A stretch of 64,000 bases of DNA from Sphingomicrobium aestuariivivum (GTDB lineage: Bacteria; Pseudomonadota; Alphaproteobacteria; Sphingomonadales; Sphingomonadaceae). Of this stretch, positions 1 to 64,000 are shown piece by piece (positions within the stretch are counted from its first letter, which is position 1; each line of letters starts with the position of its first letter). A model generated the notes under the pieces. The model was not told the origin of the DNA, did not search any database, and was given only the letters and a program-made list of their open reading frames with translations. The translations under genes were made by a program, and so were the position numbers. The stretch is from positions 1 through 64,000 of the forward strand of contig NZ_CP102629.1 of NCBI RefSeq assembly GCF_024721585.1, in the 5' to 3' direction.

Positions 1-735
1 CAGGCTCGCCGCCGACGCATCGGTCATCATGACCGTGTCGTCGCCGAGGCCGGTCACGACATCGCCCGCAATGGCGGTACCGTCAACCGTGAGGTCGTCG
101 GCGCCGTCGCCCGTGTCGACGCTGCCCGCGCTACCGCCGGTGAGCGAGACCATGTCGGCATCGGTGCCGGTGGTGATCGCACCCGCCACGTCCGTGCCGT
201 CCAGCGTGACGCTGTCCATGCCGCCGTCGGCATCGATGCTGCCGGCACTGCCGCCGGTCATCGCAAGGCTGTCGTCGCCCGCACCGGTGGTGATCGCACC
301 CGCAATGTCGGTGGTCGCCAGCGTGATGCTGTCGGCACCCTCGCCGGTCGCCAGGCTCGCCGCCGACGCATCGGTCATCATGACCGTGTCGTCGCCGAGG
401 CCGGTCACGACATCGCCCGCAATGGCGGTACCGTCAACCGTGAGGTCGTCGGCGCCGTCGCCCGTGTCGACGCTGCCCGCGCTACCGCCGGTGAGCGAGA
501 CCATGTCGGCATCGGTGCCGGTGGTGATCGCGCCCGTGACATCGGCATCGACCAATGTAACGCTGTCCATGCCGCCGTCGGTGTCGATGCTGCCGGCGCT
601 GCCGCCGGTCATGGCGAGGCTGTCGTCGCCTGCACCCGTGGTGATCGCACCCGCAATGTCGGTGGTCGCCAGCGTGATGCTGTCAGCGCCCTCGCCGGTC
701 GCCAGGCTCGCCGCCGACGCATCGGTCATTGCAAC
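1..735. repeat. Tandem 351-bp coding repeats in the adhesin
   Basis: The block starting CAGGCTCGCCGCCGACGCAT occurs at 1, 352 and 703, a period of exactly 351 bp (117 codons). The first two copies are identical over long stretches, for example 51-180 against 402-531, and diverge mainly around 180-240 against 531-591. The third copy is partial inside the adhesin and soon changes. The array probably continues left of the window. Such near-identical in-frame units can change copy number by recombination without breaking the frame. Confidence 0.9.
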
Positions 736-3700
736 CGTGTCGTCGCCTGTACCGGTGGTGATCGCGCCAATGACTGTAGCGCCATCAAGCGTAACATCGT
801 CATCACCTGCGCCAGCATCGACTGTGCCGATGACACCGCCGCTCATCGCGATGGTGTCGTTCCCGTCGCCACCGTCAAGCCCATCGATCAGGCCACCGGT
901 CACGATCAACGTATCGTCGCCAACATTGCCGTAAACCATGCCGACATCGCCATTGGCGATAGTGATTGTATCATCGCCCAGTTGGCCGTCGACAAGGCCC
1001 ACCATACCGGTCGTGTCAATGAAGATGTTATCGCCCGTGTCGAGGGCAGCACTGTCGTCTTGGCCGTCTCCGCCACCGTAAATGCCGCCCACCACGTCGG
1101 CATCACCGAGTACCGTGATCGTGTCCGATCCACCGGCGCCCTCAATGAAGTTCGCCGACGCATCGCCTTCAATCGTGAAGCTGTCATCGGTCTGACAGCC
1201 GAGGGCATCGATGATCACCCCGGTCGAGACCGTCACGTCGCCATCGCAGAAGCCGACATCGCTCGCCCCGGCCACGTTGGCGAGATACCAGTCACCGCCC
1301 GCAGTTCCGAAATAGAGGTCGTAGGCGTAGCCGTTGTCGTAAAGGATCGTGGAAAGTTCGAACGCGCCGGCGTCGGACGCTCCTGCATCAAGCACCGAGA
1401 CGAGAAGAATGCCTTCGCCCTCGTCCCACATGCCATTGTCGTCGAGATCGGTGCCCGCGCCAGAGCCAGGGGCCACGCTCTCGATGTAAATGGTCGTTGC
1501 GCCACCCGCACCCACGCTCGTCCCGTCGACCACCAGCGTATCCGTTATGTCGCCAGTGCCGTCGTTGAGCACCGTATCGAGATAGAGCGAGCCGCCGTCC
1601 GAGACGAACACACCATCGCCATCGACGCCTGCGGTATCCGACCCGGTGATGACGATCACGTCGCCAGCGACCGCTTCGGTCCCGCCGGTCATCGAATCCT
1701 GCATCACGATCGACCCGGAGTTCACGAATGTCTCGAGACTGGTGAGATGCGCCTGCTCGACACCGTCTTCGGTGATCGACTGGTGCACCGTCCCGCCCGT
1801 ATTTTCAGCCGCCACAACGACATATTCGCCCGTCGTGTCCCAGGTCACCGGGTCCGTGTCGTCCGAGGTCTCGGCGGTGAAGCCGGTCTCGTCGGCCACG
1901 GTCACCAGGTTCACCACCCCATCGGGGCCGTTGTTGAAGGTGTCGTCGCCCGCGCCGAAGTCGCTGGTCGCAACACCTTCCTCATCACGGACATCGTCCA
2001 TGTCGGTGTCGGCAAAGTTGCGAAGGTTGACCGAATTGCCCGACCAATTGTTGAGCGTATCGTCGCCGTCACCAAAGGTGACTTCGCCAAGAATCGTACC
2101 GTGATTGTCGACCGTGACGTCGCCTGCGCCACTAAAGGCGAGGGCATTGTCGGCGTCAGACGAAATCGTCGCGCCAGTCGCGATGTCGACGGCGACCGAT
2201 CCTTCCGACTCGACCACGATACCAGTGCCATCGGCATCGACGTCGCCATTGACATCGAGCGTCACGCTATTGGTGCTGCGCTGGCCGACGAAAATGCCCG
2301 AGTCCGCCTCGCCCGAGACCGCCCCGAGGGTCGTGATCTCGATCGTTCCCGCGGTCGCGTCGTTGTTCGCGCGAATACCGGCAGTGGGGCTGATCGAATT
2401 GCCATTGGCGACCACATCGCCCGTGGTGATGGCGATATTGCCGCCGTCCTCGGCAGGGAAAGGCTTATAGGTGTTGGGGCTATAGAGCGCGCGCACCTCG
2501 ATGCCCGTCTGTTCGCCCGTGACCGTCCCGGCGCTGGTGTCGACTTGAATTTCGCCACCAAGCGACCGAACCGCAACACCGGTCAGGCCCGATACATCGG
2601 CTGTGTCGACATACGCACCACCGACATTGTTGGTATAGATGCCCGCGCCATTCGCACCCGAGACGGTGCCGTTCGTGGTGTCGACCCTGATAAATCCGTA
2701 GTCTGCTGTCGCATAGACGCCGCGCTCGGAACCGCTCACGTCGCCTTCGACCCAGATGTCGACGTCGCTATAATTGGCCACGTCGACATGAATACCGTCA
2801 CCGCCGGTGGCGTCGATTCCTTCGGTGAGGATGCCGACAAAGCTCGACCCCCCATCGGTCGTCACGGCGATGCCATGACCTCCCGTCGCGGTGACGGTTC
2901 CATCCTGATGGTCGACAGTCAAAAAGGTGCGGCTATCGGTGCCGGTAACCGAGATGTCGATCCCACTGGCGCCGGTCACATCTGAGGCACGAACAACGAT
3001 CAACCCGCGCACGGACGTCGCATCGACGTCGATCCCCACACCCGCGCCGCCATCGACCGATGCATAAAAGGTATCGATCGACACCACGTCCATATCGATC
3101 GGACCGTAGATCGGGCCGGTCGGGTAGAGGTCGGTATTGCTGATGTCGGCTGAAATGCCTCCGGCGCCGCCCGTCACGCTGCCGCTCGCAGTAATGTCGA
3201 TGACACCGCCATCGGAAACGGCGCTGATACCTAGCGCACCGCCATCCACGACCCCGTCAAAGTCGATGGTGATATCGCCGCCCGTGGTAGTAACATCGAT
3301 CCCGTCACCAGTCGCGCCGGTGACGCTGTCAAGGTCGTAGATGCTGATGTCGCCCGCGATGTTCATGTAGATGCCATCGTCGGCGCCGTAGATGCTGCCC
3401 GAGCTGCCACGAACGGTCGCGCTGTGCGAGGCGCCTACCCCGGACACCGTGACACCGTCATCGCCATAGCCCTTCACGTCGGCATAGCTGCCAAGGTGGA
3501 TATCAACCGAGCGACCGTCGACGACGGCCACATCGACACCGTCGTCCCCCGCCAGCACTTCGCCTTCGAGGGTGATCTCGACCGTATCGCCCGCCGCGTT
3601 CACGTCCACGTGGACGCCGTCAGATCCCGCCACGAGATCGCCTACAGTCAGATCAACCCCGCCGCTGCCATTGGCTTGCACGGCGTTGTAACCCGCCGTT

Positions 3701-6700
3701 ACCGTGCCGGCGCTGGTATCGATGATCATCTCACCCGCAGACACGGCAAGGACGCCCCAGTCGACCGTGCCGGTCACATCAGCAGTCGTGATGTTCACCC
3801 CGGTAACGCCGAACGCCACAACACCGGACATGGCGCCTGTGACCGTGCCAGTGGACGTATCGACGGTCGCGGTCTGTTGGGTGTTGGCATAAACGCCGCG
3901 CCAATCTGCCTCGATTGCCCCTGTCGCGGTGACGTCTACGTCACCCGCTCCGTTGGCCACGGAGACCCCATCTCTGCCAGCGTCGATCCCGGCCGCAGTG
4001 ACATTCACAGCACCCCTGTCGTTGGTCACGGAAATCCCGTGCTCCCCCGCTGTGATCGTGCCGGACTGTGTATTGACGGTCGCGCCGTCGACGCTGGTGA
4101 CCTGAATGCCGTTGCCTCCGGCATTAATCGATCCACTATAAACGGTTGCCAGCCCACTGCCGGCCTCGGCCCTGATGCCAGTCGTCCCCGCGGTAACGGT
4201 CCCTCCGGTCGAATCGACGGAAACAGAGCGCGAAGATTTGGCGTCGATCCCGTCGAACACCGACCCGGTCACGTCTCCCGTCGTGATGGTCACCCCAGCA
4301 TCACCTGAGGCTGCGATCCCGTTTTGGCCTCCCGACACGCTGCCGAGAGTCGTATCGATAGTTACAGCGGCACCGGTGTCCGCGAAGATCCCGTTTTCGC
4401 CTGCCTCGATGGTTCGCGCGGTGATATCGACATCGCCCGAAGTATTAACGACGTAAATACCGTCGGTGTCGGCATAAATCAGCCCTGAGTTCACACTGAC
4501 GGTGTCCGCATTGTTCGTGACGGTGATCCCGCGTCCGCCGGCTGTGATCGTTCCAAAATAGGTGGTGATTGTCGCACCGACGACACCGGTCACGTCAATC
4601 GCGTCGCCTGTCGCGGTGACGGTGCCCGTTGCTACGGTGGCCAAGCCGCCCTGCGCGTCCACGACGATCCCTCGATCACCGCTCACCGTCCCGGTGGTCG
4701 TGTCGATCGTGACATAGCTTCGGGAAACGGCATCGATACCGACAGAGCTACCGCCGGAAACATCGGATGCATCGATTCTGACGCCATTATAACCGAACGC
4801 CGCGATACCGCCGAAATCGCCCGACACCGTGCCGCCCAGGGTATCGACGGTGACGGTGCCATTAGCTGCATAGACGAGCAAACCGGTGGCGCCCGCGTCG
4901 ATGACGCTGTTCCGCGAATTGACAAGAACCGACCCGTCTCTGTTGCGGACATCGATACCGTTGCCGCTGGTCGCCGTAATGTCGCCAGCGTTGATGGAGA
5001 CGTTGCCATTATTATTATTGCGAGCGTAAACGCCGTCGTCGCCCGCCGAAATTGCTCCGGCAGTGGTATCGATCGTAAGCCCATTCGTGGACGTGGCATC
5101 GATCGCGTCGCCACCGACGGTCATTGCGCCGGCCAGAATTTGGGTCGACCCGCCAGTGGTAACGCTGCGAATCCCGTAGCCGTTGGAGCTGATGGTGCCT
5201 GCGCGCGTGTCGATGTCGATGTCGCTGCTCGTCTGCGCCGTAACGCCGCCGGTCGACGTGCCGGTGACATCGGCGGTCGTGATCGAGACGTCGCTGGTGG
5301 CATATGCGGCGATGGCCAGCCCGTCGGAAATCACATGCGCGCTCGAGGTGTCGATCGTCGTGGAGCCATCATATGTCTGGGCAAAGATCGCCGTTCCCGA
5401 CCCGCGCACTTCGTCGCCGGACGTGGTGAGTCTGATGGTTCCCAACGAGGTTTCGACTTGGATCGCCGAATTGGTTGTTCCCGTCACATTACCGATATCG
5501 GTCAGGATCACATCGCCCAGCTTGTCGACGACAATGCCGTGGTCCGCGCCTGTTACCGTGGCTCCGCCACCGTAGATCAGGGTCGCGCTCTGTGCGGATC
5601 CCGTGATGTTGATACCGTCGCCCGAGCGGCCCTCGACACTGGCATAGGCACCCAGGTCGATCGTCGTGTTGCCCGCGCCATTGTTGGTGATCAAGATGCC
5701 GGTCGTCCCGCTGACCGCGCCGGTCGCGTTTACCGTGATTTCGAATGCGTAAGGCCCGGCTAAAGCGGCGATCGCTTCGCCCGAGGTGCCCGTTACACTA
5801 TCAACCGTGATAAGGGTCGTCGCAGCGAGGGGATCACTATAAAGCCCCTGGATCGAAGTCACGACGCCCTTCGTCCCCGAAACCGATCCCATACTGCTGT
5901 CGACGACAACGCTGCCCTCGTCCGCCACGGCGTTAATTCCGTAGCTCGACGTGCTGGTCACGTCACCGATTGCGCTGGTGCCGCCGATGTTGACATCGCC
6001 AGTCGCGCTGGAGGCGTCGATGCCAGCGCCCGTGCCCGCATTGACCCCTCCGACGAGGCCCACGCCCTGGATCGAGACGTCGCCATAGGCCGTCGCCTCG
6101 ATCCCGCTGTCCGCGCCCGTAACCGTGTCGACATTGGTAATCGTTACCGAGCCGGCCGTGCTTTCGACATCGATGCCGTCGTCGGTTGTCCCGGTGACGC
6201 TGTCGAGGTCGGCGACCGTGATGTCACCAGCCTGGTTGATGTAGATGCCATCAGTCGCACCCGTGACATCGCCCGAGCTACCGCGCACTTCGGTCGCGCC
6301 GCCGCCCGAGCCGGTGACGACGATGCCGTAGCCCGCGCCGCCCGTGACCTGTGCGTCGCTGCCGAGGCGGATCCAGGTGTTTCCGCTGCCGTTGTGGACC
6401 ACCTCGAGGCCGTTGCCGCCCCCGCCAGTGACCGTACCGTTCATGTCGACATAGGTTTCGCCCACGCCATCGCGCGTGACGACGATCGCGCTGTCCCCCG
6501 AACTCCTCACATCATTGACATCGACATCGATAAGACCACCGCCCGATTGAGTAATCGACAACCCACCTCCGCTGGCCGCCGACCCGGTCCCGGACGAAAT
6601 ACTGCCAGTAGACGAGAAAAGAAGATCGCCGCCTTGATTGTCTACCGTGACAGCCTGGTAAGAAGTTTCTGTAGATCCAGGATTTGTTGTAATGACCGTG

Positions 6701-7341
6701 TCGCAATAGAAAGAAGCGCCGGTCAAAGAGCATAAATACCAGTTGTAGTTTGGGTTAGGGACCGTTGTTCCCGCGACATAGTAGTAGCTATCGGTATGAA
6801 CACTCCCACTGAGGCTGATGTCGACGCCGCCAATCGAGGTTTGCAAAACCTCGAGCGCACCTTTCATCGAACTAACCGAACTCGTTTCACCTTGAGTGAT
6901 CGTGATGGCTGCGTCGTCACGCACCACCATGCCTTCGGTAGATGAAATAATCTCGAACCCATCCTCGAGCTCAATCGTGGTATCGTGCCCATCGGCCGAC
7001 GAATCCCAATTGATCGGGCTGCCTGTCGCAGCGCCAGTGTCGGAGCAGACAAGCTTGCCCGTGGAAGTGGAGGAGCAGGTGTCCACCGAAATGGGCACCC
7101 TTTGCGCGTAGGCTGCCGTCGCACCAGAGGCGAGGAGCAGGGGCAGCATCCCGACCTTGGCGACAGTGGCAAAAGCACTGGTGATGGCAGCGGCGATGCC
7201 GCCGTTCGATTGGACCGACACGCCCTGGTGCGGCGCGTAGCTGGCGTCGCGCCCGGCGATCTTGGTGACGCGCCCGCCGCGCAACATGCCGAAACGCAGC
7301 CAGAAGGATTCCTGGTCGTGATCATATTTATTGTTCGTCAT
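1..7341 (-). CDS. Giant secreted beta-repeat adhesin / autotransporter-like protein (5' part, 3' end outside window)
   Basis: The frame read leftwards from the ATG at 7341 stays open to the window edge, 2447 codons; I checked it at the start, near 6240, 4990, 2944 and 1-100. The N terminus has a long charged extension, then a hydrophobic stretch ending in an AYAQ-like cleavage site near residue 80, as in extended autotransporter signal peptides. Residues about 260-1650 are short beta-helix-like repeats with recurring GDVTG and GDGI motifs. Near residues 1900-2050 is a segment resembling the passenger region before an autotransporter barrel (LDTVLNDGTGDITDTLVVDG, then GILLVSVLDAG). Residues from about 2110 carry GAGDD/GEGAD repeats, nearly identical in DNA. 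The GGGAG upstream serves as ribosome site. A TIGR03032 gene lies 90 bases upstream on the same strand. No barrel or T1SS signal is visible, so the secretion route is undecided between type V and type I. The extracellular adhesin role is inferred. Confidence 0.85.
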   Translation of the reverse strand, partial: MTNNKYDHDQESFWLRFGMLRGGRVTKIAGRDASYAPHQGVSVQSNGGIAAAITSAFATVAKVGMLPLLLASGATAAYAQRVPISVDTCSSTSTGKLVCSDTGAATGSPINWDSSADGHDTTIELEDGFEIISSTEGMVVRDDAAITITQGETSSVSSMKGALEVLQTSIGGVDISLSGSVHTDSYYYVAGTTVPNPNYNWYLCSLTGASFYCDTVITTNPGSTETSYQAVTVDNQGGDLLFSSTGSISSGTGSAASGGGLSITQSGGGLIDVDVNDVRSSGDSAIVVTRDGVGETYVDMNGTVTGGGGNGLEVVHNGSGNTWIRLGSDAQVTGGAGYGIVVTGSGGGATEVRGSSGDVTGATDGIYINQAGDITVADLDSVTGTTDDGIDVESTAGSVTITNVDTVTGADSGIEATAYGDVSIQGVGLVGGVNAGTGAGIDASSATGDVNIGGTSAIGDVTSTSSYGINAVADEGSVVVDSSMGSVSGTKGVVTSIQGLYSDPLAATTLITVDSVTGTSGEAIAALAGPYAFEITVNATGAVSGTTGILITNNGAGNTTIDLGAYASVEGRSGDGINITGSAQSATLIYGGGATVTGADHGIVVDKLGDVILTDIGNVTGTTNSAIQVETSLGTIRLTTSGDEVRGSGTAIFAQTYDGSTTIDTSSAHVISDGLAIAAYATSDVSITTADVTGTSTGGVTAQTSSDIDIDTRAGTISSNGYGIRSVTTGGSTQILAGAMTVGGDAIDATSTNGLTIDTTAGAISAGDDGVYARNNNNGNVSINAGDITATSGNGIDVRNRDGSVLVNSRNSVIDAGATGLLVYAANGTVTVDTLGGTVSGDFGGIAAFGYNGVRIDASDVSGGSSVGIDAVSRSYVTIDTTTGTVSGDRGIVVDAQGGLATVATGTVTATGDAIDVTGVVGATITTYFGTITAGGRGITVTNNADTVSVNSGLIYADTDGIYVVNTSGDVDITARTIEAGENGIFADTGAAVTIDTTLGSVSGGQNGIAASGDAGVTITTGDVTGSVFDGIDAKSSRSVSVDSTGGTVTAGTTGIRAEAGSGLATVYSGSINAGGNGIQVTSVDGATVNTQSGTITAGEHGISVTNDRGAVNVTAAGIDAGRDGVSVANGAGDVDVTATGAIEADWRGVYANTQQTATVDTSTGTVTGAMSGVVAFGVTGVNITTADVTGTVDWGVLAVSAGEMIIDTSAGTVTAGYNAVQANGSGGVDLTVGDLVAGSDGVHVDVNAAGDTVEITLEGEVLAGDDGVDVAVVDGRSVDIHLGSYADVKGYGDDGVTVSGVGASHSATVRGSSGSIYGADDGIYMNIAGDISIYDLDSVTGATGDGIDVTTTGGDITIDFDGVVDGGALGISAVSDGGVIDITASGSVTGGAGGISADISNTDLYPTGPIYGPIDMDVVSIDTFYASVDGGAGVGIDVDATSVRGLIVVRASDVTGASGIDISVTGTDSRTFLTVDHQDGTVTATGGHGIAVTTDGGSSFVGILTEGIDATGGDGIHVDVANYSDVDIWVEGDVSGSERGVYATADYGFIRVDTTNGTVSGANGAGIYTNNVGGAYVDTADVSGLTGVAVRSLGGEIQVDTSAGTVTGEQTGIEVRALYSPNTYKPFPAEDGGNIAITTGDVVANGNSISPTAGIRANNDATAGTIEITTLGAVSGEADSGIFVGQRSTNSVTLDVNGDVDADGTGIVVESEGSVAVDIATGATISSDADNALAFSGAGDVTVDNHGTILGEVTFGDGDDTLNNWSGNSVNLRNFADTDMDDVRDEEGVATSDFGAGDDTFNNGPDGVVNLVTVADETGFTAETSDDTDPVTWDTTGEYVVVAAENTGGTVHQSITEDGVEQAHLTSLETFVNSGSIVMQDSMTGGTEAVAGDVIVITGSDTAGVDGDGVFVSDGGSLYLDTVLNDGTGDITDTLVVDGTSVGAGGATTIYIESVAPGSGAGTDLDDNGMWDEGEGILLVSVLDAGASDAGAFELSTILYDNGYAYDLYFGTAGGDWYLANVAGASDVGFCDGDVTVSTGVIIDALGCQTDDSFTIEGDASANFIEGAGGSDTITVLGDADVVGGIYGGGDGQDDSAALDTGDNIFIDTTGMVGLVDGQLGDDTITIANGDVGMVYGNVGDDTLIVTGGLIDGLDGGDGNDTIAMSGGVIGTVDAGAGDDDVTLDGATVIGAITTGTGDDTVAMTDASAASLATGEGADSITLATTDIAGAITTGAGDDSLAMTGGSAGSIDTDGGMDSVTLVDADVTGAITTGTDADMVSLTGGSAGSVDTGDGADDLTVDGTAIAGDVVTGLGDDTVMMTDASAASLATGEGADSITLATTDIAGAITTGAGDDSLAMTGGSAGSIDADGGMDSVTLDGTDVAGAITTGTDADMVSLTGGSAGSVDTGDGADDLTVDGTAIAGDVVTGLGDDTVMMTDASAASL

Positions 7342-7400
7342 ACCCACTCCCAGCCGGATGGCTGGCCCCTGTTGAAGCGGGATTGACGCCCCGCGGTTAC
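7342..7400 (-). promoter_or_regulatory. Two-hairpin leader element, copy 1 (leader of the adhesin)
   Basis: Read on the minus strand, a GCGGGG...CCCGC hairpin is followed by CCAGCC-ATCC-GGCTGG, a perfect 6-bp stem with a 4-base loop, then GAGTGGGT and the adhesin ATG. GGGAG just before the start is the likely ribosome site, so the second stem ends right against it. The same arrangement recurs at 12639-12692 after the paralog of the upstream gene. It could be a translational control leader or a dispersed intergenic repeat. I could not match it to a known riboswitch. Confidence 0.6.
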
Positions 7401-7431
7401 GCAACATTCAGCGCGCCATGCGCGCCGACAC

Positions 7432-8592
7432 CTATTTCTTCTTGGTCTTCGGCTTTGCAGCCTTCGCCGTCGAATGACTATTTTCATCGAACGTGATCAG
7501 CGCCGCCGCGTCGGGCGAATTGGGCGACACGGTCATCGGACAGGCATGCCCCTCGATCACCTCGACGTCGTAAAGCTCGCCGATCGCGCCATCGATCCGG
7601 AACCAGTCGACGCATGATCCCTTTTTGAGATCAATCGCCTGGATCCCACACCACGGCTCGCTGTCGGTAGCCTTGAGCCGATCCGCCAGCTCGAGGCCGT
7701 CGAACCGCTTGTAGCGCGGCTTGCTGAGGCCGACGAAAGCAACATCGCCGTGGAAGGCGAGCCCGCGCAGGAAGCCGGGACAGAAAGCCTTGGGCACGAA
7801 CTTGCCCTTCGCGCCCTTCTTCTTGGGTAACTCGACCACGCCCAGCTCACCCGTGCCCGAGTTGAGCACCCACAACTGTCCGTTATGGATTCGCGGGCTG
7901 TGCGGCATGGAAAGGTTCTCGCACACCACTTCGCCCGTTTTGACATCGATCACTACGCCACCGTCACCACGGCGGTCGCGCCAGCCATCGATCGTATCGG
8001 AGCGCGAGACGGCGGTCACATAGCGCGGTTCGCCGTCTTCCATTGCCATCCCGTTCAGGTGACAGCGATCCTCGTCTACGATCGCGCTGATGAAGTCGGG
8101 CTTCCAGACGACTTCGAAACTATGCGTATCGCTCAGCTTGGCGAGGCAATTGTATCGTGTGTTGACGAACACGATCTCGCCATCCTTCGTCACACCCACG
8201 TCATGCGCATCGAGGCGCCCGGTGACGTTGATCGTGCGCGGCACGAAGCAGGCATCGAAGGTGTGATTGATTCGCTGGTCGCCCGAGATCACGTTGGCGA
8301 AGCGATAGACCTGTGCCATGCCGGTCATCACCAGACCCCCGTCGTCAGTGCGCGCGAGCCCCATCGGCTTTGCCATCTGCGACTGGTGCAGCTGCGCGCC
8401 ATTCTTGGGATTGCGGCCGAGCATATAAAGCAGGCCCGACTGGTAAGAAGTGAAGGCCAGCGAGATGTTCGCCTTGGCAAGGCGGGCAATCAGTCCGCCC
8501 GACAATGAATACTCGACCTGCGGCTTGGCCGCCTGCGCCTCGGTCGCGGCGACAGTCTGTCCCGGCAAACTTGCCGTAATCCCTTGTGTCAT
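7432..8592 (-). CDS. TIGR03032 family protein (DUF4915-like), paralog 1
   Basis: This 386-residue protein matches the TIGR03032 family, whose function is unknown. Conserved blocks include LAFTSYQSGLLYMLGRNP, MAKPMGL, GRLDAHDVG, FVNTRYNCLA, EDRCHLNGMAM, SRSDTIDGWRD, HNGQLWVLNSGTGELG, CPGFLRGLAFHGD and SEPWCGIQAIDL; the spacing suggests a beta-propeller-like fold (inference). There is no signal peptide. I chose the ATG at 8592 (MTQGIT) rather than the ATG 27 bases upstream because the paralog at 11454 starts MTQAIT. The C terminus is a lysine-rich tail. The giant adhesin starts 90 bases downstream on the same strand, so co-transcription is likely and a role in adhesin production, modification or export is a reasonable guess. 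The paralog is almost identical in protein over residues about 25-370 but differs at many synonymous sites. Confidence 0.85.
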   Translation of the reverse strand: MTQGITASLPGQTVAATEAQAAKPQVEYSLSGGLIARLAKANISLAFTSYQSGLLYMLGRNPKNGAQLHQSQMAKPMGLARTDDGGLVMTGMAQVYRFANVISGDQRINHTFDACFVPRTINVTGRLDAHDVGVTKDGEIVFVNTRYNCLAKLSDTHSFEVVWKPDFISAIVDEDRCHLNGMAMEDGEPRYVTAVSRSDTIDGWRDRRGDGGVVIDVKTGEVVCENLSMPHSPRIHNGQLWVLNSGTGELGVVELPKKKGAKGKFVPKAFCPGFLRGLAFHGDVAFVGLSKPRYKRFDGLELADRLKATDSEPWCGIQAIDLKKGSCVDWFRIDGAIGELYDVEVIEGHACPMTVSPNSPDAAALITFDENSHSTAKAAKPKTKKK

Positions 8593-8723
8593 AAGATCGT
8601 ATCTACGCTCACTTCTCATACGCGAACTGCAACGCTCGTTGGCCTACCCAGATTAATCCTAGCTATGCTCGAGAAGCAATTACTTAAAAGTTAAATTTCG
8701 TTCCCTTCACTGCGCCAGCCCCA

Positions 8724-8733
8724 GAGGTGATCC
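8724..8733 (+). promoter_or_regulatory. Strong extended Shine-Dalgarno that sets the hydrolase start
   Basis: GAGGTGATCC is an extended match to the 3' end of 16S rRNA. It lies 2 bases before the ATG at 8736, with the GAGG core 8 bases away. It points to translation from 8736 even though the protein then lacks the usual N-terminal part of its fold. Confidence 0.65.
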
Positions 8734-8735
8734 AA

Positions 8736-9578
8736 ATGATTGCCGGATCTGGGGGGTGGTCGTCCAAATGGGCGCCTTTTCACGACGATCTCGCGACGGT
8801 GACGCAGGCTTGCTCGATCGATCGGCCGGGCTGGGGAATGGCAGGCGTCGGGCGCGGGCTGACTTCTCCCGACAAGGTCGAGGACTATCGCGAAACACTC
8901 GCATTGGCTGGTTTGCAGGGTCCGTTCGTTCTCGTCGGCCACAGCCTAGGCGGAGAGGAAGCGGTATTTTGGGCTGATCGCTATCCCGATGAAGTCGCGG
9001 GCCTAGTCTTGGTCGATCCCGGAATGCCCGATTTTGCCATACGTATGTCCACACGTGCTCCGTTGGCGTTTGCGGAAATGCGCGAGGCGCTCATGGGCGC
9101 GGCCAACTACTTTCTCGACTGCGCGGACAGGATTGAGGCGATGCAGGCGGGCGGCGAAACAGAAGGCCTCAAACGTTGCAGCCCGCGTGCCGAGAACCCG
9201 GAAGTAGCGGAAGTTCTAGCCACCGTTGCGATGGATCCCGAACGGTTTCGCTTCAATGCGAATGAAATCATGTTCATGGTCGATGAATCCGTCAAACCAG
9301 AAAGTTATTCGGGAGATTTAGGTGAATTGCCGATGCTCCTCCTGCAGGAAACATTGCGCAAGTCGCCGCCCGGAATGTCGGAGGAAGCGAGGGCGCAAAG
9401 TCCGCTCGTTGATGCGCTTTTGGAGGAGCATCACGACAGGCTGATCGGCTATTCAAGTCGCGCTGAGTTGCGCCCCGTCGAAAATGCTAGCCATGACATC
9501 CTCGCCGATCGACCCGATGCCATCGTGGGGGCGCTCAGCGAAATAGTTTCGATTGCGCGCGCCGACCCCTCTGAGTGA
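8736..9578 (+). CDS. Alpha/beta hydrolase, N-terminally short
   Basis: This 280-residue protein begins directly at the oxyanion strand (IAGSGGWSSKW). It has the nucleophile elbow GHSLGG near residue 70, an acidic region at LVDPGMPD and a C-terminal histidine in ENASHDILADRPD, so the Ser/His machinery is present. Relatives normally carry about 40-50 more residues at the front (signal peptide plus the first two strands). The frame is closed by a TAA at 8685, and no start precedes 8727 (GTG). A very good ribosome site supports the ATG at 8736. The gene lies between a TIGR03032 gene and an integrase, so it may be a 5'-truncated remnant that gained a new start. The substrate is unknown. Confidence 0.75.
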   Translation: MIAGSGGWSSKWAPFHDDLATVTQACSIDRPGWGMAGVGRGLTSPDKVEDYRETLALAGLQGPFVLVGHSLGGEEAVFWADRYPDEVAGLVLVDPGMPDFAIRMSTRAPLAFAEMREALMGAANYFLDCADRIEAMQAGGETEGLKRCSPRAENPEVAEVLATVAMDPERFRFNANEIMFMVDESVKPESYSGDLGELPMLLLQETLRKSPPGMSEEARAQSPLVDALLEEHHDRLIGYSSRAELRPVENASHDILADRPDAIVGALSEIVSIARADPSE

Positions 9579-9759
9579 GGCCGTCTTACTGGCGAGGGGC
9601 AGCCAGTCACTTAATAAGATAACTGAATAGGCTGCATACTCGCCATCATTTGAGCGACAATTCGAAATGGGTGCGGAGTTTTGATATTATGCCACTAAAT
9701 GTCCGCTACCCACCTTCAAAGTGGACGCCAACCGGCTCGAGGCTGGCGCCCAGCTTCGG

Positions 9760-10392
9760 TCAAATTCCGGTTTTCTCTGCTAAGGTCAGGGCGTCCTCGA
9801 TATCTACGCCGAGATATCGAACAGTGTTCTCAATCTTGGAATGCCCCAACAGAATTTGGATGGCACGTAGATTGCCGGTCGCCTTGTAGATGATCGAAGC
9901 CTTCGTTCGTCGCAGGGAGTGTGTCCCATATTCCTCTCTTCGAAGCCCGATCGCCGTGACCCATTCGTCGAGGAGCCGAGCATATTGCCGAGTGCTCAGA
10001 TGCTTTGAGTGATCAACCCGGCTCGGGAATACAAAGTCGTCGACCGAGCCGCCTCTGAGCTCGAGCCAGGCAAAGAGGCTGGTTCGCGCGTCAACCGCGA
10101 TCTCAAATTGAACTGGGCGACCGGTCTTACGCTGAGTGACCGTGGCTCTCCGTCTAATTTCGGTGCCGGACACAAGGTCGCCGATCTTGAGCTCAACGAG
10201 ATCGCAGCCTCTGAGCTTGCTGTCGATTGCCAGATCGAACAGGGCGCGATCTCGAATACGTTGCTCTCGATCCAAGAAGAAGCGCACGGCCCAGATCTGG
10301 TTCTTGTTGAGAGGCCGCTTAGGACCAACTTGCGCTCCAGCGTTCCATGGCACTCGGTTCTGCGTCGCGGGATCAAACTCTGAAAATGTCAT
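9760..10392 (-). CDS. Compact tyrosine recombinase / integrase
   Basis: This 210-residue protein is essentially only the catalytic domain of a phage-type integrase. The catalytic residues can be placed: R in SKLRGCDLVEL, K in TQRKTGRPV, HxxR in GTHSLRRTKAS, H in LLGHSKIENT and the nucleophile Y in VRYLGVD. The usual N-terminal arm-binding and SAM-like core-binding domains are absent or reduced to about 35 residues. AAGGAG lies 8 bases before the ATG. Copies of TGTCCGCTA lie on both sides of the gene, and a TGTAGCCA triplet repeat lies upstream. No other phage or transposon gene is nearby, so it is either a domesticated or solitary recombinase or the remains of a small element. Confidence 0.85.
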   Translation of the reverse strand: MTFSEFDPATQNRVPWNAGAQVGPKRPLNKNQIWAVRFFLDREQRIRDRALFDLAIDSKLRGCDLVELKIGDLVSGTEIRRRATVTQRKTGRPVQFEIAVDARTSLFAWLELRGGSVDDFVFPSRVDHSKHLSTRQYARLLDEWVTAIGLRREEYGTHSLRRTKASIIYKATGNLRAIQILLGHSKIENTVRYLGVDIEDALTLAEKTGI

Positions 10393-10426
10393 CGCTTTTC
10401 TCCTTGGCCAGAATGGCCACGGAGAA

Positions 10427-10487
10427 TGTCCGCTAATAGCTTAGCTTGAATCCAATCAGACTTCCGAGATGGGGCGCTTAGCGGACA
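10427..10487. repeat. TGTCCGCTAA inverted repeat, with a direct copy beyond the integrase
   Basis: TGTCCGCTAA at 10427-10436 and TTAGCGGACA at 10478-10487 are perfect reverse complements 41 bases apart. The 11-mer AATGTCCGCTA at 10425-10435 recurs in direct orientation at 9698-9708, on the far side of the integrase gene. These could be recombinase core sites or the ends of an integrated unit. They could also be a dispersed sphingomonad repeat. Confidence 0.5.
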
Positions 10488-10582
10488 ATCACGAACAAGC
10501 CTGAGCCGCGTGAAGCAGGCTTGATCGCGGTCGCGAGGCATGAAAGATTGGTCGCTCTCATGGTTAAGAGTAGCGGCGCAAA

Positions 10583-10613
10583 TGTAGCCAATTGTAGCCA
10601 CTTACTGTAGCCA
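10583..10613 (+). repeat. Three direct TGTAGCCA repeats
   Basis: TGTAGCCA starts at 10583, 10593 and 10606, so spacings are 10 and 13 bases, close to one helical turn. The array lies about 190 bases upstream of the integrase start and could be a binding array for the recombinase or another protein. Confidence 0.6.
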
Positions 10614-10744
10614 ATGGAGAAATCGCACGGAGGTCTGCCTAGCGATTTCAGTTACTTAGATGGTTAGCTTGGCTCCGTCGGTTTCCTGCCACCCCAGCCA
10701 TTTCCTCACATGATCCGCCTCACGGGCCGCCCATGCGCGGCCGG

Positions 10745-11164
10745 TCAGCGCACGTCGAGTACGCGGCGCAGGAATTCGATCAGGAAGGCGGTGCTCATGC
10801 TGAACAGGATGAGGCCGTTGGTGGCGAGGAAACCCGTGAGCAGGCGATGCTCCGCGGGCAGGATGATGTCGCCATAGCCAAGCGTCGTGATCGTCACCGT
10901 CGTGAAGTAGAGCGCAGGCTCCCAGCCGGTGAACAGGTCGAGGCGGAGGAACAGCCCCGCCCACAGGGCGACCGTGACGCCGAGCGCGAGCAGCAGCCAG
11001 AAGACCACCCCGACGATCGACAGGAACAGCGGGCCCATCGCGCTGCCCGCGAGAAAGCGCGGGGCGTGGCGGTTGAGCCAGCGCGCGGCGATGATGATGA
11101 AGGCCGTGACCACCGTGCAGGACAGGCCCGCCATGCCGAAGCCGATCAGGATATTGTCGAGCAT
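10745..11164 (-). CDS. Small two-TM potassium channel (ion channel family)
   Basis: This 139-residue membrane protein has hydrophobic segments near residues 5-28, 42-70 and 113-132, and a pore loop with the potassium selectivity signature TTLGYGD near residue 97. That pattern is typical of the Ion_trans_2 family acting as a homotetramer in the inner membrane. No cytoplasmic RCK or cyclic-nucleotide domain follows, so gating is not evident. AAGGAGAAGG precedes the ATG at good spacing. It is transcribed towards the integrase, and its neighbours suggest no shared function. Confidence 0.85.
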   Translation of the reverse strand: MLDNILIGFGMAGLSCTVVTAFIIIAARWLNRHAPRFLAGSAMGPLFLSIVGVVFWLLLALGVTVALWAGLFLRLDLFTGWEPALYFTTVTITTLGYGDIILPAEHRLLTGFLATNGLILFSMSTAFLIEFLRRVLDVR

Positions 11165-11453
11165 CGACCTTCTCCTTCGCCGCGGCCGCGATCATTCGCG
11201 AGGTCACGGTCGACGCCATTTCAAGCCAGTGATCACGCGCTGTCAATCGCCGCTCCGGGCGTGGCATCCTTGGGACTGGCGCGGACACCAGCTGCGAACG
11301 ACCCTCTTCATGCCCATGAACGACGGGGCCTAGTGGCAATTTCCGTCTTGAGGCACAGGCGCGGCGCTGCTCTTATCGAGGCAAGCCATTTCCTCCCCGA
11401 TCACCGCCCGGTACGCCCCGAGGGCAGGCCGATTTCGCGAGCGAGCCCTTGTC
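11165..11453. other. Intergenic region between channel and TIGR03032 paralog 2
   Basis: These 289 bp separate divergent genes and must hold both promoters. I see no clear -35/-10 pair, no repeat shared with the upstream region of paralog 1, and no small gene. The paralog at 11454 lacks a strong Shine-Dalgarno. Confidence 0.4.
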
Positions 11454-12638
11454 ATGACCCAAGCCATCACTACCCTTCCTCCCCAGCAGAAGGACGCCGC
11501 AACGCAGACCGCGGCCGCCAATCCGCAGGTGGAATATTCGCTGTCGGGCGGCATGATCGCCCGCCTCGCCAAGGCCAGCATCAGCCTTGCCTTCACTTCC
11601 TACCAGTCGGGCCTGCTCTACATGCTCGGCCGCAACCCGAAGAATGGCGCGCAACTGCACCAGTCGCAGATGGCCAAGCCGATGGGCCTCGCGCGCACGC
11701 CCGACGGCGGCCTCGTCATGACCGGCATGGCGCAGGTCTATCGCTTCGCCAACGTCATCTCGGGCGACCAGCGCATCAATCATGTGTTCGACGCCTGCTT
11801 CGTGCCGCGCACCATCCATGTCACGGGGCGCCTCGATGCGCATGATGTCGGCGTGACGAAGGATGGCGAGATCGTCTTCGTCAACACGCGCTACAACTGC
11901 CTCGCCAAGCTGTCGGACACCCACAGCTTCGAGGTGGTCTGGAAGCCCGATTTCATCTCGGCGATCGTCGACGAGGATCGCTGCCACCTCAACGGCATGG
12001 CGATGGAGGACGGCGAGCCGCGCTACGTCACCGCCGTGTCGCGTTCGGACACCATCGACGGCTGGCGCGATCGCCGCGGCGATGGCGGGGTCGTCATCGA
12101 CGTGAAGACGGGCGAGGTGGTCTGCGAGGGCCTGTCCATGCCGCACAGCCCGCGCCTCCATAACGGGCAGCTGTGGGTCTTGAACTCGGGCACCGGCGAG
12201 CTCGGCGTCGTCGAGCTGCCCAACAAGAAGGGCGAGATGGGCAAGTTCGTGCCCAAGGCCTTCTGCCCGGGCTTCCTGCGCGGTCTCGCTTTCCATGGCG
12301 ATGTCGCCTTCGTCGGCCTGTCGAAGCCGCGCTACAAGCGCTTCGACGGGCTCGATCTGGCAGACCGCCTTGAGAAAGCGGACAGCGAGCCGTGGTGCGG
12401 CATCCAGGCGATCGACCTCAAGAAGGGGAGTTGTGTCGACTGGTTCCGCATCGATGGCGCGATCGGCGAACTTTATGACGTCGAGGTTATCGAGGGTCAT
12501 GCCTGCCCGATGACCGTCTCGCCCAATTCGCCCGATGCGGCGGCGCTGATCACGATCGGCGAGGGCGCGCAACCGGCGGACAAGAAGAGCAGCGAGCAGG
12601 GGGGGGCGCCAGGTAAGGCGGCTCGTCCGGGTAGATAG
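11454..12638 (+). CDS. TIGR03032 family protein (DUF4915-like), paralog 2
   Basis: This 394-residue protein is nearly identical to the product at 7432-8592 from PQVEYSLSGG through PNSPDAAALIT, with only scattered replacements (for example INHTFD/INHVFD and CENLSM/CEGLSM). The two N termini and C-terminal tails differ. At DNA level many third positions differ, so the proteins are under strong purifying selection rather than being a fresh copy. The upstream regions are unrelated, but the downstream two-hairpin element is shared. Here that element is followed by a terminator and a CtlX-like gene instead of an adhesin. The biochemical function is unknown. Confidence 0.85.
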   Translation: MTQAITTLPPQQKDAATQTAAANPQVEYSLSGGMIARLAKASISLAFTSYQSGLLYMLGRNPKNGAQLHQSQMAKPMGLARTPDGGLVMTGMAQVYRFANVISGDQRINHVFDACFVPRTIHVTGRLDAHDVGVTKDGEIVFVNTRYNCLAKLSDTHSFEVVWKPDFISAIVDEDRCHLNGMAMEDGEPRYVTAVSRSDTIDGWRDRRGDGGVVIDVKTGEVVCEGLSMPHSPRLHNGQLWVLNSGTGELGVVELPNKKGEMGKFVPKAFCPGFLRGLAFHGDVAFVGLSKPRYKRFDGLDLADRLEKADSEPWCGIQAIDLKKGSCVDWFRIDGAIGELYDVEVIEGHACPMTVSPNSPDAAALITIGEGAQPADKKSSEQGGAPGKAARPGR

Positions 12639-12692
12639 TAAAGCGGGGGCAACCCCGCTCCAAAGAGGCCAGCCGTCCGGCTGGGAGTGGGA
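12639..12692 (+). promoter_or_regulatory. Two-hairpin element, copy 2 (orphan)
   Basis: Just after the stop of the TIGR03032 paralog come GCGGGG-GCAA-CCCCGC and CCAGCC-GTCC-GGCTGG, then GAGTGGG. This aligns base for base with the adhesin leader at 7342-7400 apart from a few loop changes and short gaps. No adhesin follows; GAACCTGAGACAGATG and a terminator do. It may be the leader of a lost adhesin gene. Confidence 0.6.
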
Positions 12693-12717
12693 ACCTGAGA
12701 CAGATGCAAGCAGGGGG

Positions 12718-12743
12718 GAGGGGCGTTGCTCCGCCCCTTTTTC
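12718..12743 (+). terminator. Rho-independent terminator after TIGR03032 paralog 2
   Basis: AGGGGCG and CGCCCCT form a 7-bp stem around TTGCTC and are followed directly by a T run. This ends transcription before the CtlX-like start at 12773. Confidence 0.7.
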
Positions 12744-12772
12744 TTTGGCGCGGCATCGGGCATCAGCCGGGG

Positions 12773-13678
12773 ATGAACCTGCTGCCTTCCCGCGTCGTCA
12801 TGGTGCGACCGCACCATTTCGCCATCAATCCCGAGACCGCGCCCGACAATGCCTACCAGTCGGCGGGCGGGGCGGCCGATGCTGCCTCGGCGATGGCGGA
12901 GGTGGAGGCGCTGGCGGGCGCGCTGCGCTCGCGCGGGGTGGAGGTCATGCTCTTCGAGGACGAGGCAACGGACCGCCCCGACGCGGTCTTTCCCAACAAC
13001 TGGTTTTCGGCGCATGCCGACGGGACGCTGATCCTGTATCCGATGCGGGCCGAGAACCGGCGGGGCGAGCGGCGCGAGGACATCGTCGAGGCGCTGCGGC
13101 AAAAACATGTCGTGTCGCGGGTGGTCGACCTCAGCCATTACGAGGCGGAGGGGCGCTTTTGCGAAGGGACGGGGTCGATCGTCTTCGATCATGCGGCGCG
13201 CATCGCCTTTGCCTGCCGCTCACCGCGTACCGATGGGGCGATCGTCGAGGAAGTGGCGGCGTTGCTCGGCTATCGCGCGCATCTGTTCGACGCGGCAGCG
13301 GCGGACGGCACGCCTGTCTATCATACCAATGTGATGATGGCGCTGGTACCGGGGTTGGCGCTCGTCGGGGCGGAGCTCGTGCGCGATCCGGACCAGCGCG
13401 AGGCGCTGCTGGCGGCGCTGGGAAGCCGGGAAGTCGTGGCGCTCGACGAGGCACAGATTGGCGACTTCTGCGGCAATGCCTTCACGCTGGCGGGCGAGGA
13501 GGGGCCGTTTCTTGCGCTATCGGCACGGGCAGCGTCGGCGCTCACCGAGGAGCAGCGTGCGCGGATCCGGCGGCATGTGCCCCTCGTGCCGGTGGCGGTG
13601 CCGACGATCGAACAGGCCGGCGGGTCGGTCCGCTGCATGCTCGCGGCGGTCCATCTGCCCCTCGCGCGGGGCGTTTGA
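12773..13678 (+). CDS. ctlX: Amidinotransferase-fold hydrolase, CtlX-like (citrulline utilization hydrolase type)
   Basis: This 301-residue protein matches the CtlX/arginine deiminase-dimethylargininase superfamily. The N terminus has VVMVRPHHFAINPETAPDN. Catalytic-site blocks follow: VFPNNWFSAHADGTLILYPM, a glutamate in CEGTGSIVFD, a histidine in YHTNVMMAL and the cysteine near the end in GGSVRCMLAAVHLP. These Glu/His/Cys residues are the expected covalent-catalysis set of the family. I chose the ATG at 12773 because the conserved N-terminal motif begins there; an in-frame ATG at 12704 would place the extension across the preceding terminator. It acts in the cytoplasm on a guanidino or ureido compound, probably citrulline or an arginine derivative. 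The exact substrate is not visible. Confidence 0.8.
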   Translation: MNLLPSRVVMVRPHHFAINPETAPDNAYQSAGGAADAASAMAEVEALAGALRSRGVEVMLFEDEATDRPDAVFPNNWFSAHADGTLILYPMRAENRRGERREDIVEALRQKHVVSRVVDLSHYEAEGRFCEGTGSIVFDHAARIAFACRSPRTDGAIVEEVAALLGYRAHLFDAAAADGTPVYHTNVMMALVPGLALVGAELVRDPDQREALLAALGSREVVALDEAQIGDFCGNAFTLAGEEGPFLALSARAASALTEEQRARIRRHVPLVPVAVPTIEQAGGSVRCMLAAVHLPLARGV

Positions 13679-13742
13679 AGCAACCGAGGGGGCGGCTCAT
13701 GCGCTGGTAGGAGGAACCGTAACAGTAGACAGGGGACCAGCA

Positions 13743-13874
13743 ATGACGATCGCCAAGCGCGCCGCCGCCGCCAAGTTCGACCCGCCCGAAGAAGAAAAGC
13801 CGACCGCGAAAACGACGGAGAGGGCACCCGCAGCGCAGGTCGTGCGCGAGAAAATGCCGCGGATGACCGACTGA
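13743..13874 (+). CDS. Small basic hypothetical protein
   Basis: The frame codes for 43 residues rich in Ala, Lys, Pro and Glu, starting MTIAKRAAAAKFDPP and ending REKMPRMTD. AGGGG lies 7 bases before the ATG. There is no membrane segment or recognisable domain, and the composition suggests a disordered protein. It lies between ctlX and the LOV regulator with no clear partner. Coding status rests on the ribosome site and codon composition only. Confidence 0.4.
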   Translation: MTIAKRAAAAKFDPPEEEKPTAKTTERAPAAQVVREKMPRMTD

Positions 13875-14019
13875 TCACGCCCGAAACTTTAAGATCGTGA
13901 TGCCGGCCCCGAAGGTCTTGCCAAGAGGGAAGCGGTGAGACCGATCGAAACGGAGCCGGCACCGCTTCTTATCTAAACCGCGCCGCGCCAGTCTCCAGAT
14001 GGACCTTAAGGGGTAGGGG

Positions 14020-14691
14020 CTAGATGCCCGCTTCGACCGCGATCCGGACCATCTCCGCGCTGGTGCGCAGCCCGAGCTTTTCCATCACGAGGCCACGGTG
14101 CATCTTGATGGTTTTTTCCGACAAGCCGAGCTCGTAGGCGATCTGCTTGTTGCGCAGGCCCGAGGCAACGAGTTTCATCACCTCTGCCTGGCGCGGGCTC
14201 AGCGTCTTGACCATCTCGACCGCGCGCGCGGCACGGGCGGGGGAGGGGCCGAGTTCTTCTTCGCCAAGCTCGACCTGGCTGCCGAGGAACCACTGCAGTT
14301 CGCCATCGTCGCTGAAGATGGGCGCGATGAGCACGGCGTTACGGAACGGCGTGCCGTCCTTCTTGTAGTTGAGGATCTCGACCAGCACGGGCTTGCGGTG
14401 ATCGATCGCCGAGCGGATCTTGTCGGTCAGGAAGGGCTCGGTCTTGGGGCCGGCGAGGAAACGGCAGTTGCGCCCGAGGATCTCGTCGAGCGCATAGCCC
14501 GTCATCCCGAGGAACTTGTCGTTGATCACGACCAGCGGATTGTCCGGCAGGCGGGGATTGGAAATCACCGCGGGGATCGGGCTGTATTCAGCAAGACAGC
14601 GGATGTCGTCGGGCACCTCGATACTCTCGAGCGCCACGGACGGCGGCGGCACGTCGGGGACGTGGCCGTTGATTTCACTTCCCTCGTTCAC
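14020..14691 (-). CDS. Blue-light LOV-HTH transcription regulator, EL222-like
   Basis: The product is a LOV photosensor (about residues 25-145) joined by a short helix to a LuxR/GerE-type HTH (about 160-223). The flavin-adduct motif GRNCRFLAG puts the reactive cysteine at residue 76. Further LOV residues are seen in [13 protein letters not shown] and FLGSQVEL. The HTH has [20 protein letters not shown] and [20 protein letters not shown]. From memory the sequence and length are very close to EL222 of Erythrobacter litoralis, which dimerises and binds DNA on illumination. I chose the GTG at 14691 because it gives 223 residues, like EL222; there is no strong Shine-Dalgarno. It is divergent from a CoA-transferase gene and lies beside c-di-GMP genes, so light control of either is possible. 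Confidence 0.85.
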
Positions 14692-14703
14692 AATCCGTAT
14701 AAT
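14674..14703 (+). promoter_or_regulatory. Candidate promoter for the CoA-transferase, overlapping the LOV gene start
   Basis: TATAAT at 14698-14703 is a perfect -10 hexamer, preceded after 18 bases by TTCACT at 14674-14679, a weak -35. It points at the gene starting at 14819 and overlaps the first codons of the divergent LOV regulator, so the two could interfere. Confidence 0.3.
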
Positions 14704-14818
14704 GGGACTTCCGGCGCCAAAATGGAAGTCTTGTTGCGCAGCCGCATCGACCGAGGCTCGACAGGCACGCGCGGCTGGGGCAGGGTCGCTGTGGTCAACG
14801 GCCGTCAGGGGGACGTTT

Positions 14819-15925
14819 ATGGGGCCACTCAAGGGGATGCGGATCATCGAGTTGGCGGGTATGGGGCCCGGCCCCTTCGCCGCCATGATGCTCGCCGACC
14901 ATGGCGCCGAAATCATCCGCATCGAGCGTGACGGGCGCCTCGCACTGCCCAATGATCCGATCGAGCGGGGGCGCACCACGCTCAAGCTCGACCTGCGCGA
15001 CGAAGCGGAGCGCGAGCTCCTGCTGCGGCTCGTCGAGACGGCAGATGCGCTGGTCGATCCCTACCGCCCGGGGCGCATCGAGGCGCTTGGGCTCGGCCCC
15101 GCCGAGTTGCACGCCCGCAATCCAAGGCTCGTGATCGGGCGGATCACCGGCTGGGGGCAGCGCGGACCGCTCAGCCAGCGCGCGGGGCATGACATCGACT
15201 ATCTCGCCCTGTCGGGCCTCCTGTCGGCGACCGGCAGCGAGGAGCGGCCGATCCCGCCCCTCAACCTCGTCGCCGACTATGGCGGCGGGGCGATGATGCT
15301 GGTCTTCGGCATGCTCGCGGCGCTGCTCGAGGTGAAGGGCGGGGCGGAAAAGGGCCGCGTCGTCGATGCGGCGATGAGCGAGGGGGCGGCGCTCCTTGGC
15401 ACCATCGCCTTCGCCATGCGCAACATCGGCATGTGGACCGGCGGGCGCGAGGGCAACCTCCTCGACGGCGGCATGGCGCTCTACGGCACCTATCGCTGCT
15501 CGGACGGGCTGTGGCTGGCGGTCGGCGCGCTCGAGCCGCAGTTCGCGGGACAGTTTCTCAAGGCGCTGGGGCTGGGTGATGATCCGCTGTTCGCCCAGCC
15601 GCTCGACCGCGCGCGCTGGGAAGAGCAGCGCGAGACGATCGCCGAGAAGATCGCTGCCGAACCGCGCAGCCACTGGCTCGAGGTGTTCGAGGGCAGGGAT
15701 GCCTGTGTCGCGCCCGTCCTCAAGCTCAAGGAGGCGCCACGCGATCCGCATCATGTGGCGCGCGGCAGCTTCGTGCGCACGCCCGACGGCGCGGTGCCGG
15801 CACCCGCGCCGCGCTATGGCGACGAGGCGCTGCCGCCGGCGCGGACCGAACGCGATGCCGCGCGAAAGCTGCTCGAGGATTTCGGGTGCGACGAAGCGCT
15901 GATCGAGAAGGCGACGCGCGCCTAG
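14819..15925 (+). CDS. CaiB/BaiF family CoA-transferase or alpha-methylacyl-CoA racemase
   Basis: This 368-residue type III CoA-transferase-fold protein starts [20 protein letters not shown]. The family histidine and aspartate region is visible as [15 protein letters not shown], and [20 protein letters not shown] is the typical racemase segment (AMACR uses the His and Asp pair). The sequence fits alpha-methylacyl-CoA racemase better than formyl- or carnitine-CoA transferases. AGGGGGA precedes the ATG at good spacing. The TAG overlaps the end of the convergent EAL gene by 4 bases. A role in branched-chain fatty acid or sterol side-chain oxidation is the usual one. Confidence 0.85.
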
Positions 15926-16728
15926 GGCGCGATGCCGAGGCGCTGCCAGTCGTTCGCCCACCAGTCGATCCACTCGGCCAGTTCGCCGGGCGGCAACGGG
16001 CGGGCGATGCGATAGCCCTGGACGATGTCGCAATCCATTGCCGCGAGAAGCTTCAGCTGTGCGTCGGTCTCGACCCCTTCGGCGGTGGTCGACAGGCCGA
16101 TCTCATGGGCCAGCCCGATGATCGCGCGGACGATGGCCGCGCTGTCGCGATGGTCGGGGCTGTCGGCGACGAAGAAGCGGTCGATCTTCACCTCGGTAAA
16201 GGGCAGCTGGCGAAGCTGCATGAGCGCCGAATAGCCGGTCCCGAAGTCGTCGATGGCCAGTCCGATGCCCTTGATGCGGAAGCGGGTCAGCGTGTCCATC
16301 AGGTTGGCGAGCGGCTGGGTCGCGCCCTCGGTCAGTTCGAGGACGAGATGGTCGCTCGGCACGCCATGCTCGGCGCATTTGGCGGTGACGAGGTCGGGGA
16401 AATCGAGCGCCTCGAGGCTCATCGCCGAGATGTTGAAGGCAAGGCCGGTGTCGATGCCGGCATCGCACCAGCGGCGCCACTGCGCGAAGGCGGTGTCGAG
16501 CCCCCAGCGGGTGAGCGGGTCGATGAGGCCGTGGCGCTCGGCAAGCGGCACGAAGCGCGATGGCGGGACGGCGCCGAACTTCTCGTCATGCCAGCGCACC
16601 AGTGCTTCGACGCGAACCAGCTTGCCGGTCTTGAGGCTGACCTTGGGCTGGTAGACCAGCTTCAGGCGATTGTTGATGAGCGCGCGCTCGAAGCCGTCGA
16701 GCAGCCCCAGTTCGAGGACGTCGGTCAC
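15922..16728 (-). CDS. Stand-alone EAL-domain c-di-GMP phosphodiesterase
   Basis: This 268-residue protein is an EAL domain alone. Metal and substrate residues are all present: the E of EALVRW, N in FNISAMS, E in ELTEGA, the DD of DDFGTGYS, K in VKIDRF, E in AEGVET and Q in VQGYRIARP. It should therefore hydrolyse c-di-GMP to pGpG in the cytoplasm. It starts inside the stop of the receiver gene (ATGA overlap at 16725-16728), so the two are translationally coupled and the receiver probably controls the EAL protein in trans. The end overlaps the convergent CoA-transferase stop. Confidence 0.9.
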   Translation of the reverse strand: MTDVLELGLLDGFERALINNRLKLVYQPKVSLKTGKLVRVEALVRWHDEKFGAVPPSRFVPLAERHGLIDPLTRWGLDTAFAQWRRWCDAGIDTGLAFNISAMSLEALDFPDLVTAKCAEHGVPSDHLVLELTEGATQPLANLMDTLTRFRIKGIGLAIDDFGTGYSALMQLRQLPFTEVKIDRFFVADSPDHRDSAAIVRAIIGLAHEIGLSTTAEGVETDAQLKLLAAMDCDIVQGYRIARPLPPGELAEWIDWWANDWQRLGIAP

Positions 16729-17117
16729 GCGACGAGGCGTTGGCGCACTTCGCCGAACAGGCTCTCGAGCGTGTCGAGGCGGGCAGGTTTGCCGATCGGA
16801 CCGACCATCGTCAGGCCGAGCTCGCGGCCGAGGCGGAAGGCGGTCTCGATGACGCGCTCCTCGAAGCCCGAGACGATCAGCACCGGCTGGTTGGCGTCAT
16901 GGTCGGCGAGGAAGCGCAGCAGTTCGATCCCGTCCATGCCGGGCATGCCGAGGTCCACGGCGATCATGTCGGGCGCATCGTTGAGGAAGATCTCGCGGAA
17001 GTCGTGGTGGTCGGTCGCCACTACCGGATCGAACGCACTCAACCGCGCCGCTTCCGCAAGGAAAGCCGCGAGTTTCGGTTCGTCATCGATCAACAGCAGC
17101 CGTGGTCGGCGCGCCAT
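16725..17117 (-). CDS. Single-domain response regulator (CheY-like)
   Basis: This 130-residue receiver domain has acidic-pocket residues IDDE near residue 10, the phosphoacceptor Asp in VDLGMPGMDG, Ser in LIVSGFEE and Lys in PIGKPARL. It has no output domain. I chose the ATG at 17117 (MARRPRLLLIDDEP) because the fold begins there. It overlaps the downstream EAL gene by 4 bases, so its output is likely protein interaction with that enzyme. The cognate kinase is not in the window. Confidence 0.9.
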   Translation of the reverse strand: MARRPRLLLIDDEPKLAAFLAEAARLSAFDPVVATDHHDFREIFLNDAPDMIAVDLGMPGMDGIELLRFLADHDANQPVLIVSGFEERVIETAFRLGRELGLTMVGPIGKPARLDTLESLFGEVRQRLVA

Positions 17118-17265
17118 AAGGTCTCCGTCTCGGCGGACAAGGTGAATTTGGGTGAATCCGCCAGTAACCAAACTGTAGCCCAAGGCGACGGCACAGGAAA
17201 CGTCTTTTTAACCCAATCACCCGTAAAACCATCGGGTTAGGACTTCAGCCCCAAGGGAGACGTTT

Positions 17266-17967
17266 ATGTTGGGCTCGTTCATCCGTCGGCGCCAGAACCG
17301 GCCGTTCGGCCAGGATCACCTGGCGTTTGAATCGACGATTTTCTCGCTTTCCACCGAGGTTCCGCGCCCGGTCGAGCGCCGCGTCGACGAGCGGGTGATG
17401 CCGATGTTGCGTGTCGCCAAGCTGATCGACGATAGCGGCAAGGAACAGCTCATCCGCGTCCGCAACCTGTCGGCGGGCGGGCTCATGGCCGAGACCACGC
17501 ACAATCACGAGATCAACGATGTCGTGATGCTCGAGCTCAATTCGCAGCAGATCCCCGCCAAGGTGGTGTGGATCCGCGAAGGGACGGCGGGCTTCAAGTT
17601 CGAGGCCAATATCGACCTTGGCGAGATGCTTGCCGGCCGCAAGCCGCGCCACGGTTTCCGCCCGCGTCCCCCGCGTCTCCAGGTGAACTGCAAGGCCAAT
17701 GTCCGCGTCGGCAAGCTCTATTACACCGTCGACGTCCACGACATCTCGCTCGGGGGCATGAAGGTCGAGCCGATCGAGGAATATTGCCTCGGCCAGAAAG
17801 TGGTCGTCGTGGTCGAGAGCCTGCGTCCCATCAAGGGCGAGATCCGCTGGTATTCGGATCGCCGCGCGGGGATCGTCTTCGACCGCCCGCTCGAGTTCGA
17901 GGAATTGGCCGAATGGATGGCCAAGCGGCTCGAACTGGCCAGCCTCAAGGCGAGCTTCGACAAATAA
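17266..17967 (+). CDS. Tandem PilZ-domain protein (c-di-GMP receptor)
   Basis: Two PilZ domains can be read in 233 residues. The first has RRVDERVMPML and then NLSAGG (about residues 38-75). The second has RPRPPRLQVN and then DISLGG (about 130-165). These are the arginine and D/NxSxxG halves of the c-di-GMP binding motif. No enzymatic domain follows, so it likely acts as a dimer-like sensor in the cytoplasm. It is divergent from the receiver-EAL pair, so binding and degradation of c-di-GMP are encoded side by side. AAGGGAGA lies before the ATG. Confidence 0.85.
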   Translation: MLGSFIRRRQNRPFGQDHLAFESTIFSLSTEVPRPVERRVDERVMPMLRVAKLIDDSGKEQLIRVRNLSAGGLMAETTHNHEINDVVMLELNSQQIPAKVVWIREGTAGFKFEANIDLGEMLAGRKPRHGFRPRPPRLQVNCKANVRVGKLYYTVDVHDISLGGMKVEPIEEYCLGQKVVVVVESLRPIKGEIRWYSDRRAGIVFDRPLEFEELAEWMAKRLELASLKASFDK

Positions 17968-18039
17968 GGGCTTAAGGCCCCCTTTTCGAACTGCGCGCAC
18001 TTCCTATCTCGCTCCCTGAGACAGGAATGACGAGGCTTT

Positions 18040-18585
18040 ATGGCTGAACAACAGGCAATCTTCGCAGGTGGCTGCTTCTGGTGCACCGAGGCGGTCTATC
18101 TCGACGTCATCGGCGTGAGCGCGGTGGAAAGCGGCTATATCGGCGGCGAGGTGGTGGGCCCGACCTACAAGGAGGTGTGCGGCGGCAACACCGGCCATGC
18201 CGAAGCGGTGCGCCTGACCTTCGATCCGGGGGTCATCAGCTATGACGACCTTCTCGACATCTTTTTTGCCACCCATGATCCGACCCAGCTCAACCGGCAG
18301 GGCAACGATATCGGCACGCAATATCGCAGCGCGATCTTCCCCCTGGACGACGCGCAATCCGAGGCCGCCAAGGCCGCGATCGCACGCGCCAACGAGAAAG
18401 AGGGCGGCAAGGTCGTCACCACCATCGAGGGGCCCGCGACCTGGTATCCGGCCGAGGACTATCACCAGGACTATTTTGCGCGGGAGGGTGGCTCCAACCC
18501 CTATTGCATGGCGGTGATCGACCCCAAGCTGCGCAAGTTCCGCAAGAGCTTCCAGGACAAGTTGAAAGACGGCGTCGAGGCCTAG
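18040..18585 (+). CDS. msrA: Peptide-methionine (S)-S-oxide reductase
   Basis: This 181-residue protein has the MsrA active site [10 protein letters not shown] at residues 9-18, with the nucleophilic cysteine in GCFW. GYIGG, the glycine-rich loop [10 protein letters not shown] and DYHQDYF follow, all usual in the family. Resolving cysteine candidates are in KEVCGG and NPYCMAV. It reduces methionine-S-sulfoxide in oxidised proteins in the cytoplasm using thioredoxin. The length is typical of a stand-alone MsrA with no MsrB fusion. The stop overlaps the convergent tsaC gene by 4 bases. Confidence 0.95.
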
Positions 18586-19505
18586 CGCGGCGCGGCGGCC
18601 CGCTTGAGGCGATCACGAATCGCGGCGGGAAGGCCCTCGCCCGGGATGGGCGCGACGGCGATTCCTGCCGCTTCGGATGCATCGGCCTCGTGCAGGAGCG
18701 AGAAGAGGCGCGCGGCGGCGGTGACGGGATCATCGCCGAGATGGAGGTCGCCTTCGATCTCGCCATAGCCGATGAGCAATTCGTTTTTGCCGGCCTCGGT
18801 CGCGTCGAGGCGGAGCCGTTTTTGCGGGGCGTAGTGGCTGAGAAGCTGGCCCGGCGCTTCGATCTTGTCTCCCTTGGCCTCGGCGGCTTCGGGGACGTGG
18901 ATCGGACCGCGGCGCAGGAGTCGCAGGCCGTCGCCGGTGGCGGCGATGATGGTGCTCTCGATGCCCTGTTCGCACGGACCGCCGTCAAGGATCAGGCGGA
19001 TGCGGCCGGCAAGGCTGGCAGCGACATGCGCGGCCTGCGTCGGGCTGATGCGCCCCGAGGCGTTGGCGCTGGGGGCGGCGAGCGGCTTGCCATAGCGGTG
19101 GAGAAGCGCGCGCATCACCGGATGGGCGGGGACGCGAATGGCGATCGTGGGCAGGCCCGCGGTCACGACATCGGCAATGCCCGCCTCCTCGCGGCGTGGC
19201 AGGACGAGGGTGAGGGGGCCCGGCCAGTACATTTCCGCCAGCTCACGCGCCTCGTCGTTGAAGACAGCGAGCTTCTCTGCGGCCTCGAGGTCGAAGACGT
19301 GGGTGATGAGCGGGTTGAAGTCGGGGCGGCCCTTGGCCTTGTAGATGCGCGCGACGGCGAGCGCGTCGGTCGCATCGGCGGCAAGGCCATAGACGGTCTC
19401 CGTCGGCACGGCGACAGGCGCGCCCTGCGCCAGGATGGTGCAGGCACGGTCGATCCCCGCGGCATTGGCGGGAATGATTTCTGTCGGTAGTGACGGCGCA
19501 ACCAT
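18582..19505 (-). CDS. L-threonylcarbamoyladenylate synthase (Sua5/YwlC type)
   Basis: This 307-residue protein has the N-terminal YrdC-like domain ([52 protein letters not shown]). After a linker comes a C-terminal Sua5 domain (about 210-307), making it the longer Sua5 form rather than TsaC. It makes threonylcarbamoyl-AMP from threonine, bicarbonate and ATP for the t6A37 modification of ANN-decoding tRNAs; it is essential in most bacteria. [12 protein letters not shown] is the linker motif typical of Sua5. Confidence 0.93.
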
Positions 19506-19549
19506 TGCCGCGCTATGCAGCGCCAGAGTTTCAGTGACAAGGAATAGAA

Positions 19550-21223
19550 ATGCCCTTTTCGATCCCCGTTTCGGACCAGGCGCGCGTGCTGCGCGACGTC
19601 GTCGACCTCCCCGGCCTCGCCAAGCACGAGCGGTTCGAGGCGGCGGACAGCGAGCTGGTCGAGGCGGTGCTCGAGGGCGCGGCGCAGTTCGCCATGGGCG
19701 AGTTCCTGCCGCTGCACCGGACCGGTGACGAGGAAGGCGCGAAGCTCGTCGATGGCAAGGTCGTCCTGCCCGATGGCTTCAAGCCCGCCTATGACGCGTT
19801 CGTCGAAGGCGGCTGGATGACGCTGTCGGCGCCCGAGGATTGGGGCGGGCAGGCGCTGCCGCTGTCGCTCTCGGCCGCGCTGATGGAGAATTTGAACGCC
19901 ACCAATATCGCCTTCGCGCTGTGCCCGATGCTGTCGATGGGCGCGATCGAAGCGCTCGAGGCCTATGGCTCGGACGAATTGAAGGAGCGCTATCTCGAGA
20001 AGATCGTGTCGGGGGAATGGTCGGCGACCATGAACCTCACCGAGCCGCAGGCGGGCTCCGACGTCGGCGCGCTGACGTCCAAGGCAGTCCCGGTGGGCGA
20101 TGGCAGCTACAAGATTTCGGGCCAGAAGATCTACATCACCTATGGCGATCACGAGCTGGCCGACAATATCATCCACCTCGTGCTGGCGCGCACCCCCGAT
20201 GCGCCCGCCGGCACGCGCGGCATCTCGCTCTTCCTCGTGCCCAAGTTCCTGCCCGACGGCAGCATGAACGACGTCAAATGCACCAAGCTCGAGGAAAAGC
20301 TCGGCATCCACGCCTCGCCCACCTGCGTCATGCAATATGGCGATGAAGGCGGCGCGACGGGCTGGCTGATCGGCGAGGAGTTCGGCGGCATGCGCGCCAT
20401 GTTCGTCATGATGAACAATGCGCGCATCAACGTCGGCCTGCAGGGCGTCGGCATCGCCGAGGCGGCCACGCAGAAAGCGGTCGACTATGCGATGGAGCGC
20501 AAGCAGGGCGCGCGCGCCGGTGCCAACAGCCCGATCGCCGAGCATCCCGACGTGCGCCGCATGCTGATGCGGATGCGCTCGCTGACCATGGCGAGCCGCG
20601 CGCTCACTTATTATGCCTTCGGCTGCCTCGACTGGGGCGCGGCGGGCGAGGAAGCGATGAAGCTTCGCGGCGACGTGCTCACCCCGATGGCCAAGGCATG
20701 GGCGACCGATGTCGGCTGCGAAGTGGCGAGCCTCGGCGTGCAGGTCCATGGCGGCATGGGTTATGTCGAGGAAACGGGCGCGGCCCAGTATCTGCGCGAT
20801 GCGCGGATCGCGCCGATCTACGAGGGCACCAATGGCATCCAGGCCGCCGATCTCGTCGGGCGTAAGCTGGGGCTCGACGGCGGGCTCGCCTTCGACGGGC
20901 TGATTGCCGACATCCGCGCCGAGGCGATGGACGAGCGGCTACAGGCGCTGGCCGATGCGGTCGATCAGGCGGCGGTGATGCTGCGCTCGGCACAGGCCGA
21001 CAACAAGATGGCGGGCAGCTACCCCTTCCTCACCATGTGCTCGGTGCTGGTCGGCGGCTGGCTCCTCGAGAAGATGGCGCAGCAGGTCGACAGCGACGCG
21101 CGCACCAAGGCGGCGAGCGCCTTCTTCAACGCGACCATCGTGCCCGAGGCCTTCGGGCTCGGTGCATCGGCGGGTGTGGGGGCGGAGCTGCTTTACGCCG
21201 TCGACGCCGAAGCGCTCGGCTAG
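19550..21223 (+). CDS. Acyl-CoA dehydrogenase, FadE/DmdC-like long form
   Basis: This 557-residue flavoprotein has the ACAD signature blocks: NLTEPQAGSDVGAL (FAD/substrate), the KLGIHASPTC region, VHGGMGYVEE, and the catalytic glutamate in IYEGTNGIQAADL near residue 425. About 120 extra C-terminal residues follow the catalytic domain, matching the long subfamily that includes DmdC-type and many FadE-like enzymes. It introduces the alpha-beta double bond in an acyl-CoA. It is divergent from Sua5 and convergent with a GntR regulator. Substrate chain length cannot be read from the sequence. Confidence 0.9.
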   Translation: MPFSIPVSDQARVLRDVVDLPGLAKHERFEAADSELVEAVLEGAAQFAMGEFLPLHRTGDEEGAKLVDGKVVLPDGFKPAYDAFVEGGWMTLSAPEDWGGQALPLSLSAALMENLNATNIAFALCPMLSMGAIEALEAYGSDELKERYLEKIVSGEWSATMNLTEPQAGSDVGALTSKAVPVGDGSYKISGQKIYITYGDHELADNIIHLVLARTPDAPAGTRGISLFLVPKFLPDGSMNDVKCTKLEEKLGIHASPTCVMQYGDEGGATGWLIGEEFGGMRAMFVMMNNARINVGLQGVGIAEAATQKAVDYAMERKQGARAGANSPIAEHPDVRRMLMRMRSLTMASRALTYYAFGCLDWGAAGEEAMKLRGDVLTPMAKAWATDVGCEVASLGVQVHGGMGYVEETGAAQYLRDARIAPIYEGTNGIQAADLVGRKLGLDGGLAFDGLIADIRAEAMDERLQALADAVDQAAVMLRSAQADNKMAGSYPFLTMCSVLVGGWLLEKMAQQVDSDARTKAASAFFNATIVPEAFGLGASAGVGAELLYAVDAEALG

Positions 21224-21233
21224 GCCCTAGGCG

Positions 21234-21584
21234 TCAGGCCTTGGCGAGGAGGTCGTCCGCGTCGAGGCCGAGGCGCTCGATGCGGGCGGCAATCTCGGGC
21301 CATTCGTCCTTGAGGAAGCGCGCACGCTCGTTCGCCATGAGCTTGTCGCGCGCGCCCTTGGCGACGAACATGCCGACACCGCGCTTCACCGTGACGAGAC
21401 CATCGTCCTGGAAGCCCTGATAGGCCTTGGCGACGGTCAGCGGGTTGGCCCCCATCTCGGCGGCGAGTGCGCGCACCGAGGGAAGCGCGTCGCCGTCGCG
21501 ATATCGGCCCGCGAGGATGGCATTGCCGATCTCTTCGCGGATGCGGACGTAAACGGGCTTTGCGGGGGTCTTGGCTAGCGTCAT
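21234..21584 (-). CDS. GntR family transcription regulator, YtrA-like short form
   Basis: This 116-residue protein has an N-terminal winged helix: VYVRIREEIGNAILAGRYRD, LPSVRALAAEMGANPLTVAK and GLVTVKRGVGMFVA. It ends with a short helical tail of about 35 residues, as in the YtrA subfamily, so there is no large effector-binding domain. Such regulators often control adjacent ABC transporters, but none is present here. The closest same-strand neighbour upstream is the nitroreductase gene. Confidence 0.88.
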   Translation of the reverse strand: MTLAKTPAKPVYVRIREEIGNAILAGRYRDGDALPSVRALAAEMGANPLTVAKAYQGFQDDGLVTVKRGVGMFVAKGARDKLMANERARFLKDEWPEIAARIERLGLDADDLLAKA

Positions 21585-21641
21585 GCTGGTTTAATACAGC
21601 GCAGCGCAGAAAGTTGCAACCGCCCTCGCCGTGGCGGGGCG

Positions 21642-22208
21642 TCAGAACTGGGTGACGATCTCGCCGAGGTCGGGCCGATCGCGCTCCTCCAGCGGCTGGG
21701 CAGGGGTGCCGATATAGAAGAAGCCCGCGATGTCCTCGCTCGGCCCGCACAGCGCGGAGACGACCTCGGGCATGCTTGCCTGCGCGCCGGTGATCCAGCC
21801 GCCGACAAAGCCGTGGGCATGGGCGGCGTGGAGAAGGTTCATGCCGACCGCGCCGACGGTGAGCCGCTGTTCCCATTCGGGGATCTTGTGCGGGCGCACG
21901 GGGCTGGCGATCAGCGCCACGAGCGTCGGTGCCCAATAGGCCTTGTCGCGGAACTTGGCGATCTTGGCGGCATGGCAGTCCACATCGGCGCGGCAGCCCG
22001 CCTCCATGAGGTCGGCGAAGCGGGCGCGGTCCTCGATCAGGACGAAGCGCCACGGGACGAGCTTGGCATGGTCGGGCGTGCGGCTCGCCCAGGTCAGGAT
22101 GCGTGCCAGTTGCGCGCTGTCGGGGCCAGGGGTGACAAGATCGCGGGGGCGGGCCGAGCGGCGGCTCTTGAGATAGGCCGGAAGGCTCGATCGATCATTC
22201 AGTTCCAT
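21642..22208 (-). CDS. Nitroreductase family FMN enzyme (YdjA-like)
   Basis: This 188-residue protein has the compact nitroreductase fold: KSRRSARPRDL at the phosphate-binding start, ASRTPDHAKLVPWRFVLI, then VGAVGMNLLHAAHAHGFVGGWITG and FFYIGTPAQP. The PxHxxxxPWRF motif matches YdjA-type enzymes, the smallest members, which dimerise around FMN and reduce nitro compounds with NAD(P)H. I chose the ATG at 22208 (MELNDRSS) over upstream in-frame starts because the conserved region begins shortly after it. Confidence 0.88.
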   Translation of the reverse strand: MELNDRSSLPAYLKSRRSARPRDLVTPGPDSAQLARILTWASRTPDHAKLVPWRFVLIEDRARFADLMEAGCRADVDCHAAKIAKFRDKAYWAPTLVALIASPVRPHKIPEWEQRLTVGAVGMNLLHAAHAHGFVGGWITGAQASMPEVVSALCGPSEDIAGFFYIGTPAQPLEERDRPDLGEIVTQF

Positions 22209-22345
22209 GCCATCCGTGTCCTTTGCGCCACAGCTTTCGTCAACCGCCCTCTTCACAGGCGACAATTCTCAGTTAGTGTGCGCCCTCTTTACAGTTTTGC
22301 GGCGCCCGGGGGAGGGCGTCCGTCCTCCATCAGGGAGAAACATTC

Positions 22346-24004
22346 GTGGAAATGCTTGGATTGGCGTTCGACAGCGCCTTCGAGATGTGGGCCTTCTGGG
22401 CCGCCGTACTCGCCTTGGGGGCCTTCCTCCTCGGCGGTCTCTTCATCGTCACCCGTCCGCAGCCGGAAGTCATCGGGCACCCCAAGGGGCTGTTCCTGCT
22501 CTTCCTCGCGGAAATGTGGGAACGCTTCTCCTATTACGGGATGCGCGCCCTCCTGATCTTCTATCTGGTGCAGCACTGGCTGTTCACCGATAGCGAAGCT
22601 TCGGTCATCTACGGCGCCTATACCGCGCTCGTTTATATCGCGCCGGTCGTCGGCGGCTATCTGGCCGACCGTTACCTCGGCCAGCGCAAGGCGGTGCTGT
22701 TCGGTGCCATCCTCCTGACCTTCGGCCACTTCTTCATGGCCTTCGAAGGCACGGGCGGACAGGACGATCCGACCATCAACATTTTCTGGCTCGCTCTTGC
22801 GCTTATCATCGTCGGCTCGGGCTTCCTCAAGGCGAACATCTCGGTGCTCGTCGGCCAGCTCTATCCGCGCACGGACGAACGTCGCGACGGTGCCTACACG
22901 ATCTTCTACATGGGGATTAACGTGGGTGCGGCGACGGCGTCGATCATCTGCGGCTTCCTCGGCCAGACCTATGGTTGGGAATATGGCTTCGGTCTTGCCG
23001 GTATCGGCATGCTCGTCGGCACGATCTTCTTCGTCCTCGGCAAGCCGCTGCTGCTCGGCCAGGGCGAACCGAAGAATCCCGAAGCGCTCAAGGGCGGCAA
23101 GGAACTGGGTATCTACGGCGCCGGTCTCGCGATGGTCGCACTGTGCTGGCTCGCGATCCAGTACCAGGATCTCGTCGGCTGGGTGCTCGCCATCTTCGGC
23201 CTCGGCCTCGTCAGCTACGTGCTCTACATCGCGGTGGCGCGCCTCGAGCGTGACGAGCGTGACCGCATCTTCGCGGCGATGTTCCTCATCTTCGTGTCGA
23301 TCGTCTTCTGGGCGCTGTTCGAACAGGCGGGCAGCTCGCTCAACCTGTTCACCGACCGTCATGTCGATACGCAGGGCGTGAACGCCTCGATGTTCCAGTC
23401 GATCAACGCGATCTACATCGTGATGCTCGCCCCGATCTTCGCCATGATCTGGCAGGGTCTGGCGCGTCGCGGCAAGGAACCCTCGACCCCGCTGAAGTTC
23501 GGCATGGCCGTCGTCCAGGTCGGTCTCGGCTTCCTCGTCCTCGTCTGGGGCGCGAGCTCGGTCGGGATCGATGTGCCGACGCCGGTCATCTTCATCTTCC
23601 TCATCTACCTCCTGCACACCACCGGTGAGCTCTGCCTGTCGCCTGTCGGCCTGTCGGCGATGAACCGCCTGAGCCCTGCGCACATGGCGAGCCTCGTCAT
23701 GGGCACCTGGTTCTTCGCTTCGGCGACCGGCAACTTCGCTGCCGGCCTCATCGCCGCGGCGACCGGTGCCGAAGGCCTCGACGAGGCTGCGGGCAAGCAG
23801 AACGTGCTCGACGTCTACCAGACGGTCGGCCTCTATGCGGTCGGCATCGGTGTGGTGGTCATGGTCATCAGCCCCTTCGTGAAGAAGCTGATGCACCTCG
23901 ACACGCTCAAGGATGACGATGCCGCGCTCGAGGGCGAGGCAGCGGCCGGTGTCGAACCGCAGGAAGCGGGGACGCACCCGACGACCAAGCCGCAGCACGG
24001 CTGA
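22346..24004 (+). CDS. Proton-dependent oligopeptide transporter (POT/PTR family)
   Basis: This 552-residue inner-membrane protein has 12-14 hydrophobic segments. It has the POT signature ExxERFxYYG as EMWERFSYYGMRALL near residue 56, and YTALVYIAPVVGGYLADRYLGQRK as the first-loop motif, which is typical of DtpA-like di- and tripeptide/H+ symporters. It starts with GTG at 22346 preceded by AGGGAG. A strong terminator follows at 24031. The neighbours downstream are amidohydrolases, which would fit peptide or amide use, but no operon link is shown. Confidence 0.9.
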   Translation: MEMLGLAFDSAFEMWAFWAAVLALGAFLLGGLFIVTRPQPEVIGHPKGLFLLFLAEMWERFSYYGMRALLIFYLVQHWLFTDSEASVIYGAYTALVYIAPVVGGYLADRYLGQRKAVLFGAILLTFGHFFMAFEGTGGQDDPTINIFWLALALIIVGSGFLKANISVLVGQLYPRTDERRDGAYTIFYMGINVGAATASIICGFLGQTYGWEYGFGLAGIGMLVGTIFFVLGKPLLLGQGEPKNPEALKGGKELGIYGAGLAMVALCWLAIQYQDLVGWVLAIFGLGLVSYVLYIAVARLERDERDRIFAAMFLIFVSIVFWALFEQAGSSLNLFTDRHVDTQGVNASMFQSINAIYIVMLAPIFAMIWQGLARRGKEPSTPLKFGMAVVQVGLGFLVLVWGASSVGIDVPTPVIFIFLIYLLHTTGELCLSPVGLSAMNRLSPAHMASLVMGTWFFASATGNFAAGLIAAATGAEGLDEAAGKQNVLDVYQTVGLYAVGIGVVVMVISPFVKKLMHLDTLKDDDAALEGEAAAGVEPQEAGTHPTTKPQHG

Positions 24005-24030
24005 TCGTCGATCATCTTCGATGACAGGGA

Positions 24031-24061
24031 AGGGCGGGCCTTAGGTCCGCCCTTTCTTTTT
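24031..24061 (+). terminator. Rho-independent terminator after the POT transporter
   Basis: AGGGCGGGCC and GGTCCGCCCT form a 10-bp stem (one G-T pair) around TTA, followed by TTCTTTTT. Confidence 0.85.
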
Positions 24062-24111
24062 CATGACGCGTCCGTATCAAGGAGGGGAAGCCACTTAAGG
24101 GGACCCCTTCC

Positions 24112-25499
<1,388 letters not shown>

Positions 25500-25503
<4 letters not shown>

Positions 25504-26804
25504 ACCGCCGCCTCCTGACCGCGCTCGCCGCCAGCCTTCTCGCCTCGACCGCCGCCAATGCGCAGCCCGTCGCCATCACCGGCGGCACGGTCGCGCTGGG
25601 TGACGGCTCGGCGCCGATCGAGAATGGCGTCGTCATCGTCGACAATGGCCGCATCATTGCCGCCGGGTCTGCCGGCAGCGTCGGCGTGCCTGCCGGTGCG
25701 ACCATGCTCGATGCCTCGGGTAAGTGGGTGTCGCCGGGCCTTGTCGCCCCGTTCAGCCGCATCGGGCTGGCCGAAGTCGACCTGTCGGCGGACGGTTCGG
25801 ACGACAGCGGGATCGGCGACAGCGTGCACTCGGCCGCGATCGACGTGACGTGGAGCGTCAATCCCGCCGCCAGCCCGATCGCGGTGGCGCGCGCCGACGG
25901 GGTGACGCGGGCCGTCGTCGCGCCGAGCCCGGGCAGCCACATCTTCTCGGGGCAGGGTGCGGTCATCGACACCGCCACCGACTATGATCCGGTCACCAAG
26001 GCGCGCGCCTTCCAGCTCGTCTATCTCGGCGAGAGCGGCGCCTATCTGGCGGGCGGCTCGCGCTCGGGCAGCGTGGTCGAGCTTCGCGACGGGCTGCGCC
26101 GCGCGATGGGCGAGGGCGCCTATCGCGACCTGCCCGACGACAGCCTGCTGACGGGAGCCGACATCGAGGCGCTCAAACCCGTGGTCGAGGGGCGCATGCC
26201 GATGATGGTGGTCGCCAACCGCGCCGTCGACATCGTCAACCTCCTCCGCCTCAAGTCCGAGTTCCGCAATCTCGACCTCATCCTGCTCGGTGCCGCCGAG
26301 GGGCATCTCGTCGCCGACCGCATCGCGGCGGCCGGCGTGCCGGTGATCGTCGAGCCGACGCAGAACCGTCCCGGCAGCTTCGAGAGCCTTGCCTCGACGC
26401 AGAGCAATGCGGGGCGGATGGTCGCGGCAGGTGTCGATGTCTCGGCCGCGCAGATCAACGACTTCGTCAATCGCGCCGCGCAGAACGGTCGCCAGATGGC
26501 GGGCAATCTCGTCGCGCTCACGAAGCTGCCCGGCCACCAGGGCGTGAGCTGGGGGCAGGCCTTCGCGATGGTCACCTCCAAGCCCGCCGCGATGATCGGC
26601 ATGGACGGCGAGATCGGCGTGCTCGCCCCGGGCGCGCGCGCCGATGTCGTGCTCTGGTCGGGCGACCCGCTCGAGCTGACCAGCCATGCCGAACGCGTGT
26701 GGATCGACGGGGTCGAGCAGAGCCTCGAGAACCGCCAGACCGCGCTGGCGCGGCGTTATCGCAGCCTCCAGCGTGAGAGCCTGCCCAAGGCCTATCGCCG
26801 GTGA
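25500..26804 (+). CDS. Secreted amidohydrolase-like protein lacking the metal site
   Basis: This 434-residue protein has a Sec signal peptide (MNRRLLTALAASLLASTAANAQ) and the outer beta-sandwich strands of an amidohydrolase at both ends (ITGGTVALGDGSAPIENGVV, then GVLAPGARADVVLWSGDPLE). The position of HxH holds APFSRIG instead, and I find no replacement histidines later, so a metal-dependent reaction is unlikely. It is translationally coupled to the intact amidohydrolase upstream and to NnrU downstream (GTGA overlap). It may form a complex with the active partner as a non-catalytic subunit (inference). Confidence 0.82.
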
Positions 26805-27472
26805 CCGGAGAGGTGGCGCTCGCGCTATGGGCGGCGGCCTTTCCCGCCACGCATTTGCTCCTGAGCCACCCCTTTCGCGCGCCGCTGGTGCGGCGGCTCG
26901 GGCGCGGCGGCTTCATGGCGCTCTATTCGGCCATCGCGCTGCTTTGCCTGTGGGGCATGAGCGAGGCGTACAAGTCCTTGTCAGGGGCGCCGCACCTGTT
27001 CGACCCCTTGCCCTTCTGGTGGCCGGTGTCGCTGGTGACCTGGTTCGCGATGGTGCTGTTCGCCGGCTCGCTGCGCGGCAATCCGGCGTTGCCCCAGCCC
27101 GGCGCCGAGAAACTTGCCGCGCGGCCGGTCAGCGGCGTCTATGCGATCACGCGCCATCCGATGATGTGGGGGTTCGCGCTGTGGGGCGTCAGCCACATGC
27201 TGATCAATCCGACGCTGCCGAGCTGGATGGTGTCGACCTCGATCATCTTCACCGCGCTTCTCGGCGCGGCGGGGCAGGATGTGAAGAAGCGCAAGCTCAT
27301 GGGCGAGGCTTGGGCGGACTGGCAGGCGCGGACGAGTTACCTGCCGTTCGGCAAGGGCTTTGCGTTACCGGACGCTTTCGCGCTCATTGGCGGGTCGATC
27401 ATCTTCCTGCTCGTCACCTGGGCTCATGGTTGGCTGGGTGCCTATCCGACGGGGCTGTGGCGCCTCCTTTGA
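26801..27472 (+). CDS. NnrU family membrane protein
   Basis: This 223-residue protein has about six hydrophobic helices and the NnrU/methyltransferase-like motif SGVYAITRHPMMWGFALWG near residue 110, the same RHPM block seen in isoprenylcysteine methyltransferase relatives. NnrU was first linked to nitric oxide metabolism, but most members are uncharacterised. It starts with GTG overlapping the stop of the amidohydrolase-like gene. Its last 59 bases overlap the end of the convergent symporter gene, so both coding strands are used there. Confidence 0.85.
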   Translation: MTGEVALALWAAAFPATHLLLSHPFRAPLVRRLGRGGFMALYSAIALLCLWGMSEAYKSLSGAPHLFDPLPFWWPVSLVTWFAMVLFAGSLRGNPALPQPGAEKLAARPVSGVYAITRHPMMWGFALWGVSHMLINPTLPSWMVSTSIIFTALLGAAGQDVKKRKLMGEAWADWQARTSYLPFGKGFALPDAFALIGGSIIFLLVTWAHGWLGAYPTGLWRLL

Positions 27473-28850
27473 CGACGCGCGCCCAGTAGTCGTCGACCAT
27501 CGCCTTCAGCTCGGGCCAGAACCAGTAGAGCGCGATGATATTGGGCACTGCCATCAGGAAGAAGGCGCTGTCGACGAAATCGATCACCGCATCGACCGAC
27601 AGGATCGCCGCCACCGGCATCGAGCCGAGGTAGAAGAGACGGAAGATCCAAACCTTGTGCGGCCCCTCGCCGAACAGGAAGCCCCATGCCTGGAGGCCGT
27701 AGAAGCCCCAGGCGCAGAGCGTGGAATAGGCAAAGAGGAAGACCGCGAGGGTGAGCAGCCACGGCATCGCCGGCCCGATCTGGGCGAAGGCGGCGGCGGT
27801 GATGGCGATGCCCTCGGCGCCGGGGTCGTTCCACGTGCCGGCGACCACCAGCGCGAGCGCGCCGAGCGAACAGATGACGACCGTGTCGATGAAGGGTTCG
27901 AGCAGCGCGACCATGCCCTCGGCGACGGGCTCGTCGGTACGGCTCTGGCTGTGCGCGATGACCGCCGAGCCGATGCCCGCCTCGGTCGAGAAGACCGCGC
28001 GGCGCATGCCGATGATGAAGGCGCCAAGCGCGCCGCCCGCCGCCGCCTCGCCGGTGAAGGCGTCGGAGACGATGAGGCCGAGTGCGCCCGGGATCTCGCG
28101 CCAGCCGACGATCAGGATCGCCAGCACGCCGCACAAATAGACCACCCCCATGGCGGGGACGATGGCGGCGGTGACGCGCCCGAGCCGGCGCGCGCCGCCG
28201 AAGATCACCACGCCGACCAGAACCGCCATGCCGAGCCCGTAGAGGGTGGCATTGGTCTGCGTGTCGGCCACGCCGAACGCCTCGGCGGTGAGCTGGTAGC
28301 TCTGGTTGATCTGCAGCATCGGCAGCCCGCCGAAGATGGCGAAGAAGGCCCAGAGGCCGCCTAGCGCAAGCCCGAGCTTGGGCAGGCCGCGCGCGGCGAG
28401 CCCGTTCTTGAGCGTGTACATCGGCCCGCCATTGACCTCGCCGTCGCGGCCGATCTCGCGATATCGGAGGCCCAGCGTGACTTCGGCGAACTTGAGGCTC
28501 ATCGCGAACCAGCCGATGACGAACATCCAGAAGGCCGCGCCGGGGCCGCCGGTGGCGATGGCGATGGCGACGCCCGCGATATTGCCGAGCCCGACCGTGC
28601 CCGACAGCGCGGTGGCGAGCGCCTGGAAGGGGGTGAGCGCGCCGTCATGCTTTTCGTCGGTGAACCTGCCGCGCAGGACCGAGATGGCGTGTCCGAAGCC
28701 GCGGATGTTGATGAAACCGAACAGGACGGTCGTCAGCACCATCGGGATGGCGAGCCACATGACGATGATGCCGACCGGCTGGCCGAGGATGGTGACCTCG
28801 TAGAAGACGAGGCTCGAGATCGCGTCGATGGCGCGGGCGAGGGCTTCCAT
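27414..28850 (-). CDS. Na+/alanine (amino acid) symporter, AGCS family
   Basis: This 478-residue inner-membrane protein has about 11 hydrophobic segments. AGCS signatures include [20 protein letters not shown] near residue 87, [29 protein letters not shown] and [14 protein letters not shown]. Such proteins take up alanine or glycine with sodium. It is divergent from glmM across about 100 bp. The C-terminal coding end overlaps nnrU by 59 bases, tail to tail. Confidence 0.92.
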
Positions 28851-28952
28851 GGACGCTCCTTTTCGCAGTGCTCGGGCCCGAGCCTAGGGGACGGGCATCA
28901 AAAGGCAATCACCTCTCGCAACTTGGAGGCCGAGTGGCTATGGCGCTCGCCC

Positions 28953-30290
28953 ATGAACAGACAGTATTTCGGCACCGACGGGATTCGCGGGCGTACCAAC
29001 GCGGAACCCATGACGGCTCGCATGGCGCTCAAGGTTGGGCAGGCCGCGGGCGCCCACTTCCAGCGCGGCGACCACCGCCACCGCGTCGTGATCGGCAAGG
29101 ACACTCGCCTGTCGGGCTATATGGTGGAAAGCGCGCTCGTCGCGGGCTTCACCTCGGTCGGCATGGACGTCGTCCTGCTCGGCCCGCTGCCGACGCCGGC
29201 GGTCGCCATGCTGACCCATTCGATGCGCGCCGACATGGGCGTCATGATCTCGGCCAGCCACAATCCCTTCGAGGACAATGGCATCAAGCTGTTCGGCCCC
29301 GACGGCTACAAGCTGTCGGACGAGGACGAGCTGGCGATTGAGGCGCTGATCACCGACGAACCCGGGCTGGTCGATGCCGGCCATATCGGCCGCGCCAAGC
29401 GGATCGACGATGCGCTCGGCCGCTATGTCCATTTCGCCAAGTCGACTTTCCCCAAGCGCCGCAGCCTCGACGGGCTCAAGGTCGTGCTCGATTGCGCCAA
29501 CGGGGCCGCCTACAAGGCCGCGCCGCTGGCGCTGTGGGAGCTCGGCGCCGAGATCGTGCCGTTGGGCGTCAAGCCCGACGGCACCAACATCAACAAGGAT
29601 TGCGGCTCGACCGCGCCCTCGCTGATGCAGGAAACCGTGGTCGCATCGGGCGCCGATATCGGGCTCGCGCTCGACGGCGATGCCGACCGACTGATCGTCT
29701 GTGACGAGAAGGGCAAGATCATCGACGGCGACCAGCTGATGGCCTGCATCGCGCTGCACAAGAAGGAGCGCGGCGAACTGAAGGGCAATGCGCTGGTCGC
29801 GACCGTCATGTCCAACCTCGGGCTCGAGCGGCACATGAGCGCCAACGGACTCGAACTGCTGCGCACCAAGGTCGGCGACCGCTATGTCCTCGAGACGATG
29901 CGGGAGCGCGGCTGCAATGTCGGCGGCGAGCAGTCGGGGCATATCATCCTGACCGATCACGCCACCACCGGCGACGGCCTCGTCGCGGGGCTGCAGGTGC
30001 TCGCCGCGATGGTCGCGGCCGACAAGCCTGCCTCCGAGATGCTTAACCAGTTCGACACCATTCCGCAGTACCTGAAAAATGTGCGCTACGCGGGCGGCAA
30101 CCCGCTCGCCGATGCGCGCGTGAAGCAGGCGATCGAAGAGGCCGAGGCCGCGCTTGCCTCGGACGGCCGGATGGTGATCCGCAAGTCGGGCACCGAACCG
30201 CTCGTCCGGGTCATGGCCGAGGGGGAAGATGCCGCGAAGGTCGAACAGTGGGTCGACCATGTTTGCGCGGCGGTGAAAGAGGTTACATGA
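28953..30290 (+). CDS. glmM: Phosphoglucosamine mutase
   Basis: This 445-residue cytoplasmic enzyme converts glucosamine-6-phosphate to glucosamine-1-phosphate for UDP-GlcNAc and cell-wall synthesis. Visible motifs are FGTDGIRG at the start, the phosphoserine loop [13 protein letters not shown] near residue 100, the metal-binding loop [20 protein letters not shown] and [12 protein letters not shown]. Length and order are exactly those of GlmM rather than other hexose mutases. The stop overlaps the start of the next gene (ATGA), so it leads a translationally coupled row of glmM, thiD-VOC, ABM protein and rnhB. Confidence 0.96.
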
Positions 30291-31501
30291 ACCAGAGGGC
30301 GACACCGGTTATCCTGACGATTGCGGGATCGGATAGCGGCGGCGGGGCAGGGATCCAGGCCGACGTGCGCACCATCACGATGCTCGGCGCGCATCCGGCG
30401 ACCGCGATCACCGCGATCACCGCGCAGAACACGATGGGCGTCCACGCCATCCACCCGGTGCCCGCCGAAACCGTGCTCGACCAGATCGACGCGGTGCTCG
30501 CCGATTTCCCCGTCAGCGCGATCAAGGTCGGCATGACCGGCAGCGCCTTCACCACCCGCGCCATCGCCCAGCGGCTGCGCGAGCTCGACGGCAAGATCCC
30601 GATCATCGTCGATCCGGTGATCGTCGCCACCGCAGGCGACCGCCTCGCCGATGAGGCGACGGTCGAGGCATTGGGCGAACTGTTCGAGATCGCCACCCTG
30701 TCGACGCCGAACATGCCCGAAGTGGTGACGCTGACGGGCGAGGAAGACCCCATCGCCGGTGCGCTCCAGCTGGTCGGCAGGCACGGCTCGCCCGTGCTGC
30801 TGACGGGCGGGCACGAAGAGGGCGAGGCGCTCGCCGACGCGCTCATCGAGGATGACAATATCACCAGCTGGCAGGGCACGCGCATCGAGACCCGCCACGA
30901 CCATGGCACCGGCTGCACGCTGTCGGCCGCCATCGCCGCCTTTGTCGGCGGGGGTGTCGGCCTCAACGAGGCGATCGACCGCGCGCGCATGTTCGTGCGC
31001 ATGGGCCTGCACGAGGCGCCGGGCCTCGGCGAGGGGCATGGCCCGCTCGGCATTTCGCGCATTCGCATGGATGTGGGCGCCACCGGCCGCGACGTCGCGC
31101 CGCGCCTCAACCAGCTCACCGTCACCGGCACCGACTATGACAAGATGGTCGACTTCTACCGGCGCATCGGCCTTCGCCAGATCGTCGACAGCCCCGACAA
31201 CCAGTACGCCCGCTTCGAAACGGGCGGGGGCGCGACCTTCTCGGTGCAGTGCGATCCCGACGCGCCGGTCGCGGAGAATTTCGCGGTCTATTTCGAATGC
31301 GACGACCTCGACACCCGTGTCGAGCGGCTCGCGCGCGAAGGGCTGCCCTTCGAGCATGGCCCGCGCGCCCAGCCTTGGATGTGGCGCGAGGCGCGGCTGC
31401 GCGATCCCGCCGGCAACACGGTGTTCCTCTACAAGGCGGGCGAGAACCGCCGCTATCCGCCGTGGCGGATGGGCGAGGACCAGGAGGAAATGCCCTCGTG
31501 A
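30287..31501 (+). CDS. thiD: ThiD (HMP/HMP-P kinase) fused to a C-terminal VOC/glyoxalase domain
   Basis: This 404-residue two-domain protein begins with a ThiD kinase (residues about 1-262): [36 protein letters not shown] and the ATP/anion-hole motif [15 protein letters not shown]. ThiD phosphorylates hydroxymethylpyrimidine twice on the way to thiamine. From about residue 278 a vicinal-oxygen-chelate domain follows ([53 protein letters not shown]). Its metal ligands can partly be placed, with E in YFECDD and further polar residues, but not all. There is no stop or frameshift between the parts, so the fusion is real in this sequence. It is coupled to glmM and to the next gene. The job of the VOC domain is unknown. 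Confidence 0.88.
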
Positions 31502-31818
31502 TCGCCACCTTTTTCGAGTGGAAGATCAAGGCAGGGATGGAAGAGCAGTTTCGCGATGGCTGGGCGGCGATCACGAAGATGCTGCATCCTGCCGGTAGTT
31601 ACGGCTCGTCGCTCTTCACCAACGACAAGGGGCACTATTGCGCCTTTGCGTTGTGGCCGGACCGCGAGACCCGCGACAAGGCCTTCGCGCCCTATCTCGA
31701 AGCGCCGACCGAGCATCATGCGAAGATGCGCGCTGCGGTCGAGGACACCTTTCATCGCATGGACCTTGATTGCGTCGAGGAAATGTGGCGCCTTCCGGAG
31801 CATGTGGCGCGGGGCTGA
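31498..31818 (+). CDS. ABM-like (antibiotic biosynthesis monooxygenase fold) small protein
   Basis: This 106-residue protein has the dimeric alpha-beta barrel pattern: ATFFEWKIKAGMEEQFRDGW, then GSYGSSLFTNDKGHYCAFALWPD and a final helix. Members act as small monooxygenases, heme-degrading or quinone-related proteins, and many are unassigned. It starts with GTG overlapping the thiD stop, with AGGAGG a short distance upstream. Because it follows the VOC domain, it may work on the same small molecule (inference). Confidence 0.75.
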   Translation: MIATFFEWKIKAGMEEQFRDGWAAITKMLHPAGSYGSSLFTNDKGHYCAFALWPDRETRDKAFAPYLEAPTEHHAKMRAAVEDTFHRMDLDCVEEMWRLPEHVARG

Positions 31819-31821
31819 TCA

Positions 31822-32406
31822 GTGATTGTCGGGGTGGATGAAGCCGGTCGGGGGCCGCTTGCGGGACCCGTGGTGGCGGCTGCCGTGCACCTGTGCGGCA
31901 CGCCTATTCGCGGTCTTGATGACAGCAAGAAGCTCAAGGCCGAAAAGCGCGCCGTGTTGGCCGAGCGCATCCGTACCCGCTGCAAGGTGGGTGTCGGCAT
32001 CGCCTCGGTCGAGGAAATCGACGAATATAATATCCTCAACGCCACCATGCTGGCGATGGCCCGCGCGGTGGAGGAGTGTTGCGCCGCACTCGGCTGCGAT
32101 CCGGCCGAGATCCTCATCGACGGCAATCTCACCCCCGAAGGGCGGCGTGCCGAGTGGCGCTGGGCCGGCGCGCGCGCGATCATCGGCGGCGATGCCCGCG
32201 AGAAATGCATCGCCGCGGCCTCGATCATCGCCAAGGAAACGCGCGATGCGATGATGGCCGATTACGAGATCGTGCATCCAGGCTACGGCTTCGGCCGGCA
32301 CAAGGGATATGGCACCGCGGCGCATCTGGCGGCGCTCCGGAAAAAGGGCCCGAGCCCGCTGCATCGCCGCAGTTTCGCGCCGGTCGCACAGCTCTGCCTC
32401 ATTTAA
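31822..32406 (+). CDS. rnhB: Ribonuclease HII
   Basis: This 194-residue protein has the RNase HII signatures [16 protein letters not shown] (catalytic DE pair), [12 protein letters not shown], an aspartate in ILIDGN and the [10 protein letters not shown] segment, then [14 protein letters not shown]. It cuts RNA from RNA-DNA hybrids and removes misincorporated ribonucleotides. It starts with GTG 3 bases after the ABM stop. In Caulobacter and many alphaproteobacteria rnhB also lies directly before ccrM, as here. Confidence 0.95.
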
Positions 32407-32415
32407 TCGGCGGTT

Positions 32416-32568
32416 GAGTCTTTAGAGTCACACCACAAGGGGTTGAGTCCCCGCGATTCCGCCGGACTCAATATCTTGTGGTTAAGGCGCTCATGAGTCC
32501 GTTTGACCGCCCCATGCGTTAAAAGCCTGATTCTCCGCCGAATCTTGACCGCGAATCATGGTTGATTC
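32416..32568. promoter_or_regulatory. Cluster of ten GANTC (CcrM) sites in the ccrM upstream region
   Basis: GANTC occurs at 32416, 32425, 32445, 32455, 32465, 32495, 32529, 32540, 32553 and 32564 (5-base sites). The five sites from 32425 to 32495 are separated by exactly 20, 10, 10 and 30 bases, and the last four by 11, 13 and 11, so most lie on nearly the same helix face. They fill the 195-bp gap between rnhB and ccrM. CcrM methylates exactly this sequence, so methylation-dependent control of its own promoter is likely. Confidence 0.8.
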
Positions 32569-32589
32569 AGGGGTCGAGGTCCGTTGTGA

Positions 32590-33750
<1,161 letters not shown>

Positions 33751-33753
33751 GCC

Positions 33754-34836
33754 ATGACGCGCACCATCCTCCGTCCCACCGGTTTCGTCGATGCGCCCTT
33801 CGGCCATGACGGCAAGGTCGCGCGGCTCGCGGGCGGCATGCTGTGGTTCGCCAGCGTCGAACTGCTGGAGCTCGACGATGCCAATCGCCTGACGGGTAGT
33901 GAACTGGTGCCGGTCGAGGGGGTGGAAGATCGTTTCGACGAGGACATGGCGGCGCAATGGGCGGCGATCACGCGGCCCCGTGCGGCGCTGCAGCTCGGGC
34001 AGCGGACGATCCCGCTCGACCAGCCGCGCGTGATGGGCATCCTCAACGTCACGCCCGACAGTTTTTCGGACGGCGGCGAGCATGACACGGTCGATGCCGC
34101 CTGCTTTGCCGGTGCCGACATGGCGACCGCGGGGGCGGCGATCCTCGACGTGGGCGGCGAGAGCACGCGTCCGGGCGCGCGTACCGTTTGGGAAGGCGAT
34201 GAGGTCGAACGCGTCGCGCCCGTCATCGAGCGGCTCGTGAAGGGCGGCAATGCGGTGTCGGTCGACACGCGCAAGGCGGGGGTGATGGAACGCGCGCTCC
34301 AGCTCGGCGCGCATATGATCAACGATGTCTCGGCGCTGGGCTGGGACGAGCGTTCGGCCGAAGTGGCGGCGGCGTCGGATGTGCCCGTCGTGCTGATGCA
34401 CGCGCAGGGCGACCCGCAGGTGATGCAGGACAATCCGTCCTACGACGATCCGCTGGTCGACATCTGGCTCTGGCTTGAGGATCGCATCCAATGGGCGGAG
34501 CAGCGCGGGATCGAACGCTCGCGCATCATCCTCGATCCGGGCATCGGCTTTGGCAAGACGGTGCAGCACAATCTTGCGCTGATGAATGGCCTCGCGGCTT
34601 TCCACGGCCTCGGTTGCCCGCTGCTGCTGGGCGCGAGCCGCAAGCGCATGATCGGTGCATTGTCGGGCGAGGCACCGGCGGACCAGCGGCTTGGGGGGAG
34701 CCTCACGCTCGCGCTCAAGGCCGCCGATCAAGGTGCGCAGATCATCCGCGTCCATGACGTACCCGAGACGGTGCAGGCGCTGAAGGTCTGGCGCGGCCTC
34801 AAGGACGAGGCGCTGACCCCGAAGCTGCCGCTCTAG
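33754..34836 (+). CDS. folP: Dihydropteroate synthase with N-terminal extension
   Basis: This 360-residue enzyme of folate synthesis joins p-aminobenzoate to dihydropterin pyrophosphate. DHPS blocks appear in order: VMGILNVTPDSFSDGG, VGGESTRPGA, SVDTRKAGVM, HMINDVSALGW, LDPGIGFGKT, LLGASRKRMIG and IRVHDVPE. About 90 residues precede the first block and are not part of the usual core. The end overlaps the convergent SDR gene by 4 bases. Its position after ccrM suggests co-transcription. Confidence 0.95.
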   Translation: MTRTILRPTGFVDAPFGHDGKVARLAGGMLWFASVELLELDDANRLTGSELVPVEGVEDRFDEDMAAQWAAITRPRAALQLGQRTIPLDQPRVMGILNVTPDSFSDGGEHDTVDAACFAGADMATAGAAILDVGGESTRPGARTVWEGDEVERVAPVIERLVKGGNAVSVDTRKAGVMERALQLGAHMINDVSALGWDERSAEVAAASDVPVVLMHAQGDPQVMQDNPSYDDPLVDIWLWLEDRIQWAEQRGIERSRIILDPGIGFGKTVQHNLALMNGLAAFHGLGCPLLLGASRKRMIGALSGEAPADQRLGGSLTLALKAADQGAQIIRVHDVPETVQALKVWRGLKDEALTPKLPL

Positions 34837-35528
34837 AGGACCGCGCCGCCGTCGCTGGTGAGCACGCTGCCGGTGATGGTGGCGGCATCGTCCGACAGGA
34901 GGAAGGCGACCTGCTTTGCGATCTCCTCGGGGCGGGCATAACGGCCGAGCGGGACCATCGCGCCCATGGCGGCGATCTGTTCGTCGCGGTCCTTTTCCCG
35001 ATCGAGCATCGGGTTCCAGATCGGTGTATCGACCCCGCCCGGCGCGATGGCGTTGACGCGAATGCGGCGCTTTGCCGCCTCGACCGCGGCGATCTTCGTG
35101 AGATGGACGAGCGCGGCCTTCGAGGTGCCATAGGCGGCGGTGTGGGCATAGGCCTTGAGCGCGCTGGCCGAGCTCATGGTGACGATGCTGCCGCCCTCGT
35201 TCATCGCCGCCAGCGCGGCCTTCAGCGTCAGGAAGGCGCCATCGAGATTGACCGCCATCGTGCGGCGCCATTCCTCGAAGGAGAGATGGGCGATGGGAGC
35301 GGCGGTGCCGACACCGGCGTTCACGATCGCGCCATCGAGCGCGCCGAGGTCGGCGGCCTCCCAGAAGGCGGGATCGGCGACATCGCCCTGCAGTATGACG
35401 TGATCGCCCAAGGGCGGCACGATCGGCTCGAGGTCGGTGAGGACAAGCCGCGCGCCCTTGGCGGCAAGATGCGCGGCGCAGGCCTTGCCGATCCCGGAGG
35501 CGGCGCCGGTGATGAGGATGCGGGTCAT
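34833..35528 (-). CDS. Short-chain dehydrogenase/reductase
   Basis: This 231-residue Rossmann enzyme has the cofactor motif TGAASGIGKA, NAGV at the second strand, the catalytic Ser in VTMSSASAL, YxxxK as YGTSK and a C-terminal ITGSVLTSDGG typical of classical SDRs. An Asp at the end of strand 2 (LTDLEP) suggests NAD+ preference. It is convergent with folP. The substrate is not deducible. Confidence 0.9.
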   Translation of the reverse strand: MTRILITGAASGIGKACAAHLAAKGARLVLTDLEPIVPPLGDHVILQGDVADPAFWEAADLGALDGAIVNAGVGTAAPIAHLSFEEWRRTMAVNLDGAFLTLKAALAAMNEGGSIVTMSSASALKAYAHTAAYGTSKAALVHLTKIAAVEAAKRRIRVNAIAPGGVDTPIWNPMLDREKDRDEQIAAMGAMVPLGRYARPEEIAKQVAFLLSDDAATITGSVLTSDGGAVL

Positions 35529-35548
35529 GGCCTCAAGGGCTAGGGCGC

Positions 35549-36985
35549 TCAGGCGGCGGTGTCGATCCCGAGGTCGCCAAGTTTTCGATAGAGCGTCGAG
35601 CGACCGATGCCGAGACGGCGCGCCACCTCGGTCATGCGCCCGCGATAATGGCCGATGGCGAGGCGGATGAGATCGGCCTCGATGTCGGACAAGGTGCGAA
35701 TATGGCCGTCGTCATCGAAGATGGTGACGGGACCGGCGCCCGCGAGTGCCTGGTCGCTGCTCGCCTTCGACAACTCGGTGCGCGCGTCCGACTTGCGACC
35801 GGTGAAGCGCGACTGGATGGCGATATGCGGGAAATCGTCGGCGGTCAGGCTGTTGCCCTCGCAGGCGACCGCGGCGCGGAACAGGACGCTGCCGAGCTGG
35901 CGCAAATTGCCGGGCCAGCCGTAGCGCATCAGCACCGCGAGCGCGTCATTGCCGATCGACAACGGGCGCATGCCCGGCTGCTCGGCGATGCGGGCGAGGA
36001 AATGACGGGCGAGGGCGGGGATGTCGCTCGACCGTTCGCGCAGCGGCGGCAGGATGACGACCGTATTTTCCACGCGGTCCTTGAGGCGCGTGTCGAAGTC
36101 GGCGGGCAGAGGACGGTTCGAGGTGGCGATCAGGCGCACGTCGACGCTGGACGAGCCGTTGCAGCCGACGGGGCGCACCTCGCCGGTGGCCAGCGTGCGG
36201 TCGAGCGCATTCTGCGTCTCGGCGGGCAGGCGGGCGATATTCTTGACGAGGAGCGTGCCTTCATTGGCCTCGCACAGGCGCCCGGTCTTTTCGGAAAAGG
36301 CACCGGGGAAGGCTCCCGCGACATGGCCGAACAACTCGCTGTCGATCGACTTTTCGCTGACCAGCTTGGCGTCGAGCGGGACGAGCGGGCCGCGGGCGCG
36401 CAGGCTCGCCTGGTGGATGGCGCGGGCAAAGCTCTCCTTGCCGGTGCCGGGTTCGCCGACGATGAGGACGGGGAGGCGGTTGCGCGCGGCCTTGGCGGCA
36501 ACCGCGAGCGCCGACCGGAACTGCGGCGCGGCGCCGACCAGTTGCTCGAGGCTCAGCTCGACGTCGAGTTTTTCGGACAAAGGCGCGAGTTCGCCGCCGG
36601 GGCGCCGGCGGTCGGCATGGGTGTTGAGCGCTTCGAGCAGGCGCTCGGGCGCGACGGGCTTGGACAGATAGTCGGAGGCACCCGCGCGCATGGCGTCGAC
36701 CGCCAGTTCGACCGAGCCTTCGTCGGCCAGTACGATGACGGGCAGGTCAGGCCGCTCCTCGCGCAGCGCCTCGAGGAGGCGCGGGCCGGTGGCGCTGTCC
36801 CAGCTCGACAGGATCGCGGCACGCACCTCGCGGCCGTGCGGGCCCTGCAGGAGCCCAGTCGCGGTCTCGAGGTCGGCGGCACCGACCACCATCCAGTCCG
36901 CACGCTGGGCAACCGTCGAGACGAGCCGACGTTCATCGGCATTCGAATCGACCAGAAGCAGCGATCGCACCGTCGGTTCGCGCAT
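35549..36985 (-). CDS. NtrC-type regulator with a degenerate receiver and degenerate sigma-54 loop
   Basis: This 478-residue protein has a receiver-like domain (about 5-120), an AAA+ domain (about 145-375) and a Fis-type HTH at the end (GRMTEVARRLGIGRSTLYRK). The receiver has AILSSWDS where the phosphorylated Asp should be, so ordinary phosphorylation is unlikely. Walker A is GEPGTGKE. The sigma-54 contacting loop reads GAFPGA instead of GAFTGA. It is therefore probably not a standard sigma-54 activator; it may repress, or act with the major RNA polymerase, as TyrR or PhhR-like proteins do. I chose the ATG at 36985 because GGGAGG lies 7 bases before it; an ATG two codons earlier is too close. 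Confidence 0.85.
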   Translation of the reverse strand: MREPTVRSLLLVDSNADERRLVSTVAQRADWMVVGAADLETATGLLQGPHGREVRAAILSSWDSATGPRLLEALREERPDLPVIVLADEGSVELAVDAMRAGASDYLSKPVAPERLLEALNTHADRRRPGGELAPLSEKLDVELSLEQLVGAAPQFRSALAVAAKAARNRLPVLIVGEPGTGKESFARAIHQASLRARGPLVPLDAKLVSEKSIDSELFGHVAGAFPGAFSEKTGRLCEANEGTLLVKNIARLPAETQNALDRTLATGEVRPVGCNGSSSVDVRLIATSNRPLPADFDTRLKDRVENTVVILPPLRERSSDIPALARHFLARIAEQPGMRPLSIGNDALAVLMRYGWPGNLRQLGSVLFRAAVACEGNSLTADDFPHIAIQSRFTGRKSDARTELSKASSDQALAGAGPVTIFDDDGHIRTLSDIEADLIRLAIGHYRGRMTEVARRLGIGRSTLYRKLGDLGIDTAA

Positions 36986-37132
36986 GGACATTCCTCCCGT
37001 TGGACCCCCAGTCCTAGCGGGAGACGATGAAATAGGGGTTAAGAGCTTGGCAAGGGGCTTGTCGGCGGCCGCGCGGCGCGCTTAGAAGGCGGGGAAGAAT
37101 TTATTCCGCACCTGTTGCGACAAAGGGACATC

Positions 37133-37279
37133 ATGGCCGACAAGAAATATCCGACCGCGACTGAAATGGACTATCCGGCGCACCGCGCGACCTGGAGCCA
37201 CTTCCTCAACCTGCTCAAGTGGTCGATCATCCTCGTGGTGCCCATTGTCATCCTCGTGATGATCATCATCGCCAATTGA
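37133..37279 (+). CDS. aa3-type cytochrome c oxidase subunit IV
   Basis: This 48-residue protein matches the bacterial aa3 oxidase subunit IV family: a soluble head with TEMDYPAHRATWSHFLNLLK, then one membrane helix (WSIILVVPIVILVMIIIAN). It accompanies the aa3 complex in the inner membrane of alphaproteobacteria. The stop overlaps the pntA start (TGATG). It is often found directly before pnt genes in sphingomonads. Confidence 0.88.
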   Translation: MADKKYPTATEMDYPAHRATWSHFLNLLKWSIILVVPIVILVMIIIAN

Positions 37280-38439
37280 TGAAAATCGCCGTCCTCAAGG
37301 AGGGCGCGGACGAGCCCCGCGTCGCCGCCATTCCCGAAACGGTCAAGAAGCTGGCCGCCAAGGGGTATGAGGTGGTGATCGAGCAGGGCGCCGGGCAAAG
37401 AGCCGGCGTGTCCGATGCCGCCTATGAGGAGGCAGGCGCGACCATCGTGTCGCGTCCCGACGCCGTGAGCAGCGGCGACATCATCCTGACCGTCATGGGG
37501 CCCGACCCCGCCGAGCTGAAAGGTGCCAAGAAGGGTGCCTTCCTGGTCGGCGCGATGGCGCCCGACAGTCGCGGCGCCGAGATCGGCGGCTATGCGGGCC
37601 TCGGGCTCGAGGCGCTGGCGATGGAATGGATGCCGCGCATCACGCGCGCGCAGTCGATGGACATCCTGTCCTCGCAGTCGAACCTTGCGGGCTACAAGGC
37701 GGTGGTCGACGCCGCCTCGCTCTACGAGCGCGCCTTCCCGATGATGATGACCGCGGCAGGCACGGTGAGCCCCGCGAAGGTCTTCGTCATGGGGGTCGGC
37801 GTGGCCGGGCTGCAGGCGATCGCGACCGCCAAGCGCATGGGTGCGCAAGTCAGCGCGACCGACGTGCGTTCGGCGACGAAGGAACAGATCCAGTCACTCG
37901 GTGCCAAGCCGATCTTCGTCGAGGATGTCGAGGGGATCGAGGGCGAGGGCGCGGGCGGCTATGCCGGCGAGACCACCGAGGAATATAGACAAGCGCAGGC
38001 CGCGTTGGTGTCCGACCATATCGGCAAACAGGACGTGGTCATCACCACCGCGCTCATCCCGGGGCGCCCCGCGCCGCGGCTGATCAGCGATGAACAGCTC
38101 GCCGCGATGAAGCCGGGCAGCATCATCGTCGACCTTGCCGCCGAGGCGGGGGGCAATGTGGAGGGCTGCGTCGCGGGCCAGGTCACCGAGCGCCATGGCG
38201 TGAAGATCGTCGGCGCGGTGCAGCTTTCACGCAGCCTCGCGGGCGATGCGGCGGCGCTCTTTTCGCGCAACCTTGCCAATTTCATCCTCGCCTTCACGCC
38301 CGAGGGCGGCGAGCCGGACGCCGAGTCGGCGGGTGATTCGGGGCACCTCGTGCTGCCCGAGGAAGACGAGATCGTCGCCGGTATCCGGCTGACCCGGGGC
38401 GGCGAGATCGTCCACGAGCGCCTGCGCGCCATGGGCTGA
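37279..38439 (+). CDS. pntAA: NAD(P) transhydrogenase subunit alpha part 1 (soluble domain)
   Basis: This 386-residue protein is the NAD(H)-binding dI domain: MKIAVLKEGADEPRVAAIPE at the start, QSNLAGYKAVVDAASLYERA, and the Rossmann glycines in VFVMGVGVAGLQAIATAKR, followed by ATDVRSATKEQ. It belongs to the split alpha form found in alphaproteobacteria. The membrane parts alpha-2 and beta lie about 3 kb further at 41415-43147. In between, two genes on the other strand interrupt the usual operon. Confidence 0.93.
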   Translation: MKIAVLKEGADEPRVAAIPETVKKLAAKGYEVVIEQGAGQRAGVSDAAYEEAGATIVSRPDAVSSGDIILTVMGPDPAELKGAKKGAFLVGAMAPDSRGAEIGGYAGLGLEALAMEWMPRITRAQSMDILSSQSNLAGYKAVVDAASLYERAFPMMMTAAGTVSPAKVFVMGVGVAGLQAIATAKRMGAQVSATDVRSATKEQIQSLGAKPIFVEDVEGIEGEGAGGYAGETTEEYRQAQAALVSDHIGKQDVVITTALIPGRPAPRLISDEQLAAMKPGSIIVDLAAEAGGNVEGCVAGQVTERHGVKIVGAVQLSRSLAGDAAALFSRNLANFILAFTPEGGEPDAESAGDSGHLVLPEEDEIVAGIRLTRGGEIVHERLRAMG

Positions 38440-38515
38440 GGCGCCCGCGCTGGCGCTGCCGTCATCGCCCTAGGCGAAATCGCTGACGGCGCAGTAACCA
38501 TCTCATAGACAAAGA

Positions 38516-38546
38516 AAAACCCGGCCGAAGCCGGGTTAGTCTTTTT
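38516..38546. terminator. Bidirectional terminator between pntAA and the 32-residue peptide gene
   Basis: AACCCGGC and GCCGGGTT form an 8-bp stem at 38518-38537. On the minus strand the loop is TTCG and a T run follows directly; on the plus strand a T run follows after AGTC. It serves the convergent pntAA and peptide genes. Confidence 0.8.
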
Positions 38547-38562
38547 AGCGTTTCGGCTGGTT

Positions 38563-38661
38563 TTAGCCGGCGCCGCCGGTGCCGCCATTGCCGCCACCGA
38601 TCAGTTCACGCCAGATATCCCAGATGACCCAACGACGGGTCTGAGTGTTGTTCTTGGCCAT
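38563..38661 (-). CDS. 32-residue Trp-rich peptide with a glycine-rich tail
   Basis: The frame encodes 32 residues: a basic front (MAKNNTQTRR), an amphipathic WVIWDIWREL and a Gly-rich end (GGGNGGTGGAG). AAGGGG lies 9 bases before the ATG, a candidate promoter lies at 38710-38737, and a strong terminator follows the stop within 30 bases. The gene is thus a complete small transcription unit. The function is unknown; a short membrane-active peptide, a signalling peptide or a RiPP-like precursor are options. It lies inside the interrupted pnt operon, upstream of no same-strand partner. Confidence 0.6.
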   Translation of the reverse strand: MAKNNTQTRRWVIWDIWRELIGGGNGGTGGAG

Positions 38662-38709
38662 TCTTCATCCCCTTCGAATTAGGCGCAGGAGCCCGCGCAC
38701 AGACCTTTC

Positions 38710-38737
38710 TGTTAACCCTAATGGAAAAGGTTATCAA
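38710..38737 (-). promoter_or_regulatory. Candidate promoter of the 32-residue peptide gene
   Basis: On the minus strand TTGATA (38732-38737) and TTAACA (38710-38715) are 16 bases apart in an AT-rich stretch. TTGATAACCTTT also occurs upstream of the CHASE2-EAL gene (near 41265-41276), so the two genes may share a control element. Confidence 0.35.
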
Positions 38738-38928
38738 GGTTTTTACCATATTTTTGGGGGCAATAGGGCGGCGCGCAAAGTAATTCGCGCGGCAGGAGGG
38801 TTAATTCCTGCAACGTAATGAGTGGCTTGGGGGTGATGGCCGGCCGATGCCGAACAGCAGAAAAAACCGCGCCGCGAGGCCAGCGCGATCGTCAACCTGT
38901 CAGAAAAATGGGCCGAGGACGCTCGTCG

Positions 38929-41229
38929 TCAGGCGACGCGGCGCTTCTTTTCGCGGTCGAGGCGGCGGCGCATCTCGCCGAGCGTCATCGGCCGGCCGAT
39001 GGCGAAGCCCTGCGCGAGGTCGCAGTCGAGCATGGCAAGCTGTTCAAGCACCTGCCGGTCCTCGACACCCTCGGCGACCACCTTGCGGTCAAGCGAATGG
39101 GCGAGCGCGATGGTCGACTGCACCATGATCAGGTCGGAGCGGTTGTCGCGCATCGAGCGCACGAAGCTCTGGTCGATCTTGATCTCGGCGGCCGGCACCT
39201 TCTTGAGATAGTCGAGCGTCGACAGGCCGGTGCCATAGTCGTCGATCGAGATCTTCACACCGATGGCGCGCAGTTGTTCGAGCAGCTCGATATCGGCGCC
39301 CGAGCCCGCGAGCGCGGCTGTTTCGGTCAGCTCCAGCGTCAGCGCCTCGGCGGGCAGGTCGTGGCGGTCGAGCATCGACAGCACCGCGCCGACGAGGCGG
39401 TGGTTGGTGAGCATGCGCGCCGACAGGTTCACCGCGATCGAGAAGTCGGGGTCGAGCTTGCGCAGCTCGAGCACGGCCTTGCCCGCCTCGTCGAGGACGA
39501 AATGGGTGAGCTTGGAGATGCGGTCGTTATTCTCCGCCGCGGCGATGAATTCGACGGGACTGATGGGGCCCTTCTCGGGGTGGGTCCAGCGCGCCAGCGC
39601 CTCGGCGCTGACGATCCGCTTGGTCTTGAGGTCCTGTTTGGGCTGGAGCGCGATCCACACCTCGCCCTTGTCGATGGCCTCGTCGAGCTGGCTGAGGAGC
39701 GAGAGCTTCCATGGCACATCCTCGAGGCGGGCGGGATCGTGATACTTCCACTTGATCGCCTCGTTCTCGGCCTCGTCGGCGGCGACCAGCGCGCTGCCGA
39801 GGCGGCTCGCGGTGGTGCGGCCCGAGCCCATCTCGACGCCGAAGCTGATGGCAATGTCATAGGGCTGGTGGTCGATCCGCACGGGCGTGCGGAAGAGGGC
39901 GTGCAAGGCTTCGAGATGATGCGAGATGGCGATGTCGCCATCGACGAACCAGGCAAAGATGCCCTCGTCGCCCTGATACAGCTTGAAGCCGTCCTGCCGG
40001 CCGAGCGCGAGACGCGCGACGATCTGTTCGACGAGGCGCTTCTCGCCCTCGGCATTCAGCGTCGAGGCGATCTCGGCATAATTGTGCACCTTGGCGGCGA
40101 TCAGCGGCTTGGACTTGCCCGCCTTGTCGGCGCGCAGCGCGGCGAGGTTGGGCAGGTCGGTGAGATTGTTCACGAAACCACGGTTCTTATAGAAGCGGTA
40201 GAGCAGGATGCTGCCCGCGATTACCAGCATGAGGAGGCCGGGCATGATGTCGAAGAAGACGCGGCGTGTCTCGAGCAGGAAGGCGACGCCGGGCAGGGCG
40301 ATGACACCGCTGCCAAGAGCGATGAAACGATAGCGCGTGCGCGGGTGGAAGCAGGCGATGCCAAGCAGGATGGCTGCGATCACGAGCCCAGGTAGCCAGC
40401 CGAAGTCGCTCGGCACGCCCTTGAGGAGCGTTTCCGCCGCGATGACCTGGACGAAGACACCGCCGCGCCGCCCGACGCCGGGGATAAAGACCTGGTCGCC
40501 GAGGTGGAGCGGCGTGATGCCGACGATCAGTTTCTTGCCGCGCACCGCCTCGTCGGCAACGCGGCCCTCGATGAGGTCGATCGCACTGATGACGGGGATG
40601 CTCCCGAATTCGACCGAATAGTCGATCGGGAACAGCTTATCGACTGGCCCGTCGACGCCGGCGAGGCTGGCAGCGAAGGTGGGAACCTTGCGACCGTCGA
40701 TCTCGCTGGCCAGCGCGAGATCCCAGACGGCGGTCTGGAAGTTGAAGCGCGCGTTGATCGAACCGATCCGCGCGGCGCTGCGGAACTGGTCGTGGGGCAG
40801 GTGAAGAAGGTCGCGTTCGTCCTGCCGTTTGAAGATGCTGTTGGCCGCGAGGATCACATTGTCCGAGCCCGACAGGGCTTCGCGGAACGCCGCATCCTCT
40901 TCGGCGCTCGTGCGGCCCGCGAAGATGATGTCGAAGTAGATTTCCTTGGCACCGAGGGCATTGGCCTCGTTGACAAGACGCCCGTAATTGCCCCGCGGCC
41001 ACGGCATGGCACCGATTTCCTCGATGCTCTTCCGATCGATGGCGACGACGACGATATCGCCGCTCGCCTCGGTCGGGTGGGCGTGGTTGCGCACCGTCCG
41101 CGCGAAATCCTCGAGCGGCTGGCCGAGGCCGATGAGACCGCAGACGAGACCGAAGAACAGGGTCCAGCCGAACAGCTTGGGCGCCTTGCCCCGGCCCTGT
41201 CTTGCGCTGTCGATGGCGCGTTTCATCAT
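38929..41229 (-). CDS. CHASE2 sensor protein with degenerate GGDEF and intact EAL domain
   Basis: This 766-residue inner-membrane protein begins with a short cytoplasmic part and a TM helix (FGWTLFFGLVCGLIGLG). An extracytoplasmic CHASE2 domain follows (about 45-290), then three TM helices (about 305-375), a GGDEF-like domain whose signature is YQGDEG and so should not make c-di-GMP, and an EAL domain (about 520-760). All EAL residues are present: EALARW, NLSARM, ELTETA, DDYGTG, EIKID, AEGVED and QGFAIGRP. It probably hydrolyses c-di-GMP in response to an external signal. I chose the ATG at 41229 because AAGGGGAG lies 5 bases before it. It lies opposite to and inside the pnt operon. Confidence 0.88.
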   Translation of the reverse strand: MMKRAIDSARQGRGKAPKLFGWTLFFGLVCGLIGLGQPLEDFARTVRNHAHPTEASGDIVVVAIDRKSIEEIGAMPWPRGNYGRLVNEANALGAKEIYFDIIFAGRTSAEEDAAFREALSGSDNVILAANSIFKRQDERDLLHLPHDQFRSAARIGSINARFNFQTAVWDLALASEIDGRKVPTFAASLAGVDGPVDKLFPIDYSVEFGSIPVISAIDLIEGRVADEAVRGKKLIVGITPLHLGDQVFIPGVGRRGGVFVQVIAAETLLKGVPSDFGWLPGLVIAAILLGIACFHPRTRYRFIALGSGVIALPGVAFLLETRRVFFDIMPGLLMLVIAGSILLYRFYKNRGFVNNLTDLPNLAALRADKAGKSKPLIAAKVHNYAEIASTLNAEGEKRLVEQIVARLALGRQDGFKLYQGDEGIFAWFVDGDIAISHHLEALHALFRTPVRIDHQPYDIAISFGVEMGSGRTTASRLGSALVAADEAENEAIKWKYHDPARLEDVPWKLSLLSQLDEAIDKGEVWIALQPKQDLKTKRIVSAEALARWTHPEKGPISPVEFIAAAENNDRISKLTHFVLDEAGKAVLELRKLDPDFSIAVNLSARMLTNHRLVGAVLSMLDRHDLPAEALTLELTETAALAGSGADIELLEQLRAIGVKISIDDYGTGLSTLDYLKKVPAAEIKIDQSFVRSMRDNRSDLIMVQSTIALAHSLDRKVVAEGVEDRQVLEQLAMLDCDLAQGFAIGRPMTLGEMRRRLDREKKRRVA

Positions 41230-41294
41230 TCGGCTCCCCTTGAGGTTGCGCCTGTATAACGCGCGAAAGGTTATCAAATCGGAAACCTTGCTCC

Positions 41295-41302
41295 GGTTAA
41301 CC
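41295..41302 (+). promoter_or_regulatory. CtrA half-site-like TTAACCAT upstream of the CHASE2-EAL gene
   Basis: TTAACCAT matches the half-site described for CtrA in Caulobacter. It lies about 70 bases upstream of the EAL gene start and about 115 upstream of pntAB. There is no second TTAA at the N7 spacing, so support is weak. Confidence 0.25.
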
Positions 41303-41414
41303 ATCCGAAGTGGAGTAAACGTCCAGCGCAGGCGGGGATCGGGACGGGGCCATTACGACCCTCGACAGGCGCGCCACGCCTTGCCATGGTCGGGTCACCA
41401 ATAGGGGGAGGGCC

Positions 41415-41699
41415 ATGGACTTCATTTCCATCCTGTCGATTTTCGTGCTCGCCTGTTTCGTCGGCTATTATGTCGTCTGGTCGGTGACACCGGCCCTCCA
41501 CACGCCGCTGATGGCGGTGACCAACGCAATTTCATCGGTGATCATCGTCGGCGCGCTCATCGCCGCCGCCGCCGCGGGCAGCCCGCTCGCCAAATGGCTC
41601 GGGCTGGCCGCGGTCGTGCTCGCCAGCGTCAACATCTTTGGCGGCTTTGCCGTCACCCAGCGCATGCTGGCGATGTACAAGAAGAAGGATCGCAAGTGA
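41415..41699 (+). CDS. pntAB: NAD(P) transhydrogenase subunit alpha part 2
   Basis: This 94-residue membrane protein has three hydrophobic helices (SILSIFVLACFVGYYVVWSV, AISSVIIVGALIAAAAAG, WLGLAAVVLASVNIFGGFAV) and the tail TQRMLAMYKKK, typical of the alpha-2 subunit. It forms the proton channel together with PntB. Its stop overlaps the pntB start (ATGA). It is separated from pntAA by about 3 kb carrying two minus-strand genes. Confidence 0.92.
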   Translation: MDFISILSIFVLACFVGYYVVWSVTPALHTPLMAVTNAISSVIIVGALIAAAAAGSPLAKWLGLAAVVLASVNIFGGFAVTQRMLAMYKKKDRK

Positions 41700-43147
41700 T
41701 GATCGCGATGCTCCTTGCCGCCGGTGCGGCGGCCGCGCCCGCCTGGGTCATGCTCGCCTATCTGGTCGCTGGCGTCTGCTTCATCCTTGCCCTGCGCGGC
41801 CTGTCCTCCCCCGAGAGCAGCCGCCGCGGCAACATGTACGGCATGGCCGGCATGGCCATCGCGATGATCACCACGCTGGTCACCCACGAGATCGCCAGCC
41901 TGATCGAAATCCTCATCGCCATCGCCATCGGCGGTGCCATCGGCCTTACCGTCGCGCGGCGCATCGCCATGACCGCGATGCCGCAGCTGGTCGCGGCCTT
42001 CCACAGCCTCGTCGGCCTCGCCGCCGTGCTGGTGGCGGCCGCTGCCTTCGTCAACCCGGGCGCCTTCGGCCTGCTCGACGCGGGAGGGCAGATCCTCACC
42101 GTCAGCCGCATCGAGATGGCCTTGGGCGCGGCGATCGGCGCGATCACTTTCTCGGGGTCGGTCATCGCCTTTGCCAAATTGAACGGCTCGATGTCCGGCG
42201 CGCCCATCCTCCTGCCCGCGCGGCACGTCATCAACCTCGGCACGATCGCCGCGATCATCGTCATGACCGTGCTGTTCGCGTTGTCGGGCGCCGGCGGGGC
42301 AGGGGAGAGCCCGCTTTTCTGGATCATCCTCGTCGCCGCCTTCGCGGTCGGCTTCCTCCTGATCATCCCGATCGGCGGCGCGGACATGCCGGTGGTCGTC
42401 TCGATGCTCAACAGCTATTCGGGCTGGGCTGCCGCGGCGATGGGCTTCACGCTCGGCAATAGCGCGATGATCATCACCGGCGCGCTCGTCGGCTCCTCGG
42501 GCGCGATCCTCAGCTACATCATGTGCAAGGCGATGAACCGCAGCTTCATCAGCGTGATCGCGGGCGGGTTCGGCCAGGACAGCTCGGGCGGCGGCGACAA
42601 GGGCCCCGCCATCGACCGTCCCTACAAGTCGGGCAGCGCCGAGGATGCCGCCTTCCTCCTGAGCCAAGCCGACAAGGTCATCATCGTGCCGGGCTATGGC
42701 ATGGCGGTGGCGCAGGCCCAGCACGTCCTTCGCGAGATGAGCGACATGCTCAAGGAGAAGGGCGTCGAGGTGAAATATGCCATCCACCCCGTCGCCGGCC
42801 GCATGCCGGGGCATATGAACGTGCTGCTGGCCGAAGCCAACGTGCCCTATGACGAGGTGTTCGAGCTGGAGGACATCAACTCCGAGTTCGCGCAGGCCGA
42901 TGTCGCCTTCGTGATCGGCGCGAACGATGTCACCAACCCCGCGGCCAAGACCGACAAGTCCTCGCCGATCTACGGCATGCCCGTGCTTGACGTGGAGAAG
43001 GCACGCACCACGCTCTTCATCAAGCGCTCGATGGGCGGGGCGGGCTATGCGGGGGTGGAGAACGAGCTCTTCTTCCGCGACAACACCATGATGCTCCTGT
43101 CGGACGCCAAGAAGATGGTCGAGGAAATCGTCAAGAACCTCGACTAG
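41699..43147 (+). CDS. pntB: NAD(P) transhydrogenase subunit beta
   Basis: This 482-residue protein has about nine membrane helices and then a soluble NADP(H)-binding dIII domain from about residue 305. It has VIIVPGYGMAVAQAQ, YAIHPVAGRMPGHMNVLLAEA, FVIGANDVTNPAA and VIKRSMGGAGYAG-type segments. With PntAA and PntAB it couples hydride transfer from NADH to NADP+ to proton entry. It starts with ATG at 41699, overlapping the pntAB stop. Confidence 0.94.
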   Translation: MIAMLLAAGAAAAPAWVMLAYLVAGVCFILALRGLSSPESSRRGNMYGMAGMAIAMITTLVTHEIASLIEILIAIAIGGAIGLTVARRIAMTAMPQLVAAFHSLVGLAAVLVAAAAFVNPGAFGLLDAGGQILTVSRIEMALGAAIGAITFSGSVIAFAKLNGSMSGAPILLPARHVINLGTIAAIIVMTVLFALSGAGGAGESPLFWIILVAAFAVGFLLIIPIGGADMPVVVSMLNSYSGWAAAAMGFTLGNSAMIITGALVGSSGAILSYIMCKAMNRSFISVIAGGFGQDSSGGGDKGPAIDRPYKSGSAEDAAFLLSQADKVIIVPGYGMAVAQAQHVLREMSDMLKEKGVEVKYAIHPVAGRMPGHMNVLLAEANVPYDEVFELEDINSEFAQADVAFVIGANDVTNPAAKTDKSSPIYGMPVLDVEKARTTLFIKRSMGGAGYAGVENELFFRDNTMMLLSDAKKMVEEIVKNLD

Positions 43148-43310
43148 GCCGGCTCGGCTCGTCGCCGTGGAGGCTCGGCCTGTCGACATGGTAAAAAATG
43201 TCTTGCCGGAATCGGACGGGGCCGTGAATAAAGGTTGCCTGATCAAACGCTTACTGGGTTAAAGCCCCCAGCCGGTGCCCCGGCTGTCGGGGTCGTGGGA
43301 GGGCGCCATC

Positions 43311-44027
43311 TTGCGCAAGCTGGGCATCATTGGCGGGACGAGCTGGAACTCGACCGCGCTCTATTATCGCTACATCAACGAGGGGGTCGCGCGGGCGCTC
43401 GGCGGGCTGCATTCGGCGCCGCTCATGATCGAGAGCATCGACCTTGCCCCCTATGCCGCGCTCCAGCGGGCCGGGCGCACCGACGAGGCCGAGGCGCTGA
43501 TCGTGGCGGCGGGCGAACGGCTCGCGGCGGGCGGCGCGGAGGCGATCCTCATCGCCTCCAACACCACCAATCGCTATGGCCCCGCGGTGATCGAGGCGAC
43601 CGGATTGCCGTTGCTCCACATCGCCGACCCCACCATCGCGCGGCTCAAAGCGGATGGCCGCCGCCGCATCGCGCTGTTCGGCACGCGCCACGTGATGACC
43701 GAGTCGTTCGCGCGCGAGCGATACGAGGCGGCAGGGCTCGAGGTCATGGCGCTGCGCCCCGACTGGATCGACCAGATCGACCGCATCATCTTCGACGAGC
43801 TGGTGCAGGGGCGCGTCTCGCGCAGCAGCCAGCGCGAACTCAAGACCATGATCACCGAGCTCGATAAGCAGCGCGCCGAGGCCATCGTGCTGGGCTGCAC
43901 GGAACTCTGCCTCGCGGTCGATGCGCGCGCCAATGTCATGCCCGTCTATGACACGACGCAGCTGCACGCACAGGCAGCGGTGCAATGGCTCCTCGAAGGC
44001 GTCGAGATGCCCAGCAAGGCGGCCTAG
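43311..44027 (+). CDS. Aspartate/glutamate racemase family protein with one catalytic cysteine
   Basis: This 238-residue protein opens with LGIIGGTSWNSTALYYR, the family N terminus. The second catalytic cysteine is present in VLGCTELCL. At the first position the usual C(T)NT is replaced by ASNTT, so one of the two acid/base thiols is missing. Racemases with an altered pair act on only one substrate face or have other activities. I chose the TTG at 43311 because GGGAGG lies 8 bases before it; a GTG at 43275 in frame has no good ribosome site. Confidence 0.8.
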   Translation: MRKLGIIGGTSWNSTALYYRYINEGVARALGGLHSAPLMIESIDLAPYAALQRAGRTDEAEALIVAAGERLAAGGAEAILIASNTTNRYGPAVIEATGLPLLHIADPTIARLKADGRRRIALFGTRHVMTESFARERYEAAGLEVMALRPDWIDQIDRIIFDELVQGRVSRSSQRELKTMITELDKQRAEAIVLGCTELCLAVDARANVMPVYDTTQLHAQAAVQWLLEGVEMPSKAA

Positions 44028-44088
44028 GCAAGCGCGAAAAAATTGGGCATGACGGCTCTTGTGAACGTTCACATGAGTAGGAAGCCCC

Positions 44089-44973
44089 ATGATCCGCGCC
44101 AAGACCTGCCTCGCCATCGCCGCCGCCAGCATCGCGCTCGCCGCCTGCGATCCCGCCAACAAAGCGCCTGCCGCGCCGAGCGACGACTATCCCGCGCTCC
44201 TGTTCGAGGACGATTTCGACGCGCCCTCGCTCGACCGTACCAAGTGGAATGTCGAGGGGCCCGACTTCTGGGTCAATGACGAGCTCCAGGTCTATGTCGA
44301 CGAGCCCGGCGTGATCAGCTTCAAGGACGGGGTCGAGGGCGCCGAGGACGGTGTGCTGGTCCTCAAGCCCGAATATCGCGAGGGTGCCGAGAATAGCGAG
44401 CGCCGCAAGGCCGACTTCGTCTCGGGCCGCATCAATTCCAAGGGCCATTTCGACTTCGCCTATGGCCGCGCCGAGGCGCGCATCAAGATGACCGACCATG
44501 TCGGCGTCTGGCCTGCCTGGTGGCTGCTCGGCAACGGCCAATGGCCCGATACGGGCGAAATCGACATTCTCGAATATGTCGGCGACAAGAGCTGGATCGG
44601 CGTGGCGGTCCATGGGCCCGGCTATTCGGGCGAGGATGCGCCGGTGAAGCGCTACTATTTCGAGGATGGCGAGGATGTCACCGACTGGCAGGTCTATGCC
44701 GTCGAGTGGGAGCCGACCGAGATCCGCTTCTATGTCGATGACGCGCATTACTGGACCATCACCAAGCCCGAGATCGAGGAAATGGGGCGCTGGTCCTACG
44801 ACAATCCCAAATATCTCATCCTCAACTTCGCGGTGGGCGGTGTCTATCCGTGGAAGGTCAACGAGATCACCGAACCCTATTACGGCCTGCCGCAGGAAAC
44901 CGTCGAGGCGATCCAGCGCGGTGAGCCCTACATGTATGTCGACTGGGTCCGCGTCTGGGGCGACGACGGCTAG
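44089..44973 (+). CDS. Glycoside hydrolase family 16 lipoprotein (laminarinase-like)
   Basis: This 294-residue protein has a lipobox (IALAAC, cysteine at 20), so it is membrane-anchored outside the cytoplasm. The GH16 active site GEIDILE supplies nucleophile and acid/base glutamates near residue 160. The aromatic substrate cleft shows WPAWWLLG and WDY-like segments, and the final strand is YVDWVRVWG. The sequence resembles beta-1,3-glucanases (laminarinases) more than agarases or carrageenases. It would allow use of algal laminarin, in keeping with an aquatic organism. Confidence 0.9.
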   Translation: MIRAKTCLAIAAASIALAACDPANKAPAAPSDDYPALLFEDDFDAPSLDRTKWNVEGPDFWVNDELQVYVDEPGVISFKDGVEGAEDGVLVLKPEYREGAENSERRKADFVSGRINSKGHFDFAYGRAEARIKMTDHVGVWPAWWLLGNGQWPDTGEIDILEYVGDKSWIGVAVHGPGYSGEDAPVKRYYFEDGEDVTDWQVYAVEWEPTEIRFYVDDAHYWTITKPEIEEMGRWSYDNPKYLILNFAVGGVYPWKVNEITEPYYGLPQETVEAIQRGEPYMYVDWVRVWGDDG

Positions 44974-45041
44974 GCCGGCGATTGGCCAATCCTGCGCCCG
45001 GGCGGTAGGATAAGCCTCCCGAACCCGCGCGGAGGCTGCCG

Positions 45042-45743
45042 ATGTTGATGATGCTGCTCGTCGTCCTCGTGGTGTCGGGCGCGCTCATCATCGGCGCCGC
45101 CTGGGGCGTCTATGGCAAGCTCGGCACGCGGACCGAGAGCTTCCTTGTCGCGCTGGCGGGCGGGGCGCTGCTCGTCTCGGTCGTCAACGAAATGATCGAG
45201 CCGGCGCTCGAAACGCAGACGCCTTGGATCGCCGCGGCCTCCGTGCTGGCGGGCGCCGGGGTGTTCGTGTTTTTCGACGCCCTGCTCGACAAGGACAAGG
45301 ACAGTGACGACGGGGCAGGGCTGCTCCTGTCGATCACGCTCGACGGCGTGCCGGAAAACCTTGCGCTGGGCGTGGCGATGATCGGTGCGGGTCCCGAGGA
45401 AGTCGCCGCGCTGGCCGGTTCGATCCTCCTCTCCAACCTACCCGAGGCCGCGGGCGGTGCGAAGGAGATGGTGGCGGGCGGGCGCAAGCCGCGCAGTGTC
45501 TTCCTCTTGTGGAGCGGCACCGCGCTCCTCCTTTTCGTGGCGGCAGCGGCGGGCAACATCCTCCTCGAAGGCGTCGCGCCGGCCTGGCTGACGGCAATCC
45601 GCTGCTTTGCCGCCGGCGCAGTAATCGCCAGCCTCGCCATCGAGGTCTTCCCGCGCGCCTATCGCGAGAAATGGCACATGGTCGGCATCGCCGCCGCCCT
45701 CGGCGTGATCTTCGCCTTCATGCTCGAGGGGCTGGGCGCCTAG
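45042..45743 (+). CDS. ZIP family divalent metal transporter
   Basis: This 233-residue membrane protein has seven to eight hydrophobic segments. The transport motifs in TM4 and TM5 are ITLDGVPENLALG and SNLPEAAGGAKE, where ZIP proteins carry HxxPEG-type metal ligands; the histidines are replaced by Asp and Asn here. A charged loop KDKDSDD lies before TM4. It likely imports or exports Zn2+ or another divalent ion. The stop overlaps the convergent MarR gene by 4 bases. Confidence 0.8.
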   Translation: MLMMLLVVLVVSGALIIGAAWGVYGKLGTRTESFLVALAGGALLVSVVNEMIEPALETQTPWIAAASVLAGAGVFVFFDALLDKDKDSDDGAGLLLSITLDGVPENLALGVAMIGAGPEEVAALAGSILLSNLPEAAGGAKEMVAGGRKPRSVFLLWSGTALLLFVAAAAGNILLEGVAPAWLTAIRCFAAGAVIASLAIEVFPRAYREKWHMVGIAAALGVIFAFMLEGLGA

Positions 45744-46177
45744 GCCTGCCCGAGGATCTCGCGCAGGACGGCCTTGGCCGCGGCGAGCCGGTCGCTGCCC
45801 ACGCGCTGCGACGCTTCCTCCTCGAGCCCGCGACTGATGCGCGCCAGTTCGGCCTCGGCGGCGCGGCCCCTGTCGGTGTAGCGGATCAGCCGCGCGCGGG
45901 CGTCGGCGGGATCGGCTGTGCTTTCGAGATAGCCCGCCTTCTCGAGGTCGGCGACGAGATAGGCGATACTCTGTTTGGTGAGGCCCGAGCGCGCGGCAAG
46001 ATCGACCACCCGCGCGCCTTCCTCGCCGAGCAGCCGGAAGATCGGCGAGTGGGCAGGGCGGATGTCGGGGTGACCCGCCTCGGCGATCGCGCGATAGGTC
46101 GCGTCCTGCCATTGCTGGTTCAACCGGCTCAGCAGTCGCCCGAGGCGCTCGTCCTGTCCCTGTTTCCCGCTGCTCAT
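45740..46177 (-). CDS. MarR family transcription regulator
   Basis: This 145-residue winged-helix protein has the MarR helix-turn-helix ARSGLTKQSIAYLVADLEKAGY and the wing DPADARARLIRYTDRGR. I chose the ATG at 46177 (MSSGKQGQ) because it lies behind a perfect palindrome and fits family length. It is divergent from an NTF2-like gene at 46243. The 17-bp palindrome between them is the obvious operator for both, giving autoregulation plus control of the neighbour. Confidence 0.9.
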   Translation of the reverse strand: MSSGKQGQDERLGRLLSRLNQQWQDATYRAIAEAGHPDIRPAHSPIFRLLGEEGARVVDLAARSGLTKQSIAYLVADLEKAGYLESTADPADARARLIRYTDRGRAAEAELARISRGLEEEASQRVGSDRLAAAKAVLREILGQA

Positions 46178-46194
46178 CCTGCCCTCTTGCCAAA

Positions 46195-46211
46195 AGACAG
46201 ACAGTCTGTCT
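46195..46211. promoter_or_regulatory. Perfect 17-bp palindromic operator between marR-type and NTF2-like genes
   Basis: AGACAGAC-A-GTCTGTCT is a perfect inverted repeat of 8 bases around one central A. It lies 18 bases upstream of the regulator start and 32 bases upstream of the divergent start, where a MarR dimer would bind. Confidence 0.8.
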
Positions 46212-46242
46212 ATATGCCCCTCACACAACAGGGGTCGCTGTC

Positions 46243-46641
46243 ATGGATCATGTTTCGCACAATCTCGACGTGGTCGAGCAGCATATCGCGAACGAGGCGC
46301 GTGACCCCGATGCGATCCTCGATCTCTACACCGACGATGTCGAACAGCTCTTTCCCGTGCGGGGGCTGCGCTATGTCGGCAAGCAGCTCATTGCCGACAA
46401 ATATCGTGCGACCTTCGCCTCGATGGACGAGGTCGAGCTCGAGCCGATCGAGCGGTTCGCCAGCCACAACCGCGTGTTCGACGAGATGATCGTGCGCTTC
46501 CGGCTCGTCGGCCATGGCATGGAGAATGTCCCCGCCGAGATCGGCGACCGGGTGAAGCTTCGCCTGCTCCATGTCTTCCACATGCGCGAGGGCAAGATCT
46601 CGAAAGAGATCGTCCACGAACATTATCAGGTGATGTCCTAG
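46243..46641 (+). CDS. NTF2/SnoaL-like fold protein
   Basis: This 132-residue protein has the cone-shaped NTF2 pattern: an N-terminal helix (EQHIANEARDPDAILDLYTDD), strands VRFRLVGHG and KLRLLHVFHMREGKI, and a final EHYQVMS. Family members are isomerases, hydrolases or small-molecule binding proteins. It is divergent from a MarR regulator across a perfect operator, so its expression is probably induced by the ligand of that regulator, and the protein may bind or convert the ligand (inference). Confidence 0.8.
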   Translation: MDHVSHNLDVVEQHIANEARDPDAILDLYTDDVEQLFPVRGLRYVGKQLIADKYRATFASMDEVELEPIERFASHNRVFDEMIVRFRLVGHGMENVPAEIGDRVKLRLLHVFHMREGKISKEIVHEHYQVMS

Positions 46642-46681
46642 GGGGGTCGCATCACTATCCGAAAACTCCTATCTCTAGCGC

Positions 46682-48619
46682 GTGAGCAAGGCCGACCGTC
46701 CCGATAGTCCCGACAGCAAGACGCGCTTCGACGAGAAGGCGGCGGTGAAGACCGTCAAGGGCGCGGGCCAGCCCGACATCGAGGCGGGGGTGGCCGCGAT
46801 CCGCAACGTGGTGAAGACGCTGCCGGTCCGCCCCGGCGTCTATCGCATGCTCGATGCGCGCGGCGACGTGCTCTATGTGGGCAAGGCGCGGGCATTGAAG
46901 AACCGCGTTACCAATTACACGCAGGTTGCGCGGCTCACCAAGCGCCTCCAGCGCATGGTGGCGCAGACGCGCTCGATGACCATCGTCACGACGCGGACCG
47001 AGGCCGAGGCGCTGCTGCTCGAGGCGCAGCTGATCAAGCGTTTCCGCCCGCCCTACAATGTGCTGCTGCGCGACGACAAAAGCTTCCCCTTCATCCTCTT
47101 GCGCGAGGATCACGACTTCCCGCAGGTGCGGCTGCATCGCGGGGCGCGGCGGACCAAGGGGCAATATTACGGGCCCTTCGCCAGCGCCGGCTCGGTGCGC
47201 AATACGCTCAATGCCTTGCAGAAGCTGTTCCTCCTGAGGAGCTGTTCGGACGGTTTCATGCGCGGGCGCGACCGGCCCTGCCTCCTCTACCAGATCAAGC
47301 GCTGTTCGGCGCCTTGCGTGGGGCGCATCACCGAGGAGGATTATGCCGAGCTGGTCGAGGATGCGAAGCTGTTCCTTGGCGGCAAGTCGACGGGCGTGCA
47401 GAAGAAGCTCGGGGCAGCGATGGCCGAAGCGGCCGAGAAACAGGATTATGAACTCGCCGCCATCTATCGCGACCGCCTTCGCGCGCTCACCTATATCCAG
47501 GGTTCGCAGACCGTTCATGCCGAGGGACTGGGCGATGCCGACGTGTTCGCGCTGGCGAGCAAGGCGTCGAGCATCTGCGTGCAGGCCTTCTTCATCCGCG
47601 GCGGGCAGAATTGGGGGCACCGCAGTTTCTTCCCGACCCATGTCGAGGGCTTGAGCGAGGAAGAGGTGTTGAGCGATTTCCTGATGCAATTCTACGAGGA
47701 AGTGCCGCCGCCCAAGACCATCCTGATCGACCGCGATCTCGAGGAGGCCGCGCTGATGAGCGAGGCGCTGGGCGAGCGGGCAGAGCGCAAGGTGACGCTG
47801 TCCAAACCGCAGCGGGGGCCGAGGCGCAAGCTGATGGAACAGGCGCAGCGCAATGCCGCCGAGGCGCTCGACCGGCGCATGGCCGAGACGACGACGCAGG
47901 CAAAGCTGCTGCGCGAGCTGGCCGAGACCTTCGAGCTGCCCGAGCCGCCCGAGCGCATCGAGGTGTATGACAACAGCCATATCATGGGGACCAATGCGGT
48001 CGGCGCGATGATCGTCGCGGGCCCCGAAGGCTTCAGGAAGAACAATTATCGCAAGTTCAACATCAAGTCCGACATCACCCCCGGGGACGATTTCGGCATG
48101 ATGAAGGAAGTGCTGACCCGCCGCTTCGCCCGCCTGGCGAAGGAAGATCCCGACCGCGAGAAGGGCGACTGGCCAGACCTCCTCCTGATCGACGGCGGCA
48201 AGGGGCAATTGTCGGCGGTGATGGAGATCATGGAGGAAGCCGGCGTCGAAGACGTGCCCGTGGTCGGTGTCGCCAAGGGCCCCGACCGTAATGCGGGGCG
48301 CGAGGTTTTCCATTTGCCGGGCGGGCGCGAGATCACCTTCGCACCCAACGCGCCCTTGCTCTTCTACCTCCAGCGGCTGCGCGACGAGGCGCACCGTTTC
48401 GCCATCGGCTCGCACCGCCAGAAGCGCGCCAAGAGTTTTACCGGCTCGACGCTCGACGAGGTGCCGGGGATCGGCCCGACGCGAAAGCGCCAGCTCCTCA
48501 TGCATTTCGGCACTGCCAAGGCAGTCAAGTCGGCGGCGCTCGAGGACCTCGAACGCGCGCCCGGTATTTCCTCGGGCATGGCGCGCCAGATCTACGACTA
48601 TTTCCATCCGCGTGGCTGA
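46682..48619 (+). CDS. uvrC: Excinuclease ABC subunit C
   Basis: This 645-residue nucleotide excision repair nuclease has an N-terminal GIY-YIG domain (VYRMLDARGDVLYVGKARAL), a cysteine-containing linker (CSAPCVGRI), a UvrB-binding region near 230-270, an RNase H-like C-terminal nuclease domain (EVYDNSHIMGTNAVGAM, LLIDGGKGQLSA) and a terminal helix-hairpin-helix pair (VPGIGPTRKRQLL). Both incision active sites are present. It starts with GTG at 46682 with no clear Shine-Dalgarno. recO follows after 9 bases. Confidence 0.96.
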   Translation: MSKADRPDSPDSKTRFDEKAAVKTVKGAGQPDIEAGVAAIRNVVKTLPVRPGVYRMLDARGDVLYVGKARALKNRVTNYTQVARLTKRLQRMVAQTRSMTIVTTRTEAEALLLEAQLIKRFRPPYNVLLRDDKSFPFILLREDHDFPQVRLHRGARRTKGQYYGPFASAGSVRNTLNALQKLFLLRSCSDGFMRGRDRPCLLYQIKRCSAPCVGRITEEDYAELVEDAKLFLGGKSTGVQKKLGAAMAEAAEKQDYELAAIYRDRLRALTYIQGSQTVHAEGLGDADVFALASKASSICVQAFFIRGGQNWGHRSFFPTHVEGLSEEEVLSDFLMQFYEEVPPPKTILIDRDLEEAALMSEALGERAERKVTLSKPQRGPRRKLMEQAQRNAAEALDRRMAETTTQAKLLRELAETFELPEPPERIEVYDNSHIMGTNAVGAMIVAGPEGFRKNNYRKFNIKSDITPGDDFGMMKEVLTRRFARLAKEDPDREKGDWPDLLLIDGGKGQLSAVMEIMEEAGVEDVPVVGVAKGPDRNAGREVFHLPGGREITFAPNAPLLFYLQRLRDEAHRFAIGSHRQKRAKSFTGSTLDEVPGIGPTRKRQLLMHFGTAKAVKSAALEDLERAPGISSGMARQIYDYFHPRG

Positions 48620-48628
48620 GCGGGGCGC

Positions 48629-49366
48629 ATGAGGAAGCGGCTCGACGCCATCCTGCTCTCGGTGCGCAGCCATGGCGAGCGCGGCGCGATCGTGCGAATG
48701 CTGTCGGCGGAGGAAGGGCTGCTCGCCGCTTATGTGCGCGGCGCGCATGGCCGGCGCATGGGGCCGCTTCTGCTGGCAGGGAACGAGGTCGCCGCCGAGT
48801 TGAGCGCGCGGAGCGAGAGTGAACTGCCGCAGGCCAGCCTCGAACTCACCCGGTCACGCGGCGGGCTGCTCGGCGAGCCGCTGCCCGCCGCCGCCATCGA
48901 ATGGCTGAGTGCGCTGACCGCCACGGCCTTGCCCGAGCGCCAGCCCTATCCCGCCCTCCATGCGGCACTGGGCGGGGTGCTCGGCGCGATCGAGAGCGCG
49001 GGCAGCGCGCGCGACTGGGCGAGCGCGCTGGTGCGCTACGAACTGCTGCTGCTTGCCGAGCTTGGCTACGGGCTCGACCTGTCGGCCTGCGCGGTGACCG
49101 GCGAAAACGACCATCTCGTCGCGGTGAGCCCGCGCTCGGGCCGTGCCGTGAGCGCGGCGGCAGCCGAGCCCTATGCGGGCAAGCTGCTGCCGCTCCCCGC
49201 CTTCCTCGTCGAGGGCGGGCGCGGGGAGTGGGAGGCGGTATTCGACGGGCTGGCGCTATCTGGCCATTTCCTCGAGCGCGATCTCCTTACGGACCGCGCC
49301 TTCGAGGTGCTGGAGGCAAGGGGGCGGCTCGTTTCGCGCTTGCGCCGGGCGGCCGGCCTCGCCTAG
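48629..49366 (+). CDS. recO: DNA repair protein RecO
   Basis: This 245-residue protein starts with the RecO OB-fold (DAILLSVRSHGERGAIVRML, EEGLLAAYVRGAHG), then a helical domain with RYELLLLAELGYGLDL, the most recognisable RecO block. The zinc-finger cysteines of some RecO proteins are reduced to one (DLSACAVTG). It loads RecA with RecF and RecR at gaps. It lies between uvrC and apaG. Confidence 0.9.
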   Translation: MRKRLDAILLSVRSHGERGAIVRMLSAEEGLLAAYVRGAHGRRMGPLLLAGNEVAAELSARSESELPQASLELTRSRGGLLGEPLPAAAIEWLSALTATALPERQPYPALHAALGGVLGAIESAGSARDWASALVRYELLLLAELGYGLDLSACAVTGENDHLVAVSPRSGRAVSAAAAEPYAGKLLPLPAFLVEGGRGEWEAVFDGLALSGHFLERDLLTDRAFEVLEARGRLVSRLRRAAGLA

Positions 49367-49375
49367 CCTCACCCC

Positions 49376-49795
49376 ATGACCGATCTGCCGACCAGCGGGA
49401 TGCTCGAAGCCCTCTTTCCCTACGCGGCGACGACGGGGGCGATCACCGTGCGCGTGTCGGTCAACTATATGCCCGAACAGTCATCGCCATCGGACAAGCG
49501 CTGGTTCTGGGCCTATCATGTCCGGATCGAGAACCATGGCGACAAGCCGGTGCAGCTGATCAGCCGCCACTGGATCATCGAGGATGGCGATCGCATCACC
49601 GCCGAGGTGAAGGGCGACGGGGTGGTCGGCGAGATGCCGGTCATCGCGCCGGGCCAAAGCCATGACTATGTCTCGGGCTGCCCGCTCGATACCGCGACCG
49701 GCTCGATGCAGGGCAGCTACCAGATGATCGACGCCGACGGGCAGGGCTTCGAGGTGGCGATACCGCTCTTCGAACTCGAAGCCCCGCGCGCCTGA
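49376..49795 (+). CDS. apaG: ApaG protein (beta-sandwich, Co2+/Mg2+ efflux-associated)
   Basis: This 139-residue single-domain protein has ITVRVSVNYMPEQSSPSDKRW, AYHVRIENHGDKPVQLISRHW and SGCPLDTATGSMQGSYQM, the typical ApaG sequence with a fibronectin-III-like fold. The role in the cell is still unclear; a link to metal resistance is reported in enterics. It is last of the uvrC-recO-apaG row and convergent with ugd. Confidence 0.92.
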   Translation: MTDLPTSGMLEALFPYAATTGAITVRVSVNYMPEQSSPSDKRWFWAYHVRIENHGDKPVQLISRHWIIEDGDRITAEVKGDGVVGEMPVIAPGQSHDYVSGCPLDTATGSMQGSYQMIDADGQGFEVAIPLFELEAPRA

Positions 49796-49808
49796 CGCGG
49801 CTGGCCGC

Positions 49809-51113
49809 CTAGCGACCGATGGGCGTGTAGGAGAAGCCGGCGCGTTCGGCTTCGGCGCGGCCGTAGATGTTGCGCAGGTCGACGAGCACGTTGCCGTTCA
49901 TCGCTTCCAGCGCGGCATCGAGGTCGAGCGCTCGGAATTCATCCCACTCGGTGACGATCACGAGCGCGTCGGCACCCTTGATGGCGTCATTTTCATCGGC
50001 GGCCCAGTGCAGGCCCTCGGGCATGTGCGGACGCGCCATGTCCATGCCGACCGGATCGAAGACGCGCACGTCGGCGCCCTTTTCCTTGAGCATGTTGACG
50101 AGCGGGATCGACGGCGCATCGCGCATGTCGTCGGTGTTGGGCTTGAAGGTGAGGCCGAGGACCGCGACGGTCTTGCCGTCGACCGAGCCACCGAGCGCCT
50201 TCTCGACGCGACCGGCCATGCCGTTCTTGCGGTCGTCGTTGACCTTCACGACGGCATTGACGATCTGGTTGTCGACACCCGCATCCTCGGCGATCTTGAG
50301 GAGGGCGAGCGTGTCCTTGGGGAAGCAGCTGCCGCCATAGCCGGGGCCGGCGTGAAGGAACTTCGGGCCGATGCGATTGTCGAGGCCGATGCCGCGGGCG
50401 ACGTCCTGGACGTCGGCGCCGACGGCCTCGCACAGGTCGGCCATCTCGTTGATGAAGCTGATCTTGGTCGCAAGGAAGGCGTTGGCGGCATATTTGGTCA
50501 GCTCGGCCGTGCGGCGCGAGGTGAAGAGCATCGGGGCCTTGTTGAGGAACAGCGGGCGGTAGATCTCGCGCAGCACGTCACGGGCGCTGTCGTCATTGGC
50601 GCCGATGAGGATGCGGTCGGGATGCTTGAAGTCGGCAATCGCCGCGCCTTCGCGCAGGAATTCGGGGTTGGAGGCCACGGTGCAGCCCTCGGGCGCGCCA
50701 TTGTCCTTGAGGATCTTCTCGATCTCGTCACCGGTGCCGACGGGCACGGTCGACTTGGTGACCACGACCACCGGATGGTCGAGCGTCTCGGCCAGTTCCT
50801 TCACCGCGGCATAGACATAGGTGAGGTCGGCATGGCCATCGCCGCGACGCGAGGGCGTGCCCACCGCGATGAAGACGGCGTCGGCGTCGGGAAGCGCGGG
50901 GGCCAGTTCGGTGGTGAAGTGGAGGCGACCCTTCTTCACGTTCGATTCGACGAGGCTGTCGAGACCCGGTTCCCAGATCGGCATCTCGTTGCGCTCGAGC
51001 ATCTCGATCTTCTTGGGGTCCTTGTCGACACAGGTCACCTGGTGACCGAAATCGGCAAAACATGCTCCCGAGACGAGACCGACATAGCCGGTTCCGATGA
51101 CGACGATCTTCAC
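49809..51113 (-). CDS. ugd: UDP-glucose 6-dehydrogenase
   Basis: This 434-residue enzyme oxidises UDP-glucose twice to UDP-glucuronate. NAD+ binding is at VIGTGYVGLVSGACFADFG; the catalytic cysteine is in GYGGSCFPKDTLAL near residue 260. The C-terminal domain has VLGLTFKPNTDDMRDAPS. I chose the GTG at 51113 because the Rossmann strand begins there and AAGGAG lies 7 bases before it. It supplies exopolysaccharide precursors together with the epimerase at 55656. Confidence 0.95.
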   Translation of the reverse strand: MKIVVIGTGYVGLVSGACFADFGHQVTCVDKDPKKIEMLERNEMPIWEPGLDSLVESNVKKGRLHFTTELAPALPDADAVFIAVGTPSRRGDGHADLTYVYAAVKELAETLDHPVVVVTKSTVPVGTGDEIEKILKDNGAPEGCTVASNPEFLREGAAIADFKHPDRILIGANDDSARDVLREIYRPLFLNKAPMLFTSRRTAELTKYAANAFLATKISFINEMADLCEAVGADVQDVARGIGLDNRIGPKFLHAGPGYGGSCFPKDTLALLKIAEDAGVDNQIVNAVVKVNDDRKNGMAGRVEKALGGSVDGKTVAVLGLTFKPNTDDMRDAPSIPLVNMLKEKGADVRVFDPVGMDMARPHMPEGLHWAADENDAIKGADALVIVTEWDEFRALDLDAALEAMNGNVLVDLRNIYGRAEAERAGFSYTPIGR

Positions 51114-51253
51114 AGTGGTACTCCTTGAGGGTGGGGGGGGCTTCAACCCGTCGGCGCCCGCATAGGCGTTGGGCCGCCCGGGGGCAAGACACCCTCAGGG
51201 TTTCCATATGGTTAAGCGTTGCGTCGGCGAAAGGGTCGCTCCATGTTCGGCGC

Positions 51254-51991
51254 ATGGCGAAACTGTCCCGTCTGCTGCGTAACGACAAAGTGCGTCCCGC
51301 CCCGCTCAAGGAGGGGCGGCGCATCTATGCGATCGGCGATGTGCATGGCTGCGCCAAGCCGCTCGACAAGCTGCTTGGACGGATTGCCGATGACTTGCGC
51401 GGCCACAAGGGCAAGTCCACGCTCGTCTTCCTCGGCGACTATATCGACCGCGGTCCCGACAGTGCGGGGGTCATCGAGCGGCTGGTGGGGGGCGATTTGC
51501 CCGGCACCAACGCGCATTTCCTCCTCGGCAACCATGAAGCGGCGATGCTCGAGGCTGCGGAAGGCAAGGCACTGGGCTGGCTCGCTTATGGCGGCATCCA
51601 GACGATGGAGAGCTACGGGGTCACCAAGCGCGACCTGTTCAACGTGCCCTCTATCAAGAAGCTGATCGCCGAACATGTGCCCGATGCGCATCTCGACTTT
51701 TTCCGCTCGCTAAAGACGCACAAGCAGATCGGCGATTATCTGTTCGTCCATGCCGGCATCCGTCCCGGCGTGCCCATCGAGAAGCAGAAGAAGCGCGACC
51801 TCGTCTGGATCCGCGAGGAATTCCTGTCATCGAAGGCCGATCATGGCGTGCGCGTCGTCCACGGCCATACGGTCACCGAGAAGCCGCAGAAGAAGAAGAA
51901 CCGCATCGCCATCGACACGGGCTGCTATGCCAGCGGGCGCCTCACCGCGGTGCGGCTCGAGGGGCATGAGGTGGACTTCCTCTCGACCTAG
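51254..51991 (+). CDS. Metallophosphatase of the serine/threonine (PPP) type
   Basis: This 245-residue protein has the PPP signature motifs GDVHGC, LGDYIDRGPDS, LLGNHE and a late HGHT, giving the two-metal site. Bacterial members of this size dephosphorylate proteins or diadenosine tetraphosphate. The ATG at 51254 is chosen because the conserved region starts about 25 residues later. The stop overlaps the convergent surE end by 4 bases. Confidence 0.88.
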   Translation: MAKLSRLLRNDKVRPAPLKEGRRIYAIGDVHGCAKPLDKLLGRIADDLRGHKGKSTLVFLGDYIDRGPDSAGVIERLVGGDLPGTNAHFLLGNHEAAMLEAAEGKALGWLAYGGIQTMESYGVTKRDLFNVPSIKKLIAEHVPDAHLDFFRSLKTHKQIGDYLFVHAGIRPGVPIEKQKKRDLVWIREEFLSSKADHGVRVVHGHTVTEKPQKKKNRIAIDTGCYASGRLTAVRLEGHEVDFLST

Positions 51992-52752
51992 TCGAACCGG
52001 TCCGCCAGCACCGCGAGCCGGTCGCGGTCGGTGAGGTCGAGGTGGAGCGGAGTGACCGCGACATAACCGTCGGCGACGACCTCGAGGTCGGTGCGGTGGC
52101 CCGGCGTCTCGATCGTCTCGCCCGTGCCGAACCAATAATAGCGAAAGCCGCGCGGGTCGGTGCGCTCGACGATCTTGAGCCGCGAATAGTCGCGAAAGCC
52201 CTGGCTGCAGACCTTGACGCCGCGCACGTCGGCGGCGGGGACCGGCGGGAAATTGACGTTGACGAGGGTGCGCGGCGGGATCGGCGCGCTGGCGAGTTGG
52301 CGCAGCACCGCTTCGCCATGCTGTTCGGTCGCTTCCCAGCGCACCCCGTCGCTGGTGCCGGGCGCCATCGAGCACTGGCTGAGCGCGATCGCGGGCACGC
52401 CCGCCAGCGCGCCTTCCATCGCCGCCGAGACAGTGCCCGAATAGGTCACGTCCTCCCCGAGATTGGCGCCGCGGTTGACGCCCGACAGGATGAGGTCGGG
52501 GCGGCAGTCCTTCATGAGCTGGCCGAGCGCCAGCATGACCGCATCGGTCGGCGTGCCGGTGACCGAATAGCGCTTCTCGCCATGCTTGCGGATCCTGAGC
52601 GGCTGGTGGAGCGTCAGGCTGTGCCCGGCACCCGATTGCTCTTCGGCGGGGGCGACGATCCACAGTTCGCTGGCCAGCGGGGCGGCGATTCGTTCGAGGA
52701 TATCGAGTCCCGGGGCGTGGATACCGTCGTCATTGGTGAGAAGGATGCGCAT
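51988..52752 (-). CDS. surE: 5'/3'-nucleotidase SurE
   Basis: This 254-residue protein starts MRILLTNDDGIHAPGL with the metal-binding DD pair, then SGAGHSLTL, LILSGVNRGANLGEDVTYSG and the VNVNFPP block, all typical of SurE. It dephosphorylates nucleoside monophosphates and survives in stationary phase contexts. In many bacteria it is paired with pcm, which is not seen here. Confidence 0.94.
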   Translation of the reverse strand: MRILLTNDDGIHAPGLDILERIAAPLASELWIVAPAEEQSGAGHSLTLHQPLRIRKHGEKRYSVTGTPTDAVMLALGQLMKDCRPDLILSGVNRGANLGEDVTYSGTVSAAMEGALAGVPAIALSQCSMAPGTSDGVRWEATEQHGEAVLRQLASAPIPPRTLVNVNFPPVPAADVRGVKVCSQGFRDYSRLKIVERTDPRGFRYYWFGTGETIETPGHRTDLEVVADGYVAVTPLHLDLTDRDRLAVLADRFD

Positions 52753-52929
52753 GCCCCCTTGTCCGGCCTCGCGGTCTGGCTGGCAAGCGGCAAGTCTCGG
52801 AATAGTGGCGTCTTTTCGATGTGACCCTCGTGCAACAGGGTGGCAACAAGAGTCGCGTATCGAACTGCCGCGCGATGTCAGCGCTTGTTAATTAAGGCCT
52901 GTTTATGTACACGGCCCTCGGGGCTGAGG

Positions 52930-52953
52930 CATTCCCCCTAACTATTGGGAATG
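52930..52953. other. 7-bp perfect inverted repeat upstream of the dksA-like gene
   Basis: CATTCCC at 52930-52936 and GGGAATG at 52947-52953 flank 10 bases. The repeat lies in the 284-bp gap between divergent surE and dksA-like genes. It could be an operator or a weak RNA hairpin; no T run follows. Nothing else in this gap looks like a gene. Confidence 0.45.
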
Positions 52954-53036
52954 TCGACAGAAATTTGCCCTCGCCGGCCGTGATAGTTGGCCTGTCGCGG
53001 CAGCGATGGCTTGTGTGACTATCGGGGAGGGATATT

Positions 53037-53504
53037 TTGGCTACAGCGCTTCACGACCTTAACGGCGAACCCAAGTTCGACACGATCGTTCTCGAGGAGG
53101 ACTATCGGCCCAGCAACGACGAAGAGTTCATGTGCGCCAAGCACAAGGCCTACTTCCTCGGCAAGCTGAAGGCCTGGAAGGAATCGATCGTCGAGGAAAG
53201 CCGCGCGACCATGGCGCAGCTCCAGATCGACAGCCTGCGCGAACCCGACCTTGCCGACCGCGCCTCGAGCGAAACCGACTGGAGCCTCGAGCTTCGCACG
53301 CGCGACCGCCAGCGCAAGCTCATCGCCAAGATCGATGCCGCCATCCGTCGCCTTCATGCTGACGATTATGGCTATTGCGAAGTGACCGGCGAGCCCATCT
53401 CGCTGCCGCGCCTCGAAGCCCGTCCGATTGCGACGATGACCTTGGAAGCGCAGGAAAAGCACGAGCGCACCGAGCGCGTGAGCCGCGACGAGCGTACCGA
53501 CTGA
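53037..53504 (+). CDS. DksA/TraR family protein with a degenerate zinc finger
   Basis: This 155-residue protein has the coiled-coil part (KHKAYFLGKLKAWKESIVEE ... DRQRKLIAKIDAAIRRL) and the C-terminal DksA motif YGYCEVTGEPI, LPRLEARPIATMT. Only one of the four zinc-ligand cysteines remains: CEVT and MTLEA replace CxxC and CxxC. Cysteine-poor DksA forms occur in Pseudomonas (DksA2) and Rhodobacter and work without zinc. It should bind RNA polymerase and act with ppGpp. It starts with TTG at 53037 behind GGGAGGG, a good ribosome site. Confidence 0.88.
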   Translation: MATALHDLNGEPKFDTIVLEEDYRPSNDEEFMCAKHKAYFLGKLKAWKESIVEESRATMAQLQIDSLREPDLADRASSETDWSLELRTRDRQRKLIAKIDAAIRRLHADDYGYCEVTGEPISLPRLEARPIATMTLEAQEKHERTERVSRDERTD

Positions 53505-53528
53505 CGCTTCATCACCTATGCCAAAGAG

Positions 53529-53566
53529 AAAGGGCCGAGCTCCCCAGGGAGCGCCGGCCCTTTCTT
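53529..53566. terminator. Bidirectional terminator after the dksA-like gene
   Basis: AAAGGGCCG and CGGCCCTTT form the outer 9-bp stem with an inner CTCCC/GGGAG stem; TTTCTT follows on the plus strand. It also serves the convergent DUF465 gene at 53580. Confidence 0.8.
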
Positions 53567-53579
53567 CGTGGCGAGGGGC

Positions 53580-53735
53580 CTAGTGGCCCTGGATCTCGTC
53601 CTTCAGTCGAAGTTTCTCTCTCTTGAGACGTTGGATAAGGGCCGTGTCGGGCTGCGGTCGATGCTCCTCCGTTTCGATCTGGGCGGCGAGCTTGTGATGT
53701 TTGTTGGTGAGCGCCTCGACATGGGCCTGTTCCAT
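53580..53735 (-). CDS. DUF465 (YdcH-like) small protein 1
   Basis: This 51-residue protein is a single coiled-coil hairpin: EALTNKHHKLAAQIETEEH and ALIQRLKREKLRLKDEI, the last block being the DUF465 signature. I chose the ATG at 53735 because GGAAAGGA lies at good spacing and the family begins there. A second DUF465 gene lies at 53900 on the other strand. The function is unknown. Confidence 0.85.
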   Translation of the reverse strand: MEQAHVEALTNKHHKLAAQIETEEHRPQPDTALIQRLKREKLRLKDEIQGH

Positions 53736-53899
53736 CGAACGTCCTTTCCTTGAGTCGTTGAGGAAAGAACATGAAACCATATTGTCGCGGCTTTGTCGCC
53801 TCCCTGTCCGATCCGTTCGTCGTCGGGTCCGTAACGGACTGGCGATAATGACGGGCGGGAGGTGACAGCCACCCTGTGGCAGGGTTAGGGTCGCGGGTG

Positions 53900-54097
53900 A
53901 TGAACGATGACGATCCCGCCCAATTGCTCGCCGCGCTTCGCCACGAGCATCGACGCCTCGACGAGGAGATCGAACGGCTTGAGTCGGAAGGCGAGGCCGA
54001 CAGCCTCGAACTGGCGCGGCTCAAGAAATCCAAGCTGCGGCTGAAGGACGAGATCGCGCTCGTGAGCGACGAGAATACCCCCGACATCATCGCCTGA
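53900..54097 (+). CDS. DUF465 (YdcH-like) small protein 2
   Basis: This 65-residue helical protein has ALRHEHRRLDEEIERLESE and ARLKKSKLRLKDEIAL, sharing the KLRLKDEI block with the product at 53580-53735. The two genes are divergent, 164 bp apart. It is probably a coiled-coil dimer in the cytoplasm; no function is known. Confidence 0.85.
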   Translation: MNDDDPAQLLAALRHEHRRLDEEIERLESEGEADSLELARLKKSKLRLKDEIALVSDENTPDIIA

Positions 54098-54151
54098 TGG
54101 CGCGGCTGCCTGTCTCATATCGGGGCGCGGGGGGAGCCGACGGGGGTGCGA

Positions 54152-54168
54152 ACCGTTTGAGAAACGGT
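54152..54168 (+). other. Short perfect hairpin before the rcdA-like gene
   Basis: ACCGTTT-GAG-AAACGGT is a 7-bp stem with a 3-base loop, ending 11 bases before the ATG at 54180. It sits where a ribosome site would be, and none is obvious there, so it could limit translation. It could also be a weak terminator. Confidence 0.4.
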
Positions 54169-54179
54169 GATTTGCTGGC

Positions 54180-54683
54180 ATGATGGACGGGATGAGCGAG
54201 AGCAGCGAACAGACGATCGGAGACGAGGCCAGCCTGCGGATCACGCCGCGGCTGGTCGATGCGCTCTATAACGAGGCGATGCTGCTGGCCGACGAGGCGC
54301 GCGCCTATTTCGATGCCGAGGGACGCCGCGACCGCGCCGAACTGCCTGCGGGCGAGCGCGTCGGCTTTGCCTGCGAGTCGCTCAAGGTCACCACCCGCAT
54401 CATGCATATCGTCGCCTGGCTCCTCACGCAGAAAGCGGTCGAGAGCGGCGAGATCGCGCGCGGCGCGAGCGCGGTACAGGACCGCCGGCTCGGCCATGCC
54501 AACCCGCCTGACGAGGAACTGCTTCCCGGCCTTCCCGAACCGGCGCAGCGGCTTATCAGCGACAGCGCCGACCTGTATGCGCGCGTGAAGCGGCTCGACG
54601 AGAACGAGCATGAGCCGACGCCGATGCAAAGCCCCGCGCGGGCGCTGATGGGGCGGCTCGAGCGCGACCTGCTCGGCGGCTAG
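54180..54683 (+). CDS. rcdA: DUF1465 / RcdA-like protein (CtrA degradation adaptor family)
   Basis: This 167-residue mostly helical protein belongs to DUF1465, the family of RcdA, which in Caulobacter helps ClpXP degrade CtrA at the swarmer-to-stalked transition. Visible blocks are LVDALYNEAMLLADEARAYF, LKVTTRIMHIVAWLLTQKAV and LGHANPPDEELLPGLPEPAQ. The last 20 residues are likely disordered. Several ATG codons lie close together (54180, 54183, 54192); the exact start is uncertain. Its presence with ccrM suggests the alphaproteobacterial cell-cycle circuit. Confidence 0.75.
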   Translation: MMDGMSESSEQTIGDEASLRITPRLVDALYNEAMLLADEARAYFDAEGRRDRAELPAGERVGFACESLKVTTRIMHIVAWLLTQKAVESGEIARGASAVQDRRLGHANPPDEELLPGLPEPAQRLISDSADLYARVKRLDENEHEPTPMQSPARALMGRLERDLLGG

Positions 54684-54701
54684 GCCGCGCTCTCGAACCT
54701 T

Positions 54702-55646
54702 CTAGGCGCAGAGCCTCGCCTTGGCGGCGGCATATTCCTCGGCGAGCTGCGCGACGCGTTCGCCGGCCCCCACGATTTCCTTGACCGCGCCGATGCCCTG
54801 GCCCGAACCCCAGATGTCCTTCCACGCCTTGGCGCCGCCGAAGTTCATGCTCGAGGGATCGGCCTCGGGCAGCGTGTCGGGGTCCATGCCCGCATTGCGG
54901 ATCGAGCCCTTGAGATAGTTGCCGTAGACGCCGGTGAAGAGCGAGGACCCGATGATGTCGTCGGCGCCCGACTTGACGATCTCTTCCTTATATTCGGGCA
55001 TGGCGCGGGCTTCATGGGTGGCGATGAAGGGAGAGCCGATATAGGCGCCGTCGGCCCCCATCGCCTGTGCCGCCATGACCGCGCCGCCATGCGCGATGGC
55101 GCCCGACAGGAAGAGCGGGCCGTCGAAATATTCGCGGATTTCCTGGATTAGCGCGAAGGGCGAGAGCTTGCCGGCATGACCGCCCGCGCCCGCCGCCACG
55201 GCGATAAGGCCGTCGGCACCCTTGTCGAGCGCCTTGTGGGCGAAGCGGTTGTTGATGATGTCGTGAAGCGTGATGCCGCCCCACCCATGCACCGCGGTGT
55301 TGAGCTCCTCGCGTGCGCCCAGCGAGGTGATGACGATCGGCACCTTGTACTTCTCGCAGGTCACGAGGTCCTCTTCCCAACGCGTGTTGGTCGGGTGGAC
55401 GATCTGGTTGACCGCGAAGGGCGCCGCCGGATTGTCGGGGTTTTCGCGGTTGTGCTTGTCGAGTGCCTCGGTGATCTCGGCGAGCCATTCGTCGAGCTGG
55501 CTTTGCGGGCGCGCGTTCAAGGCAGGAAAGCTGCCGACGATGCCGGCCTTGCACTGGGCGATGACCAGCGCGGGGTGCGAGATGATGAAGAGCGGCGCCC
55601 CGATGACAGGGATACGCAGGGTGTCGAACAGGGGCGGCAGGCTCAT
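54702..55646 (-). CDS. Nitronate monooxygenase (2-nitropropane dioxygenase family)
   Basis: This 314-residue FMN TIM-barrel enzyme has LRIPVIGAPLFIISHPALVI at the start, GIVGSFPALNARP, the GAGGHAGKLSP phosphate-binding region with catalytic-site histidine, and MGADGAYIGSPFIATHEA. It oxidises nitronates to carbonyl compounds. I chose the ATG at 55646 with AGGAG 6 bases before it. It follows the epimerase gene by 9 bases and may be co-transcribed. Confidence 0.9.
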   Translation of the reverse strand: MSLPPLFDTLRIPVIGAPLFIISHPALVIAQCKAGIVGSFPALNARPQSQLDEWLAEITEALDKHNRENPDNPAAPFAVNQIVHPTNTRWEEDLVTCEKYKVPIVITSLGAREELNTAVHGWGGITLHDIINNRFAHKALDKGADGLIAVAAGAGGHAGKLSPFALIQEIREYFDGPLFLSGAIAHGGAVMAAQAMGADGAYIGSPFIATHEARAMPEYKEEIVKSGADDIIGSSLFTGVYGNYLKGSIRNAGMDPDTLPEADPSSMNFGGAKAWKDIWGSGQGIGAVKEIVGAGERVAQLAEEYAAAKARLCA

Positions 55647-55655
55647 CAAGGGCTC

Positions 55656-56651
55656 CTAGGCGATGTCGTGATATTCGGCGTACCACCGGACGAAATTCCG
55701 GGCGCCGGTGTCAAGGCTGGTCGTGGGAGAAAAACCGGTCGCGGCCTTCAGGGGATCGATGTCGGCGAAGGTCGCGGGCACGTCGCCCGGCTGCATCTCG
55801 GCCATCTCGATCTCGGCCTTGCGCCCCGTCGCGTCCTCGAGGATGTCGACCAGCGTGCCGATCTCCTCGGGGTTGTTGTTGCCGATATTGTAGACGGCGT
55901 GCGGGGCCCTCGAGCCGCCCTGCTTCATGGTGCCGTCATCGGCGGGCGGGTGGTCGAGGCACCCGATGATGCCGCTGACGATATCGTCGATGTAGGTGAA
56001 GTCGCGGCGCATCTTGCCATGGTTGAACAGGCGGATCGGCTTGCCGCGATAGAGCGCCTCGGTGAACAGCCACATCGCCATGTCGGGGCGACCCCATGGG
56101 CCGTAGACGGTGAAGAAGCGAAGACCCGTCATCGGCACGCGATAGAGATGCGCATAGCTCTCGCTCATCAGCTCGTTGGCGCGCTTGGTCGCGGCATAGA
56201 GCGAGACGGGATGGTCGACACGGTCATCGACCGAGAAGGGCATCTTCTCGTTGCCACCATAGACCGAGGAGGAGCTGGCATAGACGAAATGCTTGGGCTC
56301 GTGCGCGCGGGCCAGTTCGAGCATGTTGAGATGGCCGACGAGATTGGCATCGGCATAATCGTGCGGCTTGAGGATCGAATTGCGCACGCCTGCCTGCGCA
56401 CCGAGATGGACGATGCGGTCGAAACGGTAGCGCTGCTTGAGGCTGTCGACCGCGTCGCGGTTCGCGAAGTCCATCTTCTCGAAGGTGAAGTTCGGATGAT
56501 CGCCGATCCACGCGAGCCGCGCTTCCTTGAGGGCAGGGTCGTAATAGGCGTTGAGATTGTCGATGCCGACGACCTCTTCACCGCGCTCGAGCAGGAATTT
56601 CGCTGTTGCCGATCCGATGAACCCCGCGGCGCCGGTTACTAATATCGTCAT
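55656..56651 (-). CDS. UDP-glucuronate 4-epimerase (NAD-dependent epimerase)
   Basis: This 331-residue extended SDR starts ILVTGAAGFIGSATAKFL, then GIDNLNAYYDPALKEARL, HLGAQAGVRNSILKPHDY, the catalytic ASSSSVYGGNEKMPF and YAATKRANELM, and RFFTVYGPWGRPDMA. This set is typical of UDP-glucuronate 4-epimerases that make UDP-galacturonate for capsule or LPS. The ATG at 56651 is where the Rossmann strand begins; the longer in-frame form would add 27 Pro/Ala-rich residues. Its substrate is made by ugd at 49809. Confidence 0.9.
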   Translation of the reverse strand: MTILVTGAAGFIGSATAKFLLERGEEVVGIDNLNAYYDPALKEARLAWIGDHPNFTFEKMDFANRDAVDSLKQRYRFDRIVHLGAQAGVRNSILKPHDYADANLVGHLNMLELARAHEPKHFVYASSSSVYGGNEKMPFSVDDRVDHPVSLYAATKRANELMSESYAHLYRVPMTGLRFFTVYGPWGRPDMAMWLFTEALYRGKPIRLFNHGKMRRDFTYIDDIVSGIIGCLDHPPADDGTMKQGGSRAPHAVYNIGNNNPEEIGTLVDILEDATGRKAEIEMAEMQPGDVPATFADIDPLKAATGFSPTTSLDTGARNFVRWYAEYHDIA

Positions 56652-56737
56652 GGCGCCCGCCTTTAGCGGCGCGCCGGTCGGGAGGCCAGCCCCTAGCGCG
56701 GGCGGAACCGCGAGGGGGCGCGGGGCTTTCAAGGGCC

Positions 56738-57748
56738 ATGCTTCTTACCGCCTCCGCAACGATCGCGCGCGTCGACGCCGACATTTCCGAAAGCATGGAC
56801 ACCATCAATTCGCTGGCAGACGGCTTCTTCGCCTCGCTGCCCAAGATGGCCATCGCTTTCGTGGTCTTCCTCATATTCTGGGTGATCGCCAGCATCGTCC
56901 GCAAGGTCATCCAGCGCGCCCGCTTCGGCGACAGCGGCTCGACGCTGTCGACGGTGTTCGGACGGATCGCCTATTGGATCCTGATGATCGTCGGGCTGTT
57001 CGTGGCATTGACCGTGGTGCTGCCCTCGCTCACCCCCGGCCAGCTCGTCTCGGGGCTCGGCATCGGCGGCCTCGCCATCGGTTTCGCCTTCCAGGACATC
57101 TTCCAGAATTTGCTGGCGGGCATCCTCATTCTCATCCGCCAGCCGTTCCGCATCGGCGACGAAATCGAGAGCGGCGACTATAAGGGCCGCGTCGAGGCGA
57201 TCGAGACGCGCGCGACCTTCATCCGCACCTTCGACGGGCGGCGGGTGATCATCCCCAACAAGCAGATCTATTCGGATCCGCTGAAGGTGGTGAGCGCCTA
57301 TGACCATCGCCGCAGCCAATATGACATCGGCATCGGCTATGGCGACGATATCCGCGAGGCCAAGAAGATCATTCTCGAGACGATGGAGAAGACCGAAGGC
57401 GTGCTCGCCGATCCGGGGCCGGATGTCTTGGTCGAGGATCTGGCGGCCAGCTGGATCACGCTGCGTGCACGCTGGTGGCATGACAGCGTGCGCTCGGACG
57501 AGGTGAAGACGAAGAGCCGCGTGATCGAGAATGTCGCTTATGCGCTGACCGAGGCGGGGATCGACCTGCCGTTCGAGACCAATGTGCTGCTCTTCCACGA
57601 CCAGACCGAGGAAAGCGACGGCGACCGTGGCAAGCAGCGCGAAGGCTGGCCGTCGGGCAATGACAATCCGCGCCCGCGCTACAAGCTCGACCGTCCGGGC
57701 GATGGCGATGCCAACAAGGGCCGCGCGGGGACCGTCGAGGAAATCTGA
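56738..57748 (+). CDS. Mechanosensitive ion channel, MscS family
   Basis: This 336-residue protein has three TM helices: FASLPKMAIAFVVFLIFWVI, IAYWILMIVGLFVALTVVL and the pore helix GLGIGGLAIGFAFQDIFQNL, rich in Gly and Ala. A beta domain (RQPFRIGDEIESGDYKGRVE, TFIRTFDGRRVIIPNKQIYS) and a C-terminal cage follow, then a charged tail. It opens under membrane tension and protects from osmotic downshock. Confidence 0.92.
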   Translation: MLLTASATIARVDADISESMDTINSLADGFFASLPKMAIAFVVFLIFWVIASIVRKVIQRARFGDSGSTLSTVFGRIAYWILMIVGLFVALTVVLPSLTPGQLVSGLGIGGLAIGFAFQDIFQNLLAGILILIRQPFRIGDEIESGDYKGRVEAIETRATFIRTFDGRRVIIPNKQIYSDPLKVVSAYDHRRSQYDIGIGYGDDIREAKKIILETMEKTEGVLADPGPDVLVEDLAASWITLRARWWHDSVRSDEVKTKSRVIENVAYALTEAGIDLPFETNVLLFHDQTEESDGDRGKQREGWPSGNDNPRPRYKLDRPGDGDANKGRAGTVEEI

Positions 57749-57751
57749 TAC

Positions 57752-57788
57752 GAAAAAGGGCAGGGCGGTTTCCCGCGCCTGCCCCTTT
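57752..57788. terminator. Terminator between mscS and the convergent DUF305-LVIVD gene
   Basis: AAAGGG-CAGG-GCGG pairs with CCGC-CCTG-CCCTTT around TTTC, with two single-base bulges. A runs and T runs flank it on either side, so it can serve both convergent genes. Confidence 0.7.
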
Positions 57789-57804
57789 GACGTGCCGTTG
57801 GCGA

Positions 57805-60171
57805 TTAGCCGACGAGTTTGGCCAGCACCTCCTTGAGCGCCGCCTTGCGGGCCTCGTCCGCGCCGCCGTCGAGCACCGGCAGCAGCCGCTTCACGAGGTC
57901 CATGTCGCCATCTCGAATGGCAGCGCGGAACTGCGCGATGCGGCCGGCGTCGAGGGACTTGTTGCGCTCGAGCTGGTCGAGATAGGCCAGCGCGACCACG
58001 GGGTCGGTCTTCCACATGAGCTCGGTCTGCTGCTGCGGATTGAACGGACCGTCCTGGATGGCGAGGTTCGCCGCGGCGATCTCGTTGGCGCTGAGATAGG
58101 CCGAGGGCTCGAGCGCGAAGACGTCGAGGCCGCGGGTGATCTCGGTGCCGTAGAGACGACCATCATAATAGTATGTCGACCAGTAGCCGCCGAAGCTCAT
58201 GCGCTCGTCGAACACGGGGCCGCGGTCGAAATAGGCAATCTCGACCGGGTTCTCGCTGTCGGTGAAGTCCATGATCGACAGCCCGCCCTGGTACCAGGCC
58301 TGCGCGAACAGGTCGCGCCCGGGCACGGGGATGGCCGAGCCGTTGTGCGCGACGCAATTTTCCTCGTCCGACTGGGCGGCGGGGAGCTTGTAATAGCTCT
58401 TGAAGACGAGCTTGCCGTCGACAACGTCGTAGATCGCGTTGGCGCCCCAGTTCTTGGGGTCCGAGGCGCGGCAGCGCGGGCGACCGCCGCCACCCCATTC
58501 GTCGGTGAAGACGACCTTCGAGCCATCATTACTGAAGGTCGCCGAGTGCCAATAGGCAAAGCCGTTATCGGTCACCGCGTCGATGCGCACCGGCTTCATC
58601 GGATCGGAGATGTCGAGGAGGATACCGTTGCCCGAACAGGCACCCGCCGCGATACCCCGCTCGGGGAAGGCGGTGATGTCGTGGCACTGGTTGGTGATGT
58701 AGCTGTCCTGCGTGCCTTCACCATGGTCGCCGCCGCGCCACAGGCCGGCGATGTTGCCTTCCTCGTCGGCGAAGATGCGGGGGCTGTCGACGATGCGCGC
58801 GGCGGCCGGATTGGCGACGGGGATCTCGACCACGTCGATCGAGAAGAGCGCGGTGTTGGTGTCGCCCGGCACCCAGCCGACACAGCCTTCGAGTTCCTCG
58901 CCGTCGCGCACGCCGGCGGTGCCCGAGACATAGACGATCACGCGCTCGTCATCGGCATCGACGATCGAGTGGGTGTGGCTGCCGCGGCAGGTCTGCACGA
59001 GACCGACCTGGCGGGGCATGGCGATATCGGAAATGTCGAAGATGCGGATACCGCGGAAGCGTTCCTCGCTGATGTCCTCGCTGACACCCTGCAGGCCGCA
59101 GTCGATGCGCCCGCGGGTCTGCTCGACGCTCATGATGAGAAGGTCGCCGACGACCGAGACGTCGCCCTGCCCGCCGGGGCAGACGACCGAGGAGAGGAGG
59201 GCGGGGACGCCGTCCTCGCCCAGCTGGTAGATGTTGAAGCCGTGATAGTTGCCGACGAACAGCTTGTCCCCGTCGAAGGCCATGTCGGTCTGCGCGAAGG
59301 AGAGAAGCGGCGAGCGCGCGTCCCAGACATAATCGGGCTCCCCGTCACCATCGGCATCCTCGTCGGACAGCGGCGGCATGCCGCTCGGGTTGGCGGGGTC
59401 GAAGAAACCGGTCGGCTTCTGGAGGGTCGCCACCTTGCGCAGGTTCCAGATCGCTTCCCCGGCGTCGTAGAGGCCGGGCTTCAGGCCGACGCGCGGGTCG
59501 CTCGACAGGCCGGCCAGCAACAGGTTCATCTTGGCGATCTCGGCCTGCTGGTCCGAACGCACGTCATTGGCGAACTCTGCAAGCAGCGGGTCGCGCGCAG
59601 TGCCGGGCAGGTTGAACAGGTCGCCTACCATCTCGAGCGCCCCTTCGTGGTGCGCGATCATGAGGGTGAGGAACTGGCGGTCGAAGTCGACGCCCTCGGC
59701 GGCGGCGAGCGCGGCCATTTCGGCGGGCGTGGCCATGCCGGCCATGGTCATCATGGCGTCGTGGCTCATGCCGTGATTGCCATGGTCCATCGCGCCTTCG
59801 GCCATTGCCGAATGCGAGGCCGGATCGGGCGCATATTCACCGCGCTGTCCGAGCCAGGTGCGCATGAACTCCACTTCATCGGCCTGGCTCGCGGTGATGC
59901 GGCCGGCGGCCTCGACGATGTCGCTGTTGCCGGTCCGACCCTCGACGAGGTCGGCCATCAGCGTGGCCTGGTGATGGTGATGGATCATCGCCTGCATGAA
60001 GGCGACGTCGGCTTCGATGTAGCTGGTGTCCGAGATCTTGCCGGCTTCCTCGGCGGAAATCACGCGGGAAGCTTCACCGGGGGCGCCGGGCAGCACGATC
60101 TGCTGGGCGGCGGCGGGCGCGGCGAGAGCGACAAGGCTGGCGCAGCAGGCCAGGCGAGACAGGCAGTTCAC
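57805..60171 (-). CDS. Secreted DUF305 + LVIVD-repeat protein with His/Met-rich linker
   Basis: This 788-residue protein has a signal peptide (MNCLSRLACCASLVALAAPAAAQ read from GTG). The DUF305 part (about 45-230) contains FMQAMIHHHHQATLMADL and LMIAHHEGALEMV, with a Met/His-rich insert (MDHGNHGMSHDAMMTMAGM) between, as in copper- or other metal-associated proteins. A long LVIVD beta-propeller-like region follows (about 240-720) with DVSVVGDLLIMSVE, IRIFDISDIAMPRQVGLV and GLSIMDFTDSENPVEIAYF, then a short helical tail. I chose the GTG at 60171 over the ATG at 60210: GAGGAG precedes the GTG, and the longer N terminus would be acidic. The start region lies in a perfect long hairpin. The role is probably periplasmic or surface metal handling. 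Confidence 0.85.
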   Translation of the reverse strand: MNCLSRLACCASLVALAAPAAAQQIVLPGAPGEASRVISAEEAGKISDTSYIEADVAFMQAMIHHHHQATLMADLVEGRTGNSDIVEAAGRITASQADEVEFMRTWLGQRGEYAPDPASHSAMAEGAMDHGNHGMSHDAMMTMAGMATPAEMAALAAAEGVDFDRQFLTLMIAHHEGALEMVGDLFNLPGTARDPLLAEFANDVRSDQQAEIAKMNLLLAGLSSDPRVGLKPGLYDAGEAIWNLRKVATLQKPTGFFDPANPSGMPPLSDEDADGDGEPDYVWDARSPLLSFAQTDMAFDGDKLFVGNYHGFNIYQLGEDGVPALLSSVVCPGGQGDVSVVGDLLIMSVEQTRGRIDCGLQGVSEDISEERFRGIRIFDISDIAMPRQVGLVQTCRGSHTHSIVDADDERVIVYVSGTAGVRDGEELEGCVGWVPGDTNTALFSIDVVEIPVANPAAARIVDSPRIFADEEGNIAGLWRGGDHGEGTQDSYITNQCHDITAFPERGIAAGACSGNGILLDISDPMKPVRIDAVTDNGFAYWHSATFSNDGSKVVFTDEWGGGGRPRCRASDPKNWGANAIYDVVDGKLVFKSYYKLPAAQSDEENCVAHNGSAIPVPGRDLFAQAWYQGGLSIMDFTDSENPVEIAYFDRGPVFDERMSFGGYWSTYYYDGRLYGTEITRGLDVFALEPSAYLSANEIAAANLAIQDGPFNPQQQTELMWKTDPVVALAYLDQLERNKSLDAGRIAQFRAAIRDGDMDLVKRLLPVLDGGADEARKAALKEVLAKLVG

Positions 60172-60218
60172 GACATGATGCTCCTCAAAATTCGTTTCGA
60201 GGCGCATCATGTCGTGAA
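60167..60218 (-). promoter_or_regulatory. Perfect 14-bp hairpin that covers the ribosome site and start of the DUF305-LVIVD gene
   Basis: TTCACGACATGATG at 60167-60180 and its exact reverse complement at 60205-60218 flank 24 bases, in which CCTC/GAGG adds four more pairs. In the mRNA (minus strand) the GAGGAG ribosome site and the GUG start at 60171 both fall inside this stem. That would block initiation unless opened by heat, a protein or a metabolite. Confidence 0.7.
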
Positions 60219-60546
60219 ACCGCGGAAAAGCAACGAGGCTTTTGACGGCCGGTCGATAGCGACCGACGGACGGCCTGATCGCGTCGCTTACAGGGCTGTT
60301 CGAAAGACGTTCGGACTTCGTTTCCGGCTGTTGGCCGCAATTGAAAGCTGTTCCTGTACACTTGTGGCTTGGACGACGCGCTTGGCCGGACAGGCGAAAA
60401 TCTTCACCCCAAATTAACGATGTTTGTCCAAATTCGAAGAGGTTGGCTCAGCGGTTAACGGGGACGTTCCTTCCCTAGAGGAAAGCCAGTTTTCGGCTAG
60501 TCCACACGAAAAAGATCAGAAATGATGGGCGAGGCATTTGACGAGC
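60219..60546. other. Gene-free stretch between the DUF305-LVIVD gene and the peptide pair
   Basis: This holds the promoters for the two divergent units. I see an AGCC-AGTTTTC-GGCT hairpin near 60486-60500 but no terminator, tRNA or further small gene. The AT content is higher than in the neighbouring genes, which fits a promoter region. Confidence 0.4.
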
Positions 60547-60696
60547 ATGAATGAGCAAGTCGGCAAAAAGCAGCCCTGGCAGGCCCCGAGACTTTCCAAG
60601 ATAAGCGCGAAGGCGGCGCGCATGCCGGGCACGGGTGTTGGCGGAGAAGGCTGTTCTGGAAAAGTCGGGAAGGCATACCCTCTCTGCTCCAGCTAG
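60547..60696 (+). CDS. RiPP-precursor-like peptide 1 (49 residues)
   Basis: The peptide has a basic front MNEQVGKK, then QPWQAPRLSKISAKAARM, and an end MPG-TGVGGEGCSGKVGKA with PLCSS. The W-x-x-P-x-L spacing resembles the leader motif bound by PqqD-like recognition elements in lasso and related RiPP systems. Cysteines are at 36 and 47. It is aligned without gaps to the second peptide at 60879-61028 with 32 of 49 residues identical. The 5' flanks share TTTGACGAG just before the start. No processing enzymes lie within the window; a nucleotidyltransferase of a RiPP-associated type lies nearby. The function is unknown. Confidence 0.65.
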   Translation: MNEQVGKKQPWQAPRLSKISAKAARMPGTGVGGEGCSGKVGKAYPLCSS

Positions 60697-60720
60697 GCTC
60701 AAAAGCCCTGCGCCTTTTAT

Positions 60721-60757
60721 CTTTGCAAGGCATTAAGGACGTTTGTTATTTGCAAAG
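60721..60757. repeat. 8-bp inverted repeat between the two peptide genes
   Basis: CTTTGCAA at 60721-60728 and TTGCAAAG at 60750-60757 are perfect reverse complements 21 bases apart. It may be a weak terminator of peptide 1 or an operator of peptide 2. Confidence 0.4.
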
Positions 60758-60878
60758 AAGGCGGTCGCCTCATATCAGCGGCATAGGATTTGAATTCTTG
60801 GTCGCAGTTGCGGGCTTGGCGTAATTGCCCGAGACCTCAGAGCCCGGCCTATTTGATGCAGAGAGGTGTTTGACGAGG

Positions 60879-61028
60879 GTGAGTGACCAGATCAACAGAA
60901 GGCAGCCGTGGCAGGCTCCAAAGCTAACTCAATTGAATGCAAAAGCGGCGCGCATGCCGGGTGCCGGCTCTAGCGGTGAAGGATGCTCTGGCAAGATTGG
61001 AAAGGCCAACCCGCTCTGTAGCAGTTAG
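60879..61028 (+). CDS. RiPP-precursor-like peptide 2 (49 residues)
   Basis: The peptide starts with GTG (VSDQINRR), followed by QPWQAPKLTQLNAKAARM and an end with PGAGSSGEGCSGKIGKA and PLCSS. Length, W11, P14, L16, E34, C36 and C47 are at the same positions as in peptide 1. DNA third positions differ widely, so the shared residues are under selection. GAGAGGTG lies upstream of the start. The stop is 7 bases from the end of the convergent nucleotidyltransferase gene. Confidence 0.65.
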   Translation: MSDQINRRQPWQAPKLTQLNAKAARMPGAGSSGEGCSGKIGKANPLCSS

Positions 61029-61035
61029 CGAGACA

Positions 61036-62196
61036 CTAATCCGACATAAGGTTTTCAAAAATTTCGCATGCCGCTGCTGTTCTAGGCTCAACTTTCGTTC
61101 CAACTTCCGTCGAGCGCTGCCTCAGCAAGCGATTGAAATGCGATGCATAACCGCGTGCTTTCGACAAGAATCCTTTGGGGACCCCATATTGTGACGTGAG
61201 TCTGCTTGGGGATGGCACGACCTGGCCAAGAAGCTCACCCCAACTGTACTGGGTGAATCGCTCTCGATCGCGAAGGGCACGCAACTCCCTATTGCTCGAA
61301 AACATCATCGTCCAAGCGGCATTTATCTCTGCATCATTGGCCTTTGACTCAACTCGCGAGAGCAAACCAAACGCGAGCATGGCCTCTTTTTCGAGAGCAT
61401 AGTGCTCCACCAGCTCTTGATAGCGTTCGAGTTGAAAATCTTCGTGGCCGAACAAAATCGAAAGATCGGTGACGACAAGCGGTCCGTTGTTGAGTTTGTG
61501 GTCGCGGAACGAATGGGCCAGAATATGTACGGCCGTCCATTCTAATCCAGGGAAGACGACTTCCTGACCAATTACCTTGTGTTTGAAGGCCGACGCCCAG
61601 AAGCGGTCCTCATCGCTCATGTCAGGTCCGTTGCCATGAAAGACGCGATGATGAACTTCGACTAGCACACTCTCGGACGGATCAACCAGAGCGGGCAACT
61701 GGTGAGAATTTTCCAGCCACCAGTCATGTTTCTGAAACGGCTTCAACGTCCGATAGCCATTGGACCTCAGGTGATCGAAGACAAGAACGGCATTCTCTTT
61801 TCCACGCACCAAGAGGTCGAGGTCTCTCATCGGCCGCAGCCCAGGTTCGGCATAGCCGCATATTGAGAGCCATGCCCCCTTCAGTGCGAGGGCATCAACC
61901 CCCAATTTATCGAATGCGGCGTAGCAATCGGCCAGCACTTGTTGCTGCCGTAGATGCTGGAGAGTGTACGTGATGTGAGCGTCTTTCCAGCGCTCGAGAA
62001 GTGCAGGCGGCATGGCTGACCGTTGCTCGTCACTCAGCAATGAGAGAGCAATTGGAATGCCTCGATGTTCCTCGAGGCTGCGTGATAGGCGGACCCAGTC
62101 GTCAGGCCTGTAATTATCAACGCCACCGGCATGAGGAAGCTGTTTCCTGCCCAGAATGGCTGCCCCCAGTTGCTCCCATCGCTCAAGGTGATGCAT
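61036..62196 (-). CDS. Nucleotidyltransferase family protein (PF14907-like), RiPP-locus type
   Basis: This 386-residue protein has the nucleotidyltransferase core with LALKGAWLSICGYAEPGLRP and MRDLDLLV (the DxD metal site) near residues 105-130, plus VEVHHRVF and WTAVHILAHSFRDH later. That matches the uncharacterised NTP_transf_5 family, members of which often sit in lasso-peptide and exopolysaccharide loci of alphaproteobacteria. I chose the ATG at 62196, with AGGAG 7 bases before it. It lies downstream of Wzc on the same strand and faces the peptide pair tail to tail. The substrate is unknown. Confidence 0.75.
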   Translation of the reverse strand: MHHLERWEQLGAAILGRKQLPHAGGVDNYRPDDWVRLSRSLEEHRGIPIALSLLSDEQRSAMPPALLERWKDAHITYTLQHLRQQQVLADCYAAFDKLGVDALALKGAWLSICGYAEPGLRPMRDLDLLVRGKENAVLVFDHLRSNGYRTLKPFQKHDWWLENSHQLPALVDPSESVLVEVHHRVFHGNGPDMSDEDRFWASAFKHKVIGQEVVFPGLEWTAVHILAHSFRDHKLNNGPLVVTDLSILFGHEDFQLERYQELVEHYALEKEAMLAFGLLSRVESKANDAEINAAWTMMFSSNRELRALRDRERFTQYSWGELLGQVVPSPSRLTSQYGVPKGFLSKARGYASHFNRLLRQRSTEVGTKVEPRTAAACEIFENLMSD

Positions 62197-62321
62197 CAAG
62201 TCGCTCCTGACGCGTGAGGTTCTTGTGTGGGCGGGGCATTTGCAGCCGGACCAATTCCCCCGTCATCGAGTCTCAACATCGCTGGCCAACACGAATTGGG
62301 GCGTGAGCAAGCCCTCTCGGT

Positions 62322-64000
62322 CTAAGCGGCCTTGCGAGGGCTGCCATAATCGTAAGAGCTGTATCCATTCCGCTTGCCATATCCATACGTGTCACGTCGT
62401 TCGTCAAACTTTGTCAGTAGCGCCCCCACAATTCGAGCGTGGACCGAATCCAGACGGTCCAGGGCGGCGTTTGCCGTGGCAGCAGGCGTCCGATTGGATT
62501 CAACCACGAAGAGTGTCCCTTCTGCGTGATGAGCAAAGAGAAGCGCGTCCGCGAGCCCGAGCACTGGAGGTCCATCAATAATGACGTGATCAAAATGAAC
62601 CAGCGCTTCGTCGATGAATGCCGGAAGACTGCCCCCCGACAAAAGTTGGGCGGGCTGGGAAGGGCAGGTCCCCGCAAAGATTGCAGAGAGGTTTTCGGTG
62701 TCGGTCTCGTGGACGATATCAGCGAAACCGACCTTCCCCATCAGGTGATCGCTTAGCCCCCGATCAAGTGGCAGGGAGAGCAAGGCGTGTATCGACGGCG
62801 AGCGCAAATCACCATCCACTAACAGGACGCTTGCGCCCGTAGAGGCGAGATCGCGAGCCAAGGAGAGCGTAGTAGTAGACTTTCCTTCTTTCTCACGGCT
62901 GGACGTTACGAAGAGCGAGCGCGGAAATCCTTTCTCCGACAAATATTTGATCGTCGTGAGAGCCGAGTAGTAGGATTCTGTCAGTGCCAACTGTTCGACG
63001 TGGGACTTTCTCTTGCCTTCCTTGTTCAGCAGCTTGGGCGTCTGGCCCAGAAGGGGCACACCGAGCTTGCTTGCTAGGTCGTCAGGCGTGAGGCGCGCGC
63101 GCCTTAGTTGTTCATAGCCGAGAATGGCAGCAAATGATGCGGCTGCACCAAGCAACAGTGAGAGGGCAATGTTTCGCAGCGCGTTCGGGCTGGAAGGCGC
63201 GGCAGGCACCACGGCTTCGTCGACGACGCTGATCCGATTGGCGGTTGTTGTACCCGCCACGCCGATTTCCTTGTAGCGTTGAAGCAGGCCCTCATACAGC
63301 TGCCGATTGGTATCGATGTCACGCTGAATGATCTTCAGCCCGATCCCGCTCTGCTGTTCATCAAGAACTGCGACCTTTGCCTGTTCAACTTGTGCCCTAA
63401 GCGCCCTTTCTGCTGCGAGCGCCTGGAGATACTCACCCTCAAGGCCAGCGCCGATGGAGTTGTCCACGCGTGTCTGCTCGGCTGAGATCTGGCGATCAAG
63501 CTCGCCAATCTGTTCTTTAAGCGCGACGACCTTTGGGTATTCGGGGCCGAAATCGCTCTGGAGCTTGCTCAATTCGCCACGTTTTTCAGCGCGTTCATAG
63601 CGTAGCCGTGAAATCGTATCATTGCTTAGGGCCTCTGAAGCCGCCTTGCCGCCGTTGTTAGAGCGAAACTGCGATTCAGCGCGAACGCGCTCGGCCGTTG
63701 CCTGCGTCAGTTCCGCATTGAGGCGGGCGAGGGTTGCGCCGTCGATGGTCGTCGTGCTGGCATCGCTCGACACGCCCTGCTCGCCGATCAGTCCTGTCCT
63801 GCGGGCATAATCTGCCGCCTGCCGCTCGCTGTCTTCGAGGCGGCCGCGGACTTCCTCGAGCCGTCCAGCCAAGAAGTCGCGAGCCATGCGAGTGGCTTCG
63901 AAGCGCTGCTCGAGATCCATCTCCATATATTGCTGCGCGACGGCATTGGCGACGCGCGCAGCGCGTTGCGGATCGCGCGCCGTGAAATCGACGGTAACGA
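62322..64000 (-). CDS. Polysaccharide copolymerase / BY-kinase (Wzc/GumC-like), 5' end outside window
   Basis: The visible 558 residues start in the Wzz/GumC domain (TARDPQRAARVANAVAQQYM), then a long periplasmic coiled coil (about residues 40-230) and a TM helix (LSLLLGAAASFAAILGY). The C-terminal bacterial tyrosine kinase domain has Walker A SREKEGKSTTTLSLARDLAS, Walker A' VLLVDGDLRSP and Walker B HVIIDGPPVLG. A tyrosine-rich tail (TYGYGKRNGYSSYDYGS) is the autophosphorylation cluster. It controls chain length and export of exopolysaccharide across the inner membrane, with its kinase cycling between states. The N-terminal TM and the start lie beyond 64000. Confidence 0.93.
   Translation of the reverse strand, partial: VTVDFTARDPQRAARVANAVAQQYMEMDLEQRFEATRMARDFLAGRLEEVRGRLEDSERQAADYARRTGLIGEQGVSSDASTTTIDGATLARLNAELTQATAERVRAESQFRSNNGGKAASEALSNDTISRLRYERAEKRGELSKLQSDFGPEYPKVVALKEQIGELDRQISAEQTRVDNSIGAGLEGEYLQALAAERALRAQVEQAKVAVLDEQQSGIGLKIIQRDIDTNRQLYEGLLQRYKEIGVAGTTTANRISVVDEAVVPAAPSSPNALRNIALSLLLGAAASFAAILGYEQLRRARLTPDDLASKLGVPLLGQTPKLLNKEGKRKSHVEQLALTESYYSALTTIKYLSEKGFPRSLFVTSSREKEGKSTTTLSLARDLASTGASVLLVDGDLRSPSIHALLSLPLDRGLSDHLMGKVGFADIVHETDTENLSAIFAGTCPSQPAQLLSGGSLPAFIDEALVHFDHVIIDGPPVLGLADALLFAHHAEGTLFVVESNRTPAATANAALDRLDSVHARIVGALLTKFDERRDTYGYGKRNGYSSYDYGSPRKAA

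Follow-up and report, generated by a model that had tools for sequence, protein, structure and literature searches.

Why would a bacterium place ten target sites of a DNA methyltransferase in front of the gene for that same enzyme? CcrM methylates GANTC regardless of the central base, and a preliminary description of the first 64 kb of the single 2.346-Mb contig of Sphingomicrobium aestuariivivum (the window, by which we mean the whole stretch of DNA analysed) had pointed to ten such sites within 153 bp (32416-32568) before a gene that it called ccrM, with less than one expected from the GC content. All ten were located, starting at 32416, 32425, 32445, 32455, 32465, 32495, 32529, 32540, 32553 and 32564 (start-to-start spacings of 9, 20, 10, 10, 30, 34, 11, 13 and 11), and base composition indeed predicts only 0.5 site per 153 bp. 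Is this array an instrument of methylation feedback, is it a phased landmark for some protein, or is it both?

The gene and its surroundings

The name given to the gene holds. Its product has the CcrM model NF050803 as its best NCBIfam match (E 7.6e-187, 620 bits), although the model's curated cut-off of 830 is not reached; it is the sole match of its own protein in the genome at E <= 0.001, and it is 92% identical to CcrM of Sphingomicrobium astaxanthinifaciens, the closest named relative found. The genome likewise encodes GcrA (PF07750 match), with no GANTC in the 400 bp before the PF07750 match of gcrA, and a plasmid search with the 195-bp ccrM upstream region returned no match. The upstream neighbour, rnhB, is found on the same strand in 65/66 genus, 58/89 family, 22/22 order and 22/27 class loci of the survey described below, most family stretches spanning only 600 bp. 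Farther upstream, an open frame at 30248-31501 matches HMP-P kinase (ThiD) over the first 250 of 403 tested residues, the roughly 150 further residues being without an NCBIfam model, and possibly encodes a ThiD fusion. The parts of the region are as follows.

31822-32406, plus strand: rnhB, the upstream gene (NCBIfam match)
32416-32420, plus strand: distal site A, GAGTC, 39 bp left of the dyad axis
32425-32429, plus strand: distal site A', GAGTC, optional
32430-32436, plus strand: conserved non-GANTC letters ACACCAC (alignment, anchored consensus)
32434-32449, minus strand: left dyad arm CACAAGGGGTTGAGTC, holding site B (32445-32449); the minus strand reads as the arm pattern
32455-32459, plus strand: site X, GATTC, on the dyad axis, not conserved
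32465-32480, plus strand: right dyad arm GACTCAATATCTTGTG, holding site C (32465-32469)
32495-32499, plus strand: distal site D, GAGTC, 40 bp right of the axis
32529-32544, plus strand: extra proximal pair GATTC-N6-GAATC, just before the -35, common to the closest genus members
32545-32550, plus strand: putative -35 element TTGACC (comparison of loci)
32553-32557, plus strand: core site E, GAATC, in the spacer
32564-32568, plus strand: core site F, GATTC, its last C being the first base of the putative -10
32568-32573, plus strand: putative weak -10 element CAGGGG (CAnnnT-like after a 17-bp spacer in relatives)
32602-33750, plus strand: ccrM, 382 aa (NCBIfam profile, single-copy protein match)

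A dense array in a genome that avoids GANTC

How unusual is this density? Elsewhere in the genome GANTC is strongly avoided: the window holds 56 sites against 347 expected from dinucleotide shuffles, and an 864-kb sample (the window together with 40 stretches of 20 kb taken at even spacing, 37% of the 2.346 Mb) holds 532, or 0.616 per kb against 3.11 per kb by base composition. General avoidance of GANTC together with an intergenic excess is known in Alphaproteobacteria (PMC3973325). Within the 864-kb sample no other stretch of 153 bp, and none of 270 bp, contains more than four sites, and similarly dense intergenic regions, which the preliminary description had named as a refutation, do not occur in this 37% of the genome. 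For a 153-bp stretch to hold at least ten sites, the Poisson probability comes to about 1e-17 with the observed rate and to about 1e-10 with the composition rate.

The runner-up cluster of the sample, at 1359326-1359372, has four sites spaced 9, 11 and 22 bp apart and lies directly before a frame that by eye resembles a glutamyl-tRNA synthetase relative and that diverges from another frame. GANTC is also denser near the origin placed by GC skew, with 17-21 sites per 20 kb in six of seven stretches between 1455976 and 1823969 and six sites in the seventh; this is like the published excess of GANTC around ori, as far as that account describes it (PMC9836097).

GANTC-rich ccrM promoters among relatives

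Is this genome an exception? The main comparison comprised 204 alphaproteobacterial ccrM loci. For the genus, 71 genomes yielded 66 loci that were read upstream (one had no CcrM match and four had fragmentary or contig-edge matches; two split matches were kept). For the family, 146 other genomes were searched and 89 loci read (27 listed loci, 60 of 80 prepared regions and 2 from the class search). The order contributed 22 loci from 65 matching genomes in other families, and the class the 27 best-scoring of 135 matching genomes outside the family. A further set of 67 named loci was grouped by record titles, 66 of them entering the group counts, as the one dropped has only 170 bp upstream. CcrM itself was matched in 70 of the 71 genus genomes and in all 149 sampled family genomes, three of the latter being genus members. 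The surveyed loci share descent, and their counts are not counts of independent events.

The check proposed earlier, a count of GANTC upstream of ccrM in relatives, reveals many-site promoters to be widespread: the mean per 270 bp is 6.95 in the genus (66 loci), 5.83 in the family (89), 5.55 in the order (22) and 3.93 in the class (27), with ranges of 3-10 in the genus and 1-12 in the family. Among the named loci it is 3.73 for 11 Rhodobacterales-titled and 0.58 for 36 Rhizobiales-titled loci, the latter having 0-2 sites each. A GANTC-rich ccrM promoter is thus the rule in the sampled order, common in the class and not seen in the rhizobial loci, and the array recurs with fixed spacing in genus and family. 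Since many-site ccrM promoters are common in the family, we regard this genome as the high end of a general pattern.

A putative core promoter with two sites in its spacer

What, then, do these promoters share? The most widespread component is TTGAC followed by two GANTC, present in 150/204 loci (61/66 genus, 61/89 family, 15/22 order and 13/27 class) and in 0/4080 shuffled controls, which kept base composition only. By record title it occurs in 9/11 Rhodobacterales, 6/7 sphingomonad and 3/12 other named loci, and in none of the 36 Rhizobiales-titled ccrM loci. The two gaps of this TTGAC-E-F arrangement sum to 9 in 146 of the 150 loci, which means that F stands at a fixed distance from TTGAC and that E slides. 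The layout is TTGAC, a 17-bp spacer and CAnnnT, with both GANTC in or touching the spacer; CAnnnT, which is CATAAT-like in other families of the order, stands 17 bases past the TTGACn hexamer, and its first C is forced by site F, the following A not. Based on this layout, we infer a promoter with its -35 at 32545-32550, its -10 at 32568-32573 and E and F in or touching the spacer. The central base of E and of F varies among loci, a freedom that fits sites kept for methylation itself. Under the rule of this analysis, 5/66 genus and 23/89 family loci are without a proximal pair 9-11 bp apart.

Two further motifs accompany the core in some relatives. In Caulobacter, CtrA is described as activating ccrM only from hemimethylated DNA, in the account given by one study (PMC2217572). 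Here, a half-site scan finds TTAAC, possibly a CtrA half-site in the genus, 5-16 bp before TTGAC in 39/66 genus, 7/89 family and 0/22 order loci, and the window reads TTAAAA where its genus relatives carry TTAAC. Separately, 31/89 family loci (0/89 shuffled) and 1/66 genus loci carry a perfect DnaA box, TTATCCACA, in the 220 bp that precede ccrM; in family loci with an 11-bp E-F pair, the consensus places TTATCCACA directly after F.

A distal dyad with fixed central bases

The second component was seen in Sphingomonadaceae. Its centre lies some 100 bp upstream of the core pair, and in it GAGTC faces GACTC across one axis, in arms that read CACnA-N4-TTGAGTC twice in inverted order. This element is real, conserved and unusual, and its geometry and symmetry can be read directly from the loci. 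Counting from A, the arrangement of B at +29 and C at +48 to +50 is found in 61/66 genus and 65/89 family loci when B is optional, and the A-to-C spacing is missing in 5/66 and 24/89. All three sites are present in 44 genus and 49 family loci, and in every one of these 93 the central bases of A, B and C are G, G and C.

Could this constancy come from the way in which the loci were chosen? To avoid selecting by the tested feature, loci were anchored on the non-GANTC letters ACACC.C (a single anchor in 50 genus and 70 family loci, none in 15 and 16, several in 1 and 3). Among loci so anchored, GANTC stands at A in 50/50 genus and 66/70 family loci, at B in 45/50 and 55/70, and at C in 46/50 and 54/70, and the central base is G at A in 116/116, G at B in 100/100 and C at C in 96/96. 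Given that this base is irrelevant to CcrM, its fixation at A, B and C together with the conserved flanks argues that some protein reads these sites, and the mirror order of the half-sites suggests a dimer or a larger assembly.

The optional sites follow the mirror rule in part. A' is GANTC in only 21/50 genus and 4/70 family anchored loci, mostly losing the motif while the neighbouring letters stay, and its central base is always G. In the 44 genus loci with A, B and C, the axial position of site X is GANTC in 6, and that of site D, at +40/+41, in 40, with a central C in 25, T in 12 and G in 3; in this window D has G where the genus mostly has C. Left of the axis the rule gives G in 19/19 sites at -30 (genus). 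Right of it, C is found in 31/31 sites at about +29 in the family, and in the genus in only 2/9 at +29/+30 and 25/40 at +40/+41.

The arms are unique in this genome: with up to two mismatches allowed, the arm pattern matches the whole genome at these two places only. Across the sampled 864 kb, three combinations (TTGAC plus two GANTC, GAGTC-N14..16-GACTC and GAGTC-N24-GAGTC) each occur nowhere besides the ccrM locus, and the half-arm CACnA-N4-TTGAG has one further match, at 2342134.

Do the sites share a helical face?

The sites had been said to face the same side of the helix, a claim that stands within each module and fails for the array as a whole. A 10.0-bp repeat suits the six distal sites (R 0.97, with 0/2000 random placements as good) better than one of 10.5 bp (R 0.63, 103/2000); for the four proximal sites the fit is to 11.0 bp (R 0.84, 30/2000). 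For all ten at 10.5 bp, R is 0.53 and 66/2000 random placements do as well, and a single helical face at that repeat is unsupported. Across 58 loci, one per genus, inter-site distances repeat at 9.8 bp, with a power of 249 against at most 11.5 in 500 random placements; the power is 215 at 10.0 bp and 10.4 at 10.5 bp. This repeat persists after the commonest shared spacings are dropped, and common descent inflates the signal. The A-to-E distance measures 136-138 in 78/106 loci, and the other 28 distances gather about one helical turn below or above this (Rayleigh p about 6e-4, R 0.52 at 10.5 bp, the loci not being independent). Taken together, the two modules seem to be held in phase with each other, and the distal interior seems to follow a 10-bp rather than a 10.5-bp repeat.

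A proposed switch and its reader

Based on these comparisons, we consider it somewhat probable that ccrM has a two-module, methylation-sensing, autoregulatory promoter that is switched by passage of the replication fork; in outline, such a mechanism is likely. Module 1 would be a core promoter of old origin that has a weak -10 and carries two GANTC in its spacer; GcrA, together with the housekeeping sigma factor, probably reads it. Module 2 would be a dyad operator of GAGTC half-sites pointing at a common axis, and we predict that a sequence-specific protein, dimeric or oligomeric, occupies it. This protein would be either GcrA itself or an unnamed regulator, and adenine methylation would probably alter its binding. 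Passage of the fork would render all ten sites hemimethylated together, the occupancy would change, and ccrM would be turned on; new CcrM would then remethylate its own promoter and turn ccrM off, and the coupling of many sites may make the switch sharp. In this proposal we infer the methylation of the sites, the identity of the reader, the direction of the effect and its timing. By the GC skew of the sample, the origin falls at about 1.43 Mb and the terminus at about 0.28 Mb, a rough estimate from which ccrM would replicate late; late replication would suit a promoter that changes state at fork passage.

Both ideas in the preliminary description, methylation feedback and a protein that reads a phased array, draw support from comparison: from the recurrence of the array with fixed spacing in genus and family, from the fixed geometry in 146 of the 150 core loci, and from the reader implied by the fixed central bases of A, B and C. 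The picture of the array needs correcting, the loci presenting two modules of different phylogenetic depth instead of one uniform array.

Is GcrA this reader? GcrA is a known reader of methylated GANTC and regulates many genes. Its published extended motif, YGAKTCK, for which the relevant portion of the same study describes no such preference in Brevundimonas (PMC7987155), fits 3/10 sites here, 86/461 genus sites and 122/520 family sites, and the motif is unlikely to supply the organising letters of the array. The poor fit, together with an arm unique to ccrM though GcrA regulates many genes, disfavours GcrA as the reader of module 2, and the frequent loss of GANTC at A' while nearby letters stay disfavours a role for methylation there. 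Also counting against the proposed switch are the 36 rhizobial ccrM loci that do without the GANTC pair and the partial failure in the genus of the C rule right of the axis, site D of this window included.

Other explanations

Could the dyad instead serve as operator for some ordinary NrdR-, DnaA- or IHF-like transcription factor, its GANTC incidental and methylation mattering at most at the E/F core? We give this reading an appreciable, if minor, chance. The fixed central bases and flanks at A, B and C could mark just such an ordinary protein site, at which methylation would be incidental, and A' keeps its letters and loses its GANTC. The NrdR operator consists of paired CACnA-N4-TnGTG boxes, and the dyad resembles it in having two imperfect palindromes of the CACnA-N4 type about three helical turns apart; the genome's own nrd gene has such a box, ACACTATCCCTTGTGT at 1178799-1178814, which resembles a single NrdR box, about 0.24 kb before the ribonucleotide reductase gene start. 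The dyad differs, however, in its 33 bp from centre to centre, in its TTGAGTC half where the NrdR box has TTGTG, and in standing before ccrM rather than nrd. The same departure, TTGAG for TTGTG on the inner half, recurs in the 93 loci, which were chosen for having GANTC at both B and C, and we reject an NrdR pair as the identity of the dyad; no paper came up when the literature was searched for NrdR boxes in Alphaproteobacteria. As for DnaA, the perfect box of 31/89 family loci (0/89 shuffled) speaks for this reading, but the box is present in only 1/66 genus loci. An ordinary operator would, moreover, make up to ten CcrM sites, far above background and before ccrM of all genes, a coincidence.

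Alternatively, the sites may act independently and without any assembly, each adding to GcrA recruitment or to an effect on DNA shape, so that their number and not their arrangement is selected. The wide variation in number, 3-10 in the genus and 1-12 in the family per 270 bp, and the extra sites that some loci have at unshared places are what one would expect of such a promoter; the fixed spacings of 29 and 48-50, the fixed central bases and the phased A-to-E distances are not, and we judge this account unlikely. Were CcrM itself the reader, binding the dense array and so repressing or titrating itself, the occurrence of the arm only at ccrM would be explained. CcrM needs GANTC alone, however, which leaves the fixed central bases and the CACnA letters unexplained, and we hold this reading to be very unlikely.

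That the inverted repeat works as RNA, terminating rnhB transcripts or attenuating ccrM, is scarcely credible. The strand does fold better than 200/200 shuffles (z -5.0, DNA parameters), but the repeat lies upstream of the putative promoter, has no Rfam match up to E 1 and no T-run after it, and its varying arm positions show no covariation (the same letter in 40/93 and 59/93 loci at two positions); the hairpin or terminator was rejected. Chance or base composition has virtually no claim, given the small Poisson probability even at the composition rate and a conservation, with the same spacing in related species and genera, that already refutes it.

Comparison with known systems

The original ccrM promoter paper is said to be that of Stephens from 1995. 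According to the relevant part of a review, the Caulobacter ccrM promoter has two GANTC (PMC10073500), in agreement with the earlier statement that it has far fewer than the array here. GANTC in the ccrM promoter is common to both organisms; the differences are two sites there against ten here, and a distal dyad that the same part of the review does not describe. In the Caulobacter ctrA P1 promoter, a GANTC at -28/-29 lies about where E would lie relative to the putative -35 here, and among 96 cell-cycle start sites of Caulobacter that have a GANTC no farther than 50 bp away, only 11 have two or more, as these are presented in a study of start sites (PMC4287350). Up to five GANTC have been noted upstream of ctrA in Sphingomonadales (in the account of PMC8116508), and GANTC methylation has been measured in a Sphingomonas strain (per the description in PMC8067484).

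At a broader scale, an earlier survey gave 0.4-1.5 GANTC per promoter on average and, in its passage on these averages, drew no conclusion from richer ones (PMC2877005), and methylation control of ccrM has been termed most probable in a discussion of the subject (PMC3973325). A study of the GcrA regulon predicts ccrM to be a core GcrA target across many orders, lost in Caulobacterales, as its account of the regulon has it (PMC7987155). It shares with the present analysis GANTC before ccrM in many orders; it differs in that, by its description of the scoring, the number and quality of YGAKTCK sites counted and location was not considered, and most sites here misfit YGAKTCK. GcrA control of ccrM in many orders is thus already predicted in that account (PMC7987155). 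In the open-access literature searched, we found no description of the distal dyad, the central-base rule or the fixed two-site spacer geometry.

Is there a wider analogy? In gammaproteobacteria, clusters of GATC are read by SeqA. The array resembles such clusters in having dense, roughly helically spaced sites that would turn hemimethylated together, and differs in being made of GANTC, in lying at a promoter and not an origin, and in having directional half-sites with a dyad. SeqA is described as binding hemimethylated DNA in the relevant portion of one report (PMC2865523). We speculate, while thinking it rather unlikely, that the dyad nucleates a complex found only at ccrM, formed by a dimeric reader of hemimethylated GAGTC sites about 10 bp apart, a counterpart of SeqA in Sphingomonadaceae. 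If this were true, the dyad complex would make ccrM a switch-like sensor of its own replication.

Implications

The array bears on how the cell-cycle methylase is timed outside Caulobacter, and to our knowledge few readers of methylated GANTC have been described. Here is a cis element with an exact geometry, kept across most of the family and standing at one promoter of this genome. It separates two kinds of site that are usually confounded, namely those that would be kept as methylation targets (E and F, with a free central base) and those that are read by a protein (A, B and C, with a fixed one). With the two kinds separated, the reader should be findable and the switch testable.
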